Both the position numbers and the translations under genes were made by a program. Below are positions 1 to 64,000 of a stretch of DNA of 64,000 nucleotides, piece after piece (within the stretch, counting starts at the first letter, position 1; the number at the start of each line of letters is the position of its first letter). Source of the stretch: Candidatus Nitrosopumilus sp. (GTDB taxonomy: Archaea > Thermoproteota > Nitrososphaeria > Nitrososphaerales > Nitrosopumilaceae); assembly GCF_029882185.1 (NCBI RefSeq), contig NZ_JAOULD010000005.1, positions 1-64,000 of the forward strand. The letters run 5' to 3'. The notes beneath the pieces are model-generated. The model was not told the origin of the DNA. It ran no database searches and was given only the letters and a program-made list of their open reading frames with translations.

Positions 1-71
1 AATTTCAAATTTTTAGATTCAAGCCATTTGCGACTTGAACCTTCATAAGAAGAAACTGTTTTGTTAGGCAT
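1..71 (-). CDS. N-terminal part of an unidentified protein, cut by window edge
   Basis: An ATG at 71 on the minus strand opens a frame that runs without a stop to the window edge and encodes MPNKTVSSYEGSSRKWLESK plus three more residues. The composition looks coding, but only 23 codons are visible. The start lies 35 bases downstream of tRNA-Val, which is on the same strand. I cannot name the product. Confidence 0.4.
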   Translation of the reverse strand, partial: MPNKTVSSYEGSSRKWLESKNLK

Positions 72-105
72 AAAATGTAGTAAATTTTGTATCGAAAAAA
101 GGACA

Positions 106-180
106 TGGGCCCACGGGGATTTGAACCCCGGATCTTCGCCGTGTAAGGGCGACGTCATAACCGACCTGGACTATGAGCCC
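106..180 (-). tRNA. tRNA-Val (anticodon TAC)
   Basis: The reverse complement folds as a full cloverleaf. The acceptor arm is GGGCTCA/TGGGCCC, the anticodon stem TCGCC/GGCGA encloses loop CTTACAC (anticodon TAC, valine GTA codons), and the T arm is CGGGG-TTCAAAT-CCCCG. The discriminator is A. CCA is not encoded and there is no intron. Confidence 0.95.
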
Positions 181-259
181 AGAAATCTACCTTGTTAAAA
201 TCCATTTAAACTTTCAGACAAGAGAAAATCTAGAAATTTGATAAAAAATTAAGAAAATC

Positions 260-1276
260 ATGGATGTTTTCAGTTTTTTTTCTAGTCCAATTGGTTTAGG
301 TCATGTGACTCGTGATATTGCAATTGTGAATAATTTTGAAAATATTTCAACAAATTTTGTCACAGGAAGTGGTGCTGCAAAAATTCTAAAAAAATTAAAT
401 TATAATGTCCAAGATGCATACAATCCTCCTTCATTTATTATTGAAAATGGATCTCTAAAGAATCCTGCAAAATGGTTATGGAATTATTATCAATATTATA
501 GAGACTGTAAAAATATTTCAGATAAAATCCTGCATAAAGACAAATCCAATTTAGTTATTAGTGATGAAGATTTTGCATCGCTCATCATGGCACAAAAAAT
601 GAAAATTCCAACAGTACTAGTTACAGATATCTTAGAAACTCATTTTACTAAAGGAATTGGATCGTTTATAGAAAAAAAGATGAACAAATCAATGCAAGAC
701 ATTATTAAAAAATGTGACATGGTAATTATTCCTGAAATAGGCAATGATCAAGACAATATTAAGAGAGTTGGACCTATTGTTAGAGAAACTAATAACACTA
801 GAGACGAGTTAAGGAAAAAATTTTCTTTTGAAAAAAAGACAATAATTATTTCTGTAGGAGGAACTGATGCAGGATTGTTTCTAATTGAAAAAGCAATAAA
901 AGATATTTCAAAAATCAATCAAGACATAGATGTGGTTTTAGTTTCAGGTCCAGCAATAAGTAAAAAATTTGATAATGTGAAAAATCTGGGATTTGTTGAT
1001 AATTTACATGAATTAATTTTTGCAGCAGATTTGCTTATTTCATTAGCAGGAAAATCAACCATAGATGAGGCAAATGCATATGGAACTCCTGCAATATTCA
1101 TACCAATCAAAGGGCATTTTGAACAAGAAGATAATGCAAAAGAAGAAGGATTTGAATTCGAAGACATAAACAGATTAGAAGAATTGATTTTGGAAAAAAT
1201 AGAGGCCAAAAGAAATCAAGTAAATACAAATGGTGCTAAAGTTGCAGCTGAAATTATTCAGAAATTGATGGATTAA
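260..1276 (+). CDS. GT-B glycosyltransferase, MurG/GT28-like
   Basis: This 338-residue protein has the two-Rossmann layout of MurG-like (GT28) sugar transferases. The N-terminal glycine loop GLGHVTRD (about residues 12-19) matches the family's acceptor-side GxGHxxR motif. The C-terminal half begins with IISVGGTDAG (about 195-204) and carries the donor-binding segment SLAGKSTIDEA (about 260-270) followed by GTPAIFIP. There is no signal peptide or membrane segment, so it should act in the cytoplasm or at the inner membrane face. Donor and acceptor sugars cannot be read from the sequence. It is transcribed away from tRNA-Val, 79 bases upstream, and ends 45 bases before aspartate kinase. The family call is firm; a role in surface glycan or glycolipid synthesis is inference. 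Confidence 0.75.
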   Translation: MDVFSFFSSPIGLGHVTRDIAIVNNFENISTNFVTGSGAAKILKKLNYNVQDAYNPPSFIIENGSLKNPAKWLWNYYQYYRDCKNISDKILHKDKSNLVISDEDFASLIMAQKMKIPTVLVTDILETHFTKGIGSFIEKKMNKSMQDIIKKCDMVIIPEIGNDQDNIKRVGPIVRETNNTRDELRKKFSFEKKTIIISVGGTDAGLFLIEKAIKDISKINQDIDVVLVSGPAISKKFDNVKNLGFVDNLHELIFAADLLISLAGKSTIDEANAYGTPAIFIPIKGHFEQEDNAKEEGFEFEDINRLEELILEKIEAKRNQVNTNGAKVAAEIIQKLMD

Positions 1277-1321
1277 CAACCTAATGCTTAATAGAAGGTC
1301 ATTTAGTTTTGATAAAATACT

Positions 1322-2737
1322 ATGACTAATCTAATAGTTGCCAAATTTGGCGGTAGTGCTATAGGTAGAAATGGTGAGACAATTCCAAAAATTATTCAAA
1401 GAATTTTAGATTTAAGAGTAGATTCAAAAGTAATTGCAGTTTTTTCTGCACCTTTAACGGTTCATAATGAAAAAAAGCGTTCATTGACGGATGTCATTTT
1501 AGAACAGGGCAAAAATGCAGAAAATGGAATAAAACCATCTTTAGATATTGTAAGATCAACTTATCAAAAAATTCTAGAGATGGTTGATGAGAATAATAGA
1601 GAAAAATGTAAGAAAACGATTGACTTTCACCTAGAAAAGGCACAAAAAGCACTTGATGAGGCATTTAACAATAAAGAATTTGTCAATGAGGTACGTTCAA
1701 AGGCATTAGCATTTTCAGGAGAAATTTTGATGTCGCATGTAATGGCCTACATTCTAAGAAGCAATGGTATCAAAACTGAAGCAGTAGAATTTAAGGATTG
1801 GCCAATAATCACTGATCATAATATAGAATTTACAAATTTTCTCGCAGTAGAATCTAGAGAAAGAATGGACAAAGTAGCAGAATTGGTAGAAAACAATCAA
1901 GTAATAACCATCGGGGGATTTATTGGTAAAACAGTTGATGGTATAACTACGACATATGAGCGTGGGGGTTCAGATAGAACAGCAGCTGATTTAGGCATAT
2001 TGTTTCATAAAAAATATGAAACCAGCATAGATTTTGAAAAAGATAGTGCAGTAGTTTCTGCAGATCCAAAAGTAGTAGATTCTAAATTAAGAGAAGTAGT
2101 TCAATTATCATATAATGAAGCAAGATTGGCAGGAATGTTCGGAATGAAAATTTTAGATCCGATTGCAATTAAAGAGATTGTCGAGAATGGAGTAGACATG
2201 CCAATTATAATTACAAATATGAAAAACCCTGAAAAAATTACTATAATTAAAAGAAATCTTCAAGAGCAAAAAGGACATCCAATCAAAATAGTAACAGGGA
2301 AAAAAAATTGTGCAATATTTAGAATTGAAACAAACTCAATTCAGAGATTATTGACATCTTTAGAAAAAGACAAGCATTATAGTGAATTTGTCATTTTGTC
2401 ACCATTTACAAAAGACGGGATAGAATTCTCCAGAATATTATTCTTAGATGGGGAATATGTTAAGAGAAACGAAAAATATCTTTTAGCGTTTGATTCACTT
2501 GCCACGATTACATACAACAGAGGAGTCATTACATTGATTGGAGATGAGATGTGGAGGGTTCAGCAAGTAGCTTCTAGAACCAGTGCAAAGATTGGTGAAT
2601 CAGGATTAAACATTTTGAATATGGATGCACAGGAAGAAACATCACGAATAATCATTGTTGTAGAAGATTCACATGATAACATCACAAAAGCTATCAAAGC
2701 AGTCCACCAAGAAATTTCAAAGATTAATTTTATTTAA
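1322..2737 (+). CDS. lysC: aspartate kinase
   Basis: Phosphorylates aspartate, the first step to lysine, threonine and methionine. The kinase domain opens with KFGGSA (residues 8-13), the aspartokinase nucleotide signature. It has GGFIG near residue 198 and YERGGSDRTAADLG near 212-225, the conserved substrate/ATP region. From about residue 315 the chain looks like tandem ACT domains (for example VVQQ-like beta segments and SGLNILNMDAQE), which normally sense end-product amino acids. The length of 471 residues is typical for a monofunctional enzyme. The ATG start fits the short N terminus before the beta-1 strand. The structured segment at 2745-2835 follows the stop within 10 bases. Confidence 0.93.
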   Translation: MTNLIVAKFGGSAIGRNGETIPKIIQRILDLRVDSKVIAVFSAPLTVHNEKKRSLTDVILEQGKNAENGIKPSLDIVRSTYQKILEMVDENNREKCKKTIDFHLEKAQKALDEAFNNKEFVNEVRSKALAFSGEILMSHVMAYILRSNGIKTEAVEFKDWPIITDHNIEFTNFLAVESRERMDKVAELVENNQVITIGGFIGKTVDGITTTYERGGSDRTAADLGILFHKKYETSIDFEKDSAVVSADPKVVDSKLREVVQLSYNEARLAGMFGMKILDPIAIKEIVENGVDMPIIITNMKNPEKITIIKRNLQEQKGHPIKIVTGKKNCAIFRIETNSIQRLLTSLEKDKHYSEFVILSPFTKDGIEFSRILFLDGEYVKRNEKYLLAFDSLATITYNRGVITLIGDEMWRVQQVASRTSAKIGESGLNILNMDAQEETSRIIIVVEDSHDNITKAIKAVHQEISKINFI

Positions 2738-2744
2738 TGTAAAA

Positions 2745-2835
2745 GTGGCGTTACGGGCTTTCACCTGTAAACGCCATCATGGGTTTGTTCTTGGACCTTT
2801 ATCTAGAGTTAGTCCGGCGTTACCCAAAACACGCA
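2745..2835. ncRNA. candidate structured RNA, strand unresolved (H/ACA-like on plus strand)
   Basis: This short segment is much richer in G+C than its surroundings and folds on paper. Hairpin 1 pairs GGCGTTACGGG (2747-2757) with CCTGTAAACGCC (2764-2775) with one bulged base and a 6-base loop. Element 2 pairs TGGGT (2780-2784) with ACCCA (2822-2826) outside an internal loop, and GGAC (2793-2796) with GTCC (2812-2815) inside it, plus a possible CTTT/AGAG extension. An ACA triplet (2829-2831) follows the outer stem. That layout resembles an archaeal H/ACA guide, but no target was tested. On the minus strand hairpin 1 is followed by TTTT and could act as a terminator. Confidence 0.35.
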
Positions 2836-2885
2836 TACTATTGGTTACAATTCATAGTATTTAGAGATGATCTATATAGATCCAT

Positions 2886-3092
2886 TCACATACGCTCAGC
2901 TGCAAACCACAAAATGATTCCAATTCCTAGTATGGCATACCACTTGAAATTTTTCTTATTCATGAAAATATTGGATGAGCCTAGATCTTCATCTTTGTAT
3001 GCAGTCAGACGGATTTTCCTCATTTCAAATGCCTGACCAACCAGGCCTACAACAAGACACACAATACCAGCAAAACCCAGAATCCACTCCAT
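2886..3092 (-). CDS. small two-helix membrane protein, unknown function
   Basis: A 68-residue protein starting at the ATG at 3092 with MEWILGFAGIVCLVVGLVGQ. A longer frame on this strand extends upstream to 3245, but that part overlaps the aminotransferase gene and reads unlike protein. There is one hydrophobic helix at residues 3-20 and a second at about 52-66 (YAILGIGIILWFAA), with a charged middle (residues 22-48). Both ends are hydrophobic, so a hairpin membrane topology is likely. It is divergent from ilvE, sharing the 94-base gap between them. I do not recognise the family. The clean membrane pattern supports a real gene over the overlapping plus-strand frame. Confidence 0.6.
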   Translation of the reverse strand: MEWILGFAGIVCLVVGLVGQAFEMRKIRLTAYKDEDLGSSNIFMNKKNFKWYAILGIGIILWFAAERM

Positions 3093-3155
3093 ACTTGAAT
3101 TAATGATTAATGAGATATGAAGTTTGAGATTCTTTAACAACAAAAAAAGATAATT

Positions 3156-3165
3156 CTTTAAATTA
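3156..3165 (+). promoter_or_regulatory. TATA-like box of ilvE
   Basis: CTTTAAATTA is centred about 27 bases before the ATG at 3187, the spacing expected when transcription starts at the start codon (leaderless mRNA). It supports the ATG over the in-frame TTG at 3169, which is closer to the box than a start site could be. Confidence 0.5.
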
Positions 3166-3186
3166 GCATTGTTTTTTTGCTCTCCT

Positions 3187-4101
3187 ATGCAAGAAATTGG
3201 AAAAATATGGATGAATGGAAAACTAGTTCCATTCAAAGATGCCAAAGTTCATGTATTAACTCATGCCTTACATTATTCAACATCAATTTTTGAAGGGATC
3301 AGATGTTATGACACACCAAATGGATCAGCAATTTTTAGATTGCCTGAACATGTTGATCGATTTTTCAAATCTGCTAAACTCTATTCAATGAAAATGCAGT
3401 TCTCAAAAAAAGTAATTTCAGATGCAATCATTCAAACTGTAAAAGCAGGAAGACTCAAAGAATCATACATTAGACCATTAGCATATTATGGATATGGAAC
3501 AATGGGATTGACACCTACTACCAATAATGTAGATGTTTCAATTTCATGTTGGGAATGGAAGATGGGAGAATCAAAAGCAGGTAAATTTTCAGGAGCAAAA
3601 TGCAAAGTATCAAGCTGGACAAAAATTGATTCAAGATCCCAACCAATGCAAGCAAAAGCTGCATCAAACTATGCAAATGCAGCTCTTGCAAGAATGGAGG
3701 CATTAGACAACGGGTATGATGAAGCAATAATGCTAAACTATCACGGTAAAGTTGCAGAAGGTAGCGCAGAGAATATTTTCATAATCAAAGACGACATTAT
3801 TCAAACACCACCTCTTTCAGCAGGAGGATTAGAAGGAATTACTAGAGATAGCATTATACAAATGATTAAAAAGAACGGAGGATTCGTAATTGAACGTGAT
3901 CTAGAGCGAGATGATCTTTATAACGCAGATGAAGTTTTCATGACAGGAACAGCAGCTGAAGTAAAATCTGTAACTCAAATTGACAAAGTAAAGATTGGAA
4001 ACGGGAAAATGGGAAGTATCACCAAAGCATTACAAAAATCATTTTCAGATGTAGTGATGGGAAAAGATGAAAGATTCTTGCCATGGTTGACATTTATCTA
4101 G
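3187..4101 (+). CDS. ilvE: branched-chain amino acid aminotransferase (class IV, PLP)
   Basis: Transfers the amino group in the last step of valine, leucine and isoleucine synthesis. The 304-residue chain has the fold-type IV hallmarks: STSIFEGIRCYDT near residues 33-45, the PLP-lysine segment QAKAASNYANA near 155-165, and GKVAEGSAENIFII near 184-197, followed by GLEGITRDSII. The length is normal for IlvE. I chose the ATG at 3187; an in-frame TTG at 3169 would add six residues but sits too close to the TATA-like box. D-amino-acid transaminase or aminodeoxychorismate lyase share this fold; length and motifs favour IlvE. Confidence 0.88.
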   Translation: MQEIGKIWMNGKLVPFKDAKVHVLTHALHYSTSIFEGIRCYDTPNGSAIFRLPEHVDRFFKSAKLYSMKMQFSKKVISDAIIQTVKAGRLKESYIRPLAYYGYGTMGLTPTTNNVDVSISCWEWKMGESKAGKFSGAKCKVSSWTKIDSRSQPMQAKAASNYANAALARMEALDNGYDEAIMLNYHGKVAEGSAENIFIIKDDIIQTPPLSAGGLEGITRDSIIQMIKKNGGFVIERDLERDDLYNADEVFMTGTAAEVKSVTQIDKVKIGNGKMGSITKALQKSFSDVVMGKDERFLPWLTFI

Positions 4102-4141
4102 ATTCCACGAGGTTTTTTACCCACAAGATAGACTAGAAAAT

Positions 4142-4303
4142 ATGGATTCATGTGCAACTGGAGATACACAAGAAATATGCTGGTTTTGTAGAAAAGGTCG
4201 TCATGATGATTGTATGAAAGAGATTCCTACTCAAGGAAAATCAGATGGACCTCATGATTGTACTTTTGATACAAAACTTGTTCTATGCAAATGTCAGCAT
4301 TAA
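4142..4303 (+). CDS. small Cys/His-rich protein, probable zinc-binding
   Basis: A 53-residue frame beginning MDSCATGDTQEICWFCRKGR. Six cysteines and three histidines sit in closely spaced groups: CWFC (residues 13-16), HDDC (21-24), HDC (38-40) and CKC near the C terminus (50-52) followed by QH. This density in a short acidic protein points to a structural zinc site. There are no membrane segments. It lies 40 bases after ilvE on the same strand, with a methyltransferase 38 bases downstream. I do not know the family; it could be a small zinc-ribbon adaptor. Confidence 0.6.
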   Translation: MDSCATGDTQEICWFCRKGRHDDCMKEIPTQGKSDGPHDCTFDTKLVLCKCQH

Positions 4304-4341
4304 ACAACTAGTATCAAATACAGCTTTGTTTGAAAAATTTT

Positions 4342-4896
4342 ATGAATTATAATGAAGAATTTTGGAACAAATACTCTGATGAAAACGAAGTAAGGTATAA
4401 TGAAGAATTTTCTAAATTTGTTCGAGATTTAGCAACTTCTTTGAGATGTACAAGTATTCTAGAGATTGGGTGCGGTACAGGAATTGATTTAAGGCTATTT
4501 CCGAATACATTTCAAGTCCATGGTGTAGATTTAAATGATAATGCATTAAGCATTGCAAAAGAAAAACAACCCATTGCAGACTTTAAAAAAGGATCTATTA
4601 CTGAATTGGCATTTGATGATAATTCAGTAGACTTTGTGTTTACACATGGATTAATGAATTACTTGGATGATGATACACTTGAAAAAGGAATTGCAGAGAT
4701 GTTTAGAGTTGCATGTAAATACATAATGAATTGTGAAAAGTTTGAAGAAAATGAAAAACAAATCGACGAAAATCAAAAGTTTCGTAATATGAAAAAAAGA
4801 TGGCTTGAATATAATGTGAAATTTATTAGTAATGTAGACATGCATGAAGATATAGAACCTGAAAAGTCCAGATTCACTTTATTAAAAAAATTGTAA
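4342..4896 (+). CDS. class I SAM-dependent methyltransferase
   Basis: A 184-residue protein with the Rossmann methyltransferase core. Motif I is ILEIGCGTGIDLRL (about residues 39-52). An acidic strand end, VHGVDLNDNALSIAK (about 59-73), binds the SAM ribose, and SVDFVFTHGLMNYL (about 94-107) matches the post-II/III region. The C-terminal third is rich in Lys and Glu and probably carries the acceptor site. The start was set at the ATG at 4342; an upstream TTG at 4330 is in frame. TATCAAATA near 4313-4321 sits about 25 bases before the ATG. The substrate cannot be inferred. Confidence 0.75.
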   Translation: MNYNEEFWNKYSDENEVRYNEEFSKFVRDLATSLRCTSILEIGCGTGIDLRLFPNTFQVHGVDLNDNALSIAKEKQPIADFKKGSITELAFDDNSVDFVFTHGLMNYLDDDTLEKGIAEMFRVACKYIMNCEKFEENEKQIDENQKFRNMKKRWLEYNVKFISNVDMHEDIEPEKSRFTLLKKL

Positions 4897-5184
4897 TTTT
4901 ATCTATTTTTACGTTCAACAGAAGATATTTTTGGTAGTATTATAGTAAAAGTTGTAGGATTATTTGTTATGCTGATTTCTTCTCATGTTGTTTAATGGTA
5001 TTTTTACAACTTGCCAAACCTAATCCATTATAGAAAAGTAGGTAATTATACAATAACTTAGGTCTCGATACTTTACAGAAGAAAATTACAAGCCTTGTTG
5101 ACTTTACAGTACCATAATGAGCAATATGTAATAATCAACACTGACTTGTTCTTTAATAATAAAGTATGATTGTATTATTTAGGC

Positions 5185-5549
5185 ATGAAAGATACTATTT
5201 TAGTTGTAGAAGATGATTCAGATCTAATTATAATTTACAAAGAGATTCTAGAAATGCATGAATTTAATGTTGAAACGGCATTAGACGGCATATAAGGAGT
5301 AAAAAAATTCAGAATTCAAACCACACCTAGTAATCATAGATGGAGACATGCCATTTTAGATGGATGCCAAGCATTCAAATCAAAGAAATTGACAAAAAGG
5401 CAAATGTGGTAATTGTTACTGGATTTTCAGAATTTGACTCAAAAAATAAAGATGTAATCAAACAAAGATTAATCAAAATCATTTCAAAACCATTAGGAGT
5501 AAACGAATTGCTTGCTCTTGCAAAAAAATACAATCAGATTAAAGCTTGA
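5185..5549 (+). pseudogene. response-regulator receiver domain, degraded
   Basis: The first 36 codons read as a receiver domain, MKDTILVVEDDSDLIIIYKE, with the acidic pair EDD at residues 10-12, then hit TAA at 5293. The phospho-acceptor strand survives in a second frame as HLVIIDGDMPF and is broken by TAG; DGCQAFKS continues in a third frame. IKEIDKKANVVIVTGF and SKPLGVNELLALAKKY (switch Thr and conserved Lys region) finish in the frame ending at 5549. At least one nonsense and several frameshift lesions make a sequencing slip unlikely. The 288 bases upstream (4897-5184) contain no gene I can support, so no kinase partner is left. Confidence 0.85.
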
Positions 5550-5602
5550 AAAAGAATTCAACAACATTATCAAATCTAAAAATTTATTTCAAAATTAAAG
5601 AG

Positions 5603-5676
5603 CGGGTCTAAAGGGATTCGGACCCTTGACAACCGGATTAAGAGTCCGGTGCGCTACCTGGCTGCGCCATAGACCC
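5603..5676 (-). tRNA. tRNA-Lys (anticodon CTT)
   Basis: The reverse complement gives acceptor GGGTCTA/TAGACCC, D arm GCGC-AGCCAGGTA-GCGC, anticodon stem CCGGA/TCCGG with loop CTCTTAA (CTT, lysine AAG) and T arm AAGGG-TCCGAAT-CCCTT. CCA is not encoded and no intron is seen. Confidence 0.95.
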
Positions 5677-5737
5677 ACCAAAATAGATAGGCCTAGAGTT
5701 GTTATTAATCTTAAGATTTTAAAATAAATGAAAATTT

Positions 5738-6340
5738 TTAGTTTTGTGCTTTAGCTTCAATTTCATTGTACTTTTCAATGATTGCTGTAAGTGCAGTTGA
5801 AACTGGAACATCGTTCATCTTTTTCTTTTCGGCTAGAAGTTTTTGGTATGCATCTAGTGTAATGTATACTGGAATTGAACCGTTTCCTTCTAGTAGTCCT
5901 CTAACGTTGTATAGAGCAGTTTCCATTCCTTTCTCAGCAGATTTTGCAAACTTTGCTTTATCCAAAATTGCTCCTAAAGGACCAAATGGCATCTCATAAT
6001 CTACTGACATGGTTACTCTTGTGAGATTATTACCTAATGCTTTGAATTCGTTGGTAATTTGCCAGTTCTTGAAAGGACCTTCAATTTGTTTGGCAGTGAT
6101 TTTCTCATTTCTGATGAATTCAGTTGTTTCACAATCCCACTCTAAACGTTTTCCGCTAAAGTCACCGATAACTCTAAAAGTTGTACCAACACCCATGCCT
6201 TCTTTGATGTCCATAGGAACTACAGTCATACCTACAGTGTCATTTTTGATTTGATCAGAAACATGTTCTGGTCTTGCAAAGTAGGTAAAAACATTCTCTA
6301 CAGGTGTCTTGATATCGATTGATTTTGTAACGAGGGTCAA
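5738..6340 (-). CDS. SRPBCC (START-like/polyketide-cyclase) family protein
   Basis: A 200-residue soluble protein. Residues 1-140 look like an SRPBCC ligand-binding domain: it opens with VTKSIDIKTPVENVFTYFAR, the typical helix-grip entry, and later has WQITNEFKALGNN and TRVTMSVDYEMPFGPLG, the closing strands before the long C-terminal helix. Residues 150-200 add a helical tail (YITLDAYQKLLAEKKK) that is not part of the minimal domain. No catalytic residues are evident. It lies between tRNA-Lys and a divergent secreted protein (6438). The ligand is unknown. Confidence 0.65.
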   Translation of the reverse strand: MTLVTKSIDIKTPVENVFTYFARPEHVSDQIKNDTVGMTVVPMDIKEGMGVGTTFRVIGDFSGKRLEWDCETTEFIRNEKITAKQIEGPFKNWQITNEFKALGNNLTRVTMSVDYEMPFGPLGAILDKAKFAKSAEKGMETALYNVRGLLEGNGSIPVYITLDAYQKLLAEKKKMNDVPVSTALTAIIEKYNEIEAKAQN

Positions 6341-6437
6341 CGATTGAGTTTCTTGCCAATAAGGATTTAAAGGTTTTGAAGATTTTCCTGAAGAAATAGA
6401 CTTACAATATATTCATCCATAGCATACAGTAAATTGA

Positions 6438-6962
6438 ATGACTAAAAAGCGATCAGGTTTTTTGATCTTTATTTTGATATTTTCATCATTTTCAGGATTT
6501 AGTTCAGCATATGCACATTCCATGTTTAATTCTGCTGAGCAGTCATATGGCAATTATAGAGTCCAAGTGGCCACAGCCCCAGAATTTCCACAAATTGATG
6601 AACCATCTCAATTTCTCATCAAAGTCACTAAAGGATTTGATTATGAAGAAGTAGATCGTTTTACAATGGGGATCAGAGTCTTTTATCATGATCAGCAAGT
6701 AGATGCCATTCCACCTACCTCAATAGAGGGATCCCATTGGGATTTTGATTATGTTTGGAGGAATGTGGGAAATCATATTGTTAAAGTGGATTTGTATGAT
6801 ATGGAAGGAACTGAGGGGGTTTTGACTTATACATTTAACATGGGAACACAAAGTCCATTTGGAGTAATATTCATTGGTGCAATTACTACAGGCGCTTTGG
6901 TATTTGTAGGGGTAATGTTGTATATTTACTTGCCAAAAATACTAAGAAAAGCTAAGCAGTAA
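6438..6962 (+). CDS. secreted, C-terminally membrane-anchored protein beside the oxidase genes
   Basis: The 174-residue chain has a Lys/Arg-rich start and a signal-peptide-like stretch (residues 8-26, ending SSAYAHS), an extracytoplasmic beta-rich domain of about 115 residues, and a C-terminal helix (about 143-167) followed by a basic tail, LPKILRKAKQ. The middle resembles YtkA/FixH-like copper or accessory domains in layout (HIVKVDLYDMEG) but lacks a Cys or Met pair that would prove metal binding. It converges on ctaA, with an 11-base overlap of the two coding ends. A role with the terminal oxidase is inferred from position only. Confidence 0.6.
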   Translation: MTKKRSGFLIFILIFSSFSGFSSAYAHSMFNSAEQSYGNYRVQVATAPEFPQIDEPSQFLIKVTKGFDYEEVDRFTMGIRVFYHDQQVDAIPPTSIEGSHWDFDYVWRNVGNHIVKVDLYDMEGTEGVLTYTFNMGTQSPFGVIFIGAITTGALVFVGVMLYIYLPKILRKAKQ

Positions 6963-7395
6963 TTGTTTTAGAAGACTTTGTAATTCTAAATGCAAATATC
7001 ACAGTTAACAACACCATAGCAAATAGCCATATTCCAATGCCCAAGTGAATTGCAACTAGTACTGCATGTAGTTTTGTGTCAATGACTAGAGCTCCTAATG
7101 TAATTTGTGTAATTACTAAACCTGTTGCAAGTGAACTAGTAATTTTTATTTTCGAGTCTGAATTTTTGTTGATTAGACTTGCAACCATAGTAGCAATAAT
7201 CAACACCCCAGTAGTTGCAGCAACTGTTCTATGAATCCATTCAATAAGATATTCTTCAGAGGGCATTACTCCATTAGGACATAGAGGCCATTCAGGACAA
7301 GTCAAACCTAGGCCAGCTGCTGAAATATATCCACCAATAAACATCAATGAATACAAAACAATCAATGTTGCTAATGCTAGATATTGAATGGCCAA
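6952..7395 (-). CDS. ctaA: haem A synthase, half-size (CtaA/COX15 family)
   Basis: Oxidizes haem O to haem A for the oxidase encoded just upstream. The 147 residues form about four membrane helices (5-25, 58-80, 88-108, 114-138). The family signature is present: GLGLTCPEWPLCPNG near residues 28-42 with the Cys pair, then EWIHR (about 52-56) and KLHAVLVAIHLG (about 107-118), whose histidines are the haem-ligand candidates. Bacterial CtaA is about twice as long with eight helices; a single half-unit must dimerize, as known for some archaeal members. It is last in the oxidase operon, 10 bases after the cupredoxin gene. Confidence 0.8.
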   Translation of the reverse strand: MAIQYLALATLIVLYSLMFIGGYISAAGLGLTCPEWPLCPNGVMPSEEYLIEWIHRTVAATTGVLIIATMVASLINKNSDSKIKITSSLATGLVITQITLGALVIDTKLHAVLVAIHLGIGIWLFAMVLLTVIFAFRITKSSKTITA

Positions 7396-7405
7396 AATTT
7401 CTCTA

Positions 7406-8377
7406 CTAGTTTACTGTAACAATACCTGTCATCCATGGATGGACCATACAAAAGTAAGGGTATTCACCTGCTTCATCTAATGTAACTGAGAATGTGCCAC
7501 CTGCCATAAACAAACTGCTATCAAAGATTCCATCAGGACCGCCTGCTGGTGTTCCACTTGTAACTGTATGAGCTGCTGAATCATCATTTGACCAAGTAAT
7601 TTCTTCACCTGCTGAAACTATAACATGGTATGGAATGTAACATTCGTTTGTTGCATCACATCCAGGAACTCCAGAACCTTCTGGTAGAGATATCACTCCA
7701 TCATATGCTACTGGTTCTGATACTGCAACTTCTTTCTTTACCTCTGGTTCTGGTGCCTGCACTTCTTGTAGAACCTCTGGTTCTGGTGCAGCTTTCATAA
7801 TCTCTTCTTCAACTGAAACATCACCTACAATGATTTTACCTACCATTCCTTGTTCTCTATGACCTGGAACTGTACAAATGTAATAATAAACTCCTTCTTC
7901 ACCTGCAACAAACTCGGATGTTCCAGCCTGGCCTGGTTTAAGAGGATTGGATGCAGTTGCAACTTCACTTCCTGGAATAATTCCTCCAAATCCTTCTTCT
8001 TGGGCAGTCACACCAAAGGAGTGGAATGATCTACCATCATTGACAACATCAAAGACAACCTTGTCTCCAACTTCCATATTGATTGTTGGATTGTTATCAG
8101 GATCTCCTGGTAATGCGTTAAATGCCAAAGTCCTAAAGTCTGATGATTCAATAAATGAAAGAGCAGACATTATAGTTGCTCCAGTGTGTGCTGCTGGACC
8201 TGCTGACGCAGAATCTCCAGCCATCATTGCTACAACTGGGGCTGGTTCTGATATCCAATAGTCCCACATTCCAAAGAAGATTGCTCCACCTACAATGCAG
8301 ATACCCAACATGATTATCATCATTTTTCCAGTTCTAGCTGGAGTTGTTCTGTAAATTTGGGAATTATCGTGACTCAT
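7406..8377 (-). CDS. membrane-anchored protein with two plastocyanin-like domains
   Basis: This 323-residue protein has an N-terminal helix (about residues 19-38) placing the rest outside the cell. Cupredoxin domain 1 (about 75-180) carries a type-1 copper set: His in SFHSFGV, then Cys, His and Met in CTVPGHREQGM. A Glu/Pro/Val-rich linker (about 190-222) leads to domain 2 (about 225-323) with AHTVTSG and CMVHPWMTG, again His, Cys, His, Met. Both sites look intact. AGGAG (8387-8391, minus strand) is a good ribosome site before the ATG at 8377 and overlaps the end of coxA. It probably passes electrons to the CuA subunit of the same operon; that is inference. Confidence 0.88.
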   Translation of the reverse strand: MSHDNSQIYRTTPARTGKMMIIMLGICIVGGAIFFGMWDYWISEPAPVVAMMAGDSASAGPAAHTGATIMSALSFIESSDFRTLAFNALPGDPDNNPTINMEVGDKVVFDVVNDGRSFHSFGVTAQEEGFGGIIPGSEVATASNPLKPGQAGTSEFVAGEEGVYYYICTVPGHREQGMVGKIIVGDVSVEEEIMKAAPEPEVLQEVQAPEPEVKKEVAVSEPVAYDGVISLPEGSGVPGCDATNECYIPYHVIVSAGEEITWSNDDSAAHTVTSGTPAGGPDGIFDSSLFMAGGTFSVTLDEAGEYPYFCMVHPWMTGIVTVN

Positions 8378-8389
8378 TTCATAAATCTC

Positions 8390-9916
8390 CTAATGTGATG
8401 GGTTCTTTGCCTCAAATGGATAATAGTATTTCCCACCGACTCCAAATGGATCTTCGGTATTTGCAGGTTTTCCTCTTGCAGAACTGTAAATCATGTTTGC
8501 TAAGAATATTGCCATACTGACACCAATAATCATTGCACCAACTGTTGCAATTTGGTTCATAGCAATCCATTCTGGGATTGGTGGATAATCAAAAATTCTT
8601 CTTGGCATTCCATACAAGCCAAGTACGTGTTGTGTAAAGAATACCAATACAGTACCAACAAAGGACATGATAAAGTGAATCTTACCCATTGTTTCATTGT
8701 ACATTCTTCCAGTCACATATGGGAACATGTAGTATAGGAATCCAATTGAACCAAATGCAATTGTTCCCATCACAAAGAGATGGAAGTGTCCAACTACCCA
8801 GTATGTATCGTGTGTTGTAAAGTCTAACGGCATAGCGGCATTTGCAACACCACCTGCACCTGCAGAGAAGAATAATGCAATACCACCAACAGACCACATC
8901 ATTGGTGTTAAGAACTTGATTCTTCCATTCCACATTGTTGCTACAAAGTTGAATACGTGCATCGCAGATGCAGGAACTGCTGCTAGAGTTCCTACCATGA
9001 ATACGGTTTTTTCTGTAAATGACATTCCGGTTGCATACATGTGGTGTGCCCATGATGAGAAACCGACAATAGATAGCAAAACAAATGCAAAGACACCAGA
9101 GTTGTAACTGTAAATTGGTTTTCTTGAGAATCTTGGAATTATTTCATACATCATACCAATTGCAGGAATTACCAGTACATACACCTCAGGATGGAATGTA
9201 AACCAGAACAAGTGTGCATATGCTATTGGATCTCCTCCCATTGCAGGATTGAAGAATCCACTTACACCAAGTCTGTCAGTAAGTAGCATTAAGAGCGCTG
9301 CAGCAAATGTTGGAATTGCGACAAGGATAATCAAAGATGAGGATAAGAAAGACCATGCCAACAATGGAACTTGTCCAATTGACATGTCTGGATGTTTACA
9401 TTTTAGAATTGTAACGATAAAGTTGATTGCTCCTAATACGGATGAAATACCTAGAATCTTTAATCCAAAAATCCACATGTCAGCAGCTGGACCAGGAGCA
9501 CTGATGATAGAGTATGGCGGTGTTGCATACCAAGTAAAGTCTGCAAAGCCTAGCCAGATGAGTGCTCCACCAGGAGGAATCATCCAAAATGCAATTGCAT
9601 TGAGTTTTGGATATGCCATGTCTTTGTATCTAACCATAATTGGAACATAATAGTTACCAACTGCAGATGCAAATGGAATGATAAACAAAAAGATTAACGT
9701 TGTTCCATGAACTGTAAAAATTCTGTTAAAGGTCATTGCATCACCAATAATTTGTGCACCTGGTAAGAACAACTCTGCTCTGATTGCAAGAGCCAATGCT
9801 CCACCTAAGAACAAGAATCCTAGGGATGTAATTAGATAAAGTAAACCTACATCAGTATGATGTGTTGAAAACATTATTTGCCAAATTGGACGTGGCTTTT
9901 GTAATTCAAGAACCAT
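8390..9916 (-). CDS. coxA: haem-copper terminal oxidase subunit I
   Basis: Catalytic subunit of the proton-pumping oxygen reductase, with about 12 membrane helices in 508 residues. FTVHGTTLIFLF holds the low-spin haem His. FHPEVYVLVIP (about 240-250) has the CuB His crosslinked to Tyr and the proton-relay Glu. SSWAHHMYATGM (about 285-296) carries the two other CuB His, and GHFHLFVMG (about 375-383) the two remaining haem ligands. The HPEVY tyrosine places it with A-type oxidases. The canonical K-channel lysine position reads VPASAMHVFN, with no Lys. The start is preceded by GAGGAG eight bases upstream. Confidence 0.95.
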   Translation of the reverse strand: MVLELQKPRPIWQIMFSTHHTDVGLLYLITSLGFLFLGGALALAIRAELFLPGAQIIGDAMTFNRIFTVHGTTLIFLFIIPFASAVGNYYVPIMVRYKDMAYPKLNAIAFWMIPPGGALIWLGFADFTWYATPPYSIISAPGPAADMWIFGLKILGISSVLGAINFIVTILKCKHPDMSIGQVPLLAWSFLSSSLIILVAIPTFAAALLMLLTDRLGVSGFFNPAMGGDPIAYAHLFWFTFHPEVYVLVIPAIGMMYEIIPRFSRKPIYSYNSGVFAFVLLSIVGFSSWAHHMYATGMSFTEKTVFMVGTLAAVPASAMHVFNFVATMWNGRIKFLTPMMWSVGGIALFFSAGAGGVANAAMPLDFTTHDTYWVVGHFHLFVMGTIAFGSIGFLYYMFPYVTGRMYNETMGKIHFIMSFVGTVLVFFTQHVLGLYGMPRRIFDYPPIPEWIAMNQIATVGAMIIGVSMAIFLANMIYSSARGKPANTEDPFGVGGKYYYPFEAKNPSH

Positions 9917-9965
9917 TAGTTAATCTCCTCAATGTTTACCAATGAAAGTTGTGATAAAAGCGTTG

Positions 9966-10397
9966 TCAAGATGATGGATCCTCCACAATCAATTTTCCTC
10001 TCATGTTATAGTGAATCAATCCACAGTATTCTCTGCATTGAATGTCATGTTCTCCTGCATCAGTTGGAGCAAACCACACTGTGTTTACTCTGCCAGGAAT
10101 CGCATCCATCAAAACTACATAATCGTGAATATTAAAAGAATGATTAACGTCTTTAGAGTGAATTTCAAATTTGTAAGCTTTACCAACTTCTACATGTAGT
10201 TCACCGGTTTCTTTAGTTCCATCTTCATGTTCAAAAGTCCAGAACCATTGCTGACCAGTTACAATAATCGTTTCAGCATCTTCTGGGGAATGTTCAACTA
10301 ATCGTTCTGCTTCCCAAGCTTCGGCACCTACCCAAACCATTAGAGCTACAACAACACCGATGTAAATCCATTCAGGCCAATTAGAGTGTCCTCCCAT
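9966..10397 (-). CDS. coxB: terminal oxidase subunit II, CuA domain with second membrane helix
   Basis: Receives electrons from a copper protein and passes them to subunit I. The 143 residues begin with one membrane helix (10-24), then VTGQQWFWTFEH (46-57), the subunit II aromatic patch. The complete CuA ligand set follows: H86, C121, E123, C125, H129 and M132 in CREYCGLIHYNM. The first transmembrane helix usual for subunit II is missing here and appears to be encoded by the gene directly upstream. Two bases separate that gene's stop from this ATG, so translation is probably coupled. Confidence 0.92.
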   Translation of the reverse strand: MGGHSNWPEWIYIGVVVALMVWVGAEAWEAERLVEHSPEDAETIIVTGQQWFWTFEHEDGTKETGELHVEVGKAYKFEIHSKDVNHSFNIHDYVVLMDAIPGRVNTVWFAPTDAGEHDIQCREYCGLIHYNMRGKLIVEDPSS

Positions 10398-10399
10398 GA

Positions 10400-10660
10400 T
10401 TACCAGTCCGTGCCCTCATATGGTGTTGGCTTTGCTTTAGGATGAGATTCTCTGAATCTCCAGCATTGCCAAATAATTGTTCCAGATACTACTGCACCAA
10501 CAGTAAATCCGACTGTCATTAATCGATAAAATAAATTCCAAATAACTACTCTACGATCAAGATATTCACCAGGCTCATCACCAGCTGCAAATACCAAGTC
10601 TACAGCTGGAACTATCATTAAAACTGCCAATACCAAAAGCAACCCAACGAATTTCTTCAT
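10400..10660 (-). CDS. oxidase subunit II, N-terminal helix as a separate protein
   Basis: This 86-residue protein opens the oxidase operon. It has a signal-like hydrophobic start (residues 4-26, ending VFAAG), a short external stretch EPGEYLDRR and a membrane helix (about 43-65), and ends CWRFRESHPKAKPTPYEG. That order (signal, helix 1, then an arginine-rich loop with prolines) is how normal COX2 chains begin, before helix 2 and the CuA domain found in the next gene. The two frames differ, with TAA then ATG between them. It could instead be a separate small oxidase subunit, but the match in order makes a split subunit II more likely. Confidence 0.7.
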   Translation of the reverse strand: MKKFVGLLLVLAVLMIVPAVDLVFAAGDEPGEYLDRRVVIWNLFYRLMTVGFTVGAVVSGTIIWQCWRFRESHPKAKPTPYEGTDW

Positions 10661-10688
10661 AGTAATTGAATGACGTGAACTATAATTT

Positions 10689-10698
10689 CTATTTAAGG
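10689..10698 (-). promoter_or_regulatory. TATA-like box of the oxidase operon
   Basis: Read on the minus strand this is CCTTAAATAG, 29-38 bases before the ATG at 10660. It predicts a transcript with a leader of a few bases that covers all five oxidase-operon genes down to ctaA. Confidence 0.5.
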
Positions 10699-10715
10699 GT
10701 TTTCAAGATTATTAG

Positions 10716-11339
10716 CTACCAACCCTGATCGAATCGAGAAGGATGCATTACATTCAATCCAGAAAGGGAGAATTTCCGTTCTTTTTCCCTAAAGATGTTA
10801 AGAGAGGCATTTGCAATGATCAGTTCAAAGAGATTAGTAGCAGATAAATCGACAATTGTTGAAAGCATTGCTTTTATTGGATCCATATGGGTCACTAGGA
10901 CAACATTTTCGTCTGGATGTTTTTCAGCTACATGATTTACTATTCCTAAAACTCGTTTTTTGACTTGATCAAATGTTTCTACTCCATTGTGAGCAATTTC
11001 CAATTCACCTTTATAGAATTTCATAAAGACATTACCATGACTAGTAAAGATCTTATCATAAGGCATTCCAGTAAATTTTCCCATATCAAGTTCAATTAAA
11101 CGATCATCAATTGTTACATCAATTGAATTATGTTTTCCAACAATTTCAGCAGTGTGTTTTGCTCTTTGAATGGGACTAGAATAAATTGCTGAGACATTCA
11201 TGTGTTCAAGTAATTCAGCAGTATGTTCTGCTTGTTTGATTCCAGTTTCAGTTAATGGGATACCTTCTGTTCGTCCAGCTAGAATTCTTTCAGTGTTATT
11301 TTTAGCTTGTCCATGTCTAAGAAAGATAATCTGTCCCAA
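10716..11339 (-). CDS. histidine phosphatase family protein (PGM-like)
   Basis: A 207-residue member of the phosphoglycerate-mutase/acid-phosphatase superfamily. The catalytic RHG is at residues 8-10 in FLRHGQAKNN, followed by GRTEGIPLTETGIKQAE, the usual substrate loop. SSPIQRAKHTAEIV (about 54-67) holds the second arginine and VLVTHMDPIKA (about 147-157) the second catalytic His. This could be a cofactor-dependent mutase, a sugar-phosphate or nucleotide-sugar phosphatase such as CobC-like enzymes; the motifs do not decide. It is transcribed away from npdG across a 52-base gap. Confidence 0.8.
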   Translation of the reverse strand: MGQIIFLRHGQAKNNTERILAGRTEGIPLTETGIKQAEHTAELLEHMNVSAIYSSPIQRAKHTAEIVGKHNSIDVTIDDRLIELDMGKFTGMPYDKIFTSHGNVFMKFYKGELEIAHNGVETFDQVKKRVLGIVNHVAEKHPDENVVLVTHMDPIKAMLSTIVDLSATNLFELIIANASLNIFREKERKFSLSGLNVMHPSRFDQGW

Positions 11340-11391
11340 TTTGATCGATTTTCAAATAAAGATAATAATAACATTGTTAGATAGATAAATC

Positions 11392-12063
11392 ATGAAAATA
11401 GGAATTATCGGTGGAACTGGTGGAATGGGTAAAGGATTTGCTTTGAGATGGTCACAAAACAATGATGTAATAGTTGGCTCTAGAGATGCTGCAAGAGCAT
11501 CAGATTCAGCTGTAGAATATACAAACTTGGCAAAAGAAGCATTTGGTGAAATCAAAGGATCAATTACAGGAAATGATAATGTTTCAGTTGCAAAAGAAAG
11601 TGATGTTTTAATTTTATCAATTCCATATGAGAATATTGATTCTGTATGTTCAGGAATTTTATCACAAGTCAAAGATAGTTGTGTTGTAGTATCACCAATT
11701 GTTCCAATGACAAAAACAGATGTAGGGTTTGAATGCGTTTCAATTAAAGAAAACAAACCATTCTCATACAAACTTGTCTCAGAACATATGAAAGATAAAT
11801 CAAAACTTGTTTCAGCATTTCATGTAATTTCTGAAAAAAAACTTGTCAATCCAACTCTAGAACTAGATTATGATATCTTTGTTTGTGGAGATGATATGGA
11901 ATCAGTTACAGTTGTAAATAGCTTAATTGATCAAATCAAAGGATTAAGATCAATATACTTGGGACCAATCGAATTATCATATCTTGCAGAAATGTCTACC
12001 CCATTGTTGCTCAATGCGATGATTAGAAACAAGATAAAGAATCCAGGCATCAAAATTATCTGA
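11392..12063 (+). CDS. npdG: F420-dependent NADP reductase
   Basis: Moves hydride between coenzyme F420 and NADP. The protein of 223 residues starts with the nucleotide loop IGIIGGTGGMGKGFALRW (about 3-20) and GSRD (about 30-33), where Ser and Arg favour NADP over NAD. VLILSIPYENI (about 75-85) and FHVISEKKL follow the known NpdG plan, and the C terminus has LGPIELSYLAEMSTPLLL, the subunit-contact helix. The length matches archaeal NpdG. It starts a cluster with a small membrane protein and an FMN/F420-binding-fold protein, consistent with F420 metabolism. Confidence 0.85.
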   Translation: MKIGIIGGTGGMGKGFALRWSQNNDVIVGSRDAARASDSAVEYTNLAKEAFGEIKGSITGNDNVSVAKESDVLILSIPYENIDSVCSGILSQVKDSCVVVSPIVPMTKTDVGFECVSIKENKPFSYKLVSEHMKDKSKLVSAFHVISEKKLVNPTLELDYDIFVCGDDMESVTVVNSLIDQIKGLRSIYLGPIELSYLAEMSTPLLLNAMIRNKIKNPGIKII

Positions 12064-12075
12064 GTCTCATTTATC

Positions 12076-12309
12076 ATGAGTCACGAGTATTATAGACGGG
12101 GCAGAAATTGGTTTACAGCCATAGGTGTGTTGTTTTGCGTGATGGGAGGAATAGTTCTTGTTCAACAATTATTGATTTGGGGAATAGATTTTGTGGGAGA
12201 TTTTTTGTTTAATGCTGAATTTACAAACGAAAAAGTTTCAGTTGCAATGATATGTTTTGGATTTTTTATGATAGCATTAGGATTTAGAAAACATGAACAA
12301 AAAATATGA
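12076..12309 (+). CDS. small two-helix membrane protein
   Basis: A 77-residue protein with a polar start, MSHEYYRRGRNW, and two hydrophobic helices at about 13-37 and 55-70 separated by an acidic loop (FNAEFTNEK). It ends FRKHEQKI. It begins 12 bases after npdG and its last 17 bases overlap the next gene, so all three are probably one transcript. I do not recognise the family. Confidence 0.6.
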   Translation: MSHEYYRRGRNWFTAIGVLFCVMGGIVLVQQLLIWGIDFVGDFLFNAEFTNEKVSVAMICFGFFMIALGFRKHEQKI

Positions 12310-12694
12310 ATTTCTATCAGAACAAAAAATATTACATTTAGCTACAATAGGCAAGAACAAAACCCCCCATATCTCACCAGTTTGGTATAGGTATAGTAGT
12401 AAAAAATTCTATATTGGGACAAACACAAGCAGGCAAAAAATTAAAAACATCAAAAAAAACAGCAGAGTTTCATTTTGTGTAGATGTAGGGATTAATGCTC
12501 CAAATATCTATGGAGTGATGGGGCAAGGAAATGCCAATCTTATTTTAGAAAATTCCAAAGTTAAATCAATCGCAAAAAAGATTCTTTTGCGATATTTTAA
12601 GACACTTGAGAACAAATCAGCAATAGAATTACTAGATGATACTGATTGTATTATTGAGATAATTCCAGATAAAGTTACAGTTTGGAATTACTGA
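12293..12694 (+). CDS. pyridoxamine-5'-phosphate oxidase-fold protein (FMN or F420 binding)
   Basis: A 133-residue split-barrel protein. LSEQKILHLATIGKNKTPHI (residues 7-26) and VWYRYSSKKFYIGT are the first strands of the PNPOx fold, and NTSRQKIKNIKKNSRVSFCVD (starting about residue 47; the last part is strand 4) holds the phosphate-binding Arg/Lys. DCIIEIIPDKVTVWNY closes the barrel. Actinobacterial and archaeal relatives bind F420 or FMN and reduce quinones, biliverdin or similar compounds. The gene overlaps the previous one by 17 bases and follows npdG, which leans toward F420. The substrate is unknown. Confidence 0.7.
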   Translation: MNKKYEFLSEQKILHLATIGKNKTPHISPVWYRYSSKKFYIGTNTSRQKIKNIKKNSRVSFCVDVGINAPNIYGVMGQGNANLILENSKVKSIAKKILLRYFKTLENKSAIELLDDTDCIIEIIPDKVTVWNY

Positions 12695-13863
12695 GTTACA
12701 AATTCTTCAATTTTATTCATTGCTGAATCTAATATTTTGAGATCAGGAAGATATACTAGTCTGAAATGTCCACTGCCGTATTTTTCTCCAAATCCAGAAC
12801 CATGAACAGTAAGCACACCTTTTTCTTCCAATAATTTTGTAACAAATTCTTTGTCAGTTCCAAATCTAATATCTTCAATTTTTGGAAATGCATAAAATGA
12901 TCCCTTTGGATTCGGACATGATAATCCAGGTATTTCATTTAGTCGTTTAACAACAAAATCTCGATGTTTCTTCATTTCTGAAACAAAGGTGCCAATGTAA
13001 TCCTGAGGTCCGCGAAGAGATTCCAAAGCTGCATATTGTACAGGAAGACTAGTTGCAATTCTCACTCTTGCTAATTTTGGAAGATGTTCACGTAATTGTT
13101 CAAGTTGCGGTGATTGATTAAATGCAATGTAGCCTATTCTCCAACCAGACATTAGGTGTACTTTTGAGAATCCGTTTAGAACAATAACTGGAGAGTCTCC
13201 GGCAACTTTTCCAATTCCTACAAATTTTTCATCAAATACGATTTGATCATAAATCTCATCACAGATGATGTAGAGATTGTGCTGATTTGCAATATTTACT
13301 AGTTCTTTGAGTGCATTTTCATTAAACACAACACCTGTTGGATTATTTGGGCTGATTAGACATATAGCTATAGTCTTTGATGTGATTTTGGATTTTATAT
13401 CTTCAATATCAGGAGTTGAATTATTCAGATCTACTGCAAACTCTACAGGAACACCACCATGTAATCTAACGTATGAAGCATATGGAGGATAGTAAGGTCC
13501 TGGAAGCAATACCTCATCTCCTTCTTCAACAATCGATGAAATCACCATATCAAGTCCTTCTGAAACTCCATTAGTGATCAAAATATCATCAGCTCCAATT
13601 GATAGTCCTTTTACATTTTCTTTTTTAGCGATCTCTTGTCTTAATTCTAAAAGACCTTCAGATGTCGAATAGAAATTATCTCCTCTGTTAATTGCATCAA
13701 TCAAAGCTTGTTTTACATTATTTGGAGGTTGAAATCCAAACTGGACAGGATCACCAATGTTAAGATAATCAACTTGTATTCCTTTTTGTTCTACTTTTCT
13801 AGCAGCAAGTACGATATCTCTAATTGCATATTCTACTCCAACAACTTTTTTTGATACCTTCAA
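12688..13863 (-). CDS. class I/II PLP aminotransferase, alanine-aminotransferase-like
   Basis: Fold-type I aminotransferase of about 391 residues. Visible signatures are LNIGDPVQFGF near the N terminus, ITNGVSEGLDMV, SPNNPTGVVF, CDEIYDQIVFD and the PLP lysine in NGFSKVHLMSGWRIGY (about residue 232), then RLVYLPD at the end. This pattern fits archaeal AlaA-type enzymes; aspartate or other 2-oxoacid specificity cannot be excluded. A GTG start at 13920 would run into the tRNA-Arg gene, so I prefer the TTG at 13863, with TAAATATC about 20 bases before it. The coding ends of this and the previous gene overlap by 7 bases, convergently. Confidence 0.82.
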   Translation of the reverse strand: MKVSKKVVGVEYAIRDIVLAARKVEQKGIQVDYLNIGDPVQFGFQPPNNVKQALIDAINRGDNFYSTSEGLLELRQEIAKKENVKGLSIGADDILITNGVSEGLDMVISSIVEEGDEVLLPGPYYPPYASYVRLHGGVPVEFAVDLNNSTPDIEDIKSKITSKTIAICLISPNNPTGVVFNENALKELVNIANQHNLYIICDEIYDQIVFDEKFVGIGKVAGDSPVIVLNGFSKVHLMSGWRIGYIAFNQSPQLEQLREHLPKLARVRIATSLPVQYAALESLRGPQDYIGTFVSEMKKHRDFVVKRLNEIPGLSCPNPKGSFYAFPKIEDIRFGTDKEFVTKLLEEKGVLTVHGSGFGEKYGSGHFRLVYLPDLKILDSAMNKIEEFVTQ

Positions 13864-13907
13864 AGTATCTAGACAGATATTTACACCTGTTAAAATCTTA
13901 CTTGTTT

Positions 13908-13982
13908 GGACTCGTTGCACAGTCTGGATAGTGCGAGCGGCTTCGAACCGCTAGGTCGAGGGATCGAAGCCCTCCGAGTCCT
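13908..13982 (+). tRNA. tRNA-Arg (anticodon TCG)
   Basis: The plus strand folds with acceptor GGACTCG/CGAGTCC, D stem GCAC/GTGC, anticodon stem AGCGG/CCGCT with loop CTTCGAA (TCG, arginine CGA), and T arm GAGGG-ATCGAAG-CCCTC. The discriminator appears to be T, which is uncommon. It overlaps the longest possible frame of the opposite-strand aminotransferase, which therefore must start further in. Confidence 0.92.
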
Positions 13983-14024
13983 TTAGATTATCTTATAAAG
14001 TAAATAATTTCTCAGCATGATGAA

Positions 14025-14516
14025 TTGAAGATATCTCCATTCAAAATTGGATTGATATTGATAATAATAGGAATAGTTTGGACAGTGATTATTTTTGATG
14101 AGACTGGAAAAAAATATGATGCAGTAGTTCTCAAAGAATCAAGTTCTTTTCAAACAAAACAGGAATTTTCAGGTATAGGTATAGGATATTTCAAATTATA
14201 CATGCCTGAATTTTCAGGAGAAGAAGTGTTTGTTCAGATTTTAGATACGAAAGATAATGTGATTCAAGAACAAATGGTTCAGACAAAAATGTCAGTAGGA
14301 TATTTTGATTTTAATGAAGACGGCAAATATACAATGAAAATTACAAACATTGGAAAAAACCCAATTAATCTAAAAACAGAATTTGGAAATACAAACTCTC
14401 AGAAAATGTTTGCATCAGGGATAATGATATTTGTTGGAGCAATAATCATTATGATAGTATCATACGTTAAAATTAAAAATTATAGTATAGAGCAACCAGA
14501 GGAAAATATTTCATAG
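14025..14516 (+). CDS. membrane protein with an external beta domain between two helices
   Basis: The 163-residue chain has a helix at about 7-24 (IGLILIIIGIVWTVIIF), an external segment of about 100 residues rich in strands (FKLYMPEFSGEEVFVQILD, then MKITNIGKNPINLKTEFG), and a second helix at about 131-150. The C terminus is acidic. The TTG at 14025 is the likely start; an ATG at 14016 just upstream is out of frame and stops at once. It converges with the next gene, overlapping by 37 bases at the coding ends. No family recognised. Confidence 0.6.
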   Translation: MKISPFKIGLILIIIGIVWTVIIFDETGKKYDAVVLKESSSFQTKQEFSGIGIGYFKLYMPEFSGEEVFVQILDTKDNVIQEQMVQTKMSVGYFDFNEDGKYTMKITNIGKNPINLKTEFGNTNSQKMFASGIMIFVGAIIIMIVSYVKIKNYSIEQPEENIS

Positions 14517-15073
14517 ATTTGGATACATTGGATTGTATGTCCAAAGAATAATACTAGATTAAAAATCAGCCAAGTTGTAAAAAATAAAAATGCTATAATC
14601 GAGAAAGGCAAGAATATTTTGAGTCTTGTATGCTCTCTATTTTTTAATATCAATACTGCCCCCAATGATGCAAGAACTAGTCCTAACTCTAGTGGTTGAT
14701 GCGACCATGAAATTAATCCATCAATTCCAAAAACATCATGAGACAAAGAATCACCAAAGCCTGAAACAATCTGTAAGATAGATCCTAAAATTACCAGTTT
14801 GATTCCAGTTTTTAGAGAACCGCGAACTGATTTTCTAATTACTAGTATGCCTCCCATTATTGCTGCACAACTAGTCATGGAAACTCCAAAATACACTACA
14901 ACATGAGAAGGACTCCAAAAGAATTCAGGTTCTTTTTGAATATGAGATATGGCATCCCAAAATCCCGCTGAAACAATCACAATAGGACCAATTACTGCTA
15001 AAATTGATGCAAGTGAAACAAGCGTACTAGATTTTGCAATTGCTGAATTTGATAATTTTTGAATCAGTTTCAT
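14480..15073 (-). CDS. multi-pass membrane protein, unknown
   Basis: A 197-residue protein with about five hydrophobic helices, roughly at 17-38, 55-77, 88-107, 128-143 and 153-177. Loops contain conserved-looking polar groups: HIQKEPEFFWSPSHV between helices 1 and 2, and SHDVFGIDGLISWSHQP before helix 4. The His residues could bind metal or haem, as in some redox membrane proteins, but no known motif is met. The last residues, CIQIYEIFSSGCSIL, overlap the opposite gene. Confidence 0.6.
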   Translation of the reverse strand: MKLIQKLSNSAIAKSSTLVSLASILAVIGPIVIVSAGFWDAISHIQKEPEFFWSPSHVVVYFGVSMTSCAAIMGGILVIRKSVRGSLKTGIKLVILGSILQIVSGFGDSLSHDVFGIDGLISWSHQPLELGLVLASLGAVLILKNREHTRLKIFLPFSIIAFLFFTTWLIFNLVLFFGHTIQCIQIYEIFSSGCSIL

Positions 15074-15170
15074 TTTGTTTTTATAATATTATTGGATTAT
15101 TTGAGATATTGTAAGAGTAACATTTGAAAAATTCAACATGATAGGTAATTTTATGAATTAACTATATTAG

Positions 15171-15431
15171 ATGAGACAATCTAGTCTGATTATGAGTCCA
15201 GGTATAGGATTGATGAAGAGGCGCCTAGAAAAAGAAAAAGATGCAATTGCACTGGCAATTTCAGGCATTGCAAAAAAATATGATGTAAAACCAGAAGATA
15301 TCAAAACATTGGAAACAAAGTATCATAATGATGCAGGGGATTGGTATGTTGCATTAGGATGGAATGAGAAAAAGGCGATAATTCAGATGGATTCAGTGTT
15401 AGGTATAATAACAGAAATCAAAGAAATTTAA
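15171..15431 (+). CDS. small conserved-looking soluble protein, unknown
   Basis: An 86-residue protein. After a variable start (MRQSSLIMSPGIGLMKRR) comes a charged helix, LEKEKDAIALAISGIAKKYD, then a strand-rich end with DWYVALGWNEKKAIIQMDSV and GIITEIKEI. The start could also be the ATG at 15192 (MSPGIG) or 15213 (MKRRLE). The gene is followed 24 bases later by a short-chain dehydrogenase on the same strand. I cannot name the family. Confidence 0.5.
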   Translation: MRQSSLIMSPGIGLMKRRLEKEKDAIALAISGIAKKYDVKPEDIKTLETKYHNDAGDWYVALGWNEKKAIIQMDSVLGIITEIKEI

Positions 15432-15455
15432 TTATCAAGAGTTTTTTAAAATATT

Positions 15456-16103
15456 ATGAACAGAGCAATTGTTCTTGGAGGTTCCCGCGGAATAGGAAAA
15501 GCAATTTCTGATTCACTAAAATCAATAGATATTGATGTTTTTGCAACATCAAAAAATGATATTGATACATCAAATTTAGACAGCGTTAGAAAATTTTTAG
15601 AAAAACATAATGAAACAGAGATTCTTGTTTTAAACACAGGAGGGCCTGCGCCAAAACCTTTCTTGACTGTTACAGAAAAAGATTGGAAACTATACCACAA
15701 TCAACTATTTCTGGGGTTTGTCACCATTCTACAGAAAATCAAAGTTAATGATGGAGGATATATCTTTTTGATTAGTTCTAATGTAATCAAAGAGCCAAAT
15801 TCAAAATTGATAATATCTTCAGCATACCGTGCTGCATTTGCTGAAGTTTTCAAGGTATTAAGCAAAGAATATGCTCAAAAAAACATCAGTTGCATCAACA
15901 TTGCACCAGGTCCAATCAACACAAATAGAACTCAGGAATTAATTGAGAACATACAAGAATTTGAAAAGACATTGCCTATGAGGAGACTAGGTGAGCCTGA
16001 AGAGATTGGAAATTTTGTAAAATCTATAATTGAAAACAAAATAAAATATCTTTCAGGAGTTACAATAAACTTTGATGGTGCAAATTCAAACTATATTTTT
16101 TAA
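15456..16103 (+). CDS. short-chain dehydrogenase/reductase, atypical active site
   Basis: The 215-residue SDR has the NAD(P) loop GGSRGIGKAIS (about 8-18), a VLNTGGPAPKPF segment (about 63-74) in place of NNAG, and LISSNVIKEP holding the catalytic-Ser strand. The catalytic Tyr position reads SSAYRAAFAEV: a Tyr is there, but the Lys four residues later of YxxxK is replaced by Phe. The C-terminal NIAPGPINTNR and INFDGANSN are normal. A 3-oxoacyl or related reductase is possible, but the missing Lys argues for altered chemistry. Confidence 0.75.
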   Translation: MNRAIVLGGSRGIGKAISDSLKSIDIDVFATSKNDIDTSNLDSVRKFLEKHNETEILVLNTGGPAPKPFLTVTEKDWKLYHNQLFLGFVTILQKIKVNDGGYIFLISSNVIKEPNSKLIISSAYRAAFAEVFKVLSKEYAQKNISCINIAPGPINTNRTQELIENIQEFEKTLPMRRLGEPEEIGNFVKSIIENKIKYLSGVTINFDGANSNYIF

Positions 16104-16105
16104 GA

Positions 16106-16744
16106 TTATTTTTTAAATTCAACATTTGGTGTGTCTGGTTGACCTGCAATTGCAATGAGTCCACCTTCACGTAATTGTTGCAATAACTGCATGACTTCTT
16201 TTTCAACTTGATTTCTTTGCAATCCAGTTTGCTGTGCAAATACTTCAACTAGTTCTGTTACTTTACGCTGACCATTACAAGACTTCCAAAAATCTACAAT
16301 TGCCTGATTGACCATAAATCCCTGATCATGTTCATTAGCTAGTACCATAGAACCGTCTTCTTGTTGCACTAGTTTGCCAACTCCTTGAGGTAATGCAGTT
16401 TCATAGTTAATTGGTGCAGGAGTATTCATTGCTGCACCCATGTTTTTGATTTTCATTTTCCCCTCCTCAGTCATTTTATCCATTGTCCATGCAGGCTCCC
16501 AGACGATATCTATTTTGACATTATTCACTCCAGGAACTTTTTTTGCGTATCTTGTTGCGTCCTGAACAAGAGTTTCATGTAATGGACAACCTTGTGTAGT
16601 CATTGTCATTTTGATGTTTACATCATTGTTTTCTGTAACATCAATTCCATAGATTAATCCCATTTCCACAATGTTTAGAGGGACTTCAGGATCCATGCAT
16701 TGTTTCAAAGAATCCTCAATTGCCTGAACAGAGACAGTACTCAT
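16106..16744 (-). CDS. MIP18/DUF59 (SufT/PaaD-like) domain fused to a PqqD-like domain
   Basis: Residues 1-105 are a MIP18-type iron-sulfur assembly domain: CMDPEVPLNIVEMGLIYGID (16-35), then MTTQGCPLHETL (48-59) with the reactive-looking Cys, and VWEPAWTMDKM. Residues 140-205 resemble PqqD-type winged helices (VNQAIVDFWKSCNGQRKVTE, followed by a second helix pair and GGLIAI). Proteins with the first domain help load Fe-S clusters onto targets; PqqD-like domains bind peptides or partner proteins. The fusion suggests a carrier that recognises its client. It converges on the SDR gene with two bases between the stops. Confidence 0.75.
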   Translation of the reverse strand: MSTVSVQAIEDSLKQCMDPEVPLNIVEMGLIYGIDVTENNDVNIKMTMTTQGCPLHETLVQDATRYAKKVPGVNNVKIDIVWEPAWTMDKMTEEGKMKIKNMGAAMNTPAPINYETALPQGVGKLVQQEDGSMVLANEHDQGFMVNQAIVDFWKSCNGQRKVTELVEVFAQQTGLQRNQVEKEVMQLLQQLREGGLIAIAGQPDTPNVEFKK

Positions 16745-16780
16745 ATTGTATGCAGCAGTTTGAAAAACAATAAAAACTTT

Positions 16781-17845
16781 CTAATTATTAGCTTCAAATA
16801 ATTTTGGGATGGATTCTTCATAGGGTGCAGTAGCCACGCCTTTTTCAGTAATTATTCCTGTAATTAGTTCAGGTGGAGTCATATCAAATGCTGGATTTAT
16901 TACTCCAATATCATCAGGTGCAGTTTTTTTATCTCCAATTCCTGTAACTTCCGCTCCATTACGCATCTCTATAATGACATCTTCAGCCTTTGTTTGCAAA
17001 TCAATGGTAGATAATGGTGCTGCCACATAAAATGGAATCCCATGTTGTTTTGCCATTGTTGCCACTTGATAAGTTCCAATCTTGTTGAATACATGACCTG
17101 TCTTTACAATTCTATCAGCTCCAACTACAACTTTGTTTACTAGTCCATTTGCCATTGAATATCCAACTGCAGTGTCTGGAATTAGACTAACATCAAATCC
17201 ATCATGTTTTAACTCAAATGCAGTTAATCTTGAGCCCTGTTGAATTGGTCTAGTCTCAGTTGCAATTACTTTGACATTTTTTCCACTCTCTCTAGTTGCT
17301 CTAATTACACCTAATGCTGTTCCATATGCAACAGTAGCTAGTGCTCCTGCATTACAGTGAGTCATTATAGTATCATTATCATCAAAAAGAACAGAGCCAT
17401 TCTTCCCCATTACTTTGTTTATTTCAATATCTTCCTCGGCCATTTTTTTAGCTTCAGAAATTACTAATTGTTTAATCTGTTCAACTGAGTTTCCAGACTT
17501 CGCAATATTCATGACTTTCTTTAACCCCCAACCTAAGTTTACTGCAGTAGGTCTAGTTGCAAAAAGAATTTTTCTTGCACTATCTAAATCTGAAATTAAT
17601 TCATCCTTTGTTGTGGCTTTACTTTGTAAAACTGCCAATGCCAATCCAAATGCCCCAGAAACACCTATTGCAGGAGCGCCCCTTACTATCAAATTTTTAA
17701 TAGCATTTGCTACTTGATTAAAATCGTCATATTCTACAAAAACAAGTTCGTTAGGTAACTTGGTTTGATCAATCATTATTACCTTATTATCTTTCCAATC
17801 TACTGTTCTTAACGAAGGATGGATTTGGATATCGATATTTTCCAT
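16781..17845 (-). CDS. mtnA: S-methyl-5-thioribose-1-phosphate isomerase-like (eIF2B-related)
   Basis: The 354-residue protein has the MtnA signatures: GAPAIGVSGAFGLAL (about 56-70), THCNAGALATVAYGTALGV (about 161-179) with the catalytic Cys, ETRPIQQGSRLTAFEL (about 197-212), and VVGADRIVKTG (about 237-247) with the catalytic Asp. In methionine salvage it turns methylthioribose-1-phosphate into the ribulose form. The related archaeal ribose-1,5-bisphosphate isomerase has a similar fold; the HCNAG and GADRI motifs and the length favour MtnA-type. A partner pathway is not in the window, so the physiological substrate remains open. Confidence 0.8.
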   Translation of the reverse strand: MENIDIQIHPSLRTVDWKDNKVIMIDQTKLPNELVFVEYDDFNQVANAIKNLIVRGAPAIGVSGAFGLALAVLQSKATTKDELISDLDSARKILFATRPTAVNLGWGLKKVMNIAKSGNSVEQIKQLVISEAKKMAEEDIEINKVMGKNGSVLFDDNDTIMTHCNAGALATVAYGTALGVIRATRESGKNVKVIATETRPIQQGSRLTAFELKHDGFDVSLIPDTAVGYSMANGLVNKVVVGADRIVKTGHVFNKIGTYQVATMAKQHGIPFYVAAPLSTIDLQTKAEDVIIEMRNGAEVTGIGDKKTAPDDIGVINPAFDMTPPELITGIITEKGVATAPYEESIPKLFEANN

Positions 17846-17933
17846 TTAAGATAGAATTTTTAGAACTATATTTAAAATCAACCTAAGAAATTTTTATCAA
17901 ATGTTATATCCTCATCTGATTTTTTAAAAGTAC

Positions 17934-18944
17934 TTGCTTGATTTGCTAACATTACAAAAATTTGACAGTCAAAAAATGTATGAGGTTTACGATAGATGGC
18001 CAGAAATTGCCCAAGAATCCTATAATGCATCGTTAGAAGCAATAAAATTTCAAGGTATAGATCATATAGTTTTTGCAGGTATGGGTGGTTCTGGTGCTAT
18101 TGGTTCAATATTTTCCTCAATTTTATCAAAAACAAATATTCATGTTTCAATTGTAAAAGGGTATATTTTACCAAAAACTGTTGATTCGGATACTCTTGTT
18201 GTGACTACTAGCGTTTCTGGTGATACTGATGAAACTTTGACAATACTAAATTCTGCAAGCAGACAAGATTGCAAGGTCATCTCTTTCTCATCAGGAGGGA
18301 AAATGGAAAAATTTTGTATGAAGAAGAAAATAGACTATAGAAAAATTCCCAAAATACATTCCCCTAGAGGATCATTTACGAGATTTTTGTATTCTATGTT
18401 AAAGGTGTTAAATCCTGTAATACCTATTCCTGCAAACGATATTTCTGAGTCAATAATCGAGATGAAGAAATTAAGCAGTAGTATAAATTCAGAAAATTTA
18501 ACAGCAGATAATCCTGCATTAAATTTAGCAGAGTGGATATCAGGAATTCCATTAATTTATTATCCTGCAGGATTGCAAGCAGCTGCAGTCAGATTCAAAA
18601 ATTCACTACAAGAAAATACAAAAATGCATGCAATAACAGAAGATGTGGTTGAATCATCCCACAATGGTATTGTTTCATGGGAACAACAAAGTAGTGTAAT
18701 TCCAATAATGATTGAGGGAGCTGATGATTATATCAAGACGAAAGAAAGGTGGGAAATCCTAAAGAGATTTTTTAATGGGAGAAATATAGAATATAGAGAA
18801 ATTTTCTCAGGAGATGGCAATATTTTAACAAAATTAATGAGATTGGTGTATCTTTTAGACTATGCTTCAATTTACAGAGCAGTATTATCAGAAATTGATC
18901 CAACACCTGTAGAATCAATCAATTTTATTAAAAATAATTTGTAA
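17934..18944 (+). CDS. bifunctional phosphoglucose/phosphomannose isomerase
   Basis: Interconverts fructose-6-phosphate with glucose-6-phosphate and mannose-6-phosphate. The 336 residues carry two SIS sugar-isomerase domains: the first opens with VFAGMGGSGAIGSIFS (about 46-61) and TTSVSGDTDETL (about 91-102), and the second has the segment HNGIVSWEQQ (about 242-251) with the active-site His. A C-terminal helix with Lys (SINFIKNNL) ends it. The start is TTG, with TTATAT 25-30 bases before it. It may feed sugar nucleotides to the glycan genes downstream. Confidence 0.82.
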   Translation: MLDLLTLQKFDSQKMYEVYDRWPEIAQESYNASLEAIKFQGIDHIVFAGMGGSGAIGSIFSSILSKTNIHVSIVKGYILPKTVDSDTLVVTTSVSGDTDETLTILNSASRQDCKVISFSSGGKMEKFCMKKKIDYRKIPKIHSPRGSFTRFLYSMLKVLNPVIPIPANDISESIIEMKKLSSSINSENLTADNPALNLAEWISGIPLIYYPAGLQAAAVRFKNSLQENTKMHAITEDVVESSHNGIVSWEQQSSVIPIMIEGADDYIKTKERWEILKRFFNGRNIEYREIFSGDGNILTKLMRLVYLLDYASIYRAVLSEIDPTPVESINFIKNNL

Positions 18945-19294
18945 TTTTTACCACTATTTCGAATCATATGATTGTTTTATCTGAACATATTTTTTGACGA
19001 TTGATTTAGCATTTTAATTTTCTTCTAGTCCAAATTATTGATTTTATCAATTTACCAAAAGGATTCTTCATCAATCAATAAAAAATTGAACAATATACAA
19101 TGTTATCCAATAAAACTTTGTAACGTTTTTGGTTAATTTCTCAGAAATTTATGAATTTCTTCTGAGAATTGTCACATTTCATCATTATCCATATCGTAAT
19201 CTCTAAACATACTATTACTAAGATGCACATAATTAGATAACCAATGCTATTGAGGAATTATTTTTTAATCAAATATTTTAAAATTAGATATTCA
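18945..19294. other. 350-base intergenic region
   Basis: Very AT-rich, with stops in all frames and no tRNA-like fold. The only structure I see is the inverted repeat at 19138-19168. It separates two convergent genes (isomerase and flippase), so it probably holds their terminators. Confidence 0.6.
19138..19168. repeat. inverted repeat, perfect 9-base arms
   Basis: TTCTCAGAA (19138-19146) faces TTCTGAGAA (19160-19168). The inner ATTT/AATTT bases can extend the pairing, leaving only a short loop. It lies between two convergent genes, so an RNA hairpin at a 3' end is more likely than an operator. Confidence 0.6.
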
Positions 19295-20785
19295 CTATCT
19301 TCTAAGTTCGCATATTATTGATTCGAATAATTGACGAGTTTTCTGATCAATGATGTAAGTGATCCCAAGATAAACAGCAGCACAAAGGATTAATTGTAAA
19401 AGTAATGGAGGTAAGAATTTGAAAATACTGCTATCATAAGTTATCAGATAATTAGATGTCAGAAAATAGACAGATGCTAATCCCAAAGATGCAAATAAAT
19501 ATTTTAAGAAATTAGAGGTTGGAAATTTGAATTGAATATGTTTTTTTGTTAAAAATATCACAAAAATAAAGAAGGGAACTTCAACAATTAGAGAAAGGGC
19601 AGCCCACATTGTCACAAGTTCATTTTCAGGTAAATTTTGAGATGAAAGTAAAACTAACAGAAGGGTAAAAACCGCAAGATAGATTCCTATTTTTATGTAT
19701 CTGATTGTAGGAATAAATATCAGTTTGCTTTTTGCTAGTTCAGAAAATGTTGAATTTTCTTTCAAATCAATTTTTTCTATTGCTAACAATGAAGTTTGAA
19801 GTGTTAAACCTAATGTAAAGAAAAATGTCTTAAAAGCAAGTAAAATCACAACAAATGATGATTCTTGATATATTGGATTTAGCAAAAAAAGAATAGGTTT
19901 AGAAAAAATTATGGATATAGTCAATAAGGGAATTGCAAAGTATAACAAAAGTGCAAAGTTTTCTTGCATATGTTTGGATTTGCCTCCTCCGAGTAATTTT
20001 GAATAAAGACCTTGAGAAATTAGATTGGAATGATATGTAAGGAAAGCTATTGTATTTGAAACACTAAAGAAAGCAAGACCAACAACAGAACCCATAATGA
20101 TCGAATATAGTAAAATATCTAACCACTGAAGCATGTCAGGAAATGTCGAATACATTGACACCCAAGAGTTTTTGAGCCATCTTTTAACAACATCTAGATT
20201 GAATCTATTCCGGATATCTTCCCTAGTAAGAAAAACCTGAATGCTGATTTTTAGAATATTTGCAATTAAGAGTGCAAAAATTGCTCCATCTAGACCCATC
20301 TGAAGGAAATATACAAAAGATAAACCTGTGGGAATTTTTGATATTTCAAATGCTATTATGCCATAACTGATAACTTGAGGTTTGGTACCAAGATTTATTG
20401 CAGTTATTCCTTTGTTTATAAGATATACTGGTACAAGAATTGTTGCCAAAATCATCGAGCTTAGAATTGCATTACTAGTGTCTGCAATCACAAAGACAAT
20501 TACTAGGAAAATTGGAATGCATAAAATTGAATATACAATACTTGAATAAACAGTTGTTCGGCCAATTTTTTCACCTCTTGCTATCTGTCTTACTGTCCAA
20601 TAAGTGATCACACCTTCACCAATTATGAAGTAAGTGATAATATTTCCAATCAAAGACCATGTACCGAATTCTTCAACAGATAGTTGACGGGTGACGATTG
20701 TTGTGAATATTAATCCAGTAAATACACTAGAAAGAGCTACTGCAAAAGCTATAAGTCCAGAATATGTTACTCTAACATTGTTCAT
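19295..20785 (-). CDS. polysaccharide/lipid-linked-oligosaccharide flippase (MATE/Wzx-like)
   Basis: A 496-residue integral membrane protein with about 12-14 helices. The N-terminal RQLSVEEFGTWSLIG (about 33-47) is the typical first loop of Wzx-type exporters, where family members have LG-xxxFG-x-W. Helices continue evenly to TYIIDQKTRQLFESI. It would move lipid-linked glycans across the membrane, the step before oligosaccharyl transfer. It sits with a GT2 glycosyltransferase and a decayed aglB, so the three probably once formed one glycan-export unit. Substrate unknown. Confidence 0.75.
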   Translation of the reverse strand: MNNVRVTYSGLIAFAVALSSVFTGLIFTTIVTRQLSVEEFGTWSLIGNIITYFIIGEGVITYWTVRQIARGEKIGRTTVYSSIVYSILCIPIFLVIVFVIADTSNAILSSMILATILVPVYLINKGITAINLGTKPQVISYGIIAFEISKIPTGLSFVYFLQMGLDGAIFALLIANILKISIQVFLTREDIRNRFNLDVVKRWLKNSWVSMYSTFPDMLQWLDILLYSIIMGSVVGLAFFSVSNTIAFLTYHSNLISQGLYSKLLGGGKSKHMQENFALLLYFAIPLLTISIIFSKPILFLLNPIYQESSFVVILLAFKTFFFTLGLTLQTSLLAIEKIDLKENSTFSELAKSKLIFIPTIRYIKIGIYLAVFTLLLVLLSSQNLPENELVTMWAALSLIVEVPFFIFVIFLTKKHIQFKFPTSNFLKYLFASLGLASVYFLTSNYLITYDSSIFKFLPPLLLQLILCAAVYLGITYIIDQKTRQLFESIICELRR

Positions 20786-20905
20786 TATCAGTACTTGATT
20801 ATAGAGGTTTTAAGCATAATTCATTGTCTTTAGTTTTACTAGATAGACTTTCGATTTGTTGATTTATTGAAATAGATTTGGAAATACTTAAAAACATAAG
20901 ATCGT

Positions 20906-21718
20906 TTACAAACAAAACTTTGATATTATTTTTCTTTTAATTTCATTGAATTGAAATTTACATACATCTGATGCAATATCATATTTTTTAACACGTAAAT
21001 GTAAATAACCTAAAAGCATGTTCATTGCTCCTTTTGGATTATTTTTAATTGTCAAAGTAATTCGGCCTATTGCATATAACGGGTGATATCCTAGTGCCCT
21101 CATTGCTTTACCATAACTTTTGTAATTAGTAGTTTTCCCAGTTGGTCTTTGCGACCAGCTAACAGCATTTCTAACAACTTGAATTTTATATGACTCAATA
21201 AGTGCCTTATAGACAATATAACTTTCAAATCCATACCAAGTAGGATAATGTAATCCTAATTTTTTCCAAAAATCATATTTTATGATTCTGCCTGAACCTC
21301 TAGGAGAGGTGTCTCTCTGTGATTCGCCGTTGATTATACCAGATGTAATAACAAGTGATCTATTTGCATCCATAATTGCAATAAGTTTGGACATATAATC
21401 AGGTGGAAGTATATGATCAGCACCAAGTATCATAACATATTGGCATTCATTATCAAGTATGTTTTCTAATCCTTTGTTAATTACATATGCTAAAATTGGT
21501 TGGCCGGTAGCTCTAAATCCCCTATCATCAAGATCAAGGACTTCAACATGAGATTTTTTTGCAATGTCATGAGTATTATCAGTGGATCCGTCATTAACGA
21601 CGATTATTCTATATGGAGTCAAAGTTTGTTTTTTTAGAGCTGCCAAGGTAAAGTTTAAAAATTGACTCTCATTTCTAGCAGGAATTATTACAATAACTTT
21701 TTTGTCTATGTTATTCAA
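20906..21718 (-). CDS. family 2 glycosyltransferase
   Basis: The 270-residue GT-A enzyme starts VIVIIPARNESQFL (about 8-21), followed by RIIVVNDGSTDNT (about 37-49), the nucleotide-sugar site, and VMILGADHILPPDYM (about 94-108) in place of the classical DxD (GAD). SGIINGESQRDTSPRG and FESYIVYKAL mark the acceptor side. No membrane helix is evident, so it should act at the cytoplasmic membrane face. TTG is the likely start. It is in the same direction as the flippase, 120 bases upstream of it, and follows the aglB pseudogene. Confidence 0.8.
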   Translation of the reverse strand: MNNIDKKVIVIIPARNESQFLNFTLAALKKQTLTPYRIIVVNDGSTDNTHDIAKKSHVEVLDLDDRGFRATGQPILAYVINKGLENILDNECQYVMILGADHILPPDYMSKLIAIMDANRSLVITSGIINGESQRDTSPRGSGRIIKYDFWKKLGLHYPTWYGFESYIVYKALIESYKIQVVRNAVSWSQRPTGKTTNYKSYGKAMRALGYHPLYAIGRITLTIKNNPKGAMNMLLGYLHLRVKKYDIASDVCKFQFNEIKRKIISKFCL

Positions 21719-21761
21719 ATTAACATCAACATAAATTTAGATTGAGCATGTATGAATTGAC

Positions 21762-23100
21762 CTATTCATTACCGTACAATAAATAATCTTTGTTAACTTC
21801 ATAGACAAATACTCCAATTACTGGTCCAATTTTCTGTTCTGTAAAAGAGGATGAAGCATAAACTAATAGAAATGGACCATTACCATCAGAAGGATATTTT
21901 ATGTTATCTGTATATACAGCAGTAAAACCAGGAATGTGCTCTAGTGAGTGTTGATTGTTGTTATTCGGGTTTATGTAGCCTACCAGAGAAAATGGAAACA
22001 TTTTACTAAGTAATGTTTCATTCCAAAAATAATCGGTTCCGCTAATTCCATCGGAATAAAGATATTTTTCCAGTGGTGCACCAACTATACGCATAAACCA
22101 TTGTTTCTTTGATTCATCGCCTCCTCCAGAGAGAGTATGAAGAGATTTTTCATCTTGAAAGTTCAATTTTTGTCCAGCAACAAAAACTATCATAGTCGCT
22201 CTTCATTTCTTGAAGCATTTTCCATGCATCTTTAGGAATACTAAGGAATATTTCAGATATTTTTGAATTTGTGATGTATTAATTGTAGCATTATCTACCA
22301 TAGTTCTTTGAGACATTGTGGATATCCAATAGCCATAATCCCACCACGAGGCAATTACTGAATCTGGCGGAGTGTTTATCTTTATCCATTCTAAGGTTTA
22401 CTTTCAATCATTTGTTGAAACAGAATATGTAGGTCCGCCATTCAAGATTGTTGGCGGGGTATTAATAGAAGTAATCCAATTTCCATTTGCAGGAAATGTC
22501 AAGGGAATAACAATTAGAATTATTATTACCATACTAAAAGAAATCTTTAACATATTACCTTGAATTGGGTAGATTAGTTTTTTGTAGTGCATTATCTCCC
22601 TTGTAAGAATTGATAGACCAATAGAAGAAAGAATGATTATAGAGATTGAGGCAAAAAGTTCTAACCTTACAAAAGCGGAGCTTACATATGATCCGGTTAG
22701 TGCAAAAATTATGACTACCGTTAATAAGCCAACAACTACTGGAAATAAAATTGTGAAGTCATATAATGAAAAGTCATCTCCAAAAAGTTGATAAGTTACT
22801 GCAGTTGTTATATGTAACATTACTTGTGAACTTCCGGACACATTACGTCCTTCTGGATACCAGCTCATATTAGCATGCCACTGAAAATATTCAGAAAGAC
22901 CGTTTTCTACAATAAATTGAGTGGCACGGAAATTAAAAAAAAGAATCAAATTCATTTGATTCAAACCCATATTCCGCAGGTTGATAACGAATTAGAAAAG
23001 AGATAGAAAATGCTAGAATTAATATTCCAAGTATTAATGGATGATTTATCTTAAAATCAAGATTCTTTATTTTAAATAATTGAAATTGTGTAATCAACAA
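21762..23100 (-). pseudogene. oligosaccharyltransferase AglB/STT3 paralogue, broken
   Basis: It matches the intact AglB at 61688-63829 piece by piece. The start region (LDFKINHPLILGILILAFSI) is followed by FESNEFDSFF, where an extra base in an eight-T run (plus-strand A's 22935-22942) shifts the frame; the shifted frame continues as NFRATQFIVENGLSEYFQWH. After LLTVVIIFALTGS the sequence jumps to YVSSAFVRLELFAS, losing roughly 270 codons. Two stops follow STND near 22398-22406. The catalytic WWDYGYWISTM is still readable, then another shift precedes the C-terminal piece (21762-22193), which ends YEVNKDYLLYGNE. A functional enzyme is impossible without most middle membrane helices. Confidence 0.9.
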
Positions 23101-23164
23101 GTTTGTTTGAGACTGAATAGTTTACTCTTTTTAAAAAGAATAATGGATTTTTTAAGAATTAGAT

Positions 23165-24829
23165 TTACATTGTTGCTTGTGCTGCATCATGGAACATCTG
23201 ACTCTTTGCACAGCCAGCAGCAAGTTCATCACCTGCTCCACGTCTCATTAGACCTCTATATAGACCGTCTTCTAATTTGACACCTTCTCTTTCTTCCCAT
23301 TCCTCTACAGTGATAGAGTATTTCTTTTGGATTCTGTCTCTGTACCATTCTGGGATTACATTAAATGCACAAAATGGGACTATTCTGAGATCTGGAGTCA
23401 CATAGTGAATATCACATCTTTGTAGTCTTTCCAAGTCTTCATTGTATTTGTCTTGAAAGTGCATCATGCCAAGGAACAATCCTTTGACGTGCCATGAACC
23501 AACTGAATCAAATGATCTCTTCATGAGTATGTTGCCAAACATCTTGGCCAAGTCTAATCCTGCTGGTTGTTTCTTTGTATCAACAAAGCCTTTGAGTTTT
23601 CTTACAACTTCAAGCATTGTAAAATACTTATTTTTACCAGAACGGATTTCCTCTGCTTTATCTTCAAATAATTCTAACATTCCTTGAATGTCACAGAATT
23701 TAGTTAATGGGACAAACTTCTTTGTATCTGCATCCTCAAAGATGTATGTTCCTGCACCACAAGCAAAATGAATCGATAATTCATATTTTGGTTTGCTTGA
23801 GAATGCTTCAATTACATTGGTTAGTGGCATGCAACTTGGAACTGGGAACCAGTCATCAACAGTTACTTCACCGTTTGTTTGTTCTTCTATTCTTTGGACA
23901 CAATCAGGAACTGTGATTCTGTATTTTTCACGTTCGGATTTACCCATTCTTCCAGTTAATGATACTGGTTGAAAGTTAACAGCATGGACTACATCCATGT
24001 TCTTTTGTGCATATCTGATAATTCCACCTAGTTCGTGATCGTTAATTGATTTGATTACTGTTGGGACAAATACTACAGTAGTACCTGTTTTTCTGCAACT
24101 ATCAAGAGCATATGGAATTTCCCAGTGGTTCTTTGGGTTTGTTCTTGCAGTTACACCGTCAAATGAAAGATACAGGTTATTACATCCAGCAAGTCTTACT
24201 TCTCTTGCAGCTTCTGGATCCATTGCATGTCTGATACCATTGGTATTCATTTGAATATGGTCAACACCTTCTTCTTTCATAATTTTGATAACATCAGCAA
24301 TATCTTCTCTAAGCATTGGTTCACCACCAGTGATTTGCATAGAATTTCCTGGAATTGGTCTTTCTGCTCTGAGAGTCTTCATCATGCTTCTAACTTGAGT
24401 ATGGTCTGGCTCGTACATGTAAGCACCTTCAAGGCCTTTCTTTACATAAAAGAAACAGTACCAGCATGTCAAGTCACATCTGTTAGTTACAATCATGTTT
24501 GCTAGTCCACTGTGAGACAGATGGTTTGAGCATAATCCACAGTTATTTGGACATGAACACTTGTCAATCATTACGTTTGGAGAATGGGCACCTTTACCAT
24601 CCATCCAATATGTACTGAATTTCTTGTACATTTCATAAGAACCAAAGTATAATTCCTCACATTCACCGTGAGTTGGACATACCTTTGACATGAAAACTTG
24701 ATTGTCTCTCTCAAAAACTTCAGCATCCAGAATCATGTTACAGTCTGGACAGATACTTTGAGTGAATCTAATTGTGGATTTTTTACCTAAATTTTTAGTT
24801 GATTGATTTGATATCTGAATTAGTGCCAT
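23165..24829 (-). CDS. tes: radical SAM protein, tetraether lipid synthase (Tes) candidate
   Basis: Tes joins two archaeol lipids tail to tail to form GDGT membrane-spanning lipids. The 554 residues have a rubredoxin-like start: CPDC (27-30) and CPTHGEC (51-57). A second cysteine group, CSCPNNCGLC (91-100), may hold an auxiliary cluster. The radical SAM site is CDLTCWYC (C118, C122, C125), followed by QITGGEPMLRED (about 165-176). More cysteines lie in the C-terminal third (SCMPLT, HFACGAGTYIF, KFCDIQG, RCDIHY, PFCAF). This order is that of the MJ0619/MA1486 family, whose members were shown to be tetraether synthases. TATATAATC lies about 30 bases upstream. Another radical SAM function cannot be fully excluded. 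Confidence 0.72.
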   Translation of the reverse strand: MALIQISNQSTKNLGKKSTIRFTQSICPDCNMILDAEVFERDNQVFMSKVCPTHGECEELYFGSYEMYKKFSTYWMDGKGAHSPNVMIDKCSCPNNCGLCSNHLSHSGLANMIVTNRCDLTCWYCFFYVKKGLEGAYMYEPDHTQVRSMMKTLRAERPIPGNSMQITGGEPMLREDIADVIKIMKEEGVDHIQMNTNGIRHAMDPEAAREVRLAGCNNLYLSFDGVTARTNPKNHWEIPYALDSCRKTGTTVVFVPTVIKSINDHELGGIIRYAQKNMDVVHAVNFQPVSLTGRMGKSEREKYRITVPDCVQRIEEQTNGEVTVDDWFPVPSCMPLTNVIEAFSSKPKYELSIHFACGAGTYIFEDADTKKFVPLTKFCDIQGMLELFEDKAEEIRSGKNKYFTMLEVVRKLKGFVDTKKQPAGLDLAKMFGNILMKRSFDSVGSWHVKGLFLGMMHFQDKYNEDLERLQRCDIHYVTPDLRIVPFCAFNVIPEWYRDRIQKKYSITVEEWEEREGVKLEDGLYRGLMRRGAGDELAAGCAKSQMFHDAAQATM

Positions 24830-24855
24830 TATGTAATTGAAATTTTTCTGAGATA

Positions 24856-24866
24856 GTATATAATCG
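24856..24866 (-). promoter_or_regulatory. TATA-like box of the tetraether-synthase gene
   Basis: On the minus strand this is GATTATATACT, 27-37 bases before the ATG at 24829, predicting a leader of only a few bases. Confidence 0.5.
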
Positions 24867-24898
24867 ATTTCATACTTGCCCCCGGGTGGAATTTAGGA

Positions 24899-24912
24899 GG
24901 TAGGCATACCTG
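24899..24912. promoter_or_regulatory. palindrome, candidate operator between tes and trmB
   Basis: AGGTA-GGCA-TACCT is a perfect 5-base inverted repeat. It ends three bases before the TATA-like box of the regulator gene and lies about 35 bases upstream of the one of the radical SAM gene, where an archaeal regulator could act on both promoters. A GC-rich run, CCCCCGGG, lies just left of it at 24881-24888. Confidence 0.35.
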
Positions 24913-24914
24913 AT

Positions 24915-24923
24915 TTAAATATC
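24915..24923 (+). promoter_or_regulatory. TATA-like box of the TrmB-type regulator gene
   Basis: TTTAAATAT is centred about 28 bases before the ATG at 24947, fitting a leaderless transcript. Confidence 0.5.
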
Positions 24924-24946
24924 AAAACTGATCGACTAGATCGCAG

Positions 24947-25714
24947 ATGAGTATTTCTGATAAAACAAGAAAGGCATTGGAAAAAATTGGTCTTACCAGT
25001 TATGAAATTAGAACATTTTCAGCTTTACTCAAATCAGGGGAATTAACAGCATCAGATCTTAGTCAAAAATCAGGAGTACCATATTCAAAAATTTATGAAG
25101 TATTGGGAACTTTGGAAGAAAAAGGTTGGATTGGTTCAGATGATTCAAGACCAACAAAATACTTTGCCAAGTCTCCATCTACAGGTCTAGAGACTACAAA
25201 ACAAAAAATGGAAAGTGATTTTTCACAGAATCAAAATGTTATCTTAAATGAATTAGTGCCATTGTATGAGAAAAGCGGGACTAGTGAAAGACCAGATATT
25301 TGGGTGTTATCTGGTGCAGTAAACATTGCAGCTAAAATTTTAGAGATGGTAGAGACTTGTAGAAATGAAGTAATGATTGCATTACCTGAGGCAGGAGTGG
25401 AACTTGTAAAACAAGCATTACCAAAATTAAGATCACTTCATGATAAAGGTGTAGAGATTACAATTCTAACATCAGATAAGATGGATAAGGAATCAATTAA
25501 GGCAATCAAGAGAGTAGCTACTGTAACAATCAAGAAAGGATTGTTTGGAGGAGGTATAATTTCAGATAAAAGATATGTTGTAATTCTTTTAGGGCCAGAA
25601 ATAGGAGGTGTAAATTCTTCAGAAGTTGTTGCAATCTGGGCGGATCATGCAGGATTGGCAGGATTTGCACGTCAATATTTTGAATATTTATTAAAAGATT
25701 CAAAGAAGGTATAA
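24947..25714 (+). CDS. TrmB-family transcriptional regulator
   Basis: A 255-residue regulator. Residues 1-80 are a TrmB winged helix: LEKIGLTSYEIRTFSALLKS (12-31), SDLSQKSGVPYSKIYEVLGT (recognition region) and EEKGWIGSDDSRPTKYFAKS (wing). A short coiled linker (about 85-110) leads to a C-terminal sensor-like domain, with DIWVLSGAVNIAAKILEMVE and KGVEITILTSDKM, related to the PLD-like effector part of TrmB proteins. Many family members sense sugars, but several archaeal relatives respond to other signals. It is divergent from tes and followed by a DtxR-type gene after one base. Confidence 0.85.
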   Translation: MSISDKTRKALEKIGLTSYEIRTFSALLKSGELTASDLSQKSGVPYSKIYEVLGTLEEKGWIGSDDSRPTKYFAKSPSTGLETTKQKMESDFSQNQNVILNELVPLYEKSGTSERPDIWVLSGAVNIAAKILEMVETCRNEVMIALPEAGVELVKQALPKLRSLHDKGVEITILTSDKMDKESIKAIKRVATVTIKKGLFGGGIISDKRYVVILLGPEIGGVNSSEVVAIWADHAGLAGFARQYFEYLLKDSKKV

Positions 25715-25715
25715 C

Positions 25716-26165
25716 ATGGATGCATTAGATGAAGAAGCATTATTCGTAGGAACTGCAGAAGCTGAACATGTAGAGATGTATCTTAAAGCAATTTGGCACA
25801 TAAAAGAAAGAGGAGAAGATGTTAAAATTAGCACCATTGCAAAGATGCTCAATGTAAGACAGCCTAGTGTTGTTCAGATGTTAAAAAAACTAAATAGTAA
25901 AAATCTTGTAAACTACAACAAAGCAGGTGTGAAACTTACAGATGATGGTGAAAGAATAGGGTCAAGCATGATGAGAAACAGTAGACTATTAGAAGTTCTA
26001 ATGGATAGTGCATTAAAAGTAGAAATTGATGAAGAGATGGTATGTGGAATTGAACATCACATGAATAAACAATTCACTGATGCCCTCTGTGTAATGTTAA
26101 AGCATCCAAGAAAATGTCCACATGATCACGAAATTCCAATGGGCGAATGTTGTAAATCAGCATAA
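25716..26165 (+). CDS. DtxR/MntR-family metal-dependent repressor
   Basis: The 149 residues begin with an acidic lead (to about 14), then a winged helix (HVEMYLKAIWHIKERGEDVK; MLNVRQPSVVQMLKKLNSKN). The dimer/metal part has LLEVLMDSALKV, CGIEHHMNKQFTDAL and a C-terminal HPRKCPHDHEIPMGECC, which supplies the Cys, Glu and His ligands typical of this family. It lacks an SH3-like third domain, as in MntR. It starts one base after the TrmB gene stop, so the two are co-transcribed and co-translated. Iron or manganese is the probable effector. Confidence 0.85.
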   Translation: MDALDEEALFVGTAEAEHVEMYLKAIWHIKERGEDVKISTIAKMLNVRQPSVVQMLKKLNSKNLVNYNKAGVKLTDDGERIGSSMMRNSRLLEVLMDSALKVEIDEEMVCGIEHHMNKQFTDALCVMLKHPRKCPHDHEIPMGECCKSA

Positions 26166-26214
26166 CTGAAATTATAACCCAAAAGATATATCATCTTAGA
26201 AAATATATTTAATC

Positions 26215-26379
26215 ATGGCATGTTTCTGTGGCTGTAAGACATATGAAAAAAACGATGACGGATTCAAAATCGCATGTGTAAAATGCGGACACGGACCTCA
26301 AAACCATAATGATGAATTCAGAGATGCAGCAAGAAAGAACGAATCACAGAGTCAAAAACGTGATGCAGACTTTGGATAG
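26215..26379 (+). CDS. small Cys-rich protein, probable zinc ribbon
   Basis: A 54-residue frame: MACFCGCKTYEKNDDGFKIA, then CVKCGHGPQNHND, then a polar tail ending KRDADFG. CFCGC and CVKC spaced by 14 residues give a four-Cys zinc knuckle, with His residues after it. GATATATC lies about 27-34 bases before the ATG. Its stop codon abuts the stop of the opposite gene with no gap. Function unknown; the size resembles small thaumarchaeal zinc-ribbon proteins. Confidence 0.6.
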   Translation: MACFCGCKTYEKNDDGFKIACVKCGHGPQNHNDEFRDAARKNESQSQKRDADFG

Positions 26380-26799
26380 TTATTCGCCAATAATTTTAAC
26401 TAAAACTCTTTTTGGTCTTTTTCCATCAAATTCACCATAGAAAATTTCTTCCCATGGTCCAAAATCTAATTTGCCATTAGTAATGGCAACAACGACTTCT
26501 CGTCCCATTACTTGTCGTTTCAAATGAGCATCTGCATTATCCTCCCCAGTTTTGTTATGATCATATTGTGTAATCGGTTCATGCGGAGCTAATTCTTCTA
26601 ACCATTTTTCATAATCATGTAGTAATCCACCCTCATTGTCATTAATGAAAACACTTGCAGTGATATGCATTGCATTGACTAGGCAGAGGCCTTCCTGAAT
26701 TTTGCTTTTTGTAACCAATTTTCTTACATCAGATGTTATATTGACAAAGGCTCTTCTAGTTGTAACTTCAAATGTCAAATATTCAGTTAGAGATTTCAT
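26380..26799 (-). CDS. YjbQ/UPF0047 family protein (secondary thiamine-phosphate synthase type)
   Basis: A 139-residue single-domain protein. It reads [20 protein letters not shown], then [20 protein letters not shown] with the conserved His and Asn, [20 protein letters not shown] and a Trp-containing end ([13 protein letters not shown]). These match UPF0047, whose members have weak thiamine-phosphate synthase activity and may protect against toxic intermediates. An ATG at 26823 would add eight residues, but TTTTAA at 26824-26829 fits a TATA position for the 26799 start. True role unsettled. Confidence 0.8.
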
Positions 26800-26886
26800 A
26801 TTTTTATTTGAAATTCCATCCATTAAAATCCTAATGCAGGCTCAGAACTCAAGATCCTCATCATCAATCAAAGGGATAGGTACATC

Positions 26887-27384
26887 ATGGCCTGCAAGGC
26901 ATGTTTCAAGCAGATTCCTATTGAGTCTTTCAAGAAGCTTGATAAATGGCCAATAGTTCATTCTTTCAAAATGGTTACAATAGACACTCCTGCCTCATTG
27001 GAAAGTTTTAGAAGATTTGTCATCTCTAGTACTTGCAAATCTTATGCACCAAGAGCTTATTTGGAAGATTTTGAGGTTTTTGCAGAAAGAGAAGATAGTC
27101 TAGGAGCAATCTATGTAGAAGCAGCAGATAAAGTTACTTTAAAAAAAATTAGAGACATCACATTTGTCAATGCTAAAGATATCTTAGGAATAATCTATAA
27201 TTCAAAAAGTGGAAATACATCTCTCAAATGGAGACAAATTAGAAAAAACAGTGGAAAAGTAACAGGGGAAGCATCTGCAAACTCTCTTACAAATTTGTCT
27301 GAATCAGGTGTTCTAACTTTAGAATGGGTTGAAAATTATCTGAAAAAGAAATCACAAGAAACAAAAACTAAAGAAACAAGCTAA
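26887..27384 (+). CDS. conserved-looking soluble protein, unknown
   Basis: A 165-residue protein starting MACKACFKQIPIESFKKLDK. An early CxxC (residues 3-6) has no second pair. The middle (SFRRFVISSTCKSYAPRAYL) is basic and DILGIIYNSKSGNTSLKW may be a strand pair, followed by a Lys-rich tail (YLKKKSQETKTKET). It precedes the pelota gene by 32 bases on the same strand. Nucleic-acid or ribosome binding would fit the charge, but this is only a guess. An upstream ATG at 26835 gives another frame that is less protein-like. Confidence 0.55.
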   Translation: MACKACFKQIPIESFKKLDKWPIVHSFKMVTIDTPASLESFRRFVISSTCKSYAPRAYLEDFEVFAEREDSLGAIYVEAADKVTLKKIRDITFVNAKDILGIIYNSKSGNTSLKWRQIRKNSGKVTGEASANSLTNLSESGVLTLEWVENYLKKKSQETKTKETS

Positions 27385-27416
27385 ACTCTTTTCTTTTTAT
27401 AAATTAGAATAATATC

Positions 27417-28469
27417 ATGATTACAAAAGAAATAGATGAAAATTCAATATCAGTCATACCAGAAGATTCTGAAGATCTTTTGAATTTACGGCGCATAATC
27501 AAAGAAAATGACAAAGTGATTGGGGATACAACAAGAGTGCTAAAACAGGATAGAGATTATTCAAGACCGGATAAGGGTGAGAGAATCAAAGTCAGGATTG
27601 CATTAATTGTGGAAAAAATTTCACTTGACGATGTTCTAGATAGATTAAGAGTAGGCGGTACAATTTCTGAATCAAGCAACGAATCAGTTCCTCATGGCTC
27701 ACATCATTCTTTTATTCTAAAACTTAATGATGGAATTACAATTTCAAAGAAAAAATGGTTACCAATTGAAAAAAAACTTTTAGAATCAACTAATAACCAA
27801 GTCAGTTTTGTTCTAGTTGCAATTGACACCAGTGATAGTGGGATTGCAAGGTTAAGAGGTACTCATTTGGAATTTATGCCAAACATCTATTCAGGTTCTG
27901 GCGGAAAAAGATACAAAACTAATTTTAATATTGAAAAATTCTTTGATCAAGTGCTACAAGCAATATCAAGTATTTTCAAAGAGGGAGATACAATAGTTAT
28001 CTTTGGTCCTGGCGAAACAAAAAAGAGATTCGCAAATTTTGTTGAAAAATCACAAAAGTTACAAAAATACAAAATTCAAGTGGTCGATGGGATTGATTCT
28101 GGGGGAGAAGATGGAATTTACACATTTACAAAATCCCAAGCAATGCAAGAAATAATGTCAGACAGCAAATTAGCCAGAGCATCATCAATAATTGATGAAG
28201 TGATGATTCTTGCAAACAAGAAAAGTAGGAAATTTACTATGGGGTATAATGAAACATTTAACGCCAATCAGATGGGAGCAGTTGAATCACTGGTATTTTC
28301 TGACAAAGCAATTCAGGAAAATGACGAACAGACAATGATGGATTTTCTAAATGATGCAGAAAATAAAGGAGTGACAATTTACAGTGTAGATTCATCTACA
28401 GACATTGGTCTTAGAGTGACAGGTTTGGGTGGAATTGTTTCTTTGTTACGATATCCAGTAGAATCTTAG
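27417..28469 (+). CDS. pelA: mRNA surveillance protein pelota (Dom34)
   Basis: Rescues stalled ribosomes together with aABCE1 and, in archaea, aEF1A. The 350 residues follow the three-domain plan: an Sm-like N domain (about 1-130; MITKEIDENSISVIPEDSED and RVGGTISESSNESVPHGSHH), an eRF1-like central domain (about 131-260; TIVIFGPGETKKRF) without the GGQ motif of release factors, and a C-terminal domain (about 265-350; MGYNETFNANQMGAVESLVF). The length is normal. It converges on cutA with a 4-base overlap of the ends. Confidence 0.92.
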   Translation: MITKEIDENSISVIPEDSEDLLNLRRIIKENDKVIGDTTRVLKQDRDYSRPDKGERIKVRIALIVEKISLDDVLDRLRVGGTISESSNESVPHGSHHSFILKLNDGITISKKKWLPIEKKLLESTNNQVSFVLVAIDTSDSGIARLRGTHLEFMPNIYSGSGGKRYKTNFNIEKFFDQVLQAISSIFKEGDTIVIFGPGETKKRFANFVEKSQKLQKYKIQVVDGIDSGGEDGIYTFTKSQAMQEIMSDSKLARASSIIDEVMILANKKSRKFTMGYNETFNANQMGAVESLVFSDKAIQENDEQTMMDFLNDAENKGVTIYSVDSSTDIGLRVTGLGGIVSLLRYPVES

Positions 28470-28777
28470 TTTGTTGACTCTATTACCCATTTCAGATAAG
28501 AATTATTAATTGAATTAACATCGATTTCAGCTATTTCAGGAACATCATAAGGATGAGTTTCTTTAATTTTCTTTTTTAATAGACTCTTGTTTTTTGGAAC
28601 AGTTTTAAAAATAGCAATGTATTCTGATGAGTTTTCTACTTTACCCTTCCAGGAATAAATTGAGGATATTTTAGAAATATTGACACAAGCAACTGTTTTA
28701 TTTTTTACAAGCTGATTTGCAATTTTAGAGATGGATTTTTTGTCAGGATATGTTGAGATAATTACAACTAGTTTCAT
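28466..28777 (-). CDS. cutA: CutA1 divalent-cation tolerance protein
   Basis: A trimeric, ferredoxin-like-fold protein of 103 residues. VVIISTYPDKKSISKIANQL (3-22), VACVNISKISSIYSWKGKVE (about 30-49), IAIFKTVPKNKSLL and ETHPYDVPEIAEI (about 73-85) are all family hallmarks. Despite the historical copper-tolerance name its cellular function is not well defined. The gene lies inside the gap between the ends of pelA and the start of the protease, overlapping the longest frame of the latter. Confidence 0.92.
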   Translation of the reverse strand: MKLVVIISTYPDKKSISKIANQLVKNKTVACVNISKISSIYSWKGKVENSSEYIAIFKTVPKNKSLLKKKIKETHPYDVPEIAEIDVNSINNSYLKWVIESTN

Positions 28778-28820
28778 AGTAAACGATAAATGGCCGTACC
28801 TTAAAAAATTAACAATTAGT

Positions 28821-30017
28821 TTGGAACTTGATTTTATTACCCAGAATTCGATAATCTATGTCTTAATGGCATGGGTAGTCATTATTGTAATTGCAAAAGC
28901 TCTCAAATTAGAAAAATATGGTTTTGAATTAAAAGCATACAGTCTAGTATACAAAAACAAGGGAGTTAATCAAGTTCTCATAAAAATATTAGGTCGAACA
29001 AAACGAGGGATTAGGGTTTTTGCAGACACAAGTGTGATTGCAGGTTTTATTATGATGGCCTTTGCATTTTGGTTTTTGCTAAATAATGTATCAAACTTTT
29101 TTGTTGCACAATCAGAATTTTCAGAATTGACAGTATTGATTCCAGGAGTTACATTAACGTCTGCATCATCAATTACATACTTTTTGCTATCTATACCCAT
29201 TGTACTTGTAATTCATGAAGGAGCGCATGGTATTGTAGCAGCTCTAGAAAAAATTAAAATCAAAACTGGTGGATTTGCAATATTTATTGCAATGTTTGCA
29301 GGATTTGTAGAGCCTGATGAAGAAGAATTTGAAAAAGCCAAAAAGATTTCAAAATTAAGAGTGATTGGAGCAGGTGCTACATCAAATGTAATGTTTGCAT
29401 TTGTGTTGGGTGCTATTTTGTTAACAAATCCATTTTTTGCAATGGTATTACCAGAACCACTTTTGAGTGTATTTTATGAACTACCTGAAGGAGTTTTGAT
29501 ACTTTCTATAATAGAGAACTCTGGTGCTGAGCAAGCAGGATTGCTTGCAAATGATATAATTACTTCAATTAATGACATACCGATATACAGTCCAGTTGAT
29601 TTTCCTGCTCTTAGTCCTGGAGAAACTGCAAGTATTTCAGTAATCAGAGATGGTCAAACATTGAACTTTGGTGTAGAAATAATGCCTGCACCGGAAGATC
29701 CTGAGAGAGGCCTGATTGGCATAATGAGAGACAATTCATTTGCATACAAACCCGTAATGAATTTCATAGAATGGAATGATCCAAATGTTTCAATGTTCTT
29801 GCTATGGTTGTGGATGATTTCATTTTTCATTGGAATCATCAACATGCTACCATTGCCAATTTTGGATGGAGGGAAATTCATTCACACAATTATTGATAAA
29901 AGAATTTCAGACAAATCAGTCAATATCGTAATGTGGGGAATCTATGCATTCACCTTTGTATTATTTGGCCTCAATATTGCCTTGTCATATTTGAAATCTG
30001 GATGGTTTACAATCTAA
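28821..30017 (+). CDS. site-2 protease family (M50) membrane metalloprotease with PDZ domain
   Basis: Cleaves membrane-embedded substrates. The zinc motif HEGAH (HExxH) lies at about residues 132-136 in VIHEGAHGI, and the third ligand Asp in PLPILDGGKF at about residue 346. A PDZ-like insert (about 230-290; SIIENSGAEQAGLLANDIIT) sits between the two. About six membrane helices flank these parts. The longest frame begins at 28731 but overlaps cutA; TTG at 28821 or ATG at 28866 are better starts, and I list 28821. Archaeal targets of such proteases are mostly unknown. Confidence 0.85.
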   Translation: MELDFITQNSIIYVLMAWVVIIVIAKALKLEKYGFELKAYSLVYKNKGVNQVLIKILGRTKRGIRVFADTSVIAGFIMMAFAFWFLLNNVSNFFVAQSEFSELTVLIPGVTLTSASSITYFLLSIPIVLVIHEGAHGIVAALEKIKIKTGGFAIFIAMFAGFVEPDEEEFEKAKKISKLRVIGAGATSNVMFAFVLGAILLTNPFFAMVLPEPLLSVFYELPEGVLILSIIENSGAEQAGLLANDIITSINDIPIYSPVDFPALSPGETASISVIRDGQTLNFGVEIMPAPEDPERGLIGIMRDNSFAYKPVMNFIEWNDPNVSMFLLWLWMISFFIGIINMLPLPILDGGKFIHTIIDKRISDKSVNIVMWGIYAFTFVLFGLNIALSYLKSGWFTI

Positions 30018-30059
30018 AATCACCTAAAGAATCATTAATGAAAAAAATCAATTCATTTT

Positions 30060-30974
30060 ATGAAATGTGACAGATGTGAAAATCCTCCAGCATATACAAG
30101 AAGATACTCTGGAGAAAGGCTTTGTTCACAATGTTTCTCAAGGTCAATTGTAAGAAAAACTGCAAAAACTATTTCAAAATACAATATGATAAAACATAAT
30201 GAATTAGTTGCAGTTGCAGTGTCAGGAGGAAAAGATTCTCTAGCATTATTAAAAATCATTAATGAAATGGCATTAACTCATAGTTTTAGAATAATAGCAA
30301 TAACTATTGATGAAGGGATTCCAGGATATAGAAATGAAGCATTAGAAATAGTTGAAAAGTTTTGTTCTGAACTTAATGTAGAGCATAAAGTTTATTCTTA
30401 CAAGGATCTGTTTGAATTAACACTTGATGAAGCATTAGACTTGAGAGAAAATGAAAAAACTTCATCTTGTTCAATTTGTGGCACGTTAAGAAGAAGAGCG
30501 ATTGATCATGCAGCCAAAGATATAGGTGCAGATGTAATTGCCACAGGGCATAACTTAGATGATACATTGCAAACATTTGTGATTAACATGATTTCAGGAG
30601 ACACCACAAAGGTCGGTTGGATGGATCCTGATACTTCTACAAATGATTTGAGAAAAATAAAACCATTCTGTGAGATTTATGAATCTGAAATTGTATTTTA
30701 TGCTTTTACAAATAATATGCCATTTCAATCAGAACCTTGTCCACATATGAATGAAGGAATAAGAACAGAAATTCGTGAATTTTTAAATTCATTAGAAAAT
30801 CAACATAGTGGAATTAAAAATAATTTTTATCAATCAATTCTCAAAATTTCACAGACAGTAAAGAATTCAAATTCAAAAGAGAAAATAAAATGCGAAAAAT
30901 GTGGAAATGATTGTACAGGTAATGTATGCTCAGTGTGCAGTGTAGTTTTAAAACTAAAAGAAAATCAAACCTAA
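30060..30974 (+). CDS. tRNA-thiolation adenylase, Ctu1/NcsA (TtcA-type)
   Basis: The ATPase of the PP-loop family that activates the wobble uridine of certain tRNAs for 2-thiolation. The 304 residues have an N-terminal zinc site (CDRC at 3-6, CSQC at 22-25), the PP-loop AVAVSGGKDSLALL (about 51-64), a CSICGTLRRRAID block (about 138-150), ATGHNLDDTLQTF (about 160-172), and a C-terminal zinc ribbon, CEKCGNDCTGNVCSVC. This double-ribbon layout is Ctu1/NcsA rather than bacterial TtcA. The gene ends 32 bases before SRP RNA. Confidence 0.88.
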   Translation: MKCDRCENPPAYTRRYSGERLCSQCFSRSIVRKTAKTISKYNMIKHNELVAVAVSGGKDSLALLKIINEMALTHSFRIIAITIDEGIPGYRNEALEIVEKFCSELNVEHKVYSYKDLFELTLDEALDLRENEKTSSCSICGTLRRRAIDHAAKDIGADVIATGHNLDDTLQTFVINMISGDTTKVGWMDPDTSTNDLRKIKPFCEIYESEIVFYAFTNNMPFQSEPCPHMNEGIRTEIREFLNSLENQHSGIKNNFYQSILKISQTVKNSNSKEKIKCEKCGNDCTGNVCSVCSVVLKLKENQT

Positions 30975-31005
30975 TGCAAATATAACATACTTTCTTAGGA
31001 AAAAT

Positions 31006-31321
31006 GGTAGTAGGTAGGATCAGGGTGCCAGCCGTGCCCTATTCTGAAACCGGCTATATGCAGAGATCAGCAACTGTTGGGTAAATCTCTAGAAGGGTAA
31101 TTCCCGCTTGGTGTGCGGAAATGAAATCACGCCGAGGCGGGTGGTTGCAGGACTAGAAATATCCGAAGGGATAACTTCTAAGACCGAACCATCGAAAGGG
31201 ATGAGGTCCGGGAGGGAGCAATCCTAAGGTGGAGCATCCACGCTTCCTCGTCAACGTGGCGGATCTTGTATGCCTTGAAATGGGGCTATTCGTCTAGACT
31301 GGAGCCAGCAGATCTACTACC
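31006..31321 (+). ncRNA. signal recognition particle RNA (7S RNA)
   Basis: About 316 bases, GC-rich against its AT-rich flanks. The 5' end GGTAGTAG pairs with 3' CTACTACC, closing helix 1/5 of an archaeal SRP RNA. The helix 8 signature GGGAGGGAGCAATCC (about 31210-31224) matches the SRP54-binding loop, followed by the helix 6 region, GGTGGAGCATCCACG, that binds SRP19. The Alu-domain start GGTGCCAGCCGTGCCC is present. Ends were set by the terminal pairing; the true transcript may differ by a few bases. Confidence 0.9.
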
Positions 31322-31350
31322 TTTATAATTAAAATCAGATTTTCAAATTT

Positions 31351-31683
31351 ATGGAAGGAATTATCTCATTTGGGAATAAAAGAAGTTATGAGGACTTTAA
31401 AAAACAAATTCCCAGTTCAGTGCTACCATTATTTGATTCAATAAGAGAATTTTGTTTTTCATTAGGGGATAAAGTAATTGAAGATGTTAGAATGCATAGA
31501 GTGGTTTTTTGTAAATCAATGACATTTAGATGGTTTGCAGATGTTGAACCTGTAAGAGAAGGAATAATCATTAAAATCCAAAAAAGCAGAAAAGAACCAA
31601 TACAGATAATTCAGATTAAAAAAGATCATGAAATTTTAGAATGCACTCAAATCATTAAAAACGCATTTGAAGAAATTCACTAG
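31351..31683 (+). CDS. DUF5655-like small protein
   Basis: A 110-residue protein reading FGNKRSYEDFKKQIPSSVLP near the start and FCFSLGDKVIEDVRMHRVVF, then FRWFADVEPVREGIIIKIQK. This resembles the predicted-transport/DUF5655-type domain, which has the arrangement lgdDv....k..i.y......Fa...p....l.i. No catalytic motif is recognised. It begins 29 bases after SRP RNA and overlaps the end of the acylphosphatase gene by 4 bases, convergently. Confidence 0.55.
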   Translation: MEGIISFGNKRSYEDFKKQIPSSVLPLFDSIREFCFSLGDKVIEDVRMHRVVFCKSMTFRWFADVEPVREGIIIKIQKSRKEPIQIIQIKKDHEILECTQIIKNAFEEIH

Positions 31684-31958
31684 TACAATACATCAAATTT
31701 AGAAAATTCTGCGGCAAATTTTTCATTACGTATCTCTACATCCTCAACTCTTGCATTAGCAGGCCCTCCATGAGCCCATTCTATAATTCTGCTAATATTT
31801 TCTTCATTACCTTCTAGAACGGCTTCTACTCTACCATCTTTAAGATTTTTAACCCAACCAAAAACATTATTTTTTTTTGCCATAACTTTGAGAGACTGAC
31901 GGAAAAAAACACCTTGTACTTTTCCAGTAACAAAGAGTCTAACACGATAATTTGACAT
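31680..31958 (-). CDS. acyP: acylphosphatase
   Basis: Hydrolyses carboxyl-phosphate bonds. In 92 residues it has VTGKVQGVFFRQSLKVMAKK (10-29), which holds the P-loop with the catalytic Arg, VFGWVKNLKDGRVEAVLEG (about 32-50) with the catalytic Asn, and IIEWAHGGPANARVEDVEI (about 58-76). The length is standard. The start ATG is followed by the expected short N terminus (SNYRVRLF). Confidence 0.95.
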   Translation of the reverse strand: MSNYRVRLFVTGKVQGVFFRQSLKVMAKKNNVFGWVKNLKDGRVEAVLEGNEENISRIIEWAHGGPANARVEDVEIRNEKFAAEFSKFDVLY

Positions 31959-32008
31959 TATGAAAATATTTCTTAGAGTTATTAATCAATTTTAGGTTAA
32001 AAGAAAAA

Positions 32009-32743
32009 CTACTTTCTTTCTTTGATTCTTGCTCTACCAGTCTTTCGTGCAGCAATACTACCTACCTTTGCACCAGGAGGAGCATCTCTTGAGACTGTAG
32101 AACTTTGTCCAACGTGTTGATGACGACCACCACCGTGTGGGTGAACATAAGCTGCTTGAGCAACACCTCTAACAATAGGATATTTCTTTCCTTTAGCTTT
32201 AAAACTACGCCACTTGTTACCTGCACTCATAAAGTGTCTTTCACTAGCTCCACCACCAGCAAGAGTACCAATCATTGCTCTGTTTTTAGGATTTAGAGTA
32301 GTAAACTTTCCTGAAGGAAGTTTTACAGTAACACCATCATCACCATGTGAGAAAACAGTTGCATTAGTACCTGCTGATTTTACAATTGCACCGCCATCTC
32401 CAAAGTGTTTTTCAATATTACATACAATTGTACCATCAGGAATATTTTGAACACTAATGACATTTCCTTTTTCTATTTGTGATTTTAACCCAAATTGTAA
32501 AGTTGTACCAACGGTAGTTCCAAGAACTGCAGGTACAAATGAAACAGAGCCATCTTCAAATCTAACTTTGGCTAAGGGTGCTTCCCTACCACGTTCGTGA
32601 ACAAGATCAATAATTTCACCCTCATGTTGTTCTGCTAGTGGAAAACGTGGATAATTGGCTTTTACTCCTACTTTACCAGTAGAAGTAGATCTAAATTGAT
32701 TGCCTCCTCGGCCTCGTCTTCGAACTAATGGTCTCTTACCCAA
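32009..32743 (-). CDS. rpl2: 50S ribosomal protein L2 (uL2)
   Basis: An rRNA-binding protein near the peptidyl-transferase centre. The 244 residues show MGKRPLVRRRGRGGNQFRST at the start, EGEIIDLVHERGREAPLAKV (about 41-60), and the highly conserved C-terminal loop GVAQAAYVHPHGGGRHQHVG (starting about residue 194), where the archaeal His-rich segment lies near the active centre. The start codon is TTG, supported by the TATA-like box about 29 bases upstream. It is not next to other ribosomal genes here and is transcribed away from cdc48. Confidence 0.95.
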   Translation of the reverse strand: MGKRPLVRRRGRGGNQFRSTSTGKVGVKANYPRFPLAEQHEGEIIDLVHERGREAPLAKVRFEDGSVSFVPAVLGTTVGTTLQFGLKSQIEKGNVISVQNIPDGTIVCNIEKHFGDGGAIVKSAGTNATVFSHGDDGVTVKLPSGKFTTLNPKNRAMIGTLAGGGASERHFMSAGNKWRSFKAKGKKYPIVRGVAQAAYVHPHGGGRHQHVGQSSTVSRDAPPGAKVGSIAARKTGRARIKERK

Positions 32744-32767
32744 GTTGATCGTTTCCGACCTAAAGAG

Positions 32768-32777
32768 AATTTTAAGC
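32768..32777 (-). promoter_or_regulatory. TATA-like box of rpl2
   Basis: GCTTAAAATT on the minus strand is centred about 29 bases before the TTG at 32743, so the mRNA probably begins at the start codon. Confidence 0.5.
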
Positions 32778-32817
32778 TTGTGGTATTCTTACTGTTAGTT
32801 AGAGAAATTACCACAAA

Positions 32818-32828
32818 GGTATAAAAAT
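32818..32828 (+). promoter_or_regulatory. TATA-like box of the CDC48/VAT gene
   Basis: GGTATAAAAAT is centred about 26-27 bases before the ATG at 32849. This favours that ATG over the in-frame TTG at 32834, which would be only 11 bases from the box. Confidence 0.55.
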
Positions 32829-32848
32829 TAGAATTGAGGCCATTGAGT

Positions 32849-35035
32849 ATGAGTCAAAATGCTCTTTCTCTCAAAGTTCTTGAAGCATATACAAGAGATG
32901 TTGGACGAGGAGTAGCAAGAATTGATTATGATTCTATGGATACATTAAATGCCTCTACAGGCGATGTAATTGAAATTAAAGGTAAAAGAAGAACAGTAGC
33001 AAAATGTCTACCGCTTTATCCTTCAGATGAAGGAAAAGGAATTATCAGAATTGATGGACTAGGAAGAAATAATTCAGGAATTGCTATTGGTGATACAATT
33101 TCTGTTAGAAAAATAAAAGCTGTAGCTGCAGAAAAAGTAGTAGTTGCACCACTAGAAGCAATTCCTCCAATAGATGAAAGATATCTTGCAGATGCATTAG
33201 AGAGTGTTCCTTTGATCAAAGGAGATAATGTAATGGTTCCATACTTTGGTGGACGTTTAACTTTTCAAGTAATCGGAGTCAATCCAGCAGCTGATGCTGT
33301 TTTAGTAACTCAAAAAACTGTTTTCCACATTGCAGAAAAAGGAGAAACATTACGTGGAGTTCCGCAAGTAACCTATGAAGACATTGGTGGAATTTCAAAT
33401 GAGATTAAAAAAGTAAGAGAGATGATTGAGCTCCCATTAAGACATCCAGAAATTTTTGAAAAATTAGGTATTGAAGCTCCAAAAGGAGTATTATTGTACG
33501 GTCCACCAGGTACTGGTAAAACATTACTTGCAAAAGCAGTAGCAAATGAAAGTAATGCACATTTCATTAGTATATCGGGTCCAGAAATCATGAGTAAGTT
33601 CTATGGTGAAAGTGAAGCAAGACTAAGAGAAATTTTCAAAGAAGCAAGAGAAAAGGCTCCATCAATCATCTTTGTTGATGAAATTGATTCTATTGCTCCA
33701 AAAAGAGAAGAAGTTACTGGTGAAGTTGAAAGAAGAGTAGTTTCTCAAATGTTATCATTAATGGACGGATTAGAAGCAAGAGGTAAAGTGATTGTCATCT
33801 CTGCAACAAACAGACCAAATGCAATTGATCCTGCACTTAGAAGACCAGGAAGATTTGATAGAGAAATTGAGATTAAAGTTCCAGATAAAAAAGGAAGAAA
33901 AGACATTCTTGCAATCCACAGCAGAAATATGCCTTTAGGCGAAGATGTTAATTTAGATAAAATATCATCTGTCAGCCATGGATATGTTGGTGCAGATTTG
34001 GAATATCTATGTAAAGAAGCAGCAATGAAATGCTTGAGAAGATTATTACCTGTTTTAAATCTAGAAGAAGAGAAACTCCCACCAGAAACACTAGACAAAC
34101 TAATTGTAAATCATGATGATTTCCAGAAAGCATTGATTGAAGTAACACCATCAGGCATGCGAGAAGTATTCATTGAAAATCCAGATGTGAAATGGGAAGA
34201 TGTCGGAGGGTTAGAAGATGTCAAACGAGAATTACAGGAAGCTGTAGAATGGCCAATGAAATATCCAGGTCTTTACGATAAACTAGGTCACAGGATGCCA
34301 AGAGGAATATTACTTCATGGTCCTAGTGGTACCGGTAAAACATTACTTGCAAAAGCAGTAGCTACTCAAAGTGAAGCTAATTTTGTTTCAGTTAGAGGTC
34401 CTGAACTCTTATCAAAATGGGTTGGAGAATCAGAAAGAGGAATAAGAGAAATTTTCAAACGTGCACGACAATCAGCACCATGTGTTGTATTCTTTGATGA
34501 AATTGATTCTATTGCCCCTATCAGAGGAGCTGGTGGTGAAACAGCAGTAACAGAAAGGGTTGTCAGTCAATTACTAACAGAATTAGACGGAATGGAAAAC
34601 ATGCATGGTGTCATCGTATTAGCTGCAACAAATAGAGCAGACATGATTGATCCAGCATTGTTAAGACCAGGAAGATTTGATAAAATTATTCAGATTCCAC
34701 TTCCAGATAAAGAAAGCAGAAAGAGCATATTGGTAATTAACGCTGAAAAGATTCCAACTATTAGTGAAAAAAGTGATCCTAATCACATTGATTTCGATAA
34801 ACTTGCAGACATTACTGACGGACTCAGTGGAGCAGATACAGCATCCATTGCAAACACCGCAGTATCTCTAGTAATTCATGAATTCTTAGACTCACATCCA
34901 GATGTAAAAGACATAGAAAAAACTTCAATAGATGCCAAAGTTACGATGAAACACTTTGAAGAAGCAGTTAAGAAAGTAAGAGAGCAAAAAGACCTTAAGA
35001 TGGGAGAAAAATTAGTAGCTTCCTATTACAGATAG
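32849..35035 (+). CDS. AAA+ ATPase CDC48/VAT
   Basis: Unfoldase that extracts or unfolds proteins, often feeding the proteasome. The 728 residues have an N domain (about 1-180) with a double-psi barrel start, [21 protein letters not shown]1 and D2 follow: Walker [16 protein letters not shown] (near 218) and [15 protein letters not shown] (near 490), Walker [13 protein letters not shown] and [12 protein letters not shown], and arginine fingers in [11 protein letters not shown] and LLRPGRFDK. The D2 loop has Ser where Pro is usual. The C terminus ([12 protein letters not shown]) ends without a long tail. ATG 32849 chosen as described for its promoter. Confidence 0.95.
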
Positions 35036-35067
35036 TTTTAATTAAATTACGAATCTAATCCTCATAA

Positions 35068-36357
35068 ATGTCACAATATACAGGCTATGATGGAAAATCA
35101 TTAGAATTTCTAAAAACAAACCATCTTTCAATTGGAGATTCTGTTAAAATTTTAGCGGATATAACGTATTCAGGCATAATTATGCCAAGATATGAACACA
35201 GTGATGACAAACATATTGTTTTAAAATTAAAGAGTGGATACAATATTGGTTTAGAGATCACAAAAATTGAAAGGATTGAAAAAAATCCATCTTTAGAAAA
35301 AATAACAGAAAAAAATGAAAGAATTGAAAAAAATGAGACTTTGCCAAATGTCCTGTTATTATCAACAGGGGGTACAATTGCAAGTAAAATTGATTATAGA
35401 ACGGGTGCAGTTACGCCAGTATTAACAGCTGAGGAATTGAATTCGTCTGTTCCAGAGTTGGCAGAAATTGCAAATATAGACACAAAAGTACTCTTTTCAG
35501 AGTATTCAGAAAATATTATGCCTGAACATTGGTTAAAAATTGCTGAAACATTAAAAAAATATTCTAAATCGGAATATTCAGGAATTATTATTGCACATGG
35601 TACAGATACAATGCATTACACATCATCTTATCTTTCTTTTTCACTTGCAGGTTTTCCAATACCAATAGCACTAGTAGGTTCACAAAGATCATCAGATCGG
35701 GCATCATCAGATGCTGCATTAAATCTAATTGGAGCTACAAAATTTCTAACTGAATGTAAAACAAATGGAATCTATATCGTAATGCATCAAGATGAAAATG
35801 ATGAAACAATTGCATGTCATCTTGGTACAAGAGTAAGAAAAAACCATACAAGCAAAAGAGGAGCATTCCAAACAATTGGAGATGATCCTGCATTTTTAAT
35901 TGTAAATAATGAAATTCATGATAATATGAAAACAGATTTTTTCACATCTAAAGAATTTGAACCTAAGATCAAAATAAATGAAAAAGTTGCACTAGTGAAG
36001 TATCATCCAGGATACGACCCATCTTTATTAAAAAATATTATAGATTCTGACTATAAAGCAATAATTTTTGAAGGCACCGGACTAGGACATATTGGAAAAA
36101 ACATGTATTCAATGGTAAAAATGGGAAATGAAAAAGGCATCTTTATGGGAATGACCTCTCAATGTATAGATGGAAGAGTCAGAATGACAGTTTATGAAAG
36201 CGGTAGAGATTTACTTGATTTAGGAATAATTCCTTTAGAAAACATGATTCCAGAAATTGCACTAGTCAAAGCAATGTGGGTTACTGGAAATACTGAAAAC
36301 CTAGACGAAATTAAGAAAAACATGCTTAATAGAATTGCATCTGAATTTTCTGTATAA
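35068..36357 (+). CDS. gatD: glutamyl-tRNA(Gln) amidotransferase subunit D
   Basis: Asparaginase-like subunit that releases ammonia from Gln or Asn, used by GatE to convert Glu-tRNA(Gln) into Gln-tRNA(Gln). Of 429 residues, 1-80 form a small beta domain (GDSVKILADITYSGIIMPRY). The catalytic domain starts at about 92 with LLSTGGTIASKIDYRTGAVT, carrying the first catalytic Thr, and has IIAHGTDTMHYTSSYLSFSL (about 173-192) with the second Thr-Asp pair, GSQRSSDRASSDAALNL and the C-terminal GHIGKNM. It is 12 bases ahead of gatE, so the two are co-transcribed. Confidence 0.95.
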   Translation: MSQYTGYDGKSLEFLKTNHLSIGDSVKILADITYSGIIMPRYEHSDDKHIVLKLKSGYNIGLEITKIERIEKNPSLEKITEKNERIEKNETLPNVLLLSTGGTIASKIDYRTGAVTPVLTAEELNSSVPELAEIANIDTKVLFSEYSENIMPEHWLKIAETLKKYSKSEYSGIIIAHGTDTMHYTSSYLSFSLAGFPIPIALVGSQRSSDRASSDAALNLIGATKFLTECKTNGIYIVMHQDENDETIACHLGTRVRKNHTSKRGAFQTIGDDPAFLIVNNEIHDNMKTDFFTSKEFEPKIKINEKVALVKYHPGYDPSLLKNIIDSDYKAIIFEGTGLGHIGKNMYSMVKMGNEKGIFMGMTSQCIDGRVRMTVYESGRDLLDLGIIPLENMIPEIALVKAMWVTGNTENLDEIKKNMLNRIASEFSV

Positions 36358-36369
36358 TTAGGAATCAAA

Positions 36370-38280
36370 ATGGAGAAATTTTTAATCAAAGATGTAGGTG
36401 TCAAAGTTGGATTAGAAATTCATCAGCAGCTTGCAACGAATAAAAAATTATTCTGTAATTGTACCCCTATTGAATCAGACGAATATTCAATTAAATTCCA
36501 AAGAAAATTACGAGTATCTAAAAGTGAGTTAGGTGAATTTGATCCTGCCGCATTATTTGAAAGTACAAAATCTAAAACAATAATGTATTATGCCAACCCT
36601 CAAAGTAGCTGTTTAGTAGAACAAGATGAAGAGCCTCCACATGAATTAGATGAAGATGCAAGAAAAATTGCTCTAGTAATTTCTTCTGCTTTAAAATCAA
36701 ATGTTTTTAGTGAGATCTATCCTATGAGAAAAACAGTAATCGATGGTTCCAATACAACAGGATTTCAACGTACTATGTTAATTTCACAAGGGGGGTTTTA
36801 CAATGCAGGAGATAGAAAAATAGGAATTCAATCAATTTGTTTAGAAGAGGATGCAGCAAAAATATTAGGTGAAGAGGGTTCCACAAGAAAATTTGGCCTA
36901 GAAAGATTAGGAATTCCATTGATTGAAATTGCAACAGAACCTTTTGAAGTAGAATTAACCGAAATTAAAAAAATTGCATTATCTCTAGGAAGAATTTTAC
37001 GAAGTACAAAAAAAGTGAAAAGAGGACAAGGATCAATTAGGCAAGATGTTAATATTTCAATTAAAGATGGAGGTGGTGTTGTAATTGAGGTTAAAGGGGT
37101 TCAACAATTAGATCAATTAGAAAAAGTTGTGGAATATGAGGCTAAAAGACAACATGGTTTGTTAGTAATCTCAGAAAAAATTCAAGAAAGAAATTGGAAA
37201 TTTGATAATGAGAATAAAAAAGACGTTACAAAATTATTTTTAAAATGCAAATCAAAGATTATTCAAAATGCGATAAAGAAAAATCAGAAAATTATTGCAA
37301 TACATTTTAAAAACATGACCGGAATATTTGGATTTTTACCATATGAAGGAATTAGATTAGGAAAAGAAGTAGCAGAATTAGTAAGATTTTATGGAATAGG
37401 AGGAGTATTTCATTCAGATGAGCTTCCTAATTACGGAGTCGAGGAATCAGATTTGGATGAATTAAAAAAATCCATAGGAATTAAAGAAAATGACGGATTT
37501 TTAATTTTGGCAGCACCTGACGAGAAAGTGGATACTGTTGTAAAACAAATTATTTTAAGAATTGAGTACATTAGAGACACAGGTATTCCAATAGATACAA
37601 GATTAGCTACCCAGACAGGAGAAACAAAATTTCTTAGACCAAGACCAGGATCTGCAAGAATGTATCCTGAAACAGACATTCCACCAATAATCATTACAAA
37701 AGAAGAATTAACACAATCTGAAAAAAATATACCAAAATCTTGGGATGATTCTATAAAAGATTTGGAAAACAAATACAAAATTAATCCTCAACTTGCAGAA
37801 CAGATTTTTGATTCACGATATATTGTATTATTTGAAAGAATTGTTGAAGATATTAACATTAATCCAACCTTTGTTGCATCAATTCTTTGTTCTTCAATTA
37901 CAAATTTGGAAAGAAGTGGATTGGACTCTAATTTATTAAGTAATGAAGAAATCTTCAAATTATTTCAATTATTAGAAAAAAGAAAAATTGCCAAAGAATC
38001 TATTGAGATAATATTTGAAAATATAATGGCTGGAAAATCAAAAACTATAGAAGAAGCTATGAAAAACACTTCAATACAATCTGTTAATGAAGATGATTTA
38101 GAAAAAATAATCGAAGATATTGTAAACAATAATGAAGAGATAATTAAAAATCAAAAAGAAAGAGCAATTGGACCACTGATGGGAATTGTTATGAAAGAGT
38201 TAAGAGGTAAAGCTTCTGGTGAAACAATTAACAATCTTCTTTTAAAAAACATCAAGAAAAAATTAGATAGCATATTCTAG
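36370..38280 (+). CDS. gatE: glutamyl-tRNA(Gln) amidotransferase subunit E
   Basis: The tRNA-binding kinase/transamidase partner of GatD. The 636 residues begin with the GatB/E catalytic cradle: VGLEIHQQLATNKKLFCNCT (14-33), TVIDGSNTTGFQRTMLIS (about 121-138), and RQDVNISIKDGGGVVIEVKG (starting about 228). An inserted AspRS-like GAD domain (about 280-400) is the feature separating GatE from GatB. A helical YqeY-like tail follows (RAIGPLMGIVMKELRGKA near the C terminus). Length and order are normal. Confidence 0.95.
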   Translation: MEKFLIKDVGVKVGLEIHQQLATNKKLFCNCTPIESDEYSIKFQRKLRVSKSELGEFDPAALFESTKSKTIMYYANPQSSCLVEQDEEPPHELDEDARKIALVISSALKSNVFSEIYPMRKTVIDGSNTTGFQRTMLISQGGFYNAGDRKIGIQSICLEEDAAKILGEEGSTRKFGLERLGIPLIEIATEPFEVELTEIKKIALSLGRILRSTKKVKRGQGSIRQDVNISIKDGGGVVIEVKGVQQLDQLEKVVEYEAKRQHGLLVISEKIQERNWKFDNENKKDVTKLFLKCKSKIIQNAIKKNQKIIAIHFKNMTGIFGFLPYEGIRLGKEVAELVRFYGIGGVFHSDELPNYGVEESDLDELKKSIGIKENDGFLILAAPDEKVDTVVKQIILRIEYIRDTGIPIDTRLATQTGETKFLRPRPGSARMYPETDIPPIIITKEELTQSEKNIPKSWDDSIKDLENKYKINPQLAEQIFDSRYIVLFERIVEDININPTFVASILCSSITNLERSGLDSNLLSNEEIFKLFQLLEKRKIAKESIEIIFENIMAGKSKTIEEAMKNTSIQSVNEDDLEKIIEDIVNNNEEIIKNQKERAIGPLMGIVMKELRGKASGETINNLLLKNIKKKLDSIF

Positions 38281-38285
38281 ATAGG

Positions 38286-38370
38286 TGCGGGAAGTGGGAT
38301 TTGAACCCACGAACTCCTAAAAGATAAGGATCTGAACCTTACACCGTTGACCAGGCTGGGTGACTCCCGC
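38286..38370 (-). tRNA. tRNA-Leu (anticodon CAG)
   Basis: A class II tRNA of 85 bases. Acceptor GCGGGAG/TTCCCGC, anticodon stem TAAGG/CCTTA with loop TTCAGAT (CAG, leucine CTG), a long variable arm (TCTTTTAGGAGTTC) and T arm GTGGG-TTCAAAT-CCCAC. The discriminator is A, as expected for leucine. CCA not encoded, no intron. Confidence 0.93.
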
Positions 38371-38410
38371 ATAGAAAAATCTTGAGATCTAGAATAAGTT
38401 TCTTTATTAT

Positions 38411-38611
38411 ATGAAACACACATACAAAATTAATCGAGATAAAATGGAATTTAGAGAAGTTTATTGTTCAAATTGCAAAAAAATACTAGGACGGTATAAT
38501 GTAAAATTCTATACAGAAGACAAAATTGGTGAATTAATAAACACATCACATTCTACACATATCAGAAACGGTCATCAAGTAAACATTAGAAAATTTGAAA
38601 AAATCAAATGA
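38411..38611 (+). CDS. small basic protein with a CxxC motif
   Basis: A 66-residue protein with MEFREVYCSNCKKILGRYNV (residues 12-31), where CSNC is the only Cys pair, then a basic stretch with three His (SHSTHIRNGHQ). The CSNCKKILG pattern resembles half of a zinc ribbon, with the His residues as possible partners. It begins 40 bases beyond the tRNA-Leu gene and converges with the nucleotidase gene, overlapping by 8 bases. No function assigned. Confidence 0.5.
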   Translation: MKHTYKINRDKMEFREVYCSNCKKILGRYNVKFYTEDKIGELINTSHSTHIRNGHQVNIRKFEKIK

Positions 38612-39152
38612 GTTTAATTTTTTCTATTGCTTCAGAAAGATTAGAAACTCGAATTATTTGATCATCAGAAACATGTTCATTCCAAGGTTGTGAATACAAA
38701 ATCACTTTTTTGTTATTTGTTAGAAATTTTTCTACATTTAGTGGTGAATCATCAATAAATACATCATAATCTAATTCTGCCTTCATAGGACCATCAATTA
38801 CTGAGACATAATTATTGTATGATATATCATGATGATCTAACCAAGATTTTACAAACGAATCAGTAGAACGTTCTCTTGCAGTAACAACATCCACTTGACC
38901 AATAGAAGATAGAGATTTTGTAATAGATGACAAGTTTTTTTCTGTGGTAGGTATTGACATCCAGTTTTTCCAACATAAACTAAGTTCAGCATAAAAATCA
39001 AATGGATTTATTTGGAATTCCTTCCAAAATTCCCAATTTGTAATTTGATTTTTAGTTATTTTTTGCCTAATAGAATTACTATAATTCATCCAGGATATGA
39101 TCACATCTGCAAGTACGCCATCAACATCCAAGGCAATTTTCATTTCAGTCAT
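38604..39152 (-). CDS. HAD-superfamily 5'(3')-deoxyribonucleotidase-like protein
   Basis: The 182-residue HAD hydrolase has the nucleophile motif KIALDVDGVLADV (5-17; the DxDG form of NT5C enzymes), motif II Thr in VDVVTARERS (about 88-97) and motif IV DYDVFIDDSPLNVEK (about 129-143). A small helical cap (EFWKEFQINPFDFYAELSLC) fits NT5C-type enzymes that dephosphorylate dNMPs. Its ATG starts one base after the dnaJ stop codon, so it is part of the grpE-dnaK-dnaJ transcript, an unusual passenger. Confidence 0.75.
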   Translation of the reverse strand: MTEMKIALDVDGVLADVIISWMNYSNSIRQKITKNQITNWEFWKEFQINPFDFYAELSLCWKNWMSIPTTEKNLSSITKSLSSIGQVDVVTARERSTDSFVKSWLDHHDISYNNYVSVIDGPMKAELDYDVFIDDSPLNVEKFLTNNKKVILYSQPWNEHVSDDQIIRVSNLSEAIEKIKLI

Positions 39153-40211
39153 TTAGTCACTTACTTTTCTAAATTCATCTAAGAGATTTTTTTGATGTTT
39201 ATTGAGTTTTTTAGGCACATTTACTACAATTCTAACAAACTGATCACCTTTTCCTCTTGAATTAATGTGTGGTACACCTTTTCCTTTTAGTTTAATAATT
39301 GTATTTGGTTGACTACCAGAATCAACTTTAATTTTTTCTGTTCCCTCTAATGTTGGAACCGTAATTTCACAACCTAAGGCAGCATCAATCATAGAAATAT
39401 CATGATCATAAAAAATATCTTTTCCATCTCTATTGAATTTAGAATGAGGTCGAACTCTTACTCTAATAATTAAATCACCATTTACTCCATCAGGAATCTC
39501 ATTTCCTTCATCAGGAACTGTATAATCACCTGAATCAATTCCAGGAGGAATGTCAAAGGTTACTATTTTTGTTCCTTTTTTCTTTCCTTGTCCTTTACAT
39601 TCATTGCAAGGAGTTTCAATTATTGATCCTTGACCTCGACAAGCAGAACAAGGTGCGGCAGTTACAAATGAAGCAAATTCCATATTACGAGTTTGTCTAA
39701 CTTGTCCTTGACCATTACATGTTGTACATGTTTTTTTATTGGTACCAAGTTTAGCACCAGAACCATTACAAATATCACATTGAATTTGTTTTTGTAAACT
39801 AATTTCCATTTTTTTACCATGAAGAACATCTTCTAAAGTCACAGAGGTTTGATAAAGGATATCTGAACCTCGTTGCTGTTGATTAAACCCAAATCCTCCA
39901 CCTCCACGACCAAAAATAGATTCAAAAATTGAATCAAATCCTCCACCTTGTGCTCCTTGAAAAATATCATCTGTGGAATATCTGCCATCTACACCTGCAT
40001 GTCCATGTTGATCATAGATTTGTTTTTTTTCAGGATCTGAAATTACTGCATATGCTTCAGAAATTTCTTTGAAATGTTCTGCTGCTTCTGAAGATTTGTT
40101 ACGGTCAGGGTGAAATTTTAGTGCTAATTTTCTATATTGTTGCTTAATTTCATCCGGTGTGGATGTTTTTGAAACACCTAAAACCTCATAATAATCTCGT
40201 TTTGCAGCCAT
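39153..40211 (-). CDS. dnaJ: chaperone DnaJ
   Basis: Co-chaperone that loads substrates on DnaK and triggers its ATPase. The 352 residues contain a J domain (1-68, [14 protein letters not shown] with HPD), a Gly/Phe-rich linker (about 80-112, [12 protein letters not shown]), four zinc repeats ([32 protein letters not shown]; about 140-205), and a C-terminal beta domain ([20 protein letters not shown]). This is the complete type I layout. It lies 48 bases after dnaK and directly abuts the nucleotidase gene. Confidence 0.95.
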
Positions 40212-40259
40212 GAATCATACCTTTATCATAATTATAGTATAAATGATTGAATTTGGATC

Positions 40260-42113
40260 TCAGTTAGATTTTGTTTGATCGGTTTGAGATGATTCAGAAC
40301 GTCCATCTGCGCCTTGTTGTCCATCTGCGCCTTGTTGTCCATCTGCGCCTTGTTGAGGTGAGGCATTTTTGTAAAGTTCTGTAGTAATTTCATTTACCAA
40401 CGTTTGTAATGTCTCAAGTTTAGGCTTCAATTCTTCTGGTTCTTTATCTAAAACTTCTCTGACTTCTTTCACAGCATCGGTGATTTTGATTCCTTGTTCT
40501 TGTGAAATTTTATCTTTAAGATCATGATTGACCAGTTTCTCTGTAGTGTAAATATAACTTTCTGCTTCATTTCTCAAATCAATTTTTTCTTTCTTCTTTT
40601 TGTCTTCATCAGAGAATTTTTCTGCATCTTCTTTTAGTTTTTCAATTTCTTCTTTAGATAATTTTGAAGTAGATTCTATTGTAATTTTAGCTTCTTTTTG
40701 TGTTCCAAGATCTTTTGCTGCAACATTGATAATTCCGTTTGCATCAATATCAAATTTTACTTCAATTTGGGGAATTCCTCTTGGAGCAGGTGGTAAATCG
40801 GTAAGATTAAAGCTTCCCAAAGAAACGTTGTCTGTTGCCATTGGTCTTTCACCTTGAACAACATGAATAGTAACTGCTGTTTGATTATCAGCTGCAGTAG
40901 TGAAAACTTTACTCTTAGAAGTTGGTATGGTAGTATTTCTTTCAATTAGCGGTTCTCTCACACCACCTAAAGTTTCTATTCCTAATGTGAGTGGAGTAAC
41001 ATCAAGTAAAACAATATCACTGCTAACATCTCCAGCAATAATTCCTGCCTGAATTGCTGCTCCCATGGCTACAGCTTCCATAGGATCTACACCAGATTCA
41101 GATTCTTGTCCAACTAACTGACTAACAAATTTTTTCACTAGGGGAATCCTTGTTGGTCCACCGACCATTACGATTTTACTAATATCAGAATTGGAGAGCT
41201 TTGCATCTTCTAATGCTTTGAGTACTGAAGGCTTACATCGTTCAACAATTGGCCCAATTAATTCATCTAATTTTGCTCTTGTAATCCTTAATTCTAAATT
41301 TTTAGCACCTGATGATGGATCATGTGCAATGAATGGTAAATTGACATCAGTTTCCATAACTGTAGATAATTCAATTTTTGCTTTTTCAGAAGCTTCCCTA
41401 ATTCTTGTCATTGCAGTTGAATCTTGAGTGAGATCAACGCCTTCTTTTTTCTTGAATTCATCAACAATAAAATCAATTAGAACTTTATCCATATCTGTTC
41501 CACCCAATTGAGTGTCACCAGATGTGCTAAGAACCTCAAAAACACCTCCACCCATTTCCATGATGGTCACATCTAATGTGCCACCACCAAAATCAAAGAC
41601 GAGTATTTTCATGTCTTCTTTTGATTTATCTAATCCAAATGCCAATGATGCTGCAGTTGGTTCGTTAATTATTCTAACAACATCAAGTCCAGCTATGGTT
41701 CCAGCATCCTTTGTTGCCTGACGTTGATTATCGTCAAAATATGCAGGGACAGTAATTACTGCTTTTTGAACAGGTTCGCCTACAAATGCTTCAGCATCTT
41801 TTTTGATTTTTTGTAAAATAAATGCTGAAATTTGTTGAGGTTTGTATTCTTTATCAAGAATTTTAAAAGTATGATCTGAGCCCATTTTTCGTTTAGCTGC
41901 TACAATTGTTCTATCCGGATTAGTTACTGCTTGTCTTCGTGCAGGTTCTCCGACCAAAAGATCGCCATCTTTGGAAAATGCCACCACAGATGGAAATGCT
42001 TTGCCACCAACAGTTGCACCTTCAGCTGCAGGGATAATAGTTGGTTTTCCACCCATAACTACTGCTGCTGCAGAGTTGCTTGTTCCTAAATCAATTCCAA
42101 TAATTTTAGTCAT
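40260..42113 (-). CDS. dnaK: chaperone DnaK (Hsp70)
   Basis: ATP-driven protein-folding chaperone. The 617 residues begin [16 protein letters not shown] (4-19), with [17 protein letters not shown] (phosphate 2) and [17 protein letters not shown] (adenosine). A substrate-binding beta domain (about 385-500) with [14 protein letters not shown] before it, then a Lys/Glu-rich helical lid, follow. The tail is low-complexity: three GADGQQ-type repeats, then [14 protein letters not shown]. The lid and linker are bacterial in type, as in other archaea that acquired the system. The gene lies 10 bases after grpE. Confidence 0.95.
40303..40356. repeat. 18-base tandem repeat, three copies, in the dnaK 3' end
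   Basis: The unit CCATCTGCGCCTTGTTGT occurs at 40303, 40321 and 40339, the last copy changing one base. It encodes the repeated residues QQGADG on the minus strand. Units of exactly 18 bases keep the frame, so copy number can vary without harm. Confidence 0.9.
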
Positions 42114-42123
42114 TTTTTTATCA

Positions 42124-42678
42124 TCATCCTTTTTTTGAAATTTCTACTAATGTCGGTCTTATAACTCTCTCATGAGAAATATATCCTTTCCTGATCTCTT
42201 TTGTAATTGTGTTATCATCTAAATCTGGATCATTGATAATTGATATTGCCTCATGAAAATTGGGATTAAAAATTTCTCCCAATGCGTCTATTGGTTCAAT
42301 ATGATATTTTTTCAATAAAGAGTCCATATTTTTTAAAATAGAATCTAAACCTTCAGAATTAACTTTACTTTCAGAGAAAACTTCTTTTGCTCTAACAAAA
42401 TCATCATAAATTTTTAGAAAATCCAATGCAAATTCATTAATTTTTGAATTAACTCCATTTTTAATATCAGTTTGAGTTTTTCTACTAAGATTTTGATAGT
42501 CTGCTAATGCAAGTTTTAATTTTCCTTCATATTCAGATGATTTTTGTTTTTCCAAAGACAACAATTCAGAAAGTTCTTTTAAGCTAGATTTTGAATCTGT
42601 TTTAGATTCATTATTTTCTGTTTGATTTTCAGTGATGACATTAATTGGAATGTCATCAGAATTAGATTCGCTAGACAA
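42124..42678 (-). CDS. grpE: nucleotide exchange factor GrpE
   Basis: Releases ADP from DnaK. The 184 residues have a long coiled coil (about 30-95; [20 protein letters not shown]) and a C-terminal beta domain with [20 protein letters not shown] (about 127-146) and [20 protein letters not shown] (about 157-176), the GrpE signature. The acidic, Ser/Asn-rich N terminus is typical. It is first in the grpE-dnaK-dnaJ operon, 22 bases after the end of the previous gene. Confidence 0.92.
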
Positions 42679-42700
42679 TTCAATTAAAATAATAATTTAG

Positions 42701-43852
42701 CTAATTTATACTATTATTGATTGTTTCACATAAAGGATTAGCTTTGACAATAATTAGATCAGAATCTTGTTTAGTTTTTTTTATATTGTCAAAATCAGAT
42801 TTCGAACATGCTACTACAATCGTAGTTTTATCACTATGAAATAGATCAAAGTTTGGGTCTTCATACGCTTCGACATCACCTATATAATCACGTAACCTCG
42901 ATGTTAAGTTTTGTAGCATTTCAATTTTATCTCCACGCATCGCATGTTGATCAAGTGTCCAAGATAAAGCAATTTTTGTTCTACTTGCTTTAAGATCATT
43001 TTTCTTTAGTGTTGAACGAATTTCATCTATTAATCGTTTTATGTAGCCATCAATTCCTTTAACACTTCCATTAATTAGATACATGAGTGTGTTTGCTCCT
43101 TCAAAAGAAGAGCCTAAAGATTTCAAATCAAATAATCCACTAACCATATTATCTAAGAACATTTCTTGAAAATCATCAGATGAAAGATCATTTTTAGTAA
43201 TATCATCTTGAGCATATTTACAAACTTCTAAAACACTACAAAGACTTGAAAATCGTGATAAGACATCAATTGCATGAAAATGTTCAGATGATGAAATTGC
43301 TACAAATTTTTTCTCTTTTTTACCTACAGTAAGAAGTTCAGATAAAACAGGATCCGCTTTTCCATTAAATGAACCGATGATTTTCGGTTGTTCTTTAAGA
43401 TCTTCTAGAGGATAATAAAAATATGAAATATGCTTTCCAGTTTCAAGACCAGTTACATGTTCAAGTAATGAAATATTTTCATTGTTACCCCCAAATCCTG
43501 TTGGAAGAGTAAAAATTACTGAGCTGTTCTTTTTCATTGAAGAAACTGCATCCTTGAATTTTGAATGAATTTCAGTTTTGATATCTTGTCCAGTTTTTCT
43601 TATTCTAGGAGTAAAGAATAGATATTGTGCTTTAGAAATTGCCACATCTATTGGTTCCATTGCCAATAATGGTTCATCTTCTTTCAGAGAAGAGACATTT
43701 GGATATGTTTTTGCAATTTCAGCTTTGAGTGAAATTGCAGAAGGTGTGGATTCATCAATGATGTAGACATCTGCTCCTTTAATTGCCATTTGGGATGCGA
43801 TAGCATATCCTTCAGTACTAAGGCCATAAACAACTACTTTTGCTCCTCCCAT
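42701..43852 (-). CDS. Rossmann-fold protein, distantly dehydrogenase-like
   Basis: The 383 residues start with a dinucleotide loop, KVVVYGLSTEGYAIASQMAI (5-24), where GLSTEG replaces GxGxxG, followed by ADVYIIDES, whose acidic end fits NAD binding. A helical middle (about 190-320) resembles the dimerization part of nucleotide-sugar or 6-phosphogluconate-type dehydrogenases, but no catalytic Cys-containing GGxC motif is present. The C-terminal part is another alpha/beta unit (TTIVVACSKSDFDNIKK). It lies 22 bases upstream of grpE on the same strand. I do not know the reaction. Confidence 0.55.
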   Translation of the reverse strand: MGGAKVVVYGLSTEGYAIASQMAIKGADVYIIDESTPSAISLKAEIAKTYPNVSSLKEDEPLLAMEPIDVAISKAQYLFFTPRIRKTGQDIKTEIHSKFKDAVSSMKKNSSVIFTLPTGFGGNNENISLLEHVTGLETGKHISYFYYPLEDLKEQPKIIGSFNGKADPVLSELLTVGKKEKKFVAISSSEHFHAIDVLSRFSSLCSVLEVCKYAQDDITKNDLSSDDFQEMFLDNMVSGLFDLKSLGSSFEGANTLMYLINGSVKGIDGYIKRLIDEIRSTLKKNDLKASRTKIALSWTLDQHAMRGDKIEMLQNLTSRLRDYIGDVEAYEDPNFDLFHSDKTTIVVACSKSDFDNIKKTKQDSDLIIVKANPLCETINNSIN

Positions 43853-43915
43853 TACATTTACAGCTAGGATTAGACTAAGAAAAACTTATTGAACTTACTA
43901 TAATTAGGAAATTAC

Positions 43916-44944
43916 TTGAAAATTTGGATTGATATTCTAACACCAAAACAATTATTGTTTTCTGAACCAATTATTGAGAAATTAGGAAAAAAATATGATA
44001 TTTTGTGTACTTCAAGGGACTACAATGAAGTTTCAAAATTGGCAAAAATACGCAATTTTGACCTTATTTTTATCGGAAAACATGGTGGTGGCGATGAAAA
44101 AAGTAAGCTAAAAGCAAGTATTGATAGAATGGAAAAGATGTCTAAAAAAATTAAGACATTTTCGCCTGATGTTGTGATTAGTTTTTGTTCTCCAGAAGCA
44201 GCAAGAATATCATTTGGATTGGGAATAAAACACATAGCCTTTTGTGATTCACCACATGCAAATGCGGTTATGCGATTAACGTTGCCATTGATCGAAAAAC
44301 TATTGATCCCACATGTAATATCAAAAAAGGAATTTTCAAAATATGGTATCGATGAAAAAAATATTATTCAATACAAAGCAATTGATGCAATTATCACAAT
44401 AAAAAGAAGAATAAATAGAAATGCAAAATTACCATTCAAAAAAAACAATAAAAAGAATATTTTGATAAGAGTTGAAGAAGAACAGGCATCCTATACATCA
44501 AAACCTAGTAAGATCATTCCAATAATAAAAAAAGTTGTAAGTGAATTTGAGAAAGAAAACGTCGTAGTTTTGGGAAGATATGTTGAACAAATTAAAAATT
44601 TACAAAAAATAGTAGGCAATAAAACAAAAATTGTAAAAATGTCATATGATGGAAAACATTTGTTAGAAAATACAGATGTTTTTGTTGGTTCAGGTGGAAC
44701 AATGACTGCAGAATCTGCATTAATGGGAATTCCAACAATTTCATATAATGCAGTTCCAAATATTATTGAAAATTTCTTGGTAAAGAAACATTTGGTAAAA
44801 CGTGAAACAGATCCAAATAAGATTTCTATGCAAATAAAGAGAATTTTTGAAGCAGATGATAAACAGAGTCAAAAAAGAGCAAAGATAATTAGAAGTCAAA
44901 TGGAAGATCCTATTCAAAAATTAATCAAGATAATTAAAGAATAG
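43916..44944 (+). CDS. DUF354 family protein (glycosyltransferase-like fold)
   Basis: A 342-residue protein. MKIWIDILTPKQLLFSEPII (1-20) is the DUF354 start, where a His after PK is common in relatives. FIGKHGGGDEKSKLKAS, SFCSPEAARISFGLGIKHIA (about 84-103) and DVFVGSGGTMTAESALMGIP (about 252-271) are characteristic; the last resembles the donor site of GT-B enzymes. Function is not established; it may be a sugar transferase or epimerase-like enzyme of surface glycans. The start is TTG, with the gene opposite divergent by 63 bases. Confidence 0.75.
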   Translation: MKIWIDILTPKQLLFSEPIIEKLGKKYDILCTSRDYNEVSKLAKIRNFDLIFIGKHGGGDEKSKLKASIDRMEKMSKKIKTFSPDVVISFCSPEAARISFGLGIKHIAFCDSPHANAVMRLTLPLIEKLLIPHVISKKEFSKYGIDEKNIIQYKAIDAIITIKRRINRNAKLPFKKNNKKNILIRVEEEQASYTSKPSKIIPIIKKVVSEFEKENVVVLGRYVEQIKNLQKIVGNKTKIVKMSYDGKHLLENTDVFVGSGGTMTAESALMGIPTISYNAVPNIIENFLVKKHLVKRETDPNKISMQIKRIFEADDKQSQKRAKIIRSQMEDPIQKLIKIIKE

Positions 44945-45012
44945 AAAATTTTTGTTTATTAGACAAATTCAAATAAAAAGTTCATTAAGGGAATGAAAGT
45001 GCTCGATTTAGC

Positions 45013-45085
45013 AGCCCGGTAGTGTAGCGGTCAAGCATAGAGGCCTTTGAAGCCTTTGACCCCAGTTCGAGTCTGGGCCGGGCTA
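45013..45085 (+). tRNA. tRNA-Gln (anticodon TTG)
   Basis: Acceptor AGCCCGG/CCGGGCT with discriminator A, anticodon stem GAGGC/GCCTT with loop CTTTGAA (TTG, glutamine CAA), T arm CCCAG-TTCGAGT-CTGGG. It is the substrate class of the GatDE enzyme encoded at 35-38 kb. No intron, CCA not encoded. Confidence 0.93.
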
Positions 45086-45086
45086 C

Positions 45087-45092
45087 TTTTTT
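45087..45092 (+). terminator. T-tract terminator after tRNA-Gln
   Basis: Six T's begin two bases after the mature tRNA 3' end, the usual signal for archaeal polymerase to stop. Confidence 0.5.
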
Positions 45093-45152
45093 AATAAAAA
45101 ATAGTATTGTGACACGAATATAATATAGATAGTTTTTCTGAAATTAGGCAGC

Positions 45153-45890
45153 ATGACTGATATAATTTTAGGAATGGGAGAAGTGGGAGAAACACTGTTT
45201 CACCTTCTTGAAGAGAGAAATTTTGATAGTGTTGGAATTGATATAGATTCTTCAAAATGTAAAAATTATTTTGAGAATCAAAAAATTGTTAACCCTGAAT
45301 ATCTTCATGTATGTTTACCAGGAGAATTACCGGATTTTGTAGATATCACATTGAATTGGATTAGTAAGATTGAAGAACTAAAAGTTGTCATAGTACATTC
45401 AACAGTAAAACCTGGAACTACAAAAAAGATTCAGGAAAAAACAAAAGTGTTGATTTTATTTTCACCAGTTCGTGGTGTACATAGAAGATTTTTAGACGAT
45501 ATTAAAAAATATACTAAATTTATTTCATCAGATGAAAAAAACATAGATCCTAAAATAAGATTAGATTTAGAAAATAGATTTGAGAAAATAGATTGGATGT
45601 CAACTACAAAAACTGCGGAATTAGCAAAGATTCTCGTTGATACTACTTATTATGGATGGTTAATCAATTATGCACAAATTACAAAAATGATTTGTGAGAA
45701 GGAAGGAATTGATTTTGACGAGATGTGGAAATTTGCAGATGAAATACACAAAAATTTGGGGAATAGACCAAAAATGTATCCTGGAATTATTGGAGGACAT
45801 TGTGTAATTCCAAATCTGAATTTGATTGATTATGATGAATTAGATATGATTAAAAAAATTAATGAGGCATATGAAAAATTTGAAAAATAG
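45153..45890 (+). CDS. compact nucleotide-sugar dehydrogenase-like protein
   Basis: The 245 residues begin IILGMGEVGETLFHLLEERN (4-23) with an NAD-type loop, then SVGIDID. VVIVHSTVKPGTTKKI (about 89-104) and TAELAKILVDTTYYGWLINY (about 153-172) match the central part of UDP-sugar dehydrogenases, and PGIIGGHCVIPN (about 210-221) holds the catalytic-type Cys of the GGxC motif. Full enzymes have about 420 residues with a C-terminal UDP-binding domain; that domain is missing here and the protein ends naturally after a short helix. It may act on a smaller substrate or with a partner. Confidence 0.7.
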   Translation: MTDIILGMGEVGETLFHLLEERNFDSVGIDIDSSKCKNYFENQKIVNPEYLHVCLPGELPDFVDITLNWISKIEELKVVIVHSTVKPGTTKKIQEKTKVLILFSPVRGVHRRFLDDIKKYTKFISSDEKNIDPKIRLDLENRFEKIDWMSTTKTAELAKILVDTTYYGWLINYAQITKMICEKEGIDFDEMWKFADEIHKNLGNRPKMYPGIIGGHCVIPNLNLIDYDELDMIKKINEAYEKFEK

Positions 45891-45899
45891 TTTCAAATT

Positions 45900-46661
45900 C
45901 TAAAAATCTAATTTTGTCAAAAGTCTTGAGGCAATAGCAAATAAAACTGATGCAATGATAACTAAAATTATCATTTCAATAATTATAAATTCTGTTATGG
46001 TTCCAAAAATGCCTGCTCTAATCACATCTACAAGATAGGTTAATGGGTTTAGATAAAATGCTATTCGCAATGGTTCAGGGGCACCATCTGCAGGGTAAAA
46101 TGCAGTACTAACAAATGCAAAGAAAAGAAAAACGGTATTAATTATTACATTGAATCCTTCACTTGAGCGTAATCTAGTAGATATTATTGATGCTAGAGAA
46201 CCAAAAAGTACTGAACCAGTAATAGCCCCAAAAATGATTATTGGGATTGTTACCAATGAAAATTCTACAGAATCAAAAAATACAGGATATCCAACAGCTG
46301 CAATTAATACAGCACTAACTAATCCGATTATTCCTATAGTGCAGATATTACTAAGAACATAATGACTTCTAGTGAACGGGCCGGACATAATTTGTTCAAA
46401 CATTCCATGTTTTCGATCATTCCAAATAATGATACCAGAAATTAAAGTACTATTCATAATATTAAATCCAATCATACCTGAAGCTAAAAATGCAGGATAG
46501 TCAAGATCCTTATTTCCAAATGGAACTGCATTAATCAATGGAGCATATGCAAATCCTGCTACAAAAATATAGATTAAAGGAAAAATTATTTGCCAAATTA
46601 AAAATCCAGGATTAAGAGAAATCGTAAGATTTCTATTAGTTAATCTAATTATTGGATGCAT
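45900..46661 (-). CDS. ABC-2 type transporter permease
   Basis: A 253-residue membrane protein with about six helices (for example 22-42, 56-80, 107-128, 136-158, 170-187 and 227-246). FMNSTLISGIIIWNDRKHG-like loops and KHGMFEQIMSGPFTRSHYVL (about 85-104) match the coupling region of ABC-2 permeases of the DrrB type. It is encoded 17 bases into the end of the ATPase gene, so both form one exporter. The cargo could be a lipid, a polysaccharide or a drug-like compound; the sequence does not say. Confidence 0.85.
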   Translation of the reverse strand: MHPIIRLTNRNLTISLNPGFLIWQIIFPLIYIFVAGFAYAPLINAVPFGNKDLDYPAFLASGMIGFNIMNSTLISGIIIWNDRKHGMFEQIMSGPFTRSHYVLSNICTIGIIGLVSAVLIAAVGYPVFFDSVEFSLVTIPIIIFGAITGSVLFGSLASIISTRLRSSEGFNVIINTVFLFFAFVSTAFYPADGAPEPLRIAFYLNPLTYLVDVIRAGIFGTITEFIIIEMIILVIIASVLFAIASRLLTKLDF

Positions 46662-47583
46662 TTTCTTTTACCATGTTTAAAAATATCTCCTCAAGATTTG
46701 TTGGTACAGCAGAGAGGTTGTCGATATCGATTTTATTATCATAAAGCACCTTTAGAATTTGTAACAATACTAATTCAGACTGTTCTGAATGAATAATAAT
46801 ATTAGTTCCAGTTTCAAAATCAATTTTACAGTCTGGTATTTTGGATAAAAGAGAAATAATTTCAGATTTTTTTTCTAACAAATGAATTTTAATAGTTTTT
46901 TCTTTTCCAAATCTATTTTTTAAAGCATCTGGAGAATTAACAGTGATAATTTTACCTTTATCAATAATTGCTATTTGATTGCAGAGATATTCAGCTTCAG
47001 ATAGAATATGTGTTGTGTAAAATATTGTTAAACCTGTTTTAACTTTATTTTTTAAATAATCTAATAACTTTCTTCTTGCACTAGGATCTAATCCAACTGT
47101 TGGTTCATCTAAAAATAACAGCTCCATATCATGCATGAATTCTCGTGCAACTTGCACTCTCCTTCTTTGACCAATTGATAGATCCTCATTTCGTTTCTTA
47201 CGAATCTCAACAAGATCAAAGTCTTTCAAAAGTTGTTCCATTCTTTTTTTACGCTCAATTTTAGGAACATTCCACATCATACCGTACTTCTCAAGTGATT
47301 TTTCAACTGAGAGTGTAGGCTCATAGCTAGGTTGCTGCAAAACTACACCAATCTTGTGACGAACTTTGAGAGGATTTAAGATAGCATCAATACCTAAAAT
47401 AGTTAATGAGCCAGTAGTAGGCGGAATAAGAGTAGTTAGAAGTTTAATAGTTGTTGATTTTCCTGCTCCATTAGGACCTAAAAATCCAAAAACCTGACCT
47501 GCTTTTACAGATAAAGTCAGATCAGACACTGCATTAACTGAGCCATATAATTTTGAAAGATGGTTGACATCAATACAAGACAT
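46645..47583 (-). CDS. ABC transporter ATP-binding protein (DrrA-like)
   Basis: Energizes the permease that follows. The 312 residues show Walker A FLGPNGAGKSTTIKLL (about 34-49), signature LSIGQRRRVQVARE (about 138-151), Walker B LLFLDEPTVGLDPSA (about 157-171) and the switch TTHILSEAEYL (about 191-201). A C-terminal extension of about 90 residues (from about 220; VNSPDALKNRFGKEKTIKIH) is typical of DrrA/CcmA-type exporter ATPases. First gene of a two-gene operon. Confidence 0.92.
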   Translation of the reverse strand: MSCIDVNHLSKLYGSVNAVSDLTLSVKAGQVFGFLGPNGAGKSTTIKLLTTLIPPTTGSLTILGIDAILNPLKVRHKIGVVLQQPSYEPTLSVEKSLEKYGMMWNVPKIERKKRMEQLLKDFDLVEIRKKRNEDLSIGQRRRVQVAREFMHDMELLFLDEPTVGLDPSARRKLLDYLKNKVKTGLTIFYTTHILSEAEYLCNQIAIIDKGKIITVNSPDALKNRFGKEKTIKIHLLEKKSEIISLLSKIPDCKIDFETGTNIIIHSEQSELVLLQILKVLYDNKIDIDNLSAVPTNLEEIFLNMVKENASNN

Positions 47584-47806
47584 GATAAAACTGCGATCTC
47601 CCTATTAATTTAGTTAGTGAGATAAGTGACGGCATATTTTAGAATAATTGAATTAATCAAGATAAAACAATGTAGAAAATTAACAAAATGATTATAGAAT
47701 TTTTTAAAAATACAAAATCAGTACGATGTAGCGATCATTTTTTCATTAAATCAAATTGACAAAAGAATGAAATTTTTATTAATAGAATGAATTTAGCAAA
47801 ACTGAG

Positions 47807-49204
47807 TTGTCAGAATTTGAGAATCTTATCAATAAATTTTTAGAACAAAAACCGGAATTAACTAAAGAACAACTTGAAAACAAGATAAAACATAAAAAAG
47901 AAAAGATCGGTGCAGGTTATTTGACTGATCAGGGTGCATTATTTTTAATCGCTTCAGACTATGGAATAACATTATCAGAACCGCAAAAAACGGAGATTAG
48001 TTTAAAGGATCTGTATGCAGGAGCAAAAGAAATTTCATTAGAAACTAGGGTTTTGAATCTTTCACCTGCCAAACAATTTTCTAGGAAAGATGGTTCTCCA
48101 TTTTATCTAAGGACAATGACTGTCTATGATACAAATTCAACTGCCAGTGTAAAATTATGGGATGAGAAAGCAAATCTTCCAGGAATTGAAAATCTAAAAC
48201 CAGGGGATTTAATCAAAATTATCAAAGCTTATGTTAAATCAGATCTTGATGGTTCTCCAACCATAAACATCGGTTCTGGATCAAACATAGAAACTACAGA
48301 TACGAAAAGTGAAATTCCTACTATAGACACTATTACAAAAGATGTGAGTGAATCTCATGAGGGAGAAAAAGATTTAGTAGTTTCAGGAACAATTGATGGA
48401 ATAATTACTGGAATGGAATTTACAAATTCTCGGGGTATGCCTGGAAAAGCTCTGAGAATGAGACTGAAAGGAAAAGATGGGAGTGCAATGAGAGTAGTGT
48501 TATGGGGTAAAGATGAGTCAACTATCCCAAATATGATTTCACAATCAGCTAAGGTGAGATTACTAGGTGTCAGAGTAAAATCAGGAAATCAAGGATTGGA
48601 AATTCATGGAAATGATGCAACAATTATTGAAATTGAGGGGGGCAAAGAAGCAGAACCAGTAATTGCTAGAATTCTATCTATATCACCAACAGAAAATGGA
48701 AAAAATCTAATTTTAGCAGTTGACAATAAAAAGAATTTATTCAATATTAGTGATTTTTCAAACTCAACTATTATCTGTGTAGAAGGAGATGTAATAGAAT
48801 GCATGCCATCAAAAGTTTACGGAAATTCAATTACTTTGGATGAAAATTCATTTGTTAGAAAATTAGATAACGATGAATCAATTCCTTCATTATCTCAACT
48901 CAGAACAAAAATTAATGAAATCAAGGCGGATGGAAATTATTGTATTGAAGCAATTGTGTTAAAAGTTCCTGAAAGACGTGAAGTTCAGACAAAATCAGGA
49001 GAATCAATAGCACTTTCAGAGATGTTTGTTGAAGACGACACAGGGCAAATTTGGGTTAAGGGTTGGAGAAATCAAGCAAGAATAATTGATAAGTGTGAAT
49101 TAGGAGAAATTATTTCTATTACAGGACTAAATGCAAAAGCAGGATTAGAAGGAAGAATAGAGTTGTTTATCACCCCATTCTCTAAAATTACAAAGAAGAA
49201 TTAA
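47807..49204 (+). CDS. replication protein A-like ssDNA-binding protein (multiple OB folds)
   Basis: The 465 residues carry an N-terminal helical segment (about 1-60; QLENKIKHKKEKIGAGYLTD), then tandem OB folds: FSRKDGSPFYLRTMTVYDTN (about 87-106) with SVKLWDEKANLPGIENLKPG, a second with GMEFTNSRGMPGKALRMRLK and MRVVLWGKDE (about 205-240), and a third with EMFVEDDTGQIWVKGWRNQA (about 405-424). This repeated VxLW/GDL pattern is archaeal RPA. It has no zinc finger. TTG is the start. It converges with the helicase gene, with a 4-base overlap of the ends. Confidence 0.85.
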   Translation: MSEFENLINKFLEQKPELTKEQLENKIKHKKEKIGAGYLTDQGALFLIASDYGITLSEPQKTEISLKDLYAGAKEISLETRVLNLSPAKQFSRKDGSPFYLRTMTVYDTNSTASVKLWDEKANLPGIENLKPGDLIKIIKAYVKSDLDGSPTINIGSGSNIETTDTKSEIPTIDTITKDVSESHEGEKDLVVSGTIDGIITGMEFTNSRGMPGKALRMRLKGKDGSAMRVVLWGKDESTIPNMISQSAKVRLLGVRVKSGNQGLEIHGNDATIIEIEGGKEAEPVIARILSISPTENGKNLILAVDNKKNLFNISDFSNSTIICVEGDVIECMPSKVYGNSITLDENSFVRKLDNDESIPSLSQLRTKINEIKADGNYCIEAIVLKVPERREVQTKSGESIALSEMFVEDDTGQIWVKGWRNQARIIDKCELGEIISITGLNAKAGLEGRIELFITPFSKITKKN

Positions 49205-51948
49205 GAATCCCAAAAACCCCTGGTTACTACATATTGTCTTTCTGCCTCATAGATTTGTTTGAATAAATGTTCTTCATCAACCATGTTTCTCAAGATTCTT
49301 GCTGCAGTATCTGCACCAACTCCATATCCAGATATCACAGTAATGGCAATCTTTCCAAAGTTTTCTACTAAAGATGCAACTTTCCATGCACGATCAAATT
49401 TGTGCCTTTCATCAGCAGACAGTTTTTTTCCATCATGTTTTTTTCTTATGATTTTAGGTAAATCATAATCAGAATAATATGTTGCAGTAATTTGTCTAGC
49501 TTTACAATATGGACACATGGGTGAATTTTTTACCTCAAATGTTTGAAACACACGTTCCCATTTTCCACAACGAGCACAAATCAGACGATGTTTTGTCTTT
49601 TCTAATCTAGCTTTTACAAGATCAAGAATCCCCTTGTCAAGATTTACAGGAGAAGAATAATATTTTGTAGTATGATCTAATATGGGTTCTGCTAATTTTG
49701 AAAATTGATCAACTTCCAACCATATGACATGGATTTTATTATCTTTGATCTTTTTTAGAATTATTTCAGAATTTTTGAGATCATATTTATCATGAAATAA
49801 TTCTCGAAGAGCTTCATTAACAAGTACTGTTTTAGAATATCGCTCATACAAAAATCTGGCAGATTTTTTTTCATATATTGCACCTCTACCAACCACACCA
49901 AATTTTTTTGCAACACACCATGTTCTCCAATTTACATTGTGGGTTCCTGTTAAAGATGCACTAACTATAGACTGTAAATCATAATCATCTTTTAGAATAT
50001 CCATGAATAATTTTTCTGAAATTCTAGATCTAGAAGACAAAACAATTCTATATCCATCAGAACGAGAATCAACCATAGTTCCCAACATTGCCGAAAACAT
50101 TGAAGAAAGTAATGTGGCTAATGTTGAATTAATTTTGCTCCCCAAACAAGAATGGATTACAATTGATCCTTGTGATCTATTTGACTCAATTACAATATTG
50201 TTTTCATCGGGAATTACATCAAAATTTAATTTTTCAATTATTTTGTTAATTAGTTTAAAATTTCCATTCTTAACTTTGCTACGAAAATTTCCTACTTTAC
50301 TTGCAGTTTTGTAATCAATTGGAATATTTTCACCCTCCCAATATGGAACAGTGATTCCAGCTCCTCTAAAAGGTTCAACATTTACACTAAGCGATTTTTC
50401 ATCAACATTGAGAATTCTCCATTGAGAACCTTTTAAGACAAAAATATTTCCAGAGTCGCCAAAATCACCTACAAATCTTTGATCTAAAGATCCAATGATT
50501 TTTTTTCCAACGCTGTCAAAAACCTTGAATTTGAGAATATCTGGAATGGTTGAAAGATTTTCAAAATAATATTTGAATGAGCGGCCTTTTTTCCAGAAAG
50601 TCATTTTTATTCTATCAAAAAATATCAAATAATTTGAATCAAGTAAATCTAAAACATCGATTAGATCTTTAATTTTTAAATTCCTAAAAGGATATGCCTT
50701 TGCTACTAATTCAAAAGCTTGCTCAACTGAAATTTCACCAATTTGCATGGATAATCCTACTAAATGATGTGCTAAAACGTCAAGGGAGCCATCGTGAATT
50801 TTTTGTTCTTCTATAGAACCCTCTTGAGTTCGATCAAGAATTGCTTGTGCTTCAAATTCATCATCAGGATTATTTGTGATAATTAATCCTTGAGCTGATT
50901 CATTTCTATTGTGCTTACTTCTACCTATTCTTTGTACAAATTTTGAGACTTGTCTTGGAGAACCGTAATGGATTACTAATTCAACTGAACCAATGTCTAA
51001 TCCCAACTCCAGTGAAGAAGTACACACTACAATACCACTTTTTCCTTCACGCAGAATTAATTCAGTTTCTTCTCTTACTTCTTTTGAGAGAGAGCCATGA
51101 TGTAATTCAATAGGAATAGATGATTTTTCTTTTAATATTGATGCTAAAAATTCAGCTTCTCCTCGAGTATTTGTGAAAAGAAGAATAGGTGAATCTAGAT
51201 CCATTTTTGATACATATTCAGTAATTTTTTCTGCTACGTCTGAAATTGTTCCATCAACATATTTGATTTCTACATCATATTTTCTTACAGAAGTATCTCT
51301 AATTATCTCACACTTACGCTTGGTTCCTACAACAAATTTTCCTGCTTCATCAAAATTTCCAACAGTTGCAGATAATCCAACTTTTGAAAGTGGAAATTTT
51401 GAGTTCAATTCGAGTCTTTCAATACTTAATGATAATTGAGAACCACGTTCACTAGATAGTAACTCATGAACTTCATCAATTACAATCCATTCCAACTCAG
51501 ATAATGCATTTAACATTTTGATCTGAGTTAAAAGAATCATCAAAGTTTCGGGTGTAGTAATTAGGACATCTGAAGGATTTTCAGTAATCTTTTTTCTGTC
51601 TTTTTGACTAGTATCTCCATGACGAATTTCAATCGTTAACTGATTTTCATGTGCATATGTTGTAATTCTCCTAAATACATCTCGATTTAATGCTCTTAGT
51701 GGAGTAATATAGAGAGCTTTAATTTTTCCAATCTTTTTAGAATTTTTTAAAAGCGAAAAAATTGGAATTACAGAACATTCAGTTTTTCCTGAACCCGTTG
51801 GTGCAATCACAAGACAATCTTTCTTTTGTAAAATTATTGGTGATGCTTTTTTTTGAATTTCAGTTAGCTTAGAAAATCCAAATTTCCCAAATAAAGAATC
51901 AAGAATTGGATTCAGTTGATTCATTTGATCTTGCTTTTTCATAAACAA
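49201..51948 (-). CDS. lhr: Lhr-type superfamily 2 DNA/RNA helicase
   Basis: A 915-residue helicase. Motif I APTGSGKTECSVIPIF (about 49-64), motif II VIDEVHELLSSERG (about 154-167), SAT in KVGLSATVGNF, motif V GIVVCTSSLELGLDIGSVEL (about 307-326) and motif VI RQVSKFVQRIGRSKHNRNES. The accessory winged-helix and beta domains of Lhr-core follow, and a C-terminal zinc site: ICARCGKWERVFQT with PMCPYCKARQI (about 795-830). The TTG/ATG-rich start is uncertain; MNQLNPILDSLF eight residues in is an alternative. Lhr helicases act in DNA repair. Confidence 0.88.
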   Translation of the reverse strand: MFMKKQDQMNQLNPILDSLFGKFGFSKLTEIQKKASPIILQKKDCLVIAPTGSGKTECSVIPIFSLLKNSKKIGKIKALYITPLRALNRDVFRRITTYAHENQLTIEIRHGDTSQKDRKKITENPSDVLITTPETLMILLTQIKMLNALSELEWIVIDEVHELLSSERGSQLSLSIERLELNSKFPLSKVGLSATVGNFDEAGKFVVGTKRKCEIIRDTSVRKYDVEIKYVDGTISDVAEKITEYVSKMDLDSPILLFTNTRGEAEFLASILKEKSSIPIELHHGSLSKEVREETELILREGKSGIVVCTSSLELGLDIGSVELVIHYGSPRQVSKFVQRIGRSKHNRNESAQGLIITNNPDDEFEAQAILDRTQEGSIEEQKIHDGSLDVLAHHLVGLSMQIGEISVEQAFELVAKAYPFRNLKIKDLIDVLDLLDSNYLIFFDRIKMTFWKKGRSFKYYFENLSTIPDILKFKVFDSVGKKIIGSLDQRFVGDFGDSGNIFVLKGSQWRILNVDEKSLSVNVEPFRGAGITVPYWEGENIPIDYKTASKVGNFRSKVKNGNFKLINKIIEKLNFDVIPDENNIVIESNRSQGSIVIHSCLGSKINSTLATLLSSMFSAMLGTMVDSRSDGYRIVLSSRSRISEKLFMDILKDDYDLQSIVSASLTGTHNVNWRTWCVAKKFGVVGRGAIYEKKSARFLYERYSKTVLVNEALRELFHDKYDLKNSEIILKKIKDNKIHVIWLEVDQFSKLAEPILDHTTKYYSSPVNLDKGILDLVKARLEKTKHRLICARCGKWERVFQTFEVKNSPMCPYCKARQITATYYSDYDLPKIIRKKHDGKKLSADERHKFDRAWKVASLVENFGKIAITVISGYGVGADTAARILRNMVDEEHLFKQIYEAERQYVVTRGFWDS

Positions 51949-52018
51949 TTACACCAACTAAGCCAAGTGCAAATAAAGCTACAGTAATAATTGGGATTGA
52001 ATCAAAAATTCCTGCCAT
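51899..52018 (-). CDS. candidate 39-residue single-helix membrane protein
   Basis: ATG at 52018 opens MAGIFDSIPIITVALFALGL, continuing VGVIVYEKARSNESTESNS to a TGA at 51899-51901. Residues 8-25 form a membrane helix with a positive side following it (YEKAR), a plausible single-pass small protein. AAGATTTTTAATGG lies about 22-35 bases before the start, a fair TATA position. It overlaps the first 50 bases of the helicase gene in another frame. Function unknown. Confidence 0.45.
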   Translation of the reverse strand: MAGIFDSIPIITVALFALGLVGVIVYEKARSNESTESNS

Positions 52019-52040
52019 TATTTAACCTAAAAATAGACCA

Positions 52041-52700
52041 TTAAAAATCTTCAGTATGATCAACAAGTCCAATTTTTGTAATGGTATAAGAAAAAGTTTC
52101 TTTTTTTAATGCCCAATAAATTTCACCATTGAATTTTGATGAATTTTTAAAAAGATGAATTTTGATATGTGTAAAAGGATCAATTGCATTTTGCATATTT
52201 TCAATCTCTTTGCCATCCATGTTCCTGATCATATTACTAACAATAATTGGAATTTTTTTTCTTATGGCTAATTTTGATAATTCATGCATGTATTTCATAA
52301 ACAGTGAATTTTTTTCAAAAATAGATTTTTCATTTTGATATTCATAAGAGAATAAATCAGTAATATTATCAATTACTATTAAGGTAAAATTATTTTCTTC
52401 GATATTTTTGATGGACTTGATTTGATCCGAAGTATTGGTAATTCTTGATACTGTAATTTTTTCAAGTAAATCAATCTCCATTTTAGATTCTTTTTGAATT
52501 TCCAATATACGTTCAGGTCTAAATCCACCAGATGTATCTAGATACAAAATATCACCACCATTTTTAATTGAATTAATCAATAATTGGAACAATAGTAGAG
52601 TTTTTCCAGTTCCACCTCCACCGAAAATATCTACAATCACACTATGAGGAATTCCTCCAGACAAGAATTTGTCTAATTTTTGTAAACCCGTAGAAATCAT
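52041..52700 (-). CDS. RecA-fold ATPase, RadB-like
   Basis: A 219-residue RecA core without the N-terminal domain of RadA. MISTGLQKLDKFLSGGIPHS (1-20), Walker A GGGGTGKT (27-34) and ILYLDTSGGFRPERI (about 52-66) are RadA/RadB-like; Walker B is TLIVIDNITDLFS (about 104-116). RKKIPIIVSNMIRNMDG matches the L2 region. ATG 52700 was chosen because MISTG is the family start and a TATA-like box lies about 30 bases before it; the longer frame to 52805 reads as low-complexity. RadB-type proteins modulate recombination. A KaiC-like role is less likely. Confidence 0.78.
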   Translation of the reverse strand: MISTGLQKLDKFLSGGIPHSVIVDIFGGGGTGKTLLLFQLLINSIKNGGDILYLDTSGGFRPERILEIQKESKMEIDLLEKITVSRITNTSDQIKSIKNIEENNFTLIVIDNITDLFSYEYQNEKSIFEKNSLFMKYMHELSKLAIRKKIPIIVSNMIRNMDGKEIENMQNAIDPFTHIKIHLFKNSSKFNGEIYWALKKETFSYTITKIGLVDHTEDF

Positions 52701-52727
52701 TTGGATAATTATTAGAAAAAGGAGAAA

Positions 52728-52737
52728 AAATTTAAGG
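52728..52737 (-). promoter_or_regulatory. TATA-like box of the RadB-like gene
   Basis: CCTTAAATTT on the minus strand lies 28-37 bases before the ATG at 52700, supporting that start over the longer frame. Confidence 0.45.
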
Positions 52738-52808
52738 AATTTCAATTTTTGCAAAAGAGGTAAGGCTTTTATGCTAGATAACAAAGTTGCAAAACAAGTG
52801 AACAATTA

Positions 52809-53054
52809 GTGTCCCAATCAAACAGTGCAAAACGACCTCTAACAACTCTTCAGAAAAGTACTAAGAAGAAAGTAACTGTAAGACTGAAAAACGAAGTCGA
52901 GTATAAAGGTAAAATGGATAATGTTGATTCTTACATGAATTTGATTATGACTGATGCTGAAGAGATTCATGAAGGTAAAACAATTGCAAATTATGGCAGA
53001 GTAATTGTAAGGGGCAACAATGTATTATTTATCAAACTAGAAAATGAACTCTAG
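52809..53054 (+). CDS. LSm/Sm-like RNA-binding protein
   Basis: An 81-residue Sm-fold protein that forms rings and binds U-rich RNA. Sm1 is KKKVTVRLKNEVEYKGKMDN with VDSYMNLIMTDAEEI (about 18-52), and Sm2 is GRVIVRGNNVLFIKLENE (about 63-80). The Asn in MNL and Arg-Gly in VRGNN are the RNA-contact residues. GTG is the start. It lies 16 bases before metK on the same strand. Confidence 0.93.
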   Translation: MSQSNSAKRPLTTLQKSTKKKVTVRLKNEVEYKGKMDNVDSYMNLIMTDAEEIHEGKTIANYGRVIVRGNNVLFIKLENEL

Positions 53055-53070
53055 TTAATGGTGTGGTTGT

Positions 53071-54237
53071 ATGACCAGTAATTTTCTATTTACATCTGAA
53101 TCGGTAACAGAAGGTCATCCAGATAAAATATGTGATAATATTTCTGATGCATTCTTAGATGAATATCTTAGACAAGATCCAGATTCAAGAGTAGCTGTTG
53201 AAACATTGGTTACTACTGATTTTGTAGCAGTTGCAGGTGAAGTAACATCTAAAGCAAATTTTGATAAAAAAGCTCAAGAAGAATTAGTTAGAAAAACTAT
53301 CAGAGAAATTGGGTATGATAACAAAGATTTGATGTTTGATACTGAATCTTGTGAAGTAACTTTACGCCTTCATTCTCAAAGTCCAGATATCAGTCAAGGT
53401 GTCACAGCAACTGAAGATAAAGAACAAGGTGCAGGAGATCAAGGATTAATGTTTGGATATGCTACTAATGAAACAAAAGAGCTCATGCCGATGCCGATTT
53501 TGCTTTCACAAAAACTAGCACAAAAATTAGCTGAAGTTAGAAAAAACAATGTTCTTCCTTGGGCAAGACCTGATGGAAAAACACAAGTTTCTGTTAGATA
53601 TGAAGACAATAAACCTACCAAAATTGAAACAGTAGTGGTTTCCACACAACATGCACCAGAGATTTCTCAAGAGGAAATTTCAAGAGAGATTATTGAAAAA
53701 GTTATCAAACCAGTTTTAGGTGATCTATGGAATGACGATATTAAAATTCACATTAATCCTACAGGAAAATTTGTAATAGGTGGTCCACATGGCGATGCAG
53801 GATTAACTGGAAGAAAGATTATTGTTGACAGCTATGGTGGATTTGGAAGACATGGTGGAGGAGCTTTTTCAGGAAAGGATCCATCTAAAGTAGATAGATC
53901 TGCATGTTACATGTGCAGATATATTGCAAAAAATTTAGTTGCGGGAGGATTAGCTGATAGATGTGAAGTTCAACTTGCATATGCAATTGGAGTTGCAGAA
54001 CCAGTATCGCTTTATGTCAATACGTTTGGAACAAACAAAATTCCTGAAAATCAGATTGAAGATTTAGTAAGAAAGAATTTTGATATGAAGCCATCAGGAA
54101 TTATTTCACAATTGGATTTAAAGAGACCAATTTACCGAAAAACTGCATCTTATGGTCATTTTGGAAGAAATGAGCCAGAGTTTACGTGGGAAAAAACAGA
54201 CAAAGCTGAAACATTAAGACAATCAGCCAGATTGTAA
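53071..54237 (+). CDS. metK: S-adenosylmethionine synthetase, bacterial/eukaryotic type
   Basis: Makes SAM from methionine and ATP. The 388 residues show TEGHPDK (13-19), [10 protein letters not shown] (about 128-137), [17 protein letters not shown] (about 236-252) and [19 protein letters not shown] (about 259-277), with C-terminal [10 protein letters not shown]. These are signatures of the common MAT; archaea usually have a different, very divergent MAT sequence (mat), so this is a bacterial-type enzyme. Length normal. It follows an LSm gene in the same direction and precedes the B12 genes, which need SAM for methyl transfer. Confidence 0.92.
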
Positions 54238-55083
54238 TGATTCCATTACAGATTGAAATTTAATTTTAGATATTTTAGATAATTTTTTATAATTTCCTTT
54301 AAAATTGCCTATTAGAATATTTAGATCATCAATTCCAAAATCGGATTTTTGATTAGTGATGGCATCACGATATACATCTTCTAGATTGACTTTTCTAATT
54401 TTGGTATTAGTTCCTTTAGAAAAGAGTTTAACATATTTTTCAAAAGAGACATGATCAGGTCCTACAAGATCAATGATTTCATTGTTAAATTTTGATGTAT
54501 ATGTTGATTCAAAAATTACTTTTACAACATCAGATATAGATATTGGTTGAATTAGATATTTTCCAGAACCTGGAATTTTGATTTCTCCAGATTTCATTTG
54601 TTTTTTAAGATATTTTGATAATAAATCATCTTTTCCAATAATGTAGGATGGTCTAAAAATTATAAAATCCAAACCAGAATTAGTGATTTGTCTTTCCGCA
54701 TTATACTTTGAAATAAAATAACCTAAAGATGTATTTGGTGAAACTCCTAGTCCACTCAAATAGATAATTTTTTTGATTTTAGCTTTCTTACATAGATTTA
54801 CTATATGTTTTGTTAAATCTGTATTTATCAAATCAAAATCTGTATTTACAGACTGTTTTCCTATTCCAGCGAGATGAATTAATGCATCTGAATTTTTGAT
54901 CTTTTTTAGAATATCTTTTTCGTTATAATTTTTTGAAATAATTTTAGTTTCACATTTAAAATTCTTAAAGTCACTTCTAGATATTGACATCAAATCAATA
55001 TTTTTTTCTGATAAATATTTTCTAAGATTTTTTGCAACAAAACCACTAGCTCCAGTAACAACAATCTTTAGATTTTTTACCAT
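54223..55083 (-). CDS. NAD-dependent epimerase/atypical SDR (extended type)
   Basis: The 286-residue protein starts [20 protein letters not shown] (8-27), the extended-SDR nucleotide loop, with ISRSDFKN after the second strand, and [16 protein letters not shown] (about 65-80). [20 protein letters not shown] (about 108-127) has the Tyr-x3-Lys pair (YFISKY). [15 protein letters not shown] follows. Likely a sugar-nucleotide epimerase/dehydratase or NDUFA9-like reductase; motifs do not separate these. It converges with metK and the coding ends overlap by 15 bases. Confidence 0.75.
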
Positions 55084-55162
55084 AATAGAACAAAGTTTGT
55101 TTTAATTTTAAATCTATTTGAATAATCTTCAAAAATTGTGAAATAAGAGTTAATACTACAAA

Positions 55163-56266
55163 ATGAATACAATTAATGTGAAAGAAGAAAAGACAAAATT
55201 AAAGACAGGTTATACTACAGGAAGTTCTGCAACTGCAGCATCAAAAGCAGCATTATTATCAATAATTAACCAAAAAAAAATTGAGAATATAGATATTTTA
55301 TTGCCAAAAAGATCATATGTTCAAATCCCAATACATTCATGCCATTTTGAATCAGATAAAGCAAAATGCTCAGTAATAAAAAATGGAGGAGATGATCCAG
55401 ATGTTACTCATGGAGCAGAAATCATTGTAGATTTGTCATTTACTAAAAAAATAGATGAAATTGAAATTGATGGTGGAGAAGGTATAGGTATTGTAACTAA
55501 ACCAGGATTAGGTTTAGAAATTAACAAACCTGCAATAAACCCAGTTCCTAAAAAAATGATTACTGAAAATCTAAGAGAGATTGGAAAGGAAATTCTTTTA
55601 GAAAAAGGAATCAGAATAGTTATTTCAGTTCCTAAAGGAAAAGAATTAGGGCCTAAAACAGATAATCCAAGATTAGGGATCATAAATGGAATTTCAATTT
55701 TAGGAACTAGTGGAATTGTAATTCCATTTTCTACAGCATCATATGCAGCATCAATAAGACAAAACTTGGATGTTGCAATTGCATCTGGAAATGATACCGT
55801 TGTTCTAACAACAGGAGGAAGAAGTGAAGATTTTGCAAAGAAAATTGTAGATTTACCAGTTCATTGTTTTGTGCAAATGGGTGATTTTTCAGGATATACG
55901 ATTCAACAATGTAGTAGAAAGAATATCAAAAGAGCGTATGTTGTTGGTTTTATTGGCAAGATAGCAAAAATGGCAGCTGGTGTAAAACAAACTCATGTTA
56001 AAGGGTCTAAAGTGGATATGAGCTTTCTAGCAGAGTTAGCTAGAAAATGCAATGCGAGTGAAAGTGTAATTCAAGAGATAAAAAAAGCAAATACAGCAAG
56101 GCATGTTTCAGAGATTGTTCAAGAAAATAAAATCAAGGGGTTTTTTGATTTGATTTGTGGCGAGACGTATAAACATATGAGAAAACATTCTGAAGAAAAA
56201 GTTCCAATTGATGTAATATTGTTTGATTTTGAGGGAAAAATTTTAGCTAGAAAATCTGAACAGTAA
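55163..56266 (+). CDS. cbiD: cobalt-precorrin-5B C1-methyltransferase
   Basis: Step of anaerobic B12 synthesis that adds the C1 methyl from SAM. The 367 residues contain KTGYTTGSSATAASKAALLS (13-32), GGDDPDVTHGAEIIVDLSF (about 75-93), GLGLEINKPAINPVPKKMI (about 115-133), SGNDTVVLTTGGRSEDFA (about 211-228) and KIAKMAAGVKQTHVKGSKVD (starting about 268). All are CbiD signatures and the length is normal. It begins a same-strand run with cbiG, cbiX and cbiC. Confidence 0.95.
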   Translation: MNTINVKEEKTKLKTGYTTGSSATAASKAALLSIINQKKIENIDILLPKRSYVQIPIHSCHFESDKAKCSVIKNGGDDPDVTHGAEIIVDLSFTKKIDEIEIDGGEGIGIVTKPGLGLEINKPAINPVPKKMITENLREIGKEILLEKGIRIVISVPKGKELGPKTDNPRLGIINGISILGTSGIVIPFSTASYAASIRQNLDVAIASGNDTVVLTTGGRSEDFAKKIVDLPVHCFVQMGDFSGYTIQQCSRKNIKRAYVVGFIGKIAKMAAGVKQTHVKGSKVDMSFLAELARKCNASESVIQEIKKANTARHVSEIVQENKIKGFFDLICGETYKHMRKHSEEKVPIDVILFDFEGKILARKSEQ

Positions 56267-56297
56267 GGTATTTTATTAAAGTCAAAAGATTTTGAAT

Positions 56298-57350
56298 ATG
56301 GAAAAAATTTCAGTTCTTGCTATTACTAAAAATGGGATAAACATAGGAGCAAATCTAAAAAAACTTTTTCCAGATTGGGAGATATTTGTTCCTGCAAAAC
56401 TTACAAATGAATCCGTTGGAATTACATGGTATTCTGAGCCTACTACAGAGAAAATTGTTGAACTTTTTAAAAAAAATAATGCATTAATCTGTATTTTTTC
56501 ATTAGGAGCAGTAATTAGACTAATTGCTCCATATTTGAAAGACAAAAAGATCGATCCTGCTGTAATTGTAATTGATGATCAAACAAATTTTGTGATCAGT
56601 GTTTTATCTGGGCATATAGGAGGAGGCAATGAACTAACTCAAGAGATAGCAGACAAGCTTGGAGCCATACCTGTAATTACCACTGCAGCAGATGTTAATA
56701 AAACAATAGCAGTTGATCTAGTTGGAAGAGAATACAATTGGAAAATAGATGATGATTCAACTGTGACAAAAATTAGTGCACATATGGTAAATGAAGAACC
56801 AATAGGTGTTTTTCAAGAGGCAGGAGAGAGAAACTGGTATAAGAAATTGCCAAAAAATGTTGTGACATATGATAATATGGAAAGTTTAAAAAAATCAAAT
56901 TCTAAGGCTTATCTTATAATTTCAGATAGAACTATTGAAAAAGAAATTTCTAGAGAATCTGTGATATATCGTCCACCAAGCTTGGTTGTTGGAATAGGAT
57001 TACATTGGGATACGACAAAAGATACCATAAGAGAAGGAATAGAACATTGTTTAGAAAAATTTAATCTTAGTCCAAAATCTATTGGAAAGTTGGTATCAAT
57101 AAAAAAACCTCAAGATGTTCAAGGATTGATTGATCTTGGCAAGGAGATGAATATTCCTATAGAATATGTAAATAGAGAAGATTTGGCAGAGATTACTGCT
57201 CCAAATCCCTCTAAAATAGTAAAAGCATTTGAAGGAACTGCAAGTGTTTCAGAAGCTGCTGCTATCAAAGTATCAAAAGGGGAATTAATAGTGGAAAAGC
57301 AAAAATTCCCACCAAATTTGACTATATCTATAGCGAGGAAAATGAATTGA
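56298..57350 (+). CDS. cbiG: cobalt-precorrin-5A hydrolase
   Basis: Opens the delta-lactone ring and releases the C2 unit in B12 synthesis. The 350 residues have an N-terminal part (EKISVLAITKNGINIGANLK), ALICIFSLGAVIRLIAPYLK (about 59-78) and VISVLSGHIGGGNELTQEIA (about 97-116), the CbiG core with its conserved His. The C-terminal CbiG/CobE domain starts around 230 (PSLVVGIGLHWDTTKDTIRE). ATG 56298 is preferred to the TTG two codons upstream. The stop overlaps the next start by 4 bases. Confidence 0.92.
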   Translation: MEKISVLAITKNGINIGANLKKLFPDWEIFVPAKLTNESVGITWYSEPTTEKIVELFKKNNALICIFSLGAVIRLIAPYLKDKKIDPAVIVIDDQTNFVISVLSGHIGGGNELTQEIADKLGAIPVITTAADVNKTIAVDLVGREYNWKIDDDSTVTKISAHMVNEEPIGVFQEAGERNWYKKLPKNVVTYDNMESLKKSNSKAYLIISDRTIEKEISRESVIYRPPSLVVGIGLHWDTTKDTIREGIEHCLEKFNLSPKSIGKLVSIKKPQDVQGLIDLGKEMNIPIEYVNREDLAEITAPNPSKIVKAFEGTASVSEAAAIKVSKGELIVEKQKFPPNLTISIARKMN

Positions 57351-58099
57351 GAAGAGGATTGCTGCTAATTGATAGAGGAAGTAGAGAAAGAGAGGCATCT
57401 GAAGAACTGGATGTAATTTGCAAAGGGATCAAGGCAAAAGGGGACTATGTTATTGTGGATTATTGTTTTCTAGAGGTTGAACCCCCATATATCGAGGATG
57501 GAATTGCTAAATGTCTCAAAGAAGGTATTGATTCTTTAACCATTGTGCCTTACTTTTTGTATCCAGGTAAAAAAGTAAAAAATGCAGTTACGTATGTTAT
57601 GAAACTACAAGAAAATACCAAAGTGAAATTTGTGGTTACAAAACAAATGAGCATGCATAAAACACTGGTGAATGTTGTTGAAAATAGAATATCTACAACA
57701 TTAAAAGAAAATGGAATTACACTCTCAAATAATGAAGTAGACATAATGATTATAGGTCATGGAAGTAAAGATCCTAATGCACAAAGATCATTAGATTACA
57801 TAGTAAATTCATTAACAAATTCGTATAGAAATGTTAGTAGATGTTGGTTAGAAATTGAGCAACCAGATATTTTTGAAGGAATTAAAAAATGTGAAAAAGA
57901 TAATCCGAAAGTATTGATAATTGTGTTTTATTTTCTTCATGAAGGTGCTCATGTTAAAACCGATATTAACAATGATTTGATACCAGCACTTGAAAAATCC
58001 TCCATAGAGAAAGCATTCATTACAAAACATATTGGAACTGATCAAAAGATGATAGATTTGATTTTAGAAAGAGCGAAAGAGGTAGAAGATGCAAACTAA
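57347..58099 (+). CDS. cbiX: two-domain CbiX cobaltochelatase, catalytic site in the C-terminal half
   Basis: Inserts cobalt into sirohydrochlorin. The 250 residues consist of two CbiX-like halves. In the first, RRGLLLIDRGSREREASEEL (2-21) has Arg at position 10 where the metal-binding His is expected, and FLYPGKKVKN has Lys at 75-76 in place of the second His. In the second, MIIGHGSKDPNAQRS (H138) and FLHEGAHVKTD (H202) keep both. Only the C-terminal half should chelate. TTG start overlapping the cbiG stop; the end overlaps cbiC by 11 bases. A ferrochelatase (SirB) role cannot be excluded, but the B12 cluster favours cobalt. Confidence 0.85.
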   Translation: MRRGLLLIDRGSREREASEELDVICKGIKAKGDYVIVDYCFLEVEPPYIEDGIAKCLKEGIDSLTIVPYFLYPGKKVKNAVTYVMKLQENTKVKFVVTKQMSMHKTLVNVVENRISTTLKENGITLSNNEVDIMIIGHGSKDPNAQRSLDYIVNSLTNSYRNVSRCWLEIEQPDIFEGIKKCEKDNPKVLIIVFYFLHEGAHVKTDINNDLIPALEKSSIEKAFITKHIGTDQKMIDLILERAKEVEDAN

Positions 58100-58730
58100 G
58101 AAAGGGCAATCAATTGAAGACGCAAGTATGCAAATGATTGAAGACGAGATAGGTCCACATGATTTCAGCAAAAAAGAATGGCCTATTGTTAGAAGAATCA
58201 TTCATTCAACAGCAGACTTTGATTTTGCAGATAAAAATAGGTTAATTTTTCATAAGAATGCAATTGAAAGTGGTATGAACGCTTTGAGAGATGGTTGCAG
58301 TATAGTAGTTGATGTAAATGGGGTTATTGGAGGAATGAATAAACAAAATCCTAAGGATTTTGGAAACAATATAGTTTGTAATATTTCAAAGCCAGAAATT
58401 ATGGAATTGGCAAAAAAAGAAGGTAAGACTCGCTCTCAAGTATCAATGAGGACTGCTGCATCAAATATTGATGGTGGAGTTGTTGCAATAGGAAATGCAC
58501 CCACTGCTCTTCAAGAAGTAATTCAGATGGTCAAAGAAGGTATTGTCAAACCCGCATTAATTATTGGAATCCCAGTTGGATTCATCTGTGCTGCCGAATC
58601 AAAAGAAGAATTATCAAAGCTGGAAGATACGCCATTTATCACCAATATTGGTAGAAAAGGGGGAAGTTCTTCAGTGTCTGCTACAATTAATGCATTATTC
58701 AAATTGATTCGTGCCGAATCATCTTTTTGA
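58089..58730 (+). CDS. cbiC: precorrin-8X/cobalt-precorrin-8 methylmutase
   Basis: Moves the methyl group from C11 to C12, giving cobyrinic acid. The 213 residues have VRRIIHSTADFDFADKNRLI (about 34-53), where H39 is the proton-transfer His, AIESGMNALRDGCSIVVDV (about 58-76), and AAIGNAPTAL-type VAIGNAPTALQEVIQMVKEG (about 136-155). All are CbiC/CobH hallmarks at normal length. Its last 12 bases overlap the end of cbiA on the opposite strand. Confidence 0.95.
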   Translation: MQTKKGQSIEDASMQMIEDEIGPHDFSKKEWPIVRRIIHSTADFDFADKNRLIFHKNAIESGMNALRDGCSIVVDVNGVIGGMNKQNPKDFGNNIVCNISKPEIMELAKKEGKTRSQVSMRTAASNIDGGVVAIGNAPTALQEVIQMVKEGIVKPALIIGIPVGFICAAESKEELSKLEDTPFITNIGRKGGSSSVSATINALFKLIRAESSF

Positions 58731-60074
58731 ATATTTTAAAGAGTTTTTAACAAAAATTTGGGCATAGTTTGAACTGTCAAAATACAGATGACCATAAGAC
58801 GCCAACGTATTATATTGAATTAATCCATCTTGTTGTTTTCTAATTCCATCACCAATTTCTAATGAATAGGCAAATTTTGAATCAGGTGATATGGAATCTA
58901 ATTGAGAGTAATGAAACTCGTGGCCATGAAAATCATGTAGTTTTTCAGAAATTGGATTATTTGAAGTAATTTTACCTTTGGTATAATTGAGTTTCATTTT
59001 CTTTGTCATTTTAGTTTCAGCATCAAAAAGACCAATCATTTTGTATTTTTTATTTTCAGATGAGATAGATTTTGTTAAATACATTAACCCACCACATTCA
59101 GCATAAATGGGAAGGTTATCTTCAGACAATTTCTTGATTGATTTTTTCATTGTTTGATTTTTTGAAAGTAAGTCACCCAAAATTTCTGGGAAACCACCAC
59201 CAATGTAAAGCCCATTACATTTTGGAATTTTTTTATCTTTTACAGGACTAAAAAATTTTAAATTTGCACCCTCACGACGTAATGCTTCCAAATTATCTTG
59301 ATAATAGAAATTAAATGAAGTGTCAAGGGCAACTGCAATAGTAGTTTTTGCTTTTTTGTGTATAGGTTTTAGTTTTTTAATAAGAGTATGGGAATTTTTT
59401 GCGATTTTAATTATTTCATTTATATCAATATATTCTGAAATTATTTTTGCAACTTTTTGAATTTGAATTTTTAGAACTTTATTCTCTAATGTAGAAATTA
59501 ATCCAAGATGTCTTGAGGGCATTTCAAGTAAAGGATTTTTTGGAATTACACCAACAATTGGGATTTTTGTTTCAGCAAGAGCAGTTCTGCATAATATCTC
59601 GTGCTTTTTACTGCCTATTTTATTAAGAATAATTCCAGCAATACGAGAATTTCTATGAAATTTTAAGAATCCAAGTGCAGTTGCAGCAATAGAACGAGAA
59701 GTTTTACTTGCATCTAAAACTAGTAGTACTGGGGATTTTGTTAGTGAGGCTACATGATGTGTACTAGCATAGTTTGAATCACCGCCAAAGCCATCATAGA
59801 ATCCCATTACACCTTCTATCACAGATATATCAGATTTAGAGTTTAGAATGAAACTATTCAAAAGGTGATTTTTACCCATCAGCCAAGCATCTAGGTTGTA
59901 TGTTTCATGTTTTGAAATACTTGATAGATATACGGGATCAATATAATCAGGTCCAACCTTAAAAGGTTGAACAGAAAATCCATTTTTTTGCAGAGAGTAA
60001 ATTATTGAACATGTGATTGATGTTTTACCTACTCCACTTGTAGCACCAGCAATAACAATTCTAGGTATTCTCAA
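58719..60074 (-). CDS. cbiA: cobyrinic acid a,c-diamide synthase
   Basis: Amidates the a and c side chains of (cob)yrinic acid. The 451 residues contain the P-loop VIAGATSGVGKTSITCSIIY (7-26), VGPDYIDPVYLSSIS (about 40-54), IEGVMGFYDGFGGDSNYAST (about 85-104) and a C-terminal glutamine amidotransferase domain with GLYIGGGFPEI (about 284-294) and YAECGGLMYLTKSI (C at about 327), then HGHEFHYSQL with the triad His. It converges on cbiC and is divergent from cobO. Confidence 0.93.
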   Translation of the reverse strand: MRIPRIVIAGATSGVGKTSITCSIIYSLQKNGFSVQPFKVGPDYIDPVYLSSISKHETYNLDAWLMGKNHLLNSFILNSKSDISVIEGVMGFYDGFGGDSNYASTHHVASLTKSPVLLVLDASKTSRSIAATALGFLKFHRNSRIAGIILNKIGSKKHEILCRTALAETKIPIVGVIPKNPLLEMPSRHLGLISTLENKVLKIQIQKVAKIISEYIDINEIIKIAKNSHTLIKKLKPIHKKAKTTIAVALDTSFNFYYQDNLEALRREGANLKFFSPVKDKKIPKCNGLYIGGGFPEILGDLLSKNQTMKKSIKKLSEDNLPIYAECGGLMYLTKSISSENKKYKMIGLFDAETKMTKKMKLNYTKGKITSNNPISEKLHDFHGHEFHYSQLDSISPDSKFAYSLEIGDGIRKQQDGLIQYNTLASYGHLYFDSSNYAQIFVKNSLKYSKR

Positions 60075-60161
60075 TTTGCATGACTATAATCATTTTTTAT
60101 TTAAATTGATGTATTCCAAAAAATCCTTAATGTTTTTAGTAAGATCTACCAAGCATCATTT

Positions 60162-60695
60162 ATGAAAAAGGATGGATTGACAATTGTTTATACTGGAAAA
60201 GGTAAAGGGAAGACTACTGCAGCTTTAGGTATTGTATTGCGTGCTACAGGATATGAAAAGAAAACATGTATGATTCAATTCATCAAAGGTTCGTGGCATT
60301 ATGGAGAAATGGATTCATCAAAAAGACTAGAGCCTGAATTTGAAATGGTAGCTGTAGGCAAAGGGTTTGTTGGCATAATTGATGATAAAAATTCAAAAGA
60401 AGATCATCGAAAAATTGCCAAAGAGGCAATAAGAGTAAGTAATCAAAAAATTCAATCAGGTAAATACGATATTGTAATTTTGGATGAGATAAACTATGCA
60501 GTGAATCTTAATTTGATTTCAGTAAACGATGTTTTAGATATTATTAAATCAAAGCCAAAAAATGTGGATTTGGTACTAACTGGCAATTATGCCAAAGATG
60601 AAATCATTGAAATTGCTGATCTAGTTACAGAAATGAAAGAGATTAAACATCCATTTCAGCAAGGAATCAAGGCAAAGGAAGGTATTGATTTCTAA
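60162..60695 (+). CDS. cobO: cob(I)alamin adenosyltransferase, CobA/BtuR type
   Basis: Adds the adenosyl group to reduced corrin. The 177-residue P-loop protein begins LTIVYTGKGKGKTTAALGIV (6-25), then MIQFIKGSWHYGEMD (about 37-51), IVILDEINYAVNLNLIS (about 105-121) and VLTGNYAKDEIIEIADLVTE (about 136-155). The C terminus (HPFQQGIKAKEGIDF) is the family end. Divergent from cbiA, with an 87-base gap. Confidence 0.93.
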   Translation: MKKDGLTIVYTGKGKGKTTAALGIVLRATGYEKKTCMIQFIKGSWHYGEMDSSKRLEPEFEMVAVGKGFVGIIDDKNSKEDHRKIAKEAIRVSNQKIQSGKYDIVILDEINYAVNLNLISVNDVLDIIKSKPKNVDLVLTGNYAKDEIIEIADLVTEMKEIKHPFQQGIKAKEGIDF

Positions 60696-60736
60696 CCAGC
60701 AAACATTAATTTACGCATGAGAGAGTTTTAGAAGAA

Positions 60737-61534
60737 ATGTCTACTGAAATTCAAGAAATGCCTGAACAGGGAGAAATTGTTCTTGCTACAATCACCAAAG
60801 TAATGGATCATGGGGCATATGTTACATTAGATGAATATGACGACATTCAAGGATTTTTACACATTTCAGAAATTGCTCCAGGTTGGATTAGATCAGTTAA
60901 TAGATTTGTAAGAGATGGAGAGAAAAAAGTTCTCCTAGTAAAAAAAGTGAATGCTCAACGTGGAGATATAGATCTTTCATTAAAACAAGTATCAAAAGAT
61001 CAGAAAAAACAAAAACTAAAAGAAGTTAAAAAATTTGAAAAAGGCAAAACTCTATTACAAAATGTTCAGGAAAAGGCTAAATTAACAGATGATGAAGTTG
61101 AAAAGTTAGAAGATAGTATTTATTCAAAATTTGATTCAGTGTATGATGCTTTCATATCTATTGGAAGAAATGGCATAGGATCAGTAAAGGAATTAAAAAT
61201 TGCTAAAAAAACTGCAACAGTAATTGAAGATATTTGTTCAAAAATAAAACTTCCTTCAGTAGAAATTAGAGGAATTATGGAGATTACAAACAATAAATCA
61301 GACGGGGTTGAAATAATTAAAAAAACATTATTAGATACAATAAAAAAAGATTCCACTATAGATATTACATATTTAGGAGCACCAAAATATAGACTCTCTA
61401 TAATTTCAGAGGATTTCAAATCTGCTGAGAAATTACTAAAACCTATTGTTGAAGAAATTCAAACAAACATTGAAAAGAAAAAAGGATCATTCAAGTTCAT
61501 TAGAGAAGAATCAAAGAAAACAAGAGAGAACTAA
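60737..61534 (+). CDS. translation initiation factor aIF2 subunit alpha
   Basis: Part of the aIF2 trimer that brings Met-tRNAi to the ribosome. The 265 residues have an S1/OB domain (about 8-85): EIVLATITKVMDHGAYVTLD (13-32), GFLHISEIAPGWIRSVNRFV (starting about 39) and RGDIDLSLKQVSKDQ. A helical middle (about 90-170) and a C-terminal alpha/beta domain (about 175-265; IDITYLGAPKYRLSIISEDF) follow. This is the complete archaeal form. It is one base ahead of nop10, an arrangement common in archaea. Confidence 0.93.
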   Translation: MSTEIQEMPEQGEIVLATITKVMDHGAYVTLDEYDDIQGFLHISEIAPGWIRSVNRFVRDGEKKVLLVKKVNAQRGDIDLSLKQVSKDQKKQKLKEVKKFEKGKTLLQNVQEKAKLTDDEVEKLEDSIYSKFDSVYDAFISIGRNGIGSVKELKIAKKTATVIEDICSKIKLPSVEIRGIMEITNNKSDGVEIIKKTLLDTIKKDSTIDITYLGAPKYRLSIISEDFKSAEKLLKPIVEEIQTNIEKKKGSFKFIREESKKTREN

Positions 61535-61535
61535 C

Positions 61536-61691
61536 ATGAGATTTTTATTAAGAAAATGTTCAAAGTGTAATCATTATACACTAAAAGAAAAATGTCCAAA
61601 GTGTAGTGAAGAAACTATTTCTGTACATCCTGCAAAATTTTCACCAGACGATAAATACATGAGATACAGATTAGCTGAAAGATATTCCTAA
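61536..61691 (+). CDS. H/ACA ribonucleoprotein subunit Nop10
   Basis: Part of the RNA-guided pseudouridine synthase with Cbf5, Gar1 and L7Ae. The 51-residue protein reads MRFLLRKCSKCNHYTLKEKC, with zinc ligands C8, C11, C20 and C23, and ends with the linear segment SVHPAKFSPDDKYMRYRLAE that wraps along Cbf5. The real start is the ATG at 61536; a longer frame to 61446 lies inside the aIF2-alpha gene. Its last bases overlap the end of aglB. Confidence 0.95.
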   Translation: MRFLLRKCSKCNHYTLKEKCPKCSEETISVHPAKFSPDDKYMRYRLAERYS

Positions 61692-63829
61692 GACAAAGGT
61701 TTGAAATCTTTGTTTACTTCATAGATAAAAATTCCAAGCATTGGTCCAACTTTTTCTTCTGTGAAACTAGATGATGCATATACTAATCTTAAGGGTTCAT
61801 CACCATCAGCAGGGAATTTGATATCTTTTTTATATATTCCAATCATTCCTGAAACAAGTGTAGAAGATTGCTGATTAGGATTATTTGGATTGACATATCC
61901 TAATAGAGAAAATGGAGTCATTTTTCCAAGTAAAGTTTCATTCCAAAAATAATCAGTTCCGCTAATACCATCTGCTTCTAAATATTTTGAAAGATCATAT
62001 CCAGCTATTTTCATAAACCATTGTTTTTTTGATTCATCACCACCACCTGATAAGATATAATACGACTCGGGTGTGTCTATATTCAATTTTTCACCAGATA
62101 CAAATATCAATACATAATCAGCCTGCATTTCATTAAGATTATACCAAGCAATATCAGGACTATTAAGTAACATTTTTGCAATATTTTCAATAATGTGTGT
62201 ATGAATAGTTGAATTATCTGCTAATGATGCTCTCTCACCCATTGTAGAGATCCAATATCCATAATCCCACCATGACGCAATAACAGCATCTTTGGGAGTA
62301 TTTTCTTTTATCCAATCAAGTGCATCTAACCAGTCATTTGTAGCAAGATGAAAAGATGTTCCACCATTCATTATTGTAGGAGGCATTGATGATACAGATG
62401 ATGGTGTAGAGTTTATTGGATAAACCATAGGGACAGTTAAGAGAATAATTATTCCTATAACAAATGGTATTTGCAGTATCTTACTAAGTGGTTTTTTTGA
62501 ATGATAATCATTTTGAAAGAATTCTCTTACTAAGAAAGTTAGTCCTAAAGATGCTAAAATTATGATTCCAATTGAAGCAAAAACTTCTAGTCTAACAAAA
62601 GTTGAGCTAACATAAACTCCAACAAAACCCAAAATTAATGAGAATGACAACATATCGTTTTTGATGAAACTAGAATTTTTTATTTGTAAATTTTTTATTA
62701 ATAACCAAATTCCTATTCCTGAAAATATCATTAAAACAGAATGAAACAAAAATGATTGTTTCAAAGTTGTTGTTGCATGTTCTGAGACAGAATCTACCAA
62801 TGGATTTGTAGTAGTTAGAAATGGATTCAAAGCATTAAGATATCTATGACTAGGTAAAGGTAAAAATTGAGAATCAGAATTTATAAGCAAAATAGTTGGT
62901 GCAATAATTAATAGTGCAAGTAAAAGTAAGAGTCCATTTCTAGTTTTATTTTTTGAACTCTTATTTTGGATAAAAACACAAGATATTAGAAATAATGCAG
63001 GTACAATTAATGAAACTCCTCCCAACCCAAAAATAAAATTAGAACTAACTCGTTCAAATCCTAAAGAAACTATGATTGTGGTAACTGTGTAAAGGGGAAT
63101 AGTCCATACTATGAATTTATGATCTGTTCTTAAAAATGGTAGAGTAAGAAAGAAAATTCCTATAGGAATAATAAAAAATTGATTTCCACCCCATGCTGAA
63201 AGAGAAAAAGTAGTAAAAATTCCGGCACTAACAAGTTTTAAAATTGCAATTTTTTTATTTTGTGAATTAATTCCACTTAAGAGAGAATATACAGCTAAAA
63301 GGCTAAAAAATATTCCTAGAGGTTCAGATTTGAACCATCCAATGGGACTTCTGATTAATAGAGGTATGGAAACTGAAAATAAGATAGAAGCAAATAGGCC
63401 AGCTGTTGTTCCACCAATTACTCTAACCAATGCAAAAATTAGAATTACTGATAATGATGCAAATATTACAGGAAATAGAATTGTGAAATCATATAGATTC
63501 ATTCCTCCACCAAAAATCCAATATGTGGAAGCAGCTGTCAAATGAAGAATTACTTGAGAAGTTTTTGAGACATCTCTACCAAAAGGATACCAACTAAGAT
63601 TATCTCTCCATTCAAAATAATCACTAATTCCATTATCTACAATGTATTGTGTTGCTCTATAATTAAAAAAAGGATCAAATTCATTTAGTTCAAATCCAAA
63701 ATCAGCAGGTTGTGAACGGAGTAAAAATGATATGCTAAAAGATAAAATCAAAACTCCAATCACTAAAAGATGATTTAATTTAAAATCAAAAGTACCTACA
63801 GATAGAAGTTTTGTACTAGAAAGCAACAA
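61688..63829 (-). CDS. aglB: oligosaccharyltransferase AglB (STT3)
   Basis: Transfers lipid-linked glycans to Asn-X-Ser/Thr of exported proteins. The 713-residue chain has a long multi-helix N-terminal part (about 20-450, over ten helices) whose first outer loop is FELNEFDPFFNYRATQYIVD (starting about 46), with the DxD-like acidic pair, and PADFGFELN just before it. The C-terminal outer domain holds SWWDYGYWISTMGERASLAD (starting about 518), the catalytic WWDYG. The start is TTG. It shares clear similarity with the broken copy at 21.8-23.1 kb. It converges on nop10 by 4 bases. Confidence 0.95.
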   Translation of the reverse strand: MLLSSTKLLSVGTFDFKLNHLLVIGVLILSFSISFLLRSQPADFGFELNEFDPFFNYRATQYIVDNGISDYFEWRDNLSWYPFGRDVSKTSQVILHLTAASTYWIFGGGMNLYDFTILFPVIFASLSVILIFALVRVIGGTTAGLFASILFSVSIPLLIRSPIGWFKSEPLGIFFSLLAVYSLLSGINSQNKKIAILKLVSAGIFTTFSLSAWGGNQFFIIPIGIFFLTLPFLRTDHKFIVWTIPLYTVTTIIVSLGFERVSSNFIFGLGGVSLIVPALFLISCVFIQNKSSKNKTRNGLLLLLALLIIAPTILLINSDSQFLPLPSHRYLNALNPFLTTTNPLVDSVSEHATTTLKQSFLFHSVLMIFSGIGIWLLIKNLQIKNSSFIKNDMLSFSLILGFVGVYVSSTFVRLEVFASIGIIILASLGLTFLVREFFQNDYHSKKPLSKILQIPFVIGIIILLTVPMVYPINSTPSSVSSMPPTIMNGGTSFHLATNDWLDALDWIKENTPKDAVIASWWDYGYWISTMGERASLADNSTIHTHIIENIAKMLLNSPDIAWYNLNEMQADYVLIFVSGEKLNIDTPESYYILSGGGDESKKQWFMKIAGYDLSKYLEADGISGTDYFWNETLLGKMTPFSLLGYVNPNNPNQQSSTLVSGMIGIYKKDIKFPADGDEPLRLVYASSSFTEEKVGPMLGIFIYEVNKDFKPLS

Positions 63830-63889
63830 TCGATTTTCAAGAAACTTTGTTATTACTCTTTGTATAAAAATGAAAAAAATGTTATTAGA

Positions 63890-64000
63890 TTATGGAGCAT
63901 ATTTACCTTGGAGTAAAGTTTCTTCAATGATATGATTTTTCATTGCAGATTCAATTTCCTGTTTATTTGAACCCTTTTTGTTATCTAATTTTTGATCTAA
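63890..64000 (-). CDS. C-terminal part of an unidentified protein, cut by window edge
   Basis: An open frame enters at the window end and stops with TAA at 63890-63892. Its last 36 residues include LDQKLDNKKGSNKQEIESAM and end KNHIIEETLLQGKYAP. It is polar and without membrane segments. It lies 60 bases upstream of aglB on the same strand, so the two may be co-transcribed. No identity can be given from this fragment. Confidence 0.5.
   Translation of the reverse strand, partial: LDQKLDNKKGSNKQEIESAMKNHIIEETLLQGKYAP

Follow-up and report, generated by a model that had tools for sequence, protein, structure and literature searches.

Sequence comparisons indicate that the segment next to lysC in the 64,000-nucleotide stretch of Candidatus Nitrosopumilus DNA analysed here (the window) is a gene for a small structured RNA, on the strand opposite to the one first proposed for it. 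Taken together, the evidence makes it probable that this gene gives a ~94-nt minus-strand non-coding RNA which has its own promoter, folds through helices P2, P3 and probably P1, and forms a homodimer; a scaffold role in trans is proposed more tentatively. The gene and its parts are as follows:

2741–2834, minus strand: structured RNA of ~94 nt, with nt 1 at 2834 and nt 94 at 2741, placed by covariance-model matches and alignments; the 3′ end is approximate
2858–2863, minus strand: TATA element TAAATA, −29 to −24 from nt 1
2869–2882, minus strand: upstream palindrome GATCTATATAGATC, conserved across loci
2817–2834, minus strand: proposed helix P1, nt 1–4 GCGU (2831–2834) with nt 15–18 ACGC (2817–2820), crossing P2
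2780–2826, minus strand: helix P2, nt 9–13 UGGGU (2822–2826) with nt 51–55 ACCCA (2780–2784), two pairs covarying
2793–2815, minus strand: hairpin P3, nt 20–23 GGAC (2812–2815) with nt 39–42 GUCC (2793–2796), four of four pairs covarying
2802–2807, minus strand: self-complementary P3 loop hexamer UCUAGA, the proposed kissing-dimer site
2746–2776, minus strand: hairpin P4 at the RNA 3′ end, covarying, with an apical GAAA at 2759–2762

The preliminary description had placed an unannotated structured RNA at 2745–2835, and both conservation and compensatory changes support one there. The true extent is larger, because the RNA runs from 2834 to 2741 and its promoter reaches up to about 2882. The same description saw an isolated GC-rich island: the G+C content is indeed 0.45 at 2750–2849, compared with about 0.3–0.38 nearby, but the island is not unique, because 3000–3099 is just as high. 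Each of the sequence features it reported (an 11-base-pair hairpin, a second element made of stem, internal loop and stem, and an ACA triplet) is present at the position it gave. Folding of the one sequence only moderately beats chance (z of −2.5 to −2.75 on the plus strand and −0.9 to −1.7 on the minus strand), and the case rests on conservation.

The surroundings of the gene are well kept. In the window, the stop codon of lysC lies about 10 nt past P4, and in most loci an aminotransferase gene and a small membrane gene occupy the flank away from lysC (lysC and the aminotransferase were named by Pfam). The small membrane gene (2886–3092, minus strand) encodes a 68-residue probable membrane protein which has no Pfam match and adjoins the RNA in most genera. 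A covariance search of relatives for the same stems beside lysC had been suggested as a check; it found the RNA in 190 of the 250 family genomes. Of 66 loci compared for gene order, 65 have lysC as the convergent neighbour.

Compensatory changes in the stems, the other comparative check suggested, were found far above shuffled and slid controls. In alignment A2 (75 rows, 70 of them distinct, fitted to the covariance model), 17 of 20 pairs changed on both sides, giving 164 both-side-change cells; shuffles gave 41.6, and no slid version gave more than 38. An independent MAFFT alignment, A1, gave 10 of 24 pairs and 49 cells, compared with 13.2 in shuffles. On this comparative evidence, helices P2–P4 are demonstrated by covariation. 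P3 is paired in 100% of cells and shows both-side changes at all four of its pairs, and P2 shows them at two pairs (GC/AU/CG and UA/AU). P2 also gains a fifth pair, and two divergent copies of the RNA, L168 and L169, have it in the form CGGU/ACCG. P4 is variable in sequence and is not kept in those two copies. The 5′ half likely also contains a pseudoknot formed by P1: the arms of P1 are nearly invariant, and the P1 × P2 pseudoknot is a proposal. The unpaired segments GCGUGUU, AAGAA and AAACC are near-invariant, and the 5′ half carries an A-rich strand, AAGAAYAAA. The invariant segments are the 5′ end, the P1 and P2 strands, the A-rich strand and the loop, and none of them resembles a variable seed. 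Inspection of the alignments spoke against a peptide encoded within the RNA, with single-base insertions and no conserved start.

The strand was assigned from the promoter. With loci aligned from the conserved end GCGTGTT, 64 of 66 (49 of the 50 from other genera) have a TAWATA element on the minus side whose first base falls between −32 and −27, and none of the 66 has one at the mirrored plus-side position. The conservation of this element is not mere relatedness, because the spacer between it and the start diverges (a mean of 0.25 bits, compared with 0.79 at the TATA element). The start expected from the TATA spacing is the first conserved base. The conserved promoter would thus direct transcription of the minus strand. 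Read on this strand, P3 has six G-U cells and no A-C cells. Folding energies misled on this question, favouring the plus strand in 49 of 58 sequences from the genus. P4 alone is a tie (35 vs 34), and minus-strand GNRA loops occur in P4 at only 29 of 66 loci. The G-U to A-C counts of P4 are mixed, with the covariance-model alignment leaning to the model strand. We weighed the promoter far above folding energies. The RNA start may nevertheless lie about 15 bases further upstream, because 37 of 66 loci have a second TATA-like element inside the upstream palindrome, with its first base at −45. This palindrome is found at most family loci; it begins three bases past the stop codon of the membrane-protein gene and upstream of the TATA element of the RNA. 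It does not appear to be a genome-wide site: an overlapping 12-mer, CTATATAGATCA, is single in its own genome.

In the 84 distinct 5′ domains, which is the count to use because the 260 loci they were drawn from overlap, the hexamer in the P3 loop is UCUAGA in 77, UCAUGA in five, UCGCGA in one and CCUAGG in one. The palindrome is therefore intact in 84 of 84, and a broken form was never seen. A 169-row tree based on lysC (made with FastTree from short fragments, with no support analysis) shows the hexamer switching type four times, and the CCUAGG paralogue is a fifth change. Since adjacent nucleotides are unable to pair with each other within one chain, the fact that they covary speaks for contacts between two RNA molecules, and a palindrome which switches but is never broken points to a self-pairing, kissing homodimer. 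The palindromic loop is thus the probable site at which two copies of the RNA pair. In PMC12286853, the homo-oligomers formed by the OLE and GOLLD RNAs are argued from the same kind of evidence, covariation of adjacent loop nucleotides. What marks a symmetric kissing-loop RNA, a loop palindrome that covaries as a palindrome, is seen here in four hexamers, and the loop palindromes of OLE and GOLLD likewise switch between different palindromes in relatives, as PMC12286853 describes. Those RNAs are large and bacterial, whereas the one described here is ~94 nt long, archaeal and without an Rfam match.

The RNA is widespread in its family. When 2738–2880 was used as a DNA query, 87 of the 95 genomes in the genus gave a match at E ≤ 1, and so did every one of the 56 that are of good quality. 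A few of the 87 matches are weak (G012 and G061, for example, at E 0.1–0.5), and the search with covariance model R1, which was built from the 58 distinct sequences of alignment A1, is for this reason the better count: besides the family total given above, it places the RNA in 120 of 131 good genomes and 17 of 22 genera. Nitrosopumilus, Nitrosarchaeum, Cenarchaeum and Nitrosopelagicus are among the named records with the RNA. A sample of 201 genomes from the order gave 51 matches, all in the same family, with no significant match elsewhere in the order. Across 398 genomes of the phylum, a 19-base pattern matched 58, again all in the family and none outside it. A viral origin was considered and rejected: phage records had no match, one IMG/VR pattern gave 12 stretches with a model score of at most 19.3 bits, and a second gave zero matches.

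Three genomes (G036, L168; G092, L169; G068, L339) carry shortened copies at unrelated sites. These comprise the 5′ domain but lack P4, and their TATA region differs from that of the main copy. Another divergent copy, L167 in G014, has the CCUAGG loop and a different 3′ part. There is no lysC near L167, L168 or L169. We take the 5′ domain to be the part of the RNA that does the work. A conserved short reading frame, MQNP[G/A]WFPLEYFELRG*, was noticed some 80–200 nt downstream of divergent copies (about 1310–1430 on the minus strand in L168, about 1640–1765 in L169 and downstream of 2000 in L339). It is followed by a conserved non-coding stretch. An Rfam search, made for L168 and L169, matched nothing there. 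G012 keeps a degenerate copy at its lysC locus (L340, around 2036–2120), with the P1 arms broken and the UCUAGA letters intact, and was the only one of 37 chosen genomes below E 0.1 in a relaxed search, R2. That search found no copy in G061, of the same genus, and none in G244, G135 and G249, which are at least 95% complete and of the same family. The degenerate and missing copies in G012 and G061 mean that the RNA can be lost, which suggests that it is not universally essential.

The segment had first been taken for a possible H/ACA-like RNA, that is, a plus-strand one-hairpin guide with an ACA box 13–14 nt from its pocket. PMC3608112 characterizes archaeal H/ACA sRNAs by an internal pocket, an ACA or ANA 14–16 nt from the target U, a kink-turn or kink-loop, bipartite complementarity to rRNA and association with Cbf5, Nop10, Gar1 and L7Ae. 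Compared with the single-hairpin type in that source, the plus strand does offer a hairpin with an internal loop and a conserved pocket sequence, followed at a suitable distance by ACA letters on the 3′ side of its lower stem. However, the promoter is conserved for the minus strand only (64 of 66 loci against none on the plus side), so the hairpin with its pocket is not on the strand predicted to be transcribed. The ACA letters, present on the plus strand 13–14 nt from the pocket, complement the minus-strand RNA 5′ end GCGUGUU. The pocket arms pair with rRNA no better than shuffles do: they reach eight contiguous pairs at best, a result that 186 of 200 shuffled guides matched or exceeded, and no bipartite rRNA site around a U stood out from these shuffles. 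The 16S and 23S genes used were those of G007, from the same genus, because neither gene was found in the assembly itself. By eye, the upper stem shows no kink-turn and no paired GA/GA motif, and its loop is the varying palindrome, which a guide leaves unexplained; nor was any Rfam H/ACA family matched. Nop10 is encoded in the window as reported (61440–61691, plus strand; Pfam PF04135, 7.7e-24), but the presence of the gene alone is uninformative about association of the protein with this RNA. We infer that the RNA is not an rRNA-modification guide, and regard the H/ACA reading as very improbable.

The RNA or its hairpins could be a cis element, antisense or terminator, acting on the 3′ end of lysC, as the nearly constant convergent arrangement and the short distance between P4 and the lysC stop codon would suggest. 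Yet the gap to the lysC match widens to about 150–200 nt in genus g15, the divergent copies L167–L169 have no lysC nearby, and the most conserved half of the RNA is the one far from lysC; this makes a cis element unlikely, though it is the strongest of the alternatives. At most loci the gene immediately upstream, in the same orientation, is the membrane gene, and the RNA might then be a 3′-UTR element of its mRNA, matured or stabilized by the pseudoknot, instead of a gene of its own. That is less probable again, given a TATA element at fixed distance between the two and RNA-bearing loci at which the membrane gene is undetected (L124, L142–L145 and L166, for example). The two palindromes, the loop hexamer and the upstream GATCTATATAGATC, might instead be protein-binding sites or a cruciform in DNA without RNA function. 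We give this scarcely any credence: P3 tolerates G-U pairs (six, against no A-C), three unpaired segments are near-invariant, the TATA element sits at the RNA start, and the upstream palindrome is unchanged where the loop palindrome changes (L049, L137, L170).

In the stand-alone RNA that we prefer, transcription would run on the minus strand from the TATA element at 2858–2863 to about 2741, between the small membrane-protein gene and the convergent lysC. The 5′ half would fold into P2, P3 and probably an H-type pseudoknot (P1 × P2) with the A-rich strand AAGAAYAAA, P4 would be a 3′ stability or termination hairpin, and the P3 loops of two molecules would pair with each other to give a symmetric homodimer. 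Acting in trans, this compact dimer would be a scaffold for a protein or a small ligand. The function is unproven, and we favour the trans scaffold role tentatively: since no segment looks like a variable seed, a scaffold, ligand- or protein-binding role is preferred over antisense regulation. A more specific version, which we put a little short of an even chance, is an obligate homodimer: a scaffold or sensor of two-fold symmetry, in which a kissing loop of six base pairs holds the pseudoknotted 5′ domains of two molecules together, with a dimer code shared by the P4-less copies. If so, the P4-less divergent copies with UCUAGA may form mixed dimers with the main copy, and the CCUAGG copy of G014 may be kept apart from it.

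The preQ1-II type of riboswitch is an H-type pseudoknot with a hairpin in its long loop. The proposed P1 × P2 topology, in which loop 3 contains P3 and one strand is rich in A, resembles it, whereas the RNA described here has no downstream gene to control, its own promoter, a palindromic kissing loop and no Rfam match. No Rfam 15 family matched the window at the gathering score, and at E ≤ 5 the sole match within 2600–3000 was a chance one to a CRISPR repeat (2714–2749, E 4.1). We found no description of such an RNA in the open literature; the marine small RNAs of Shi et al. 2009 might include the Nitrosopumilaceae RNA. Within Rfam 15 and the open literature, it is probably previously undescribed. 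Tan1 of marine group II Euryarchaeota, as PMC5069720 presents it, is likewise an abundant non-coding RNA of a marine archaeon, but it belongs to another phylum, and the likeness is one of description.

For marine ammonia-oxidizing archaea, which are abundant and drive nitrification, we found no structured small RNA beyond the standard set described in the open literature. An RNA gene that is present in 17 genera, has a conserved promoter of its own and shows evidence of self-pairing offers a testable regulator or scaffold in these organisms, and a self-pairing RNA of ~94 nt would mean that large size is not a requirement for homo-oligomeric RNAs.
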